Shown here: positions 1-29,016 of the stretch, piece after piece
Position numbering within the stretch: position 1 is the first letter of the stretch
How the letters are laid out: every line of letters begins with the position of its first letter
IMG/VR virus record: IMGVR_UViG_3300046777_000447
Span: 1-29,016 of that record
Source: a virus
Length of the DNA stretch: 29,016 nt
Reading direction: 5' to 3' (one strand)
Notes under the pieces: generated by a model
Seen by the model: the letters and a program-made list of their open reading frames with translations, nothing else
What the model was told of the DNA's origin: nothing
Database searches by the model: none
Translations under genes and position numbers: made by a program

Positions 1-3000
1 GCTTTAGCCTCTTTTAAATCATCTTTGTAATTTTCAATAATAGATTCTTGCTCTTCTTTAAAGTTTTCTATTTGATACTTTATTTCCTCTATCTTATCTA
101 TTTTTTCAAACTTATCTAAAGACTTATCTTTTTTAACCTCTTCAATTTCTTTCTTAACTTTTTCCTTTAACTCAGCCAATCCCTCCTTAGTGTTGCCTTG
201 CTCTATAGCTATCTCCTCTTCAATTTCTTGAATCTTGGATTCATAGTATTCAACATCTCCTTCAAGTTGAGCTATTTCTTTATCTATTTTTTCTACCTCT
301 TTAGGTTCTGTTTTAGGGGCTTCTTTAGATGGTTTAGTTTTAGCTCTTTCAAAAGCAAGAGCATTTCCTTTCTTTAAGGACTCTCTATTTTTTGCTTCTA
401 ATTCATTTATCTGAGAGATTTTTTCTTCTTCACTTAACGAATTATCTTTTTCTACTTCTTCGATTCTCTCTTCATATTTATAAGCATCATCATAATATTT
501 CTGAATTTGCTCGTCTATAGTAAGAACTTCTTCTTTCGATTCAACAGGCTTTACTTCTTCGACTCTTTCAAGAGTCTCATTAGTTCGTTGTACACCTCTA
601 TCTGTTGTTGTGTCGGCTTCTCCATACTTTTCTCTTAAATGTTTTTTAATTATTTTAACTTGTTCATCGGACAATACTTTCCCGGCCAAAGCATCTAATG
701 CCTTCATTGACTTGGGGTCATTTTTAAGGTTCATATAAACCTCGTACCCCTTTTCAGGAGTAAATTGAATATTGGCCGCCTCGTTTAGTTTTTTAAGTTT
801 TGCTTTTGATTTTTGGTATTTTTCAGGATTACTTTCCCTGTCCATTATATAGTCAATAACATCTTGAGGAGTTATCTCTGAACCAAATTGCTCAGACATT
901 TCTTGAACCCTAGCATCTAATGGAGTGGCATTTTTTTGCCCGTATTTTATATTAAATCCTTTAATGTCTTTCCTTACATTTCGGTCTCCGTATTGGTCAA
1001 AATCACTTGGCTTTATTCTTCCTAAGTTGTTGTGGATATACATGTACTTATCCATTTCCCCTTCCTCTCCTAGTCTAGTAGCCTCCATTTGAGCCTCCTG
1101 TGCCCGGTAAGCATCATACATTCCTTCAGTCTCTAACTCAGAGATAAGACTTTCGTCAATATCTCCTTGTCTAACTGCTTCATTGTAATCGTCAAGTTCT
1201 TGCTGAGTTATTTCGTCTGCTTTAGGTTCTGCTTTAGGATTCTCGTATTTAGGAGCACTTTCTTCAATCGCTTTTCCTTTTTTATTAAATTCCTCTACTG
1301 ATACAAACCTACTTGTTGGTCCTTTATTGCTGTCAAAAACGATATTATATTCTTTAGCTCCTGCAAAATTATTAACTTCTTTTATCCTTCCTTTAGCTCC
1401 ATTGAAAACCACTTCTGTCCCCGGTTTTAGCATGCCTTCAAAAGGACTTATTTCAGTTGCAAGTAATTTATCTACTGATGAAACGAGTTCAGGGTTAGTG
1501 TTATCTGCTTTAGCTTTTAAATATCTTTCATAAAAATCATCTATACTTTCCTTCTGTTCTTTTAACTTACTTAGCTCAACAGAAAGTGTCGGACTTGATT
1601 CAACTTTTCTTAATTGGTTTTTACTTGATAATGAATTAGTCTCCTCATTCATTTTCTCTCTTTCTTTAGTTTCTCTCTCTGCCTTAGTTAAAGGTTCTTT
1701 TACTGTTTTGAGAGTTCTTTGCTTAGCTTTTCTAACAGGTTTACCCGCTCGCTTAGGGGCAGCCGCTCTAGCTTCTTCTTCAATTCTGATAGCCTCGTCT
1801 GCGAGTTCGTGGGCTTGTTCGATTTGTTGCTCTGTTCCATTTTGTTCAAAGTTTTTAAGTCTTGTTTCGTAAACTATTTGGTCAGCTTGTTGACCTCTAA
1901 ATGTTCTTTTTTGTCCATCCTCAGTTTCTAAGCTAACTGTATAATTTCCGTCCTTATCTCTATTAAATGCTGATTCAGGTTCGCTATAATTGTTAACGTA
2001 TCTTTTTCCATTTACATTAACGCTATTGTCTTCGTTTAAAGATATATCAAGCTCCGCTTCTTTAGATACACCTAAGTCTTCCAATGTGGCATCTCCTGCC
2101 GAATCCAAGTCGGAGATTATATCAACAAAACCTTCAGGGGTATCTAATACCAATGTTTTGCCAATAGTGGTTAATTGTCCTTTTTGACCATCGTAAATAT
2201 ACACACCGGTTGGGTCTGTTAATGCGTCAGCTACTTTTATACTTGGGCTTATTTCTTCTTGTTCGGGAGTGATTTCAAGTTCTGTTTTGGGTGCTCCTGT
2301 CTCCATCGTTTCGCTAACTCCGGTTTCTGACTGAACAGGTATCTCTGTTGTGCTTTGCTTTTGAATGGCATCTTCTTTGGATTTATTTGTTACAAAATCA
2401 GTTAATTCGTTACTTAAAGACTCTAGCTCAGCTCTTTTTTGGTCTATTTTAACCTTAAGTTCTGCTCTGTCTGATGGGTTTTTTAAATTAGTAAAACCAT
2501 TAGATAAAGACTCTAGTTCTTTCTCTAAATCAATTATCTTGGTGTTTAACTCTCTTTTTCTTATTGCATACTCAGACATATCAAAATGGTCAGCTATAGC
2601 TGATATTTTTTTGGTGTAGATGTCTTTTGCTTCCTGAGATATGCTTTCATTATTGTTTATGTCTCTTATTAAAGAGTCTTTATTTTCTACAATATTCTTT
2701 ATATTGCGGTGGGCATCTAATTTATTTTGAATTTTTAAAGCCTCGTCTCCAAGTGTTTTCTTGACCTTTAAGTCAACTTCTTTTATTGCTGCTTCTTTTA
2801 ATTCAGTTCTAGCTGCTTCTAATTCTCTTATATCGGCTTCCGTTAGGGTTGGGTCGTATGCCAACTCTAAGTTATCTTTAGTCTCGTTTAATATTCTAGA
2901 AAATGAACTTAATGGATTATCTTTAATTACATTCTCGTAATAATGGTCTAATTCCTTATGCCCTTTGTATTGAGCGCCTACATGTAGTAAGCTAAATCCA

Positions 3001-4292
3001 ATACCCATTCCGGCCTCCATAGCTGCTTCTTCAGGGGTAATTAATCTTTGCTCCTCAATACCTGTTCTTAATGCTCTAGCTGTAGTAAATACCCCTGCAT
3101 TAGCAAGCGGCATAGCAAGCTCAGAGGCAATAGCATTGTTAACTCTAAGTTTTGTTATTTGTTTGGCTATAGTTGGAGATACTCTACCGGCAATCTCTCC
3201 TAAACCATGCATATAAATCCCTTCGCCAAATCCCTTCGCGGCTTCTTTTATGCCTTCAATATACATGTTTTCTCCTTCTTCTACATCTGCTTCAGCCATT
3301 CCTTTTACAGCACCTTTAGCTGTAAATATTTTAGTCATTGGAGCTACTGCTGCTCTTTCTAGGAATGCTGCTGCTTTTGGTGCATACTTGGCTATTACGG
3401 GAAGTGATTTTTCTGTGGCTTTTTTAGACATCGCTACTAGCTTTCCTTCTGCCGCAGCGGGGCTTCCAATATATGCTGCTGCAACTATATCAGGAATAAA
3501 GCCAATTATACCTCCAACCACATTGTTAAATACATTATCAGGAATACTTCCTTTTCTGTATTCTTCTACTGCGCTCATGCCTTTTCTTACATTGGAAGAT
3601 GCAGAGTTTAGTTTGCTTATGATTTGATTTTTTGCGTCTTGAGGAAGTGCAGAATTTATTACTTTCTTAGCAAGTTTTGCTACTTCCTGAGCTCCTTGTA
3701 CAGTCCCCGCAGTAGGTATTTGAGATATAAATGCTTTTTTTATATCATCATAAATTGTATCGTTTCCATCTTCTTCTCCTGAATCTATCAGCATGTTTTT
3801 TGCTGTATTTATCACATTATCAAGAGGTTCAAGTATGCTAGTAGTAGCATTACTAGCTTGAGCGTTAAGATAGTCGTATGTTTTTCTTACAGGAGATTCT
3901 TGACTTATACCTAATTTGCCCATTACATAATCAGGCACTAAGGTATTCGTGGCTAAAGCCTTCTTTACATTATAAGGCTTTTGTTTCTGAGTAGCCGAAG
4001 AACCATCTGCCGAAGGCGATGCCGTAGTTTCTTGAGGAGGTTTCTGAGTACCTGAGTCCGAAGAAGATTTTTTTTTTACAACCGGAGAAAATTTAAACTC
4101 AGGGAATTTAGAAAATACTTCTTCTTCAGTAGCATATTTACCGCTATTAGAAGTAGCGACAAAATCCCTCAAAGTCTGCATATCATATCCTTGTAATTCA
4201 GGGAATTTAGATAATAAAGTTTTTTCATCTGCGTATTTACCACTATTGGAAGTGGCTACAAAATCTTTAAGTGCTTGTTTTAAATCCGGCAT
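1..4292 (-). CDS. Giant internal virion (cargo/ejection) protein, N-terminal 1430 residues; runs off left edge
   Basis: Open from an ATG at 4290-4292 to the left edge without a stop; the C-terminus is missing. Residues 8-66 hold two copies of a motif (DFVATSNSGKYA, then a SKFPE ending) spaced 33 residues apart. About residues 210-400 are Ala/Gly-rich with hydrophobic stretches (such as GGIIGFIPDIVAAAYIG), which could interact with membranes. Long Glu/Lys-rich coiled-coil stretches follow. Near residues 945-1000 is an SH3/KOW-like segment (GTEVVFNGAKGRIKEV). Another segment read from about 2200 down to 1840 is beta-rich and ends in TFRGQQADQL, which reminds me of domains in phage polyvalent proteins. 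It follows the 608-residue gene by 10 bases. In crAss-like phages this position holds large proteins packed in the virion and ejected with DNA. That role is inferred by position; no catalytic domain is recognised in the visible part. Confidence 0.8.
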   Translation of the reverse strand, partial: MPDLKQALKDFVATSNSGKYADEKTLLSKFPELQGYDMQTLRDFVATSNSGKYATEEEVFSKFPEFKFSPVVKKKSSSDSGTQKPPQETTASPSADGSSATQKQKPYNVKKALATNTLVPDYVMGKLGISQESPVRKTYDYLNAQASNATTSILEPLDNVINTAKNMLIDSGEEDGNDTIYDDIKKAFISQIPTAGTVQGAQEVAKLAKKVINSALPQDAKNQIISKLNSASSNVRKGMSAVEEYRKGSIPDNVFNNVVGGIIGFIPDIVAAAYIGSPAAAEGKLVAMSKKATEKSLPVIAKYAPKAAAFLERAAVAPMTKIFTAKGAVKGMAEADVEEGENMYIEGIKEAAKGFGEGIYMHGLGEIAGRVSPTIAKQITKLRVNNAIASELAMPLANAGVFTTARALRTGIEEQRLITPEEAAMEAGMGIGFSLLHVGAQYKGHKELDHYYENVIKDNPLSSFSRILNETKDNLELAYDPTLTEADIRELEAARTELKEAAIKEVDLKVKKTLGDEALKIQNKLDAHRNIKNIVENKDSLIRDINNNESISQEAKDIYTKKISAIADHFDMSEYAIRKRELNTKIIDLEKELESLSNGFTNLKNPSDRAELKVKIDQKRAELESLSNELTDFVTNKSKEDAIQKQSTTEIPVQSETGVSETMETGAPKTELEITPEQEEISPSIKVADALTDPTGVYIYDGQKGQLTTIGKTLVLDTPEGFVDIISDLDSAGDATLEDLGVSKEAELDISLNEDNSVNVNGKRYVNNYSEPESAFNRDKDGNYTVSLETEDGQKRTFRGQQADQIVYETRLKNFEQNGTEQQIEQAHELADEAIRIEEEARAAAPKRAGKPVRKAKQRTLKTVKEPLTKAERETKEREKMNEETNSLSSKNQLRKVESSPTLSVELSKLKEQKESIDDFYERYLKAKADNTNPELVSSVDKLLATEISPFEGMLKPGTEVVFNGAKGRIKEVNNFAGAKEYNIVFDSNKGPTSRFVSVEEFNKKGKAIEESAPKYENPKAEPKADEITQQELDDYNEAVRQGDIDESLISELETEGMYDAYRAQEAQMEATRLGEEGEMDKYMYIHNNLGRIKPSDFDQYGDRNVRKDIKGFNIKYGQKNATPLDARVQEMSEQFGSEITPQDVIDYIMDRESNPEKYQKSKAKLKKLNEAANIQFTPEKGYEVYMNLKNDPKSMKALDALAGKVLSDEQVKIIKKHLREKYGEADTTTDRGVQRTNETLERVEEVKPVESKEEVLTIDEQIQKYYDDAYKYEERIEEVEKDNSLSEEEKISQINELEAKNRESLKKGNALAFERAKTKPSKEAPKTEPKEVEKIDKEIAQLEGDVEYYESKIQEIEEEIAIEQGNTKEGLAELKEKVKKEIEEVKKDKSLDKFEKIDKIEEIKYQIENFKEEQESIIENYKDDLKEAK
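4095..4271 (-). repeat. Tandem protein repeat, two copies of a 33-residue unit
   Basis: Two in-frame copies at residues 8-33 (4194-4271) and 41-66 (4095-4172) of the giant cargo protein. Twelve consecutive residues, DFVATSNSGKYA, are identical in both, followed by an acidic stretch and SKFPE. At least six of the twelve codons differ synonymously between copies, so this is an old duplication whose protein sequence is conserved rather than a recent DNA duplication. Confidence 0.85.
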
Positions 4293-4302
4293 AATTTATT
4301 TT

Positions 4303-6129
4303 TTATCTTGGTTTTCCTCCTTTTACTGTTGTTGTGGTTCCGGTTGATTTTTTTGAGTTTAGCGATTCTGTATTTATAGCGTTTGCTGACATATATTCAA
4401 TTAAAGAATTGTAAACATCATTATTAAGCTCGCCAAATTTAAACTCTCTGCTATCTATAAAAGTACCTTCCTCTTTGCCCGGAACTAATATTTTTATAAC
4501 ATCACTTCCCGGACTGCTTTCTTCTACCACTAAACCAAAGCCATCTGCATATTTAGACAGAAGTATTTTAGCTTTTTCTTCGCTCATATTTGTTACTTCA
4601 GGTTTTATATTCTCTTTTAAATATGCTGCATATCTTTGCTCTCCTGTCTGTGTAGAAGCCGCACCTTTAGAGGTATTATTGAATTTAGCGTCTTTTTTAT
4701 ATGACCCGTCTTTTGATAATGCCGAAGATACGTCTATTTGTCCCGCTAACAAAGGACCTGCTGATGCAATAAAGTCTCTTTGAGTTTTTGGTGTACCATC
4801 TGCATTTTTAAATTTAATAAAATCTTTTCTTCCATCAAAGTAAAGTAAATCAATCCCGTCAGGAGTTCTTGTGATTTCTTGGAAGATTTGTTCTCCCTTA
4901 GCGTTTTTAAGACCTTTAAAATATGTAGCAGCAGAATCAACTTGATTGTCGTTTCCATACCATAATTGCCCAATCATGTTTGTTGCTTCTTTAGCTTTCT
5001 CATCTGCTTTTTCTTGGTCTACCATCCATTGAGGCTTGTCATTTCTTTGCGTTTGACTAACTACATCAGTAGTTTCTTTATAGTCGTATTGAGACCTCAT
5101 TTGATTCCTAACAAAGCCCTCAAGCTCTTTTGTTTGAGCCTCAGACACTTTAAAACTATATTGACCTGTGTCGCTGTTGTATATTCTTAATATCTTACTA
5201 GAATCTCCCTTGGCTTCGTTTGGGTCATCTGTTACAGTATACGGCACATTATTAGCAGTTCTTTTTTTGCTATCAAAAAGCATACGGGCTTTATCTAAGT
5301 CTGTCCCCATCACTTCTTTTATAATATCATTTTCAGCATTCATGAAATTATAAATCTCTTGTTTTGTCGTGGGGTCTATATCTGTTCTTGATGTGATATC
5401 TTCTATAGTCTCTATTTTACCTTGTTTTGATAGAGTGCCTAGTTTTGATATTGTTTTCTTTTCCTCTCCTAAGCTACTTGTCCAAGCGTCAATTTTTGGT
5501 TTGTAATCATACCTATCTAGTCTGCCTAACAACAAGCCGTTTAAGGCATTTACGTTTGAAGTATTTCCCGGAGTATCATCTATTGTTTCTACTTCCTTTC
5601 CATCTACCGTTTCCTTCTTCTTTAAACCAACCATAAGAGTTCCGTTAGGAGCGATAATCCATCCCATCTTACCCCAATCTCCAAACTTCTCAGCCATAGC
5701 CGCATTAAGCATTTCTAAACCTGATGAATCTCCATTTTTAGCCCTGTCTGATATTTGCTTGAAGTTATCCTGATAAGCCTTAGCTGCATTGAAAGCCAAG
5801 TCCACATTATCGGATAGATTCTGACTGAACATCGTATAGTCTTTTACGTTGCTTCTCCCTTGTTTTAAAAGGTCGTATTGTATTCTTAATTGGTTTGATG
5901 CTTGGTCTGCTAATTTTAACGCAGCTATTCTAGCTGACTCGTGCTCTCCTAGCGGAGTGTTGGCTATCTTAGCGAACTCATCTCTAGTGGCTTTTGCAAT
6001 TGCTTCTTTTTTCTCTTCACGAACACGATTAGTTTCCGTGAGCATGTCAGACATGTTTCTACTTATGTCTGCCCAATTTACCTGTGAGTCAGCACTCCTT
6101 TCGGCATATCTATAATAAGTTTTTGCCAT
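4303..6129 (-). CDS. Internal virion / cargo-like structural protein, 608 residues
   Basis: ATG start at 6127-6129, TAA stop at 4303-4305. It lies 3 bases downstream of the 255-residue gene and 10 bases upstream of the giant cargo gene, so the three form one transcription unit. The N-terminal 140 residues (YYRYAERSADSQVNWADI onward) are charged and strongly helical, with the look of a coiled coil. The middle is mixed alpha/beta and the C-terminal tail is low-complexity Thr/Lys/Gly (about the last 15 residues). No signal peptide, membrane helix or catalytic motif is visible. Its position after the muzzle and before the giant protein matches the cargo block of crAss-like phages, so I infer a virion-packaged, probably ejected protein. 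The exact role is not known from sequence. Confidence 0.75.
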   Translation of the reverse strand: MAKTYYRYAERSADSQVNWADISRNMSDMLTETNRVREEKKEAIAKATRDEFAKIANTPLGEHESARIAALKLADQASNQLRIQYDLLKQGRSNVKDYTMFSQNLSDNVDLAFNAAKAYQDNFKQISDRAKNGDSSGLEMLNAAMAEKFGDWGKMGWIIAPNGTLMVGLKKKETVDGKEVETIDDTPGNTSNVNALNGLLLGRLDRYDYKPKIDAWTSSLGEEKKTISKLGTLSKQGKIETIEDITSRTDIDPTTKQEIYNFMNAENDIIKEVMGTDLDKARMLFDSKKRTANNVPYTVTDDPNEAKGDSSKILRIYNSDTGQYSFKVSEAQTKELEGFVRNQMRSQYDYKETTDVVSQTQRNDKPQWMVDQEKADEKAKEATNMIGQLWYGNDNQVDSAATYFKGLKNAKGEQIFQEITRTPDGIDLLYFDGRKDFIKFKNADGTPKTQRDFIASAGPLLAGQIDVSSALSKDGSYKKDAKFNNTSKGAASTQTGEQRYAAYLKENIKPEVTNMSEEKAKILLSKYADGFGLVVEESSPGSDVIKILVPGKEEGTFIDSREFKFGELNNDVYNSLIEYMSANAINTESLNSKKSTGTTTTVKGGKPR

Positions 6130-6132
6130 GTC

Positions 6133-6900
6133 TTATGTTTTTGGATACATTAATTTGTATAATTGGTTTAATTGAGATTTTGGTAAACCTGACATGTACG
6201 CCTCAAATTGATTTTGTGGCATTGCTCCTACTCCTGCTAAATTACCAAATCCTTTTTCCCCTTGAAATCCTTGAACTCTTGATTGAAAATCAGCCTGAGA
6301 CAGCTTTCCATCTTTGTTCAATTTATCGAAAGCTCTAGCTGAGCCTGTTTTCTCAAACAGAGGGACTTGAGCTAATCCTTGTTGAGCCAAAGATGTAACT
6401 CCTTCAAATCCTTGACTCATAGCGGCTGCTGAAGCCTCTTCAGCGTCTCTTGCAGCTAATTGGGCTCCTTCTGCTTCTCCCAAATCTAATTGAACGCCTA
6501 AGTCTCTTAATCGACTTTCTTCTGCAATTTGTTTGTTTTTAATATCGGTCAATTCTTTACCCATTTCTGTACGAATTCCTGCTTGTGCTTCATTTTGAGC
6601 CATCATTACCTGACCTGCTGTAGTAGCTGCCCCTCTTTCGCTTTCAACTCCTGCCTGAATAGCTTGGTTACCTGCGGACAGCATTGTCTCTCTTTGAAGT
6701 TCGTATGGCTCTTTTTGAATAGCCAACTCATCAGTATAGTTTACGCCTAATTTCTTTCTAGCTTCAGCTATTGCTTTTGCTGCATCTGCCTCAGCCTGTC
6801 TTTTAAGTTTTTCTTGTTTTGATGATTGAATAAACGAATTTACAGCACCTGCTGCTGTAATCGCCATTCCTCCTATTGCTATTGCTGTTGCTACTGCCAT
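6133..6900 (-). CDS. Putative internal virion protein with N-terminal hydrophobic helix, 255 residues
   Basis: ATG at 6898-6900, TAA at 6133-6135. Residues 2-24 (MAVATAIAIGGMAITAAGAV) form an uninterrupted hydrophobic small-residue helix without a signal-peptidase site. About residues 28-175 are an Ala/Glu/Gln-rich predicted coiled coil with many charged residues. The C-terminal part (about 180-255) is looser and contains KLNKDGKLSQAD, which resembles a dockerin/EF-hand calcium loop with the first aspartate replaced. Size, Ala-richness and hydrophobic N-terminus resemble small ejection proteins of podoviruses, and the gene sits directly ahead of the 608-residue and giant cargo genes. Role as an ejected, membrane-interacting cargo protein is inference; no homologue was checked. 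Confidence 0.7.
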   Translation of the reverse strand: MAVATAIAIGGMAITAAGAVNSFIQSSKQEKLKRQAEADAAKAIAEARKKLGVNYTDELAIQKEPYELQRETMLSAGNQAIQAGVESERGAATTAGQVMMAQNEAQAGIRTEMGKELTDIKNKQIAEESRLRDLGVQLDLGEAEGAQLAARDAEEASAAAMSQGFEGVTSLAQQGLAQVPLFEKTGSARAFDKLNKDGKLSQADFQSRVQGFQGEKGFGNLAGVGAMPQNQFEAYMSGLPKSQLNQLYKLMYPKT

Positions 6901-6901
6901 T

Positions 6902-7327
6902 TTATAGTAATTTTATCATTTCACTTGTGTATGCGTCTCCTTTGATATATCCGAGTTCTTCATACGTTTGAATTAAACTTTTGTTTTTAATCAAAGCATA
7001 AGCATACTTTCCTCCTGACTTTTTGCTTATATTGGTAAGAGTTGATATCAATAGTTTTAATGCTTTTTTTCTTTTAGATTCCCCTGCATCATCTTTACCT
7101 CTATATTCTTTATTTGATATAATCCAATCTACCCAAGCAACGCTTGAGTTTGTAACGTATATAAATCCTGCACAAATAGGGACATCTCCATCGTAAACTA
7201 TCATTCCTCCTGTTCCGTTCTCAGGCAAAAAATCTTTAGCGGGCGCAGTCCAATTCCATTGAGACCACCATCCTGTAAGGATTTCTTCATAATCATTTTC
7301 ATTAAGAGGTCTGATTTTTAATTCCAT
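6902..7327 (-). CDS. GNAT-like N-acetyltransferase, 141 residues
   Basis: ATG at 7325-7327, TAA at 6902-6904, one base before the 255-residue gene. The length and pattern fit a single GNAT domain: an N-terminal strand-helix (IRPLNENDYEEIL), central strands (GGMIVYDG, ICAGFIYVT), a cofactor-loop-like segment (EYRGKDDAGESKRKKALKLL) and a C-terminal helix with ELGYIKGD. The usual R/Q-x-x-G-x-G/A acetyl-CoA loop is altered (RGKDDAG), so activity is uncertain. It would transfer an acetyl group from acetyl-CoA to an unknown amine. It lies between tail and cargo genes, so it is expressed late. The target could be a virion protein or a host protein; nothing in the sequence decides this. Confidence 0.6.
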   Translation of the reverse strand: MELKIRPLNENDYEEILTGWWSQWNWTAPAKDFLPENGTGGMIVYDGDVPICAGFIYVTNSSVAWVDWIISNKEYRGKDDAGESKRKKALKLLISTLTNISKKSGGKYAYALIKNKSLIQTYEELGYIKGDAYTSEMIKLL

Positions 7328-7334
7328 GCAGTCA

Positions 7335-7342
7335 CAAAGATA
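7335..7342 (-). promoter_or_regulatory. Possible Bacteroidota -7 box (TATCTTTG)
   Basis: On the minus strand the short gap ahead of the acetyltransferase gene reads TATCTTTG, matching TAnnTTTG. No TTTG -33 element is seen at the expected spacing, and the box is only 7 bases from the ATG, which would leave almost no leader. Chance occurrence in AT-rich DNA is quite possible. Confidence 0.15.
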
Positions 7343-7348
7343 TTAAAT

Positions 7349-8170
7349 TTAAGGGAAACTTTTCATCACATTAGATTCTACTGCAAATAATTCAATTTTA
7401 CTATTGAAATTATTTTGAAGAGTAAATGTACAATAATGCCCTAAAACTCCATGCGACTCTGCTACTGAATTTTTAACGTAGAAGAAATAATTAACATTGC
7501 CCGGTATTGGTACAGTTAATGGAGTAACTGTGTTGTTGTTTACAATTATCCTATTTATACCTGCGGGATAGTCAACTATAATATTTACTACGACTCCCGC
7601 AAATTGAATATTTGCACCAAAATAAACATAGTCTCCAACACTTAGCATGCTGCCTATCGATACCAATGGATTTATGCTAAAGTTTATTTGAGCGGAAGTG
7701 GTTCCTGCTCCTGTAACGGTTAAGCTATTTCCTATTCCATTCACACTTCTTAAAGAAAGCTGACCCACAGATGTGTTTCTAACAAATGCATAGTAAGAGG
7801 CTTCTTTTTTCTCAAACCAATTTTGGTCTATAAATCCTGAAGATTGTATGTCCGTCTGTAAAGTAGCGCCCCAAGGAGCATCTCCTTCTAGGTTAATGGT
7901 TTTAAAGATTTTGTTTTCAAGTACTGCATTATTGAACACACTTGTAATTGAAGTAGGAGTAAATGCATTTGGAGAAGGATTTAGGTTATCCACTCGATTC
8001 CACCAAGGTTGATAGAATGTATTTCTAGCCGTATTTGTATTATGTCTATATATATTCCCACCTTTAAATGTGTAGAAATAATTATTCATTCCAATCATCC
8101 AATCAGGTTGATAAGAATAAAAAGACACCCAACCGGAAACTCCTTCGCTATATGATAAAGTGTAATTCAT
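7349..8170 (-). CDS. Tail-associated beta-rich structural protein, 273 residues
   Basis: ATG at 8168-8170, TAA at 7349-7351; 4 bases downstream of the 309-residue gene. The N-terminal segment (SEGVSGWVSFYSYQPDWM, then NNYFYTFKGGNIYRHN) is a pattern I associate with tail/stabilization proteins of crAss-like and other Bacteroidota phages, where it can also occur as part of a longer protein. The remainder is beta-rich with short loops and Asn/Ser/Thr-rich composition (around residues 125-230), and there is no cysteine cluster like that of its upstream neighbour. No enzymatic motif. I infer a structural component at the distal tail, possibly produced by splitting a longer muzzle-type protein. The exact role is unknown. 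Confidence 0.7.
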   Translation of the reverse strand: MNYTLSYSEGVSGWVSFYSYQPDWMIGMNNYFYTFKGGNIYRHNTNTARNTFYQPWWNRVDNLNPSPNAFTPTSITSVFNNAVLENKIFKTINLEGDAPWGATLQTDIQSSGFIDQNWFEKKEASYYAFVRNTSVGQLSLRSVNGIGNSLTVTGAGTTSAQINFSINPLVSIGSMLSVGDYVYFGANIQFAGVVVNIIVDYPAGINRIIVNNNTVTPLTVPIPGNVNYFFYVKNSVAESHGVLGHYCTFTLQNNFNSKIELFAVESNVMKSFP

Positions 8171-8174
8171 GATA

Positions 8175-9092
8175 CTAAACGCAATTTGTTATTCCTGTTA
8201 TCAATCCATTTGTTACTCTAATAACCTTATTCGGAGAAGCTACGTTGCTTGTTAAGTAATACCCCGTAGCTAAAGGAAATTGACCATTTGCATCTGTAAA
8301 CACATAATCATATAAACCAACATAAGAGTCTATAGCTAAATGAACTTTGGCAAAATAATATGTTTGATCCATAGCTGTAGAGCAAGGTATTGTTCCTGTT
8401 GCAAATATTGTAGATGCAGGAAATGAAGGAAGCAATGCGGGGCATTTAACCTTAGCAGTCCAACCTGTAGACGTACATCCTCCAAAAATTTGAAGATTAA
8501 TCAAGTTTGGAGACGCAGCTAATTTTGGTATAACCATAATACACATCTCAGGACCACCGGCAGTTAAAGATATATCTCCTGTTACAATTGTTGTTGAAGT
8601 AGTGTTTCCTGTAGCTACAAATCCGCCATCATATACATATTCATTTAAGACTACCGTTCCTCCTGACGGATACCATGAGCTACAAGTACCTGTTGCTGTT
8701 GGGTCTCCAACTACCGTGAAATTTCCGGGAGTTGCACTTTGGTGCAACCCATCAACATTAGAGCTTAGCTTATTATAAGTAGTCCCATTGTATGTAGCTC
8801 TAAATCCATCAGGTACAGATTGAACAACAAATTCAATAACAATAGCACCTATGTCATCTCCTAAATTAGAACTAATTGAGAAGAATCCTTGAGACCCCGG
8901 AGCGTTTATGCTTGTTCCGCATGGAGCGGAGCATAAGTCAGGAGTCGAAAAAGATAACAGAACACCGCTAGACTGCTGTCTAACAACGGTACCGTCTGCA
9001 TAGAATCCATTAGGAGCTATTAAAGATAGTGATGAATCTAAATATACTGCCGTAGCCAAAGATAGGCTAGCGGCATCTAAGTAATATGTTGC
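8175..9092 (-). repeat. Two copies of a GFY/R/G/Cys beta module in the 309-residue protein
   Basis: One copy lies at 8922-9092 (residues 5-61) and a degenerate copy at 8175-8312 (about the last 45 residues). Shared features are an aromatic Tyr-Tyr or Phe-Tyr after Gly, an Arg eight to fifteen residues later, an NG or SG turn, a hydrophobic pair and a terminal Cys. Related copies lie in the adjacent muzzle gene at about 9150-9300 and 9385-9540. Confidence 0.5.
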
Positions 9093-9104
9093 GTTTACTG
9101 CCAT
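8175..9104 (-). CDS. Tail protein with Cys-containing beta modules, 309 residues
   Basis: ATG at 9102-9104, TAG stop at 8175-8177. Residues 5-62 (TYYLDAASLSLATAVYLD, GFYADG, VVR, GVLL, C58 and C62) repeat the pattern found near the C-terminus of the 1697-residue muzzle protein encoded just upstream. The C-terminal 45 residues (TGYYLTSN, VIRVTNGLITGITNC) are a degenerate second copy. The middle, about residues 65-245, is beta-rich with Gly/Thr/Ser loops. It follows the muzzle gene by 13 bases and precedes the 273-residue gene by 4. No enzymatic motif. I infer a structural tail-tip component, possibly binding the muzzle through the shared module; receptor binding is an alternative. Confidence 0.65.
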   Translation of the reverse strand: MAVNATYYLDAASLSLATAVYLDSSLSLIAPNGFYADGTVVRQQSSGVLLSFSTPDLCSAPCGTSINAPGSQGFFSISSNLGDDIGAIVIEFVVQSVPDGFRATYNGTTYNKLSSNVDGLHQSATPGNFTVVGDPTATGTCSSWYPSGGTVVLNEYVYDGGFVATGNTTSTTIVTGDISLTAGGPEMCIMVIPKLAASPNLINLQIFGGCTSTGWTAKVKCPALLPSFPASTIFATGTIPCSTAMDQTYYFAKVHLAIDSYVGLYDYVFTDANGQFPLATGYYLTSNVASPNKVIRVTNGLITGITNCV

Positions 9105-9117
9105 TTTTTTTATTTAA

Positions 9118-12100
9118 TTAAACACATCCACAAGCGTAGAATGTGATGGTTGCAGTTGGTTCACTACAAGTAGGAGTTCCTATACTACACCAATTTCTAG
9201 AGCTTGTTGGGTCTTGGTTATCTTCCTGATATATTCCATCTTGATTATAGAAACCTACGGTAACAGATTCAAGGCTTGGGTTTACTATATTATATGTGTT
9301 ATATGGAGTTGTACATGTTTCATCGCAATCGCAAGTCACATCAGTAAGAGTGGCTCCAAAACATAAATCAACTTCTACAGCGCATGGATTACAAGTTTGC
9401 TGAGGCAATAATATTCCATCAACCAACTCTCTAACTATACCATCTTCAGTATAGAATCCGTCAGCAGCAAATGTACTCAATGTATTGTCTGTGTATATTG
9501 AAGTTGCTGAAGTAAAATTAGCATTCAAGTAATATGTATCTGTAGTGCAATCACAACAAGCATCAATAACGGTAAGAGCATAACACAATTCTAACTCTAC
9601 GGCATCTCTCAAATCCCAAATCAAGTATAGGTATTCTCCTAACGAACTAGATGGAACTGTGAAATCAGCGTAATACAATGGCTCTGTTCCTGAGTTTGGT
9701 GTAGCTATAGTTGAAGCTAAAATCATAGCCTGCATATCTACATCATTATTATCGTATAAAGTATTTGTTCTTAGGTATCTAAACTTATCTTGCGACGGAT
9801 TGAACAAGAAATCATCAGGACTTATTTGATTAGTAGAAAGTCTCATTATACTTGTCTGAGGAGGGAATCCTCCTGAACCAACAAAACCTGAAATTAAATT
9901 ATATCTTGATACTAATGGGCTTGAAGTTCCTGATTGGAATAAAACCAAATTAGATGCCAATGGCCCTACAAAAGTATCAATGGAATATCTGTACTGAGTA
10001 TGTATGGTTTTGTTTGCTTCTGAATCATTTGTCAAAACAACCTCCACTATAGTTAACGGCTCAGCATCACAACAATTAGCGGTCACGGAAACAACCATAT
10101 CTCCTGTGTATGATAAAGTTATCTCAACAGTTTCAACACTTACTGAGTCTTTGTTAAATCCAAACGACCCGTCTGTTGATACATATCCTGAATCTACAAC
10201 AACTCCGTTATAATTAGCAGAGAAGTTTATTGTGGCGCCATCTTCTATATCTGTAAATACCCATTCAATAGCTGAGAATCCAACTAATGGACCTAAGTCT
10301 ACACAATATGTAAATTGTTTTTCTTCTTCTTGGTCTATAGACAAAGTAAATGCTTGAGTAATTCCACAATCTAAACATTGAGGATTTACAGGAAGGTTTC
10401 GTTCATTTATAACCAATACATATTCGTTCATGTATGGGTCAAATCCACCTAATTTCTGAGTATTAAAAGAATTGTTAAATACATCTCTAAACCAAGTTCT
10501 CATATTTTGCTCAGACACTACTGTAAGTTGTTCGTTTTGAGCGTCACCACCTTTTAGCTGAATAACAGCTCCACGCTTAACGTCTGTAAAGTATCTATCA
10601 AAACCCCATTGAACATAGCTCTCAGGATTAAAACTAATACCATACTTTTCAGTACGCGCTATTTGTGTTCCTAAGACAGCAGGAGTGGCTGTAATTATAC
10701 CACCGGCACTTGCGTCCGATAATAAGTTTTTCTCAGCTAAAACGTAAGATATTTTATCTTCTTGAAGAACCAATACATCTGTATTTCTTCCATCTAATAA
10801 CTGTATCTCGCCAAAAGACGCTTCACAATGTTTGAAATTAGAAAGCCCTGAATTGAATTGGTTTAATCTATTGATGTTTGACTCTCCGTTGTAAATCCCA
10901 CTATAAGTGATATCGGAGAATCTATTCGCTCTTTTATAATCTTGGTCTGCTACAGTAGTTACTCTTTGTCCAAAATTAAAAGACCTTCCAACTATAGAGT
11001 CTTCTATTTTATAGCTCTCTACTCCATTTCCAAACGAGAAGCAGTTAAAGAAATTAGTGTCTACTATAGCAGGCGTTCCTGCTGCAATATCTTGGTCTTG
11101 CAAGTTACCAAGATGATTTCCATCTTCATCAATACCAAACGATAACTCATTTTCGTAAAACACATCTGCTAAAGCATCAGCAGGTTCTGTTTCAAAAATC
11201 AATGTATCTTCAGCTCTAAACACCTGAATGTTAGCAGTAACATAAATTCTACGAGAGTATTTATAGTTACTACCTGTACAGCTATTCGTACTACTAAAGC
11301 TAATAGATAGCTCATTGGTAGATACATTTCTATAAAACTGCCAAAAATTAACATCAGGATTATAAAAACGTATTTCATAAGGCGTTCCTACAGGAAATAC
11401 CGCAGGGATGTTAAAGCTCAATATGATTTCAGTATCGCTGACAACAGATACGGCATAAATGGTAGAAGTTACCCCTCCATATGAGAGCCTTACTTGAACA
11501 CCTGCTACAACTCCATCAGATATAAATGAAGCAGCGCTATCTATGAGTTTGTTTGGCGTAGCTAAACTTGTAATAGTTCCTGTTATTGGAGAATTTAAAG
11601 GATAATATAGTCTAGGCACAAAAGTATTTATCTCTCCATCTCCTTTATCTATACCCGAATTAATTGTAAGAGCAATATTGTCTCCAACAAACCACTCATA
11701 CATATTTGGATAATCTATAGATGATATATACGTTTTTGTCAAAGTATACCCTCTAGGCTCACAAGCCTTTCTTCCTGCTCTATTCCAATCTACATACCAT
11801 TCTATTCTACTCCCCGCAGGTACTGTGTAATCCTTAAATTCCCAAGTAGGATTACCGGCATCTTCTCCTGCAATATTCATTGGGTAAGATAAAATAGTGC
11901 TATCTCCACCTGATGCCCATCGTTGTTTATTTCCGGGAGCAATTAATGCGTTCTCAGATTTTATTAAGTTTATGTTATTTGGACTAATCTTTATGTATAA
12001 TCCCGCAGGGACATCGTAGAATATAGTAGGGTCTTCCTCTGATGGTATTTCAAGAAATCCCTTTGGTTGAGAAACTTTATCCAATACAGTAACATAAGAA

Positions 12101-14211
12101 CAATTTTGAGGAGGTCCTTGAGTATCTGCCTTTACAATAAGCGTATCTCCTTCTTCAACTTTCCTCATATTCTCTCCTTCTAATAAAAGCCACGCTTCAT
12201 TTGCATTTGGATTTAAAAAGAAAAGATTGCTATATATTGTTTCGTATTTTTCAGCATCAGGCTTAATTACGAACTTATATCTTTTAGCAAATTCAGGAGC
12301 TACTTGAGTAGGAGGTATAGTTATTTGAATACTATTTTTATTTTCTGCGTAAGCACAAGGAATGTGAATGGAATTGTTTGGACTAACTAAAGCGGTTGTA
12401 GCTCTGTTAAATTCATCCATATACACAATACCTACTTCATATCCTCTATTGCTATGTAGGCTTCCGGGATTACCAATTTTCTGATATGATGCGCTTGCAA
12501 ATACCACTCTAAAGTATTCATAAGCCTTTTGCGTAGGAGCCGCTATGTTGTCTACATAAACCATTGATGGGAATTGAAACCCTATCTGAGTATTTGATGG
12601 TTGAGTTATTATTAAAATAGGCTCTAATATGTTGTTTATTCCACTACCATATTTTATAAAAGAAGTAGGGGTAACACCTAAGTTATTTGGCAATGCGCAA
12701 TTGAATGAATCTGTGAAAGTAACTCCACTACAAGATGTTTCTTGACCAACTACGGTTGTTGAAACCGGAAGTATATTTCCTATCGTTCCTATTGAGTTTC
12801 TAAATTCATCGCTCGTTGCTAAATCATAAGCAGAAGAATAGTCTCTAGTAAGCAAATAAGTTATAGATAAGTCCGTATTGTCAGTCACGGTATCAGGACT
12901 TGGAATGTACCCCGACCATTGACTATGGGTTATTGTAACATCTAAAGATATGGCTGCTCCTTGAACTAAATCTATTCCATCTAAGTCGATTACTACAATA
13001 GAATCAGTTACACTAAATCCTATTGAAGTTGGGTCTATATTGTAGACTCCTGTAAATGTAGTATCAACTAAATCTAAATTTCCAATCTCTTCTGTTACTA
13101 ATGTTGCTTGGTATTCAAATTTTGTTGGATATCCATTCTTATCGATTAAGTCGTGTCCTTCAATATAATTTCCATACATTAACCTATTACCCATAATAGT
13201 TTGAGCTTTAGCCAATAGTGGAACATTATCATAAAGCCTTAAGATTTCAGCTTCATCTAATACCGTAAATATCTTACTGTTATTAAATGTGATTGAGTAA
13301 ACCTGATTATCTGATAATCCTGAGTCTGCTTTATCTATTTTTTGAATAATCTTAATTACGTTATTTTCTGCTTGCTTAAACAATAAGTCAATACCAACAA
13401 CAAGAGGGCCTCCTGAGTTATAACTAACGATTGTAGCATTGCAATAGTTTGTCATCCCTTTATTCAACATACTACTGATGTCGAATTGAAATTGATTTGG
13501 GACAAAAGCGGGTGCCGACCATTGAGATGTCGCAGAATATTCGCCATCTGCATACTTATATCTGTATGCAAAGCATATAAATCTTGTCTCTAAATAATTC
13601 TCTTGACCACTTGTAACAATTGGTTGAATAGCGGGGCTTTCTGTAGGTGGTTTTTTTATAACAAGAATAGACTCTGCGCTAAATTGGTCAACATTTGCAA
13701 TTGGGTTTGCGTATCCTCTAGTTAAATTTATAAATCTAGGAGGATTGTAATCATCTGTAAAGAATAATAGGTCATCAACAATATTGATTCCCGTAATTAG
13801 GTAAGATGGATTGAAATTAAGCGTAGTATATACACCATCTCCATCGTCTATACTTATAACGTGGTATACGAGTGTGGTTGTATTTACATTGTAAGAAACT
13901 ATTAAATCAAGTTTACCTGTGTCTCCTTCAGGAAAATTAGGGTCGTGAACAAACCAATATATTGTTTCTCTTGCGCTATCTTGAATAGCTCCTATACATC
14001 TAGCCGAAGTACTTAATGGAGTTCCGTCTGTATAAGATAAAGATGTAAGTGAAGAGTTTCCTTTTGTATTTTCGACTACACCTATTTCTGAGTCCTCTGT
14101 AGAACCCATCCTAACATTCATAGCATCAATATATTCTCCGTCGGGGACAAGTCGTTGGTCAACGACTTTGTTCATTCTCCCCGCTATAAAATTTCTTGTG
14201 ACGTTTGCCAT
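9118..14211 (-). CDS. Giant tail muzzle / stabilization protein, crAss-like, 1697 residues
   Basis: ATG at 14209-14211, TAA at 9118-9120. The N-terminus carries the signature I associate with crAss-like stabilization/muzzle proteins: RNFIAGRMNK at residues 5-14, then RLVPDGEYIDAMNVRMGS and ENTKGN. In this group the protein forms the distal tail nozzle through which DNA and cargo leave. The remainder is beta-rich, with repeated extended loops. Residues 887-949 are an inserted beta module also found in the 318-residue ring protein. The last 156 residues contain 14 cysteines and two copies of a GFY/R/Cys module shared with the next gene. It follows the 307-residue ring gene with a one-base gap. 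Long C-terminal decoration beyond the muzzle core suggests an attached surface domain. Identity as muzzle/stabilization protein is confident; fold details are inference. Confidence 0.85.
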   Translation of the reverse strand: MANVTRNFIAGRMNKVVDQRLVPDGEYIDAMNVRMGSTEDSEIGVVENTKGNSSLTSLSYTDGTPLSTSARCIGAIQDSARETIYWFVHDPNFPEGDTGKLDLIVSYNVNTTTLVYHVISIDDGDGVYTTLNFNPSYLITGINIVDDLLFFTDDYNPPRFINLTRGYANPIANVDQFSAESILVIKKPPTESPAIQPIVTSGQENYLETRFICFAYRYKYADGEYSATSQWSAPAFVPNQFQFDISSMLNKGMTNYCNATIVSYNSGGPLVVGIDLLFKQAENNVIKIIQKIDKADSGLSDNQVYSITFNNSKIFTVLDEAEILRLYDNVPLLAKAQTIMGNRLMYGNYIEGHDLIDKNGYPTKFEYQATLVTEEIGNLDLVDTTFTGVYNIDPTSIGFSVTDSIVVIDLDGIDLVQGAAISLDVTITHSQWSGYIPSPDTVTDNTDLSITYLLTRDYSSAYDLATSDEFRNSIGTIGNILPVSTTVVGQETSCSGVTFTDSFNCALPNNLGVTPTSFIKYGSGINNILEPILIITQPSNTQIGFQFPSMVYVDNIAAPTQKAYEYFRVVFASASYQKIGNPGSLHSNRGYEVGIVYMDEFNRATTALVSPNNSIHIPCAYAENKNSIQITIPPTQVAPEFAKRYKFVIKPDAEKYETIYSNLFFLNPNANEAWLLLEGENMRKVEEGDTLIVKADTQGPPQNCSYVTVLDKVSQPKGFLEIPSEEDPTIFYDVPAGLYIKISPNNINLIKSENALIAPGNKQRWASGGDSTILSYPMNIAGEDAGNPTWEFKDYTVPAGSRIEWYVDWNRAGRKACEPRGYTLTKTYISSIDYPNMYEWFVGDNIALTINSGIDKGDGEINTFVPRLYYPLNSPITGTITSLATPNKLIDSAASFISDGVVAGVQVRLSYGGVTSTIYAVSVVSDTEIILSFNIPAVFPVGTPYEIRFYNPDVNFWQFYRNVSTNELSISFSSTNSCTGSNYKYSRRIYVTANIQVFRAEDTLIFETEPADALADVFYENELSFGIDEDGNHLGNLQDQDIAAGTPAIVDTNFFNCFSFGNGVESYKIEDSIVGRSFNFGQRVTTVADQDYKRANRFSDITYSGIYNGESNINRLNQFNSGLSNFKHCEASFGEIQLLDGRNTDVLVLQEDKISYVLAEKNLLSDASAGGIITATPAVLGTQIARTEKYGISFNPESYVQWGFDRYFTDVKRGAVIQLKGGDAQNEQLTVVSEQNMRTWFRDVFNNSFNTQKLGGFDPYMNEYVLVINERNLPVNPQCLDCGITQAFTLSIDQEEEKQFTYCVDLGPLVGFSAIEWVFTDIEDGATINFSANYNGVVVDSGYVSTDGSFGFNKDSVSVETVEITLSYTGDMVVSVTANCCDAEPLTIVEVVLTNDSEANKTIHTQYRYSIDTFVGPLASNLVLFQSGTSSPLVSRYNLISGFVGSGGFPPQTSIMRLSTNQISPDDFLFNPSQDKFRYLRTNTLYDNNDVDMQAMILASTIATPNSGTEPLYYADFTVPSSSLGEYLYLIWDLRDAVELELCYALTVIDACCDCTTDTYYLNANFTSATSIYTDNTLSTFAADGFYTEDGIVRELVDGILLPQQTCNPCAVEVDLCFGATLTDVTCDCDETCTTPYNTYNIVNPSLESVTVGFYNQDGIYQEDNQDPTSSRNWCSIGTPTCSEPTATITFYACGCV
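9150..9540 (-). repeat. Cys-rich C-terminal module pair of the muzzle protein
   Basis: Two adjacent related segments close the 1697-residue protein: one at about 9385-9540 (TYYLNANFTSAT, GFYTEDGIVR, GILLPQQTCNPC) and a more divergent one at about 9150-9300 (GFYNQDGIYQE, then C and C). The last 156 residues hold 14 cysteines, with CCDC, CDC and CGC clusters. The first copy aligns closely with the start of the 309-residue protein encoded next. Confidence 0.6.
11365..11553 (-). repeat. Inserted beta module in the muzzle protein (residues 887-949)
   Basis: The segment begins NKLIDSAASFISDGVVAG and ends GTPYEIRF. It matches a segment in the 318-residue ring protein (15556-15732) beginning NKLVDSTASFLSDGIVEG. 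The same order of a helix-like start, GD/Gx turn, strand, V.S.T...LS strand and final strand is visible in both. Confidence 0.65.
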
Positions 14212-14212
14212 A

Positions 14213-15136
14213 TTACTTTATTATCTTGTCCATTCCTCTTAAATTCATTAAGAGTCTTCCCGGATGAATATTACTAATTCTGATTTTTGCATTACTAAGT
14301 AGCGCTCTTCTTTTCTTTCTTAATCTCGCAACAATGTATTCTTGAACATTGAATTTTGAACTTAGTATTTCATATTCAATAGCTGCGTATATGTATGATT
14401 CAAAAAACTTATTTACAGTAATTCTTGAATTATCCCCTCCTTCCATTCCATCCGAAATATACTCAAGAATGCATAATTCCCCGGACATACTAGAATCAAA
14501 GTTTATAACTCCTGCTTTCTTATCAATTCTAAATGTAGGATTAAAGTTAGCAGTCTCGGTATTTAAACCAAATCTCGTATTGAATGCGTAATCAAAATAC
14601 CAATCTCCTTCAAAATACCAACCTTCTTGACCGTCAAATTGATTGCCTTGATTTAAGTAAATACTTTTCTTCGTTTTCATCAATCTGTCAAAGTCAATAT
14701 CTGAATACTGCGGCTGAAGTATATTTCCGTTTTGGTCAAACAATATGTTTCCTTGATGGTCTTGCAAATAAGCATTAGAAGATAATGTCTGAATATTTTC
14801 AGTTAAAGGTCTTAGCAATCCATCTTTATATAAAGATATACGAACCCAATTAACATAATCAGAAGGAAGGACAAATCTCAAAGAATCAGCAACGCTTAAC
14901 TCTAAAACCTTCACTTCTTTAAATGCATCATAGTTAAGCTCCTGTATAGCTCTTTTGGCGTGAAACAATACTTTGTATCGTTCCTCATTGTTTACTAATG
15001 AATGGTTTCCTGAATACATCAATAAAAAATTATTGACTATATCTTCTAGGCTAATATATTGATAAGAACCCCAATTTGCGTCTTGAGGTGTATTACCATC
15101 ATTCTCATAGTATTGATACTGCGATAAATATGCCAT
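14213..15136 (-). CDS. Neck/ring (head-tail adaptor) protein, crAss-like, 307 residues
   Basis: ATG at 15134-15136, TAA at 14213-14215; 11 bases after the 318-residue gene and one base before the muzzle gene. The segment GSYQYISLEDIVNNFLLMY, then RYKVLFHAKRAIQELNYD and LRFVLPSDYVNWVRISLYKD, is a very conserved-looking stretch that I associate with crAss-like neck/tail ring proteins. The C-terminal third is helical and strongly basic (ARLRKKRRALLSNAKIRI), compatible with contact to DNA or to an acidic ring surface. Together with the 318-residue protein it probably forms the stacked rings linking portal to muzzle, comparable in role to T7-type tail tubular proteins. Which ring it is cannot be said from sequence. 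Confidence 0.8.
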   Translation of the reverse strand: MAYLSQYQYYENDGNTPQDANWGSYQYISLEDIVNNFLLMYSGNHSLVNNEERYKVLFHAKRAIQELNYDAFKEVKVLELSVADSLRFVLPSDYVNWVRISLYKDGLLRPLTENIQTLSSNAYLQDHQGNILFDQNGNILQPQYSDIDFDRLMKTKKSIYLNQGNQFDGQEGWYFEGDWYFDYAFNTRFGLNTETANFNPTFRIDKKAGVINFDSSMSGELCILEYISDGMEGGDNSRITVNKFFESYIYAAIEYEILSSKFNVQEYIVARLRKKRRALLSNAKIRISNIHPGRLLMNLRGMDKIIK

Positions 15137-15147
15137 TGTTTTTTATT

Positions 15148-16104
15148 TTATTGTTGCATACTAAACGTAGGCTGTTCGTGTTGTTGTTGTGCCATACCAA
15201 ACTGAGTAACCTCCATTTCTCTAATAGAGATACCACAATACTCAAGTATTTTTGTAACTAACTTGTAGCCATCTTCATACGGCAATTCAAAGTCTTGATA
15301 ATCAGATTGAGTTTGGTCAAACACAGGCTCTCCGCTAACCAAAGTAATGTAAGTCCATTTTGGCGTTCTAGGAAATCTAAAGTATACTGCCTGAACTTGA
15401 CCTTTATTTTTTATAGTAGAAGGATAGATTTTTATTCTATCTCCCTCTAGTGTGTATGAAGGAAAAGTAACAGATGGTTTGGTTAGTAAGGAATTATTTA
15501 GCATTGTTATTTTACCAAGGCTTACTTTGTCTGCCTCTCTTGCATTTGCAGCAGAAAATACAATATAATCAATTCCTGTTCCTGATGGAAACAAATTACT
15601 ACTCAAAGTCAACGCTGTATTTGAATCCACACTAACAACCTCAGCAATAGCGTTAGATGATTCATTTAGAACAATATCTCCTTCAACTATACCATCGCTT
15701 AAAAAACTAGCAGTTGAATCTACAAGTTTGTTTGCAGTATTTGATGTATTTGAACCTGATGTTAATTGAGTTGGATAACACAATAATTTAAGTATGTAGT
15801 AGGCGTTATTTCCAACAGTAACTGTAGTTGGGACAGAAAAGGAGTTTCCTGAAATATGGCTTAAATAGTCTGTCTGTAAAAAAGTTTCTAAAGTTTCAGC
15901 TAATGGGCTTTCAATATCTGCATAATCGGTTCCTGATGTACGAGTATTTTCAGCATTTATAGTTTTATTATAACTACTAAAGTATTCCTCAAATAACTCC
16001 ATTTGCGCATTTGCCGCATATAGATTGAAATCCGACGGAGAAATATACCCATAATTATTTTTATTTATTATGGATAGTACTGCATTTCTAACTTCGTTTA
16101 TCAT
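15148..16104 (-). CDS. Neck/ring protein with inserted beta domain, 318 residues
   Basis: ATG at 16102-16104, TAA at 15148-15150. The N-terminus is helical (VRNAVLSIINK, FNLYAANAQMELFEEYF). The C-terminal part (FELPYEDGYKLVTKILEYCG, then IREMEVTQFG) is a pattern seen in crAss-like ring/adaptor proteins and ends in a Gln-rich tail. Residues 125-183 interrupt the core with a beta module (NKLVDSTASFLSDG) also present in the muzzle protein. It is the first gene after the hairpin terminator at 16131-16160, and a TATATTTG box sits in the gap ahead of its start, so it may begin its own transcript carrying the tail genes. Ring/adaptor role is inferred from its pattern and its position beside the 307-residue protein. 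Confidence 0.75.
   Translation of the reverse strand: MINEVRNAVLSIINKNNYGYISPSDFNLYAANAQMELFEEYFSSYNKTINAENTRTSGTDYADIESPLAETLETFLQTDYLSHISGNSFSVPTTVTVGNNAYYILKLLCYPTQLTSGSNTSNTANKLVDSTASFLSDGIVEGDIVLNESSNAIAEVVSVDSNTALTLSSNLFPSGTGIDYIVFSAANAREADKVSLGKITMLNNSLLTKPSVTFPSYTLEGDRIKIYPSTIKNKGQVQAVYFRFPRTPKWTYITLVSGEPVFDQTQSDYQDFELPYEDGYKLVTKILEYCGISIREMEVTQFGMAQQQHEQPTFSMQQ
15556..15732 (-). repeat. Inserted beta module in the ring protein (residues 125-183)
   Basis: Begins NKLVDSTASFLSDGIVEGD and closes with GTGIDYIVF. It is the partner of the module at 11365-11553 in the muzzle gene. It interrupts an otherwise helical ring protein, which suggests an exposed domain inserted into a loop. Confidence 0.65.
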
Positions 16105-16118
16105 TTTAAATCTTTTTA

Positions 16119-16126
16119 CAAATATA
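16119..16126 (-). promoter_or_regulatory. Possible Bacteroidota -7 box (TATATTTG)
   Basis: Minus-strand TATATTTG followed by TAAAAAGATTT and the ATG of the 318-residue gene. It matches TAnnTTTG and lies directly after the T tract of the terminator at 16131-16160, a typical terminator-then-promoter layout. No clear -33 TTTG is visible, so support is partial. Confidence 0.35.
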
Positions 16127-16130
16127 ATAA

Positions 16131-16160
16131 AAAAAGCACAGAATTATTTCTGTGCTTTTT
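16131..16160 (-). terminator. Intrinsic terminator, 13-bp perfect stem
   Basis: Arms AAAAAGCACAGAA (16131-16143) and TTCTGTGCTTTTT (16148-16160) are perfect inverted complements around a 4-base TTAT loop. On the minus strand the stem ends in a T run (T7 reading past 16131). It lies between the 250-residue gene and the 318-residue gene, and the A/T flanks make it potentially bidirectional. Confidence 0.85.
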
Positions 16161-16183
16161 AACTAAACATATATTAACCAATT

Positions 16184-16936
16184 TTACAAACTAGCACTAG
16201 CAATATTTGCTTCTAGCATTTTTAGAGAATCTATACCATCGTCGCTAGAAAGATAGCGACAAGCTGCATCATAAGGGTCTTCTCCAAAAGGAACTGAAGT
16301 CATTTTCTTTTTGTTGGTAGGAGTATTAAACCATATCTCCTTATTGTTGTTTCTAAACGCTAATAAGTTCTCCTCGAAGAACAAACGTACTTTAGCTTGG
16401 AATTGTAGCTCAGGGTCGTTTAAAGTAGCCAAGAATCCTCTTGGGTCGTTTTTAGCGAATACTAATATATCTCTTTTTAATTCTGCTGTAGAAATAGTTG
16501 AAGGGTCTTTACCGAACATTACTCTTGTTAATGTTTCAATCTGCTCTAGAGATAATCTTCTAGCTTCAATTAAAGCATCGATTTCCAAATCTAAATCAGC
16601 AACTTCTTCAAATGCTTCTTTTTCTTCATCTACTTCTACAAAGATTTTACCGTTTAATGGGTGGTAATGTAGAAATGATTGAAGTACAGGGTTTGTTCTT
16701 GGGACGCTTAAGAATCCATCCTCAAAAACAACAGGCTCTAAAATAGCATTTCCATCTTGCTCATCCTCAAAAGGAGATTTTTGGTTTACTGCATATCTTA
16801 ATGCTCTGTTTTCTTTTTTCTCTTCGTCCCACCACATTAATGGAAAACGAGAGTGATTTCTTGAAGATAAAGTATAGGAAAGTGGATTTCCAATAGTTAA
16901 TCTATATATTTTGTCTGTTGATTTAATTGTTGCCAT
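16184..16936 (-). CDS. Conserved-looking capsid-linked protein downstream of MCP, 250 residues
   Basis: ATG at 16934-16936, TAA at 16184-16186. The N-terminal half is mixed beta (YRLTIGNPLSYTLSSRNHSR, LMWWDEE) and includes VLQSFLHYHPLNGKIFVEVD. From about residue 105 it is helical and acidic (EEVADLDLEIDALIEARRL), and its C-terminal portion contains PFGEDPYDAACRYLS. No membrane segment or catalytic motif is seen. The gene is alone between two terminators, with an A/T leader nearly identical to that of the scaffold-like gene, so its level may be set separately from the capsid and tail genes. A head completion, capsid auxiliary or assembly role is likely from position. I do not recognise a named family. 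Confidence 0.7.
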   Translation of the reverse strand: MATIKSTDKIYRLTIGNPLSYTLSSRNHSRFPLMWWDEEKKENRALRYAVNQKSPFEDEQDGNAILEPVVFEDGFLSVPRTNPVLQSFLHYHPLNGKIFVEVDEEKEAFEEVADLDLEIDALIEARRLSLEQIETLTRVMFGKDPSTISTAELKRDILVFAKNDPRGFLATLNDPELQFQAKVRLFFEENLLAFRNNNKEIWFNTPTNKKKMTSVPFGEDPYDAACRYLSSDDGIDSLKMLEANIASASL

Positions 16937-16944
16937 TTTTATTA

Positions 16945-16965
16945 TTATTTAATTTAATTTGATTT
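16945..16965 (-). promoter_or_regulatory. A/T leader element shared with scaffold-like gene
   Basis: On the minus strand the leader of the 250-residue gene reads AAATCAAATTAAA then TTAAATAA. The leader of the 362-residue gene (19548-19569) is the same with one extra A. The 75-residue gene has a shorter relative (AAATTAAATCAA). Such A-rich sequence ahead of starts could serve translation initiation in a host that does not depend on Shine-Dalgarno pairing. Confidence 0.45.
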
Positions 16966-16970
16966 TTACT

Positions 16971-17005
16971 AAAAAAAAATAGAGAGGGACACTAATGCCC
17001 CTCTC
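16971..17005 (-). terminator. Intrinsic terminator after the major capsid gene
   Basis: Minus-strand GAGAGGG (17005-16999), 10-base loop, CCCTCTC (16988-16982), then TATTTTTTTTT. A GC-rich 7-bp stem followed by nine T residues makes a good rho-independent terminator 15 bases past the capsid stop codon. Confidence 0.85.
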
Positions 17006-17019
17006 ATATTTACTATGAA

Positions 17020-18438
17020 TTAACCGTAACGGAATAATACAAAGTTGTTTGCACCCAAGGTACATACGCAACGCTCAGAAAGGAAGTTAACCTCCATTGC
17101 ATCTAAGTCGCTAGTTTGAGCACCTCCGGCAGAACCTGTAATCCACGTTTTATATCTACGGTCTTCAGCTTCTGAAGCACGGTAACGAACGTGTAAGAAA
17201 GGACGCTTAGCGTTTTTACCCATAATTTGGTCGTAAACAGAAGTAGAACCCGCAGGAACTAACAATCCTGTAATAGTACCTGTTGCAGTAGCAAGAGTAC
17301 CATTTAAACCACCACGCATTGTTGGGTCGTTTAGGTATTTCCAATCAGATTTGTAGAAATCGTAACCTCTACGGAATCCTGTGAAACCTAAGTTCAAAGC
17401 CATGTCGATATCATTGTCGAATAAACCGAATGATGCAGACTGACCTGCTGAAGCTCCGTTGTAACCGTTCAATGTAGCTAACATGTTGTCGATGTCGAAA
17501 GACAATCCACGGTTAACAAACACTACGTTTTCTTCGATAGCTCCTTGTTTATCCAAACGAGAAACGATAGAATCCCAATCAGTCAAAGAAGTTGGTGTAC
17601 CTGCACCCCATACGTTTCCACGTTGGTTTACAACATAGAACACACCTTCAGACCCCATGAAACCTGCAACTTTGGCTCCTGAACCCGCAATAGCAGGAAC
17701 TGCCTCAATCATAGAAGTTTCGATGTAGTCTTCAAAACGTAAACGAGTTTCGTGCTCTGATTTCAAATACCACAAGTACCCTGTAGCTCCGTTCTCAGTA
17801 GTAACTTCAACCCATCCGATTTGAGCCATATCAGAACCATTAACCGCATATTTATCTTTCAAGATAATAGGGTTGTTGCTGTAGATATCATCCTCAGCTT
17901 CCAAAGAACCAACCATTCCGGCAGTTCCTTTTTTGAACTCAGAACCATAGATAAATACTGTACAAGCAGTAGACACAGCAAATGCTTGTCCTGTTGACTC
18001 GTAGTAAGCTACTGTGAAAGTAGTTGCAGTAGGAACCGCAGTAACGATTGCTTTGTTGAAAACACCTGAAGTGTTATTTTGAATCATTACAGTTTGTCCA
18101 ACTCGAATTGCGATGTAAGTAACACCTGCATCAGCTACTGTGAAAGTAGCGGTATTTGAGTTGATTGCTGCTCCTGAAGTACAGCTAGTGTACTTAATGT
18201 GAAGACGACCTTGTTCTGCCCATTTGATTTGGTCAGAGTTAGAAGGCATCTCAGCACCTACCATTCTCAAGAATGAAGATACTGTACGATTACCGTAACG
18301 CTCAAACTCTTTTTCGTAAGTATCAGGAAGATACTGATTCAAAAAGTTAAAGTTGGTAATGTAGTTGGTTTGTAACGCTACTTGCTCCGCTGCCGGTTGT
18401 AATGCAAAAGTAGGAGACGATAATAATGAACCTGCCAT
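17020..18438 (-). CDS. Major capsid protein, crAss-like, 472 residues
   Basis: ATG at 18436-18438, TAA at 17020-17022. Forms the icosahedral head; crAss-like capsid proteins have the HK97 fold. The N-terminal segment YEKEFERYGNRTVSSFLRM, then GAEMPSNSDQ and WAEQGRLHI (about residues 41-81), is the pattern I associate with this group. About residues 84-165 are Thr/Ala/Val-rich and beta-like and could be an inserted surface domain, followed by the core again (KKGTAGMVGSLEAEDDIYSN). The C-terminus ends SERCVCTLGANNFVLFRYG. It follows the scaffold-like gene by 19 bases and is closed by a strong terminator. No cleavage site or prohead protease gene is evident nearby, so whether it is processed is unclear. 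Confidence 0.88.
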   Translation of the reverse strand: MAGSLLSSPTFALQPAAEQVALQTNYITNFNFLNQYLPDTYEKEFERYGNRTVSSFLRMVGAEMPSNSDQIKWAEQGRLHIKYTSCTSGAAINSNTATFTVADAGVTYIAIRVGQTVMIQNNTSGVFNKAIVTAVPTATTFTVAYYESTGQAFAVSTACTVFIYGSEFKKGTAGMVGSLEAEDDIYSNNPIILKDKYAVNGSDMAQIGWVEVTTENGATGYLWYLKSEHETRLRFEDYIETSMIEAVPAIAGSGAKVAGFMGSEGVFYVVNQRGNVWGAGTPTSLTDWDSIVSRLDKQGAIEENVVFVNRGLSFDIDNMLATLNGYNGASAGQSASFGLFDNDIDMALNLGFTGFRRGYDFYKSDWKYLNDPTMRGGLNGTLATATGTITGLLVPAGSTSVYDQIMGKNAKRPFLHVRYRASEAEDRRYKTWITGSAGGAQTSDLDAMEVNFLSERCVCTLGANNFVLFRYG

Positions 18439-18457
18439 TTTACTTTAGTTTTTAAAT

Positions 18458-19546
18458 TTATAATTTTTTTATACTGCGGATTTTAAGGCTTCTACCCGAA
18501 TCAGGATTTACCGCTTTAACCTGCATTCCATCCGTTGACTTTGTTACTTCAGGTGCTCTTCTCTCGGACATATTGATATTCTTTATGTCTTTCATCGTTC
18601 CTTCAGTAGCATCAGATTGACCTTGTTCATAAAAGAACTTGGCAAACTTCTCAGGATTCATAGCAATTGCTAACGACCTATGATAACCTGCTGCATCTTT
18701 GATTAAGCCCTGTTCATCCAAAAACTTATTTATAAAGTTTGCGGGTGTAGATTGGGCTTTCTTCAATTCATTAGCATCTCCGGGACTGAAAGTGATTCGT
18801 TTGTCATTAATATTGAACTCAAAACCTTTGAACTCTCCATTAAATAACTCATCTGTCTTTTGGTTAAACCAACTGCGCTTTCTTTCATTCTCCTCTTCAA
18901 TAGTCTTCGCTTGCTTAGTATATTGCTTATAGCCTTCGTAAATTTCTTTTTCCTCTTCAGAAATAAGTGGCGCGCTTGACTCAAGCGGCACTCTGTATTT
19001 TTCTTTTTGAGAATTAAAAAACTTCTTTGCTTCAGCAACAGCCTTTTTTGTTTCTAACTTGACTTTTCTAATAGTAGAATCGTCGTCGTATTCCTCGTAT
19101 CTATAGTCCTCCATTAATGTCTCAATGTCATCTGCATCAAGACCATCTTGTGTTGCTAATAGATAATTCTTAAGTAAAGTTTCAGAGTCCATTGAGTCAT
19201 AATCTTTTTTAAGACTCAAGAAATCTTCAAAACCTCTACCTGTTTCTTTTTTGTATTTCATATAAGCAGCAACATCTTCAGGCAAAGCCTCAGCTTCTTC
19301 CCTTTGAGCTGTCAATTCATCTAGTGAATTAATCTGCTTATTATATCTTTTACCAATATATGAAAGAACTTTTTCCTCATCTAGTTCATCATCGTCACTA
19401 GGGGTTGGAGGAGTATCAATAGGTGGTGTGTCAACAGGAGGAATATCTTCCGATAATTGCTGTTCATGTTTTTCAAGCAATTCTTGTTCTACTTGAGCGA
19501 CACCTTTTTCTTCTACACCGTCTAATAGTCTTACTTTTAATTCCAT
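18458..19546 (-). CDS. Putative scaffolding protein, 362 residues
   Basis: ATG at 19544-19546, TAA at 18458-18460. It sits between portal and capsid genes, the usual scaffold position. Composition fits: about residues 20-60 are acidic and proline-rich (PPVDTPPIDTPP then SDDDELDEEK), the middle (70-240) is charged, helical and coiled-coil-like, and the C-terminus is basic (SGRSLKIRSIKKL), as in scaffolds that bind capsid protein through a basic tail. No protease motif is recognised. It has its own A/T leader and a possible -7 box in the gap after the portal gene. Scaffold assignment is by position and composition; an alternative is a capsid-internal structural protein. Confidence 0.65.
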   Translation of the reverse strand: MELKVRLLDGVEEKGVAQVEQELLEKHEQQLSEDIPPVDTPPIDTPPTPSDDDELDEEKVLSYIGKRYNKQINSLDELTAQREEAEALPEDVAAYMKYKKETGRGFEDFLSLKKDYDSMDSETLLKNYLLATQDGLDADDIETLMEDYRYEEYDDDSTIRKVKLETKKAVAEAKKFFNSQKEKYRVPLESSAPLISEEEKEIYEGYKQYTKQAKTIEEENERKRSWFNQKTDELFNGEFKGFEFNINDKRITFSPGDANELKKAQSTPANFINKFLDEQGLIKDAAGYHRSLAIAMNPEKFAKFFYEQGQSDATEGTMKDIKNINMSERRAPEVTKSTDGMQVKAVNPDSGRSLKIRSIKKL

Positions 19547-19547
19547 T

Positions 19548-19569
19548 TTATTTAATTTTAATTTGATTT
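19548..19569 (-). promoter_or_regulatory. A/T leader element of the scaffold-like gene
   Basis: Minus strand AAATCAAATTAAAA then TTAAATAA, directly ahead of the ATG. It is nearly identical to the leader at 16945-16965, differing by one inserted A. Confidence 0.45.
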
Positions 19570-19579
19570 AATTTTCCTA

Positions 19580-19587
19580 CAAATATA
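19580..19587 (-). promoter_or_regulatory. Possible Bacteroidota -7 box (TATATTTG)
   Basis: Minus-strand TATATTTG in the 59-base gap between portal and scaffold-like genes, the same octamer as at 16119-16126. A TTTG lies 29 bases upstream inside the portal end, too far for the usual 19-21 base spacing, so only the -7 element is supported. Confidence 0.3.
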
Positions 19588-19605
19588 TATAATTTTATTT
19601 ATTTT

Positions 19606-22041
19606 TTATCGAGGCTCAAACTCTCCTAAATCAAAGCCATCTAAGCTGTCTTCATTTGATTCAAAGTTAAGTGGAGGAAGATTGTTTTTACGTTGGTCTA
19701 TTAATTTTGACTGCTGTGTGTTTTGAATACTTATACGTTTATCCTTAGCCATTTCCTTTTCTTTTTCTCTCTTGTCTAAGTTCTCAACCTCCATTCCTCG
19801 TAGTTGCTGAGTATAACCAAATTCTTCTGCCATCAAGTGAGATTTTAACTCAGCCTCAACTTGCATTTTTCTGATGTCGTACTCTGCTTCTGATTGTTTT
19901 AGTTGCATCTTGGTTTGAAGCTCCATTTGCATTTTTTGAATAGCAGATTGAGAAGCCATTTGTTGAGCTTGCATTTGCTGTTGAGAAACAATAGCTTGTT
20001 TTTGCATAGCCATTTTTTCTTCTCTCTCTTCTTTTTTCTTTCTCTTTTGCTTGAGTAATTGATTGGCAAGTTTTAAGTTTCTTATCTCTCGAATATCAAT
20101 TGCATCTTCAAGATTAATATCTCCCTTAGATAAAGCCATTTGGATATTAGCTTCAAGTTGAGCTTTTTGCTCTTCATCAGGAGCTATTTCTATAAATATG
20201 CCAAAATCATAAATATACAAGTCTGCTATCTCTCCTAAGATAGATACATTGTACTTACCGATTTTGTTTATAAAGTCATCTTTAAAATCAGAGTATTCTA
20301 GAATATCTGCAATTCTATACGTCAATGCCTCGGCTATAGAACGATAAATAAACAACCCTCCTTCTAATATGTGGCGAGTAGCTGTATTTGAGTTCAATGC
20401 AGCTAATTTCTGTAAACCAACTAAAGAGTTAGGGTCAGGAGTAGAACCATCTCTAGCTTCATTTAAGCCGGTTACGGTTCTAATCATATCCATATAATGA
20501 TTATAGTTAGCGATAAGCATTTGCAGTTTACTAGCGCCTGAGTTTGATGTGAGTTGTGTGATTGGAACTTTAGCGTTATTGAACTCTCCGTCCTGAGTGT
20601 AGCTTCTTCCAATAACAGAACCTGTTTGGAAGTATAGTCTTAATGCGTCTTCAGGATTGTACGCAGCTCCTGTTCCTAAGTCTACTTCGTTAATTCCATC
20701 TGCATCAATAAATACACCATCCGGAACAACACGATTAACTACTTGTTGTAGTTTTAAGTGAGTAATTTGAATAAGGTCAGCAAATGGTATCATTCTACGA
20801 ACCAAAGACTCAATAGCTCCTTTATACATACGCGGAGCGGAAGCAATGTAATTTGGCAATGCGTGCTGAGAAGATGATTTTGGTCTTACCATGTTCTCTG
20901 ACAATTTCCATTGTAAAAGAATGTTAGTACCCATTACCATAATACCCTCATACCATACATCAATAGTCTTTTCTACTTTTTCAAAATTTCCTTCTTCCAT
21001 CATTTCTGTTGGAGGGTTGAAGGTGTCATCTTTTTGAATATATCTAGAAGCTCCGTTGTCAAGTATTTTCTTTTTATAGACTACTTTCTTTGTAGTTTTA
21101 TAATTAAAGTACATCAATGTACAAGTATCACGAGAGAATACGCTGTTCTGATAAAATTGAGCTACGTTGTAGTAATCATACCAACCTTGACTATATTGGG
21201 TAATTTCTTCTAAATCTTCCTTAGTTAAACTTTGGTCAATTTTCATCAACTCTGTAATTGGAAGGGTTTTGATTTCTCCCCAATAAAAACAATCTCTAAA
21301 ATAAGGGTCTTCGGTATAGCTATAAACTACGTTGGCAGGGTCTACATAAGAAATTTTAACTCCTGCTCCTTGTAAAAATTCATGTTTTGCTATAGAGATA
21401 CCAAGTACGGTGGCATCATAATCAAGTCTTTTTCGAACTTCATCGTAATGATTCTCGTCGAACATTGTATTTATAGCTTCCTCTTCAGCTATCTCAATTG
21501 CCGGCTTATAATTAAGCTGCATGAATAATGATAATTCTTCGTCGTCATTTGGCAACTCATCCGGGTCCATAATAAATGGGTCGGCTCCTGACAATTCTTT
21601 AATCTTTGACAATATATCTTTACCTACCATCTGAGACTCCATCATCTCTTGGTACTTATTTCTTTTAGCTTGAGACATAGCGTCTTGAGCGTATGCCTTA
21701 ACCTTGAAAAGTCTGTCGGACATTCCGTTTACCACAATGTCAACAAACTTAGGTATAACAGGAACCGGAGTCCAATCCAAATTCAGATAGGATAAATCTC
21801 CATCAATAGCTAATTCATTCTTATATTTCCCAACTGATTGCTCTCCTCTAGCATAAAGTCTAAGTCTATGAAATTCTTTCCATTGACCATAATATCTACA
21901 AGAGTTTCCGTCCTTTCTAAACCACTCATATTGAATAGCTTGTCCAACTTGTAACCCAAATTGCTCGGATGCTTTTTCCGCATCAGTAGCTAGCTGACTT
22001 GGAAATGCTGACGATGTAATATCTATTGTTACGTTTTTCAT
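19606..22041 (-). CDS. Portal protein, crAss-like, 811 residues
   Basis: ATG at 22039-22041 overlaps the TerL stop by 4 bases (ATGA), so translation is probably coupled; TAA at 19606-19608. Portals form the dodecameric ring through which TerL pumps DNA and to which the neck attaches. The core runs to about residue 630 and includes DWTPVPVIPKFVDIVVNGM, PANVVYSYTEDPYFRDC and a long helix-rich region. From about 630 to 780 there is a Gln/Met/Lys-rich coiled coil, unusually long. The C-terminus ends SLDGFDLGEFEPR, an ending I associate with crAss-like portals. It is large for a portal, mainly because of the coiled-coil tail, which could reach into the head or bind cargo. Confidence 0.88.
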   Translation of the reverse strand: MKNVTIDITSSAFPSQLATDAEKASEQFGLQVGQAIQYEWFRKDGNSCRYYGQWKEFHRLRLYARGEQSVGKYKNELAIDGDLSYLNLDWTPVPVIPKFVDIVVNGMSDRLFKVKAYAQDAMSQAKRNKYQEMMESQMVGKDILSKIKELSGADPFIMDPDELPNDDEELSLFMQLNYKPAIEIAEEEAINTMFDENHYDEVRKRLDYDATVLGISIAKHEFLQGAGVKISYVDPANVVYSYTEDPYFRDCFYWGEIKTLPITELMKIDQSLTKEDLEEITQYSQGWYDYYNVAQFYQNSVFSRDTCTLMYFNYKTTKKVVYKKKILDNGASRYIQKDDTFNPPTEMMEEGNFEKVEKTIDVWYEGIMVMGTNILLQWKLSENMVRPKSSSQHALPNYIASAPRMYKGAIESLVRRMIPFADLIQITHLKLQQVVNRVVPDGVFIDADGINEVDLGTGAAYNPEDALRLYFQTGSVIGRSYTQDGEFNNAKVPITQLTSNSGASKLQMLIANYNHYMDMIRTVTGLNEARDGSTPDPNSLVGLQKLAALNSNTATRHILEGGLFIYRSIAEALTYRIADILEYSDFKDDFINKIGKYNVSILGEIADLYIYDFGIFIEIAPDEEQKAQLEANIQMALSKGDINLEDAIDIREIRNLKLANQLLKQKRKKKEEREEKMAMQKQAIVSQQQMQAQQMASQSAIQKMQMELQTKMQLKQSEAEYDIRKMQVEAELKSHLMAEEFGYTQQLRGMEVENLDKREKEKEMAKDKRISIQNTQQSKLIDQRKNNLPPLNFESNEDSLDGFDLGEFEPR

Positions 22042-24284
22042 CTAATTAATTCGCTATTTGTTCCATCATTTGAATACCTTGCGAAGTTAACAATAATTTT
22101 CGAATCTTTTTTCTCAGGCAAGTATAAGTGCTTTTGATTAGCCATTATAGCTAGACCTGAGCTGATAGAAGCATCAAACTTTGTTCGGTCATTAATATCA
22201 AACTTAGCCCAATCCTCTAGAGTTCTTGTAAATGGCATTGTTCCCATATCTCCGCTATCTCTATAAGAGCCTGTAAAGTCAATGCCAACATATCTCTCGA
22301 TATACGACTCAATTGCAGATGCATGCGATTGCTTTACATCTTCAGAGGAGTTTGGTATTCCTCCTAGTTCTCGCTCTGTTTTTGTTAACTTGTTATATTG
22401 TTTGTCGGGCCTGTTTAGACAATAGTGTCTATACCCTCTATTTTTAAAATGATAAAGAAGCCTAGGTTTGTTATTTTCTATAAGTATTGGCATACCATAA
22501 AAAATACAAGCCATTAATACTTCTTCAAAAAATATCTCTGCCGTCTGAGGTCTTGCTATGTATTCCAAGAAGAACTCATTGGAAGGAGCATCATCCATGT
22601 TGAACTTCGTAAGGCCGTGCAAAGAACCATTGGACCCTCTTCCTCCAACTACTGCTGATATATCATAAGAGTCACAACCAAAAGAACCTATGTGTTCATT
22701 TCCGGGATATTTCATACCATTCCTTAAATGCACGTTATTCTGAAGGTGTTTTGCCGGGGTCCAACTAACTAGAAACCTACCCCTGATATCCGGAGTGAAC
22801 ACAACAACAGTATCTTTCATTCCATCTTTCCAATGGAAAGAACCTCTAGTCAAGTAGCGTTCTTTTATCAAACTATCATTGTAGTCAATCTGTTGGTAAA
22901 TTTTAGTTAGATTAAACAAAGACTGTTTGCTCTCGTCTCTAAATGCGTGAGACGTTGTTCTTGGAAATTGACGATAAAACTCATTCAATGCGTCAGGGTC
23001 ATTTTTCAATGACTCAACCTCAGCCTCCCAATAATCTACAGCTCCATTCTTTATTAATCTTCCGTCCACGCCCATAATAGGTTTCTCCGGCTTGTAGAAT
23101 ACAGGCATTCCGTACTTATCTATGAATCCCTCCATGTTCCATTCCATAGGAATAAACAAGGCGTATAATCCACTTTTTGTTTGACCGTTAGCATTTCTAG
23201 TGGCAGCATTAGAATCCTCAAACATATCCTTGTAGTTCTGACCTCCTTTTGACAAAGCATTTGATGTTGAACCCATCATACACTTCCCAATGATTTTAGA
23301 ACCCAAACGAAGACACGTTTTTGTTACGCGCCAATTCTCCTTGATGTTGTTTGGTTTAGTCCATTTACCGGACTCGTCATGCGCTAAGAACAACAGCTTC
23401 TCCCCGTCATAGGAGTTATCTTCTGTATTCTTCCAATCGATTGATGTATCTAATCCTTCTATGATTTCATTGTCGGATTCGTACATGTTCTTCTTTGTAA
23501 TCTTTGATGCAGGTACACGGAACGCCAACTCTGTCTTTGGCTTGTCCATACCATCCATAATAGGCTTAAAGAAGAACGGAAGTCTGCTGTTGATTGGAAC
23601 TACTTTGTCTGTAAACATCTTCTTAGCATCAGCTCCTGTCTTTGACAAGATACCAACCCTTGCGTCTTTTGCAAGAGTCCCTATGTTTACCGCTTCTGAT
23701 GAGGACATAAAAGAGAATCCTGAACGTCTAATCTTCAGGTATATCATACCAAAGCTACGCTCGTCAGCTTTGCACGCTTCCCAAAAAATCCAATAGATTC
23801 TGTTCGCTTCCCGGAAGTCAGGATACCCAACGTCAATACTAGACCATTGCAGGTACATGTAATGGGAACCTGTGATGTAGGTTGGAACTCCATTGTTCAT
23901 AAACCAAAAGCCTTGCTCTCTATAGTCAAACTCCTGCTCTATGTAATCAACCCATCTGTTCTTAAACTCAGCGGGCATTTCATTCCATTGAAAGATTGAT
24001 TGTATTCTTGAGAGTTGTTTAGGTATTGGCTCTCTCTCCCAATGTTGTTCAGCTTTTGAATTACTTCTTTGATAACAAGTCTTTGGCTGCTTAGGAAGTG
24101 CAATATTTACTCCTGAGATATTTATGATTTCTCCTATCTCTCCTGTTTTTGATATTACAATAACATCGTATTGTTCGTTATATCCATACAACCAAGATTT
24201 GTTGCCGTTCTTTTTAGAAACAACACTAGATGATATATAGTCCTTGACTACTGTGTAGATATTATTTTGACCTTCTTTCTGCAA
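22038..24284 (-). CDS. terL: Terminase large subunit (TerL), 748 residues
   Basis: Packaging motor ATPase and headful nuclease. A deviant Walker A is at residues 184-191 (LKIRRSGFS), of the K-x-R-x-x-G-x-S type known in terminases, lacking the usual GKS/T lysine. Walker B is LLFLAHDE with D303 and E304, and a coupling motif GSTSN starts at 338. The RNase H-like nuclease domain shows acidic residues in GSFGCDSYD (D538, D541) and ILIENN (E603), with further acidic residues near 649. The start used is TTG at 24282-24284, overlapping the 94-residue gene by 23 bases; a stop lies six codons upstream and the first in-frame ATG is about 100 residues in, so the N-terminus is uncertain. The TGA stop overlaps the portal start. 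The crAss-like layout is supported by its length and its neighbours. Confidence 0.9.
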   Translation of the reverse strand: MQKEGQNNIYTVVKDYISSSVVSKKNGNKSWLYGYNEQYDVIVISKTGEIGEIINISGVNIALPKQPKTCYQRSNSKAEQHWEREPIPKQLSRIQSIFQWNEMPAEFKNRWVDYIEQEFDYREQGFWFMNNGVPTYITGSHYMYLQWSSIDVGYPDFREANRIYWIFWEACKADERSFGMIYLKIRRSGFSFMSSSEAVNIGTLAKDARVGILSKTGADAKKMFTDKVVPINSRLPFFFKPIMDGMDKPKTELAFRVPASKITKKNMYESDNEIIEGLDTSIDWKNTEDNSYDGEKLLFLAHDESGKWTKPNNIKENWRVTKTCLRLGSKIIGKCMMGSTSNALSKGGQNYKDMFEDSNAATRNANGQTKSGLYALFIPMEWNMEGFIDKYGMPVFYKPEKPIMGVDGRLIKNGAVDYWEAEVESLKNDPDALNEFYRQFPRTTSHAFRDESKQSLFNLTKIYQQIDYNDSLIKERYLTRGSFHWKDGMKDTVVVFTPDIRGRFLVSWTPAKHLQNNVHLRNGMKYPGNEHIGSFGCDSYDISAVVGGRGSNGSLHGLTKFNMDDAPSNEFFLEYIARPQTAEIFFEEVLMACIFYGMPILIENNKPRLLYHFKNRGYRHYCLNRPDKQYNKLTKTERELGGIPNSSEDVKQSHASAIESYIERYVGIDFTGSYRDSGDMGTMPFTRTLEDWAKFDINDRTKFDASISSGLAIMANQKHLYLPEKKDSKIIVNFARYSNDGTNSELIR

Positions 24285-24546
24285 ATCCTTGTTTTGTATC
24301 TACTTTGTTTACTCCTTTTTCAGACAATTCAATGCTTTCTTTTTCCGACTCTATTCTGTTTAGAATCTCAAATGCGTCAAATATAGCCAATTTCTTTGTG
24401 GCAGCGGCATTCTTTAATTTATCAGCAGCCAAATCATCCCCTTCCATGTCCGGATTTAAGATTGATTCCTCAGCTACTTTTATAAGCTCAGTAACTGCTT
24501 TATACCCTGCTGATATAATCTTTAGCTTTACCTCTTTTGATGTCAT
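24262..24546 (-). CDS. Small helical protein ahead of TerL, possible small terminase subunit, 94 residues
   Basis: ATG at 24544-24546 overlaps the stop of the 187-residue gene by 4 bases; TAA at 24262-24264 lies inside the TerL start region. The sequence is almost entirely helical: VKLKIISAGYKAVTELIKV, then an acidic turn (NPDMEGDDLAADKLKNAA) and FDAFEILNRIESEKESI, ending in a basic tail (FAERRSK). No helix-turn-helix is clear. Position directly before TerL, small size and helical content would fit a small terminase subunit that recognises DNA, but this is inference; a different packaging or regulatory cofactor is equally possible. Tight overlaps on both sides imply translational coupling with TerL. 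Confidence 0.6.
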   Translation of the reverse strand: MTSKEVKLKIISAGYKAVTELIKVAEESILNPDMEGDDLAADKLKNAAATKKLAIFDAFEILNRIESEKESIELSEKGVNKVDTKQGFAERRSK

Positions 24547-25106
24547 AGCTTCATCGTTATTTGATGGTCGTACATTCGATATAGCTTCTCGCCATCTACG
24601 GTAAACTCATACTCACTATCCGGGGAAAAGCAAATAAAGTCTCCTTTGTCTATACCTTGATTTAATAGGTATTCATTTGGATAGACCATCTGCCCCATTA
24701 AAGGCTCTTCGTTGAATGGCTTATTTATGTATGATTCTGTTGGAGCAATTGGTTTCACAAAGCAATACTTATCGTATGCAAACCACTTGTCAGCTTTTTT
24801 ATACATAAAGAATTGGTCTGTTTCAATGAAGAACAAATCATCTTTGAAGAAACTCTTTCCACTTTTCTGTCTACCTTTCATATCATTGTAGAACTTAAAT
24901 GCGTTGTGATGCACAAGGAGCGTGTCTCCGGCCTCAATAGGACCTGTGTAGCCAACGGGAACTTCGATAACTTCAGCGTATCTGTTAGAGAACTTATGGT
25001 CCTCCTCAGAGGTACTTACTATAAATTCAATACCTCCTATATCTCTTGTGTTATCGTAACGTTTCCCATTTATAGGCTTTGCTATAAAATAGAATGGGGA
25101 TTTCAT
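24543..25106 (-). CDS. Putative double GroES-like (co-chaperonin fold) protein, 187 residues
   Basis: ATG at 25104-25106 overlaps the previous stop by one base (TAATG); TGA at 24543-24545. Residues 5-110 read like a GroES chain: FYFIAKPI at the start, GGIEFIV (24-30) in the position of GroES GGIVL, AEVIEVPVGY, then IEAGDTLLV with GD at 60-61. Residues 115-187 repeat the plan: CFVKPI (KPI 118-120), GQMVYPNEY, GIDKGDFICF (GD 155-156), then FTVDGEKLYRMYDHQITMKL, close to the GroES ending KVDGEEYLILRESDILAVL in layout. Two fused barrels as in chloroplast Cpn20 would give this length. A phage co-chaperonin could adapt host GroEL for capsid folding, as T4 gp31 does, and the gene lies beside the packaging and capsid genes. 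This rests on manual alignment; a beta-rich structural protein is the alternative. Confidence 0.5.
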   Translation of the reverse strand: MKSPFYFIAKPINGKRYDNTRDIGGIEFIVSTSEEDHKFSNRYAEVIEVPVGYTGPIEAGDTLLVHHNAFKFYNDMKGRQKSGKSFFKDDLFFIETDQFFMYKKADKWFAYDKYCFVKPIAPTESYINKPFNEEPLMGQMVYPNEYLLNQGIDKGDFICFSPDSEYEFTVDGEKLYRMYDHQITMKL

Positions 25107-25333
25107 TAAAAGTCTATATTAAATTCGATTGAAATGGGCATTGAAGAGGTAAACTCTTTCCACAAAACTACTTCTTCTTTTTTATTAATGATGTATATCT
25201 GCGTAGATTTTTTTTCTTCGTTGAATTTAATAAGATGAATTTGGTTTGTATCTCCAAGTATTTTCTGCCCGACTAGGTAGTGCATTGCACCACCTTTATA
25301 GTCAGAACCTATTGATATTTTTCTTATATCCAT
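25106..25333 (-). CDS. Small conserved-looking protein, 75 residues, function unknown
   Basis: ATG at 25331-25333, TAA at 25106-25108 sharing one base with the next start. The sequence is compact and beta-rich: MDIRKISIGSDYKGGAMHYL, VGQKILGD, IHLIKF, TQIYIINKKEEVVLWKEF and MPISIEFNIDF. No membrane segment, cysteine or zinc motif. The start is preceded by AAATTAAATCAA, related to the leaders of the 250- and 362-residue genes. It is the first gene of a tightly overlapping run leading to TerL and portal, so its product is probably made with them. I do not recognise the family. Confidence 0.65.
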   Translation of the reverse strand: MDIRKISIGSDYKGGAMHYLVGQKILGDTNQIHLIKFNEEKKSTQIYIINKKEEVVLWKEFTSSMPISIEFNIDF

Positions 25334-25338
25334 TTGAT

Positions 25339-25512
25339 TTAATTTGGTTTTTGATCATACCAACTCCACCCATCTATAGGGTATTCGTAAGTATCTTTCA
25401 GTTCTTTTACTAATTCAAAGTCAGGACCATAAACAAAGTTAGGAGCATGCACCCAACTTCCATCCTCAAATTGTTTATAGAATCCGCTATCGTCTATCCC
25501 GTTATTGTCCAT
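25339..25512 (-). CDS. Small acidic Trp/Tyr-rich protein, 57 residues, function unknown
   Basis: Reads from ATG at 25510-25512, which overlaps the end of the LRR gene by 19 bases in another frame, to TAA at 25339-25341, five bases before the 75-residue gene. It fills what would otherwise be a 160-base gap in a gapless operon. The sequence starts MDNNGIDDSGFYKQFEDGSW, continues with HAPNFVYGPDFELVKELKDT and ends in GWSWYDQKPN. It is acidic and aromatic, with three Trp and five Tyr in 57 residues, a composition unlike random AT-rich translation. AAAAGG directly abuts the ATG. Coding status is supported by gap filling, start and stop placement and composition; function is unknown. Confidence 0.65.
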   Translation of the reverse strand: MDNNGIDDSGFYKQFEDGSWVHAPNFVYGPDFELVKELKDTYEYPIDGWSWYDQKPN

Positions 25513-27674
25513 CCTTTTGAAGTTATAATTAATCTATTTGCAGCGGTCAATCCTGCTGCCCCTGTTGCTCCTGTGATATTTATTGTCTTACTTACCACGT
25601 TTCCTTGTGCTGCAATATCGTTGAATAGAGTAACAAGTGCTGATGTTGAAAGCGATGTATAAGATATATTTATTTGAGGGGAAACTCCTGTCCATTGTCC
25701 TGCGCTTGTATTTAATAATCTTAATGAGTTTAATAAATGATACGATGTACTTGCTCCATTAATAACTAATAAAGAAAATGGACAATTAAAAGAAAGAGAT
25801 GTAATTTGATTTATATTTGTATTATTTCCTGCATCAACTAATGGTGTTGCTGTTAAACTTCCTAACTTATCTAAGTTTGTAATTGTTGTCAAACCTCCAC
25901 ATTTTATAAATGTAGTTACCAATGATGTTAGAGACGATGTTTGCGTTGTCGGCAGTGTTAATGTTTTTAATGAATGACAATCCCCAAATGCAAGCGCATA
26001 ATTTGTTAGGGAAGTAGAAACAGTCGCAGGCATTGTTATTGTTTTCAAAGAAATACAGTTATTAAAAGTACTCGAAAATGATGTGCAGGATGACATAGAT
26101 GTTGGAAGCGTAACTGAAGTTAATTTATAACACCCATTAAATGCGCTTACCATAGACACACAGTTATTCATCGTACTTGGTAGTATTATAGATGTTAAAC
26201 TTGTACAGCCTGTAAAAGCAGTTGTCATCGCTGTAACGCCTGTCATACTTGTTGGTAGTGTTAACGTCTCAAGCGAATTACATCCATTAAATGCAGACGT
26301 TAAAATCGTTATATTATTCTGAGTATTATTTGGAAGTGATATTGTTTTTATAGTAGTACATCCAAGAAACATATTCGTGCAATCAGTTATATTATATGAT
26401 GATGGTATAACCATAGATTCAAGAGATACACACCCATTAAATGTATTACTAAAGCTTGTAGTCGCGGCAGTACACGCAGGTAAAATTACACCACTTAAAC
26501 TAACGCAGTTTTGAAAAGCTCCTGCTAAAGTTGTTGTTGCCCAAGTTGTTGGTAATATAACTGTATTTAAACTAAAACAGGAATTAAAAATATTATTTGC
26601 TGCTGTTATATTCATATTGCTTGGAAGCACAACTGTCTTTAAATTATAACAAGAGTTAAACATTGATGCACACGCATATGTAGATGACACATTTGCAGAT
26701 GATGGTAAATAAACATTTTGTAAACTGTTACAAGCGTTAAACATTGAAGCGCAGTCAATAAGTCCTGATGCAGTTGGAAAAGATGTTATCTTAACCCACT
26801 CTAATGACACGCAGCTATTAAACATTGCTGCAAGAGATGTAGCAGAGTTTATACTTGTTATCGTTATACTCTTTAACGATTCGCAACTTTGAAAAGCACT
26901 TGAAAATGATGTTACACTATTTAAGTTAGGTGGTAGCTGAATTGATTTTAAATTAATACAACCACTAAAAGCATTTGCGAAACCCGTAACTGAGTTCATA
27001 TCTTGTGGCAGTATAACTTCTCTTAAGTTAAAGCAGTTTGAAAATAAATTTACTACAGAAGTTACTGATGGAGCTGATGTTGGCATTACAACTTTGCCAA
27101 GACTGTAGCATTGGTTAAAAAAATTAACCATCTGAGACCATAAAACTATAGGAGGAAACTTAACATATTCTAAGTATTCATATGTTGCTATTGCTCCACT
27201 CGCGGTACCTGAAGCGTATGAGTTTAATATGTTAGCAGTTATCGTGTTGTCCCCATAATACGACTCAAGCAAGCCCATATTGTAAAAAGTTGACCTACCT
27301 GTTGCAACAGGTGCTACAGGCACGCAGTATGTTATCTTACAGGTTGCATCTCCATACACCCTAACCTTGAAAGTTGTATAACCCCTTGAGCAAGGAGTAC
27401 CTGTACCTATAGCATAAGTGTGCGATGTGTCAGTAGATGTCGCGGTAGATATTGTGTCTATCGGTGTTCCATCTCCCCAATCAATATAAATGTTAGTGCC
27501 ACTATTCTTTGTAAATATTGTACGAATAGTAAACGCAGCAATACCTGTGTCAGCCATAAGGAATTGTACCTCGTCTGACGAGTCAGTTATAACAGGCCAA
27601 TCGGCAGGTCTTACCCAATCAGTTGGAGTAGGTTTCGGTTTAAAGTACGCTTGTATTGGTAATCTTACTGCCAT
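25494..27674 (-). CDS. BspA-type leucine-rich-repeat protein with PKD-like N-terminal domain, 726 residues
   Basis: ATG at 27672-27674 overlaps the fibre gene stop by 10 bases; TAG at 25494-25496. Residues 35-120 contain IYIDWGDGT (66-70 WGDGT), a PKD-like beta-sandwich hallmark. About residues 185-575 hold 17 repeats of roughly 23 residues with the pattern F-x-x-C-x-S/N-L-x-x-V/I-x-L-P, as in BspA/DUF285 leucine-rich repeats of Bacteroidota and gut parasites. A Cys occupies the same position in all 17. The last 100 residues end in a typical closing segment (LFNDIAAQG, TINITGATGAAGLT, KGWTITG). No signal peptide. In a phage late operon next to a fibre gene it is most simply a surface adhesion or receptor-binding protein of the virion; a head fibre or host-modifying protein is an alternative. 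Confidence 0.8.
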   Translation of the reverse strand: MAVRLPIQAYFKPKPTPTDWVRPADWPVITDSSDEVQFLMADTGIAAFTIRTIFTKNSGTNIYIDWGDGTPIDTISTATSTDTSHTYAIGTGTPCSRGYTTFKVRVYGDATCKITYCVPVAPVATGRSTFYNMGLLESYYGDNTITANILNSYASGTASGAIATYEYLEYVKFPPIVLWSQMVNFFNQCYSLGKVVMPTSAPSVTSVVNLFSNCFNLREVILPQDMNSVTGFANAFSGCINLKSIQLPPNLNSVTSFSSAFQSCESLKSITITSINSATSLAAMFNSCVSLEWVKITSFPTASGLIDCASMFNACNSLQNVYLPSSANVSSTYACASMFNSCYNLKTVVLPSNMNITAANNIFNSCFSLNTVILPTTWATTTLAGAFQNCVSLSGVILPACTAATTSFSNTFNGCVSLESMVIPSSYNITDCTNMFLGCTTIKTISLPNNTQNNITILTSAFNGCNSLETLTLPTSMTGVTAMTTAFTGCTSLTSIILPSTMNNCVSMVSAFNGCYKLTSVTLPTSMSSCTSFSSTFNNCISLKTITMPATVSTSLTNYALAFGDCHSLKTLTLPTTQTSSLTSLVTTFIKCGGLTTITNLDKLGSLTATPLVDAGNNTNINQITSLSFNCPFSLLVINGASTSYHLLNSLRLLNTSAGQWTGVSPQINISYTSLSTSALVTLFNDIAAQGNVVSKTINITGATGAAGLTAANRLIITSKGWTITG
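25877..27125 (-). repeat. LRR array, about 17 units of 69-72 bases
   Basis: Each unit encodes a variant of MFNSCVSLEWVKIT or AFNGCNSLETLTLP. Phe, Cys and Leu positions are kept in nearly every unit while intervening residues vary, and DNA identity between units is modest. The ladder of regularly spaced Cys would stack along one side of the solenoid. Confidence 0.8.
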
Positions 27675-29016
27675 ATGTTTATTAGTCCTGTTATATTAGA
27701 TTGAGGTGGGAATGTAGCATAAAAAGTACAGTTGCCACTTGCTACATCAACTTGTGGTAACATTCTGCAACTTGACACTTCGTTCACACTTGAATTATCA
27801 GGTGTAAAATCAACAACTGATGTTGCTGTGATATTTACGTTTGAGAATGTGTATGTGTAATAGCTTCCGACTAAGCTCCAAGAAGCTGTAACTAGCGTTT
27901 GACTTCCTAGTTTTGTTAATTTTGCAGGAGTATATCCTAATACACTTGCAATCGTTTCATTTTTCCAAAGTTGGTCTGATGAATCATAAAACAATCCATC
28001 ATTGTTTGCTAATGTTGCAGGATTTATATAGACGTTATGAAGCTCATCGAGCTCCCACCCGTTCATAATCTTAACGTAAATTTTTCCGTGTATAGCGTGA
28101 GCGTATTCAACGTAACCCATCACAACGATATGACCTGTTGCTCCTGTTGGCTTAATGTTAGTCAATCTCCCTGCCGTTGTTGGAGATAAATAAAGTACAT
28201 CGCCATCTACCCACGTTTCGCCCTGTAATGACCCTGTTGTATTGATGTCCTCTAATTGTCCGACGGTTAAAATGAAACCCTCTTGGTTGGTTGCTATCGT
28301 TTCACAAACAATACCTATTGTATCAGCTGAATTGTTATCATTATTTGCTTGCGCGTATGCAACGGCTAGACGCTGACCTTGCGCTCCACTTATTCTAACC
28401 GCTTGATATGCTGCCTTTGTGAGCGTTGTGTTTGGCGTAACTTTATTAACTACTCGAGCAACCAAATCAACCCCATTTTTAAGTACTACGCTGCCGCCTT
28501 TTAGAGTCGTTTCGGTTGTTCCGATTGAGTCGTTCCATCGTGTTGTTGCAACCGCTGCCGTGCCTGTTGGTGTGGTGTCAAGTGTAACTTGCCCCGCTTT
28601 TAATTCATATTCTCCCAAGTCAACATTTGCCGTTGCACCTGTGTATGGAACGTATCCCGTTAACGAAGGACCTGTACTAACAGAGCCATCGGCCATTAGG
28701 TATTGTAGAGATGTGCCTCCTATTTTTATAAATGAAGTTGCAGTTATATTCCCAATAAGATTAATATCGTTTGTAGCTGTATTCCCTACAGACAACACAT
28801 CAGCTAATCCCGCAGTATATGAGGCCGGATTAGTTATCCATCTTATACCGGTCGATGTTTTAGATAGAACCTGACCAACAGTACCTATACCTGCTGTATC
28901 ATCTTGAATGTTTCCGGGGATTATTCTTGTTGAAGTTATGTTTCCGGTCAAAGAGATATTACCCGTAGCAACACTTCCTGCATTAAGTACAGCCTGAAGA
29001 TTGTCTACAGGAATGT
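27665..29016 (-). CDS. Tail fibre-like protein, C-terminal part; starts beyond right edge
   Basis: The frame is open from the TAA at 27665-27667 to the right edge with no start codon needed inside the window; the TTG at 28949-28951 continues an upstream reading frame, so at least 450 residues are present and the N-terminus is missing. The visible start is repetitive and beta-like (GNISLTGNITS, GNTATNDINLIGNITAT, GYVPYTGATANVDLG). A middle domain (TRWNDSIGTTETTLKGGSVV, ISGAQGQRLAVAYAQANND, ETWVDGDVLYLSPTTAGRL, GWELDELHNVY) is a segment I know from many phage and prophage tail proteins. The C-terminal 120 residues look like a separate beta domain. It precedes the LRR gene with a 10-base overlap. 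Role as fibre or adhesin is likely; its place on the particle is not known. Confidence 0.75.
   Translation of the reverse strand, partial: IPVDNLQAVLNAGSVATGNISLTGNITSTRIIPGNIQDDTAGIGTVGQVLSKTSTGIRWITNPASYTAGLADVLSVGNTATNDINLIGNITATSFIKIGGTSLQYLMADGSVSTGPSLTGYVPYTGATANVDLGEYELKAGQVTLDTTPTGTAAVATTRWNDSIGTTETTLKGGSVVLKNGVDLVARVVNKVTPNTTLTKAAYQAVRISGAQGQRLAVAYAQANNDNNSADTIGIVCETIATNQEGFILTVGQLEDINTTGSLQGETWVDGDVLYLSPTTAGRLTNIKPTGATGHIVVMGYVEYAHAIHGKIYVKIMNGWELDELHNVYINPATLANNDGLFYDSSDQLWKNETIASVLGYTPAKLTKLGSQTLVTASWSLVGSYYTYTFSNVNITATSVVDFTPDNSSVNEVSSCRMLPQVDVASGNCTFYATFPPQSNITGLINIWQ

Follow-up and report, generated by a model that had tools for sequence, protein, structure and literature searches.

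The window analyzed here, the whole 29,016-nucleotide stretch of DNA, constitutes an independent virus record of 29 kb. A very large open reading frame (ORF), referred to below as the giant gene, begins on the minus strand at position 4292 and continues to the window end. The following features are relevant to this study:

3–4292, minus strand: giant gene (0 frame), 1430 codons, N-terminus at 4292, runs off the window end; architecture matches that of 43 contigs
4185–4271, minus strand: module unit 1, residues 8–36, with DFVATSNSGKYA at 4230–4265; AlphaFold helices at residues 2–17 and 23–29
4095–4172, minus strand: module unit 2, residues 41–66, with DFVATSNSGKYA at 4131–4166; AlphaFold helices at residues 38–50 and 56–62
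4068–4077, minus strand: A10 run on the coding strand, encoding KKK (residues 73–75); predicted slippage or −1 frameshift site
3970–4077, minus strand: −1 frame tail KKKIFFGLRYSETSSRNYGIAFGRWFFGYSETKAL, stop codon at 3970–3972
3994–4026, minus strand: conserved −1 motif YGIAFGRWFFG, within the −1 tail
3970–4292, minus strand: predicted short frameshift product, 107 aa, consisting of module, KKK and −1 tail
4303–6129, minus strand: upstream gene, 608 aa, at the position of crAss001 cargo protein 2 (by synteny only), directly preceding the giant gene in relatives
6133–6900, minus strand: upstream gene, 255 aa, PHROG virion structural protein, at the position of crAss001 cargo protein 1

The initial annotation described a motif, DFVATSNSGKYA, occurring twice at an interval of 33 residues, with each copy followed by an acidic stretch and SKFPE, and translation of the minus-strand ORF bore this out. 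The copies occupy residues 10–21 (window 4265–4230) and 43–54 (4166–4131); beyond them the units run on as ADEKTLLSKFPEL and ATEEEVFSKFPEF, and both units together span residues 8–66 (4095–4271). The "at least six" codons said to differ between the copies were exactly 6 of 12 (V, A, S, S, Y and A). Orthologous units of different phages shared approximately 83% amino acid (aa) identity for each of the two units, and 40–43% of the codons for identical residues differed synonymously between them. Codon divergence of the extent seen inside the window is therefore ordinary, and points to an old duplication under protein-level selection and to nothing beyond that. The claim of conservation at the protein level was likewise sustained, the pair being kept at the N-terminus of the giant gene in related phages.

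The module pair was encoded by 43 viral contigs, each with two units, in all cases at the extreme N-terminus of a giant gene, and no unrelated protein with the motif was found. Considering this constant placement and the 27 invariant columns in the module alignment (over 27 loci), the pair is more than a chance resemblance. Complete, intact-looking giant genes with the module mostly encode 2290–3313 aa and adjoin an upstream gene of approximately 450–650 aa. The module is a tandem helical hairpin of 66 aa, for which AlphaFold predicted four helices forming two hairpins in the window protein (mean pLDDT, 81.5). Searches of Pfam, NCBIfam, PHROGs and the PDB by sequence and fold gave no significant match to the module; the best Foldseek hit in the PDB had an E-value of 4.4, with no convincing known fold. 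A protein scan of the cellular genomes in genome_contigs confirmed no module relative, and tblastn against isolated phages returned a single weak match (E = 0.9). In four relatives (L129, L144, L155 and L157), an extra gene of 472–526 aa between the two small cargo-like genes carries a tandem module of the same kind at its N-terminus, and thus represents a second module-bearing protein within one genome; neither a long A-run at the junction nor a −1 tail was found in these extra genes.

Upstream of the giant gene, PHROG matches were obtained to terminase, portal, GroES-like, capsid-type and other virion structural proteins. The capsid-type protein shared 70% identity with that of MW202828 (Manatee Spring), 51% with that of Maribacter phage Panino and 46% with those of the Flavobacterium elemo phages, and also matched Cellulophaga phages, including the phi38:1 group (Pervagoviridae). 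The module carriers are uncultured relatives of Flavobacterium and Cellulophaga podoviruses. In the elemo phages and phi38:1, the counterparts of the giant carry structural-protein annotations. The assignment of the pair to a giant cargo gene in the initial annotation agrees with this setting, in which the gene lies after portal, capsid-type and other virion genes and has counterparts annotated as structural. Phage polyvalent proteins and the cargo proteins of crAss001 are large and are predicted or shown to be carried in the virion and injected (PMC5512222, PMC10172136); the virions of crAss001 were found to contain gp45, gp46, gp47, gp49 and gp50 (PMC10172136). Gene order past the muzzle-type gene resembles that of crAss001 gp44–gp47. 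Single comparisons of the giants with gp47 detected no similarity (best E-values, 0.041 for the relative L068 and 0.13 for the window protein). As in polyvalent proteins, an ART-PolyVal domain scored above the cut-off in the giants of two relatives, L068 and L071, which fits giants that enter the host by injection and act there (PMC5512222). No polyvalent effector domain scored above the cut-off in the cut window protein or in four further relatives (L033, L041, L045 and L063), and a catalytic domain search with the cut window protein gave no match.

Other relatives were reached via a conserved upstream gene, not via the module. Their giants start with quite different short modules, most of which are also tandem pairs, such as VINDLYSRAKSKGYTKSREEFVNLL, ALKDSYDVFVSNGYTKSFDEYKKLI, LQKLYDVLVREGKYTKSFDEF and KYPQYANVDDLTLAKKMVEKYPQY. 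The VINDLYSRAKSKGYTKSREEFVNLL and ALKDSYDVFVSNGYTKSFDEYKKLI modules form a single family in a gap-free alignment. This family has a relationship to the YLQDLYALIK types (hhalign, 97.6%) and is also predicted to form four helices (pLDDT, 87.5); a relation of the window-type module to these types is unproven (26%). Among 25 locus pairs in which both flanks were at least 72% identical, module identity was bimodal, being 16–21% in five pairs and at least 73% in the remainder. In these five pairs, the flanks were 78–87% identical and the module was completely different; the module is exchanged as a whole.

The initial annotation regarded the tandem motif as a packaging or docking signal, for example for portal or scaffold, that takes the giant into the head. 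Capsid-targeting peptides are known to direct proteins into the head of T4, and the extreme N-terminal place, the strong conservation and the gene order among virion genes would all suit such a role. However, since unrelated modules occupy the same place beside very similar flanking genes, the exact residues of DFVATSNSGKYA are no universal signal for a conserved portal or scaffold, and a specific docking motif was not supported; at best, the general architecture could serve, not DFVATSNSGKYA itself. The expectation that related phages would carry copies held for some relatives, whereas others have an unrelated replacement. A packaging signal would also leave the −1 tail unexplained, although it is compatible with a frameshift, and we consider it doubtful. 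Somewhat less probable still, and in our opinion rather unlikely, is a module that faces the host, meeting a varying bacterial partner after injection and being replaced in an arms race, with the short product as a second injected or early effector. Whole-module replacement amid conserved surroundings and the ART-PolyVal domain in two relatives speak for this possibility, but conservation within one module type is very strong, with no rapid diversification, and no host partner is known.

In the window, the A10 run encoding KKK, which escaped the initial annotation along with the −1 reading frame behind it, lies 19 residues past the second copy of DFVATSNSGKYA. An uninterrupted run of A9–A12 followed the module in 78 of 81 distinct N-termini, one run in each. 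Only nine other coding-strand runs of A≥9 were present in the 1.34 Mb surveyed (87 in total). The Lys codons at the site were 230 AAA and 4 AAG, compared with 9425:4740 in all giants and 144:114 at other KKK sequences. Selection against polymerase slippage becomes evident at approximately nine A/T in a large share of bacterial genomes (PMC1088944). Three type-A loci lacked the A-run: two of them (L073 and L075) show no tail, and the third (L035) a degenerate one. In L075, whose module pair is divergently related to that of the window, the junction after KFPEFF has a run of prolines and no KKK. RNA folding 3′ of the site revealed no strong structure (mean z, −0.21 for A-run loci and −0.77 for the G GGA AAN loci described below); a stimulatory structure is frequent in ribosomal frameshifting and dispensable for poly-A slippage.

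Reading one base back at the run leads into a conserved tail, [YF]G[IFLV]x[FI]Gx[WY]F[FI]G, followed by a stop codon a few residues later. After KKK, the −1 frame remained open for a median of 31 codons, compared with a median of 4 at control positions in the same genes. Substitutions were compared in 112 pairs from 47 loci, aligned by distance from the run end alone. In the overlap, differences at giant-frame codon positions 1, 2 and 3 were 0.149, 0.323 and 0.204, whereas the corresponding values were 0.124, 0.060 and 0.272 in the module and 0.175, 0.133 and 0.272 just downstream. Every change at giant-frame position 2 alters the giant protein, whereas in the −1 frame the same base falls at the wobble position. 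When loci were bootstrapped, position 2 was the most variable in 1999 of 2000 replicates, and twenty disjoint pairs gave 87, 177 and 108 differences at positions 1, 2 and 3. In the overlap, amino acid identity was highest for the −1 frame (0.71), ahead of the giant frame (0.60) and the third frame (0.57), and at one tail position TGG alternated with TAY (Trp with Tyr), never with a stop codon. These data indicate that the −1 frame behind the site is under protein-coding selection. This statement rests on the distance-aligned pairs and the bootstrap, as wobble figures anchored on the motif are partly forced by the choice of motif.

The −1 ORF of the run loci opens a median of 4 codons 5′ of the run, and contains no ATG ahead of the tail in any of the 78 run loci, nor in 55 of 56 others. 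Because of this late opening and the lack of an ATG in 78/78 loci, a frame change is by far the likeliest entry into the −1 ORF. Across loci, the predicted short product would be 67–130 aa long; its module would be acidic (median charge, −3) and its tail basic (median, +6).

One may suppose that the shift merely limits the amount of the giant and that the −1 tail is a degradation signal that clears the aborted product. C-terminal tails can be degrons, and the tail does stop within a few residues of the aromatic motif; an 11-residue motif with fixed Gly, aromatics and spacing nevertheless exceeds the needs of a degron, making this reading quite improbable. It is very unlikely that the −1 frame is a mere shadow of selection on the giant's Ser-rich linker (SPSEDGSS) or on the nucleic acid, with no second protein, because, although the linker is recognizable in the giant frame of many loci, the variability of position 2 is the reverse of that of any single-frame protein, identity is highest in the −1 frame and the TGG/TAY alternation avoids stop codons.

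We attach the same very low probability to the view that the run is a phase-variable contingency locus, at which replication alters the number of A residues, so that the giant is switched on in some phages of a population and off in others. Indels arise readily in long A-runs, and one isolate can be read in this way. Among isolated phages, Manatee has A11, elemo A10, phi38:1 A10 and Panino A9. In Panino (L078), just upstream of 13718 on the minus strand, the module ORF and the giant ORF lie in different frames across A9; in this record, one extra A leads into the giant and one A less into ...FWGIRGRKWFIGFFRPEGGGWFFGISRKSD and a stop codon. The frame break is either a homopolymer sequencing error or a property of a phage that needs a frame change for the giant. 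The annotated giant of Panino has a GTG start that leaves the module out. However, nearly all other run lengths leave the giant in frame, and the elemo stretch containing A10 is 100% identical in most of 68 records; the elemo run is therefore neither assembly noise nor a hypervariable switch. Selection on the −1 tail and the presence of G GGA AAN in place of the run in many relatives also argue against a contingency locus. The −1 tail of Manatee ends in YCIKLGRYSICIERKY and a stop codon, which we read as a divergent copy of the tail motif. The −1 frames of phi38:1 (FGIEFYLWSGSFKFGWFRL) and elemo (NNWGFGIFCWER) are open and aromatic-rich, with no clear motif match.

A DNA pattern of the tail alone, blind to the A-run, was scanned over viral_contigs and detected at least 119 viral loci. 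Among the matches listed, all 119 were in the −1 frame of a longer ORF; 61 of them had a run of A≥8 within 160 nt upstream (61/61 in the −1 frame), and in the 58 without a run the longer ORF again began with a short module. An in-phase G GGA AAN was present in 29 of the 56 unique run-less loci listed, where 0.12 were expected from the rest of these genes. One form of this sequence, G GGA AAG, is the shift site of lambda gpG/gpGT. Twelve run-less loci among the matches listed had no in-phase G GGA AAN, AAAAAA or TTTT. T TTT was rejected as a third slippery type, because it was not enriched (15 loci against approximately 17 expected matches). The −1 wobble signal was absent 5′ of the tail motif in the run-less loci, so that coding is unproven in that part. 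In many run-less loci (within L163–L280), the −1 stretch from the slippery site to the tail is rich in Cys, Gly and Arg, as in GKDKRLCECGSKCGV. The same pattern gave eight matches in genome_contigs, of which three (L282, L285 and L287) look like chance and one (L284) is ambiguous; the remaining four (L281, L283, L286 and L288) look genuine, and the sequences, on metagenome-assembled bins, are probably phage contigs.

As a whole, the best explanation, in which we have considerable confidence, is that one gene yields a giant protein and a protein of approximately 100 aa with a common module by means of a −1 shift. Straight reading through A10 would give the giant protein, which is probably carried in the virion and injected. 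Moving back by one base at the run, through an additional transcribed A or a −1 ribosomal slip, would give the protein of approximately 107 aa, in which the acidic module is fused to a basic, aromatic, glycine-rich tail (YGIxFGxWFxG) and which ends at once. For A9–A12, transcriptional slippage would be the simplest mechanism, and for G GGA AAG a ribosomal −1 shift. The helical-hairpin pair would then be an exchangeable N-terminal module common to two proteins of one gene. That the shift occurs at a useful frequency, by which machinery, and what the short protein does, we infer from sequence.

Frameshifted twin products are of a known kind. Searches of open-access literature on crAss-like, Cellulophaga and Bacteroidetes phages yielded no account of the present frameshift, and none of the annotations found mentions a short −1 product. 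In Thermus thermophilus dnaX (tau/gamma), an A9 run lies inside the ORF, and standard reading gives the long product, whereas slipped transcripts encode a shorter form that shares its N-terminus (PMC1088944, PMC5009743). The predicted phage arrangement is alike in all these respects; however, slipped dnaX mRNAs reach nearby stop codons with no extensive new coding, whereas the phage −1 frame encodes a conserved tail, and phage relatives use G GGA AAN in place of the run. The lambda tail assembly chaperone gpG/gpGT also depends on a −1 shift, in a virion-gene context of a tailed phage, and its products have a common N-terminus (PMC5009743). The arrangement predicted here has these traits as well, and G GGA AAN recurs in at least 29 of the 56 run-less loci. 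In contrast, the shifted product of lambda is the longer one and serves the tape measure, whereas the shifted product predicted here is far shorter than the standard one, the giant protein of a podovirus lineage. The giant's neighbors matched portal, terminase and virion structural PHROGs, and no tape measure model was matched, several genes having no named function. In potyvirus P3N-PIPO, polymerase slippage on a short A-run gives access to a small −1 ORF overlapping a very large ORF (PMC4552492, PMC4761962), similar to the predicted phage arrangement but in an RNA virus of plants, at a GAAAAAA site and with no sequence relation.

By analogy with the shared-N-terminus pairs of lambda and dnaX, the most likely role of the short protein would be that of the giant's partner via the common module, and we tentatively suggest that its conserved tail sets the giant's dose or helps loading. 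With similar reserve, one can picture a widespread group of uncultured aquatic podoviruses that make a dedicated accessory protein of approximately 100 aa by a programmed −1 shift inside the gene for a giant injected protein, the two products having a common exchangeable module, two unrelated slippery devices (poly-A and G GGA AAN) being used, and the short form possibly loading or metering the giant in the virion. The main alternative to a metering or loading partner is a host-facing role of both products. With the predicted short product, a common group of aquatic viruses would gain a conserved phage protein that has so far gone unannotated, and the giant gene would be a virion-type gene with built-in dual coding. 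One second product would be reached by two different slippery sites within one virus group, as for dnaX across bacteria. Similar phages, moreover, differ by replacement of an entire N-terminal module. The short product, its conserved tail and the recodable run offer a handle on the dosing, head loading and ejection of very large phage proteins.

Two other genes of the window were observed on the minus strand. A small gene at 6902–7327 (PHROG 17252) occurs in the same place in nearly all relatives, and its Manatee counterpart is named as an N-terminal acetyltransferase subunit. The product of the gene at 25494–27674, beside structural genes, is 726 aa long, contains leucine-rich repeats of the BspA type (Pfam LRR_5, E = 2.3e-47) and is perhaps a host-binding protein.
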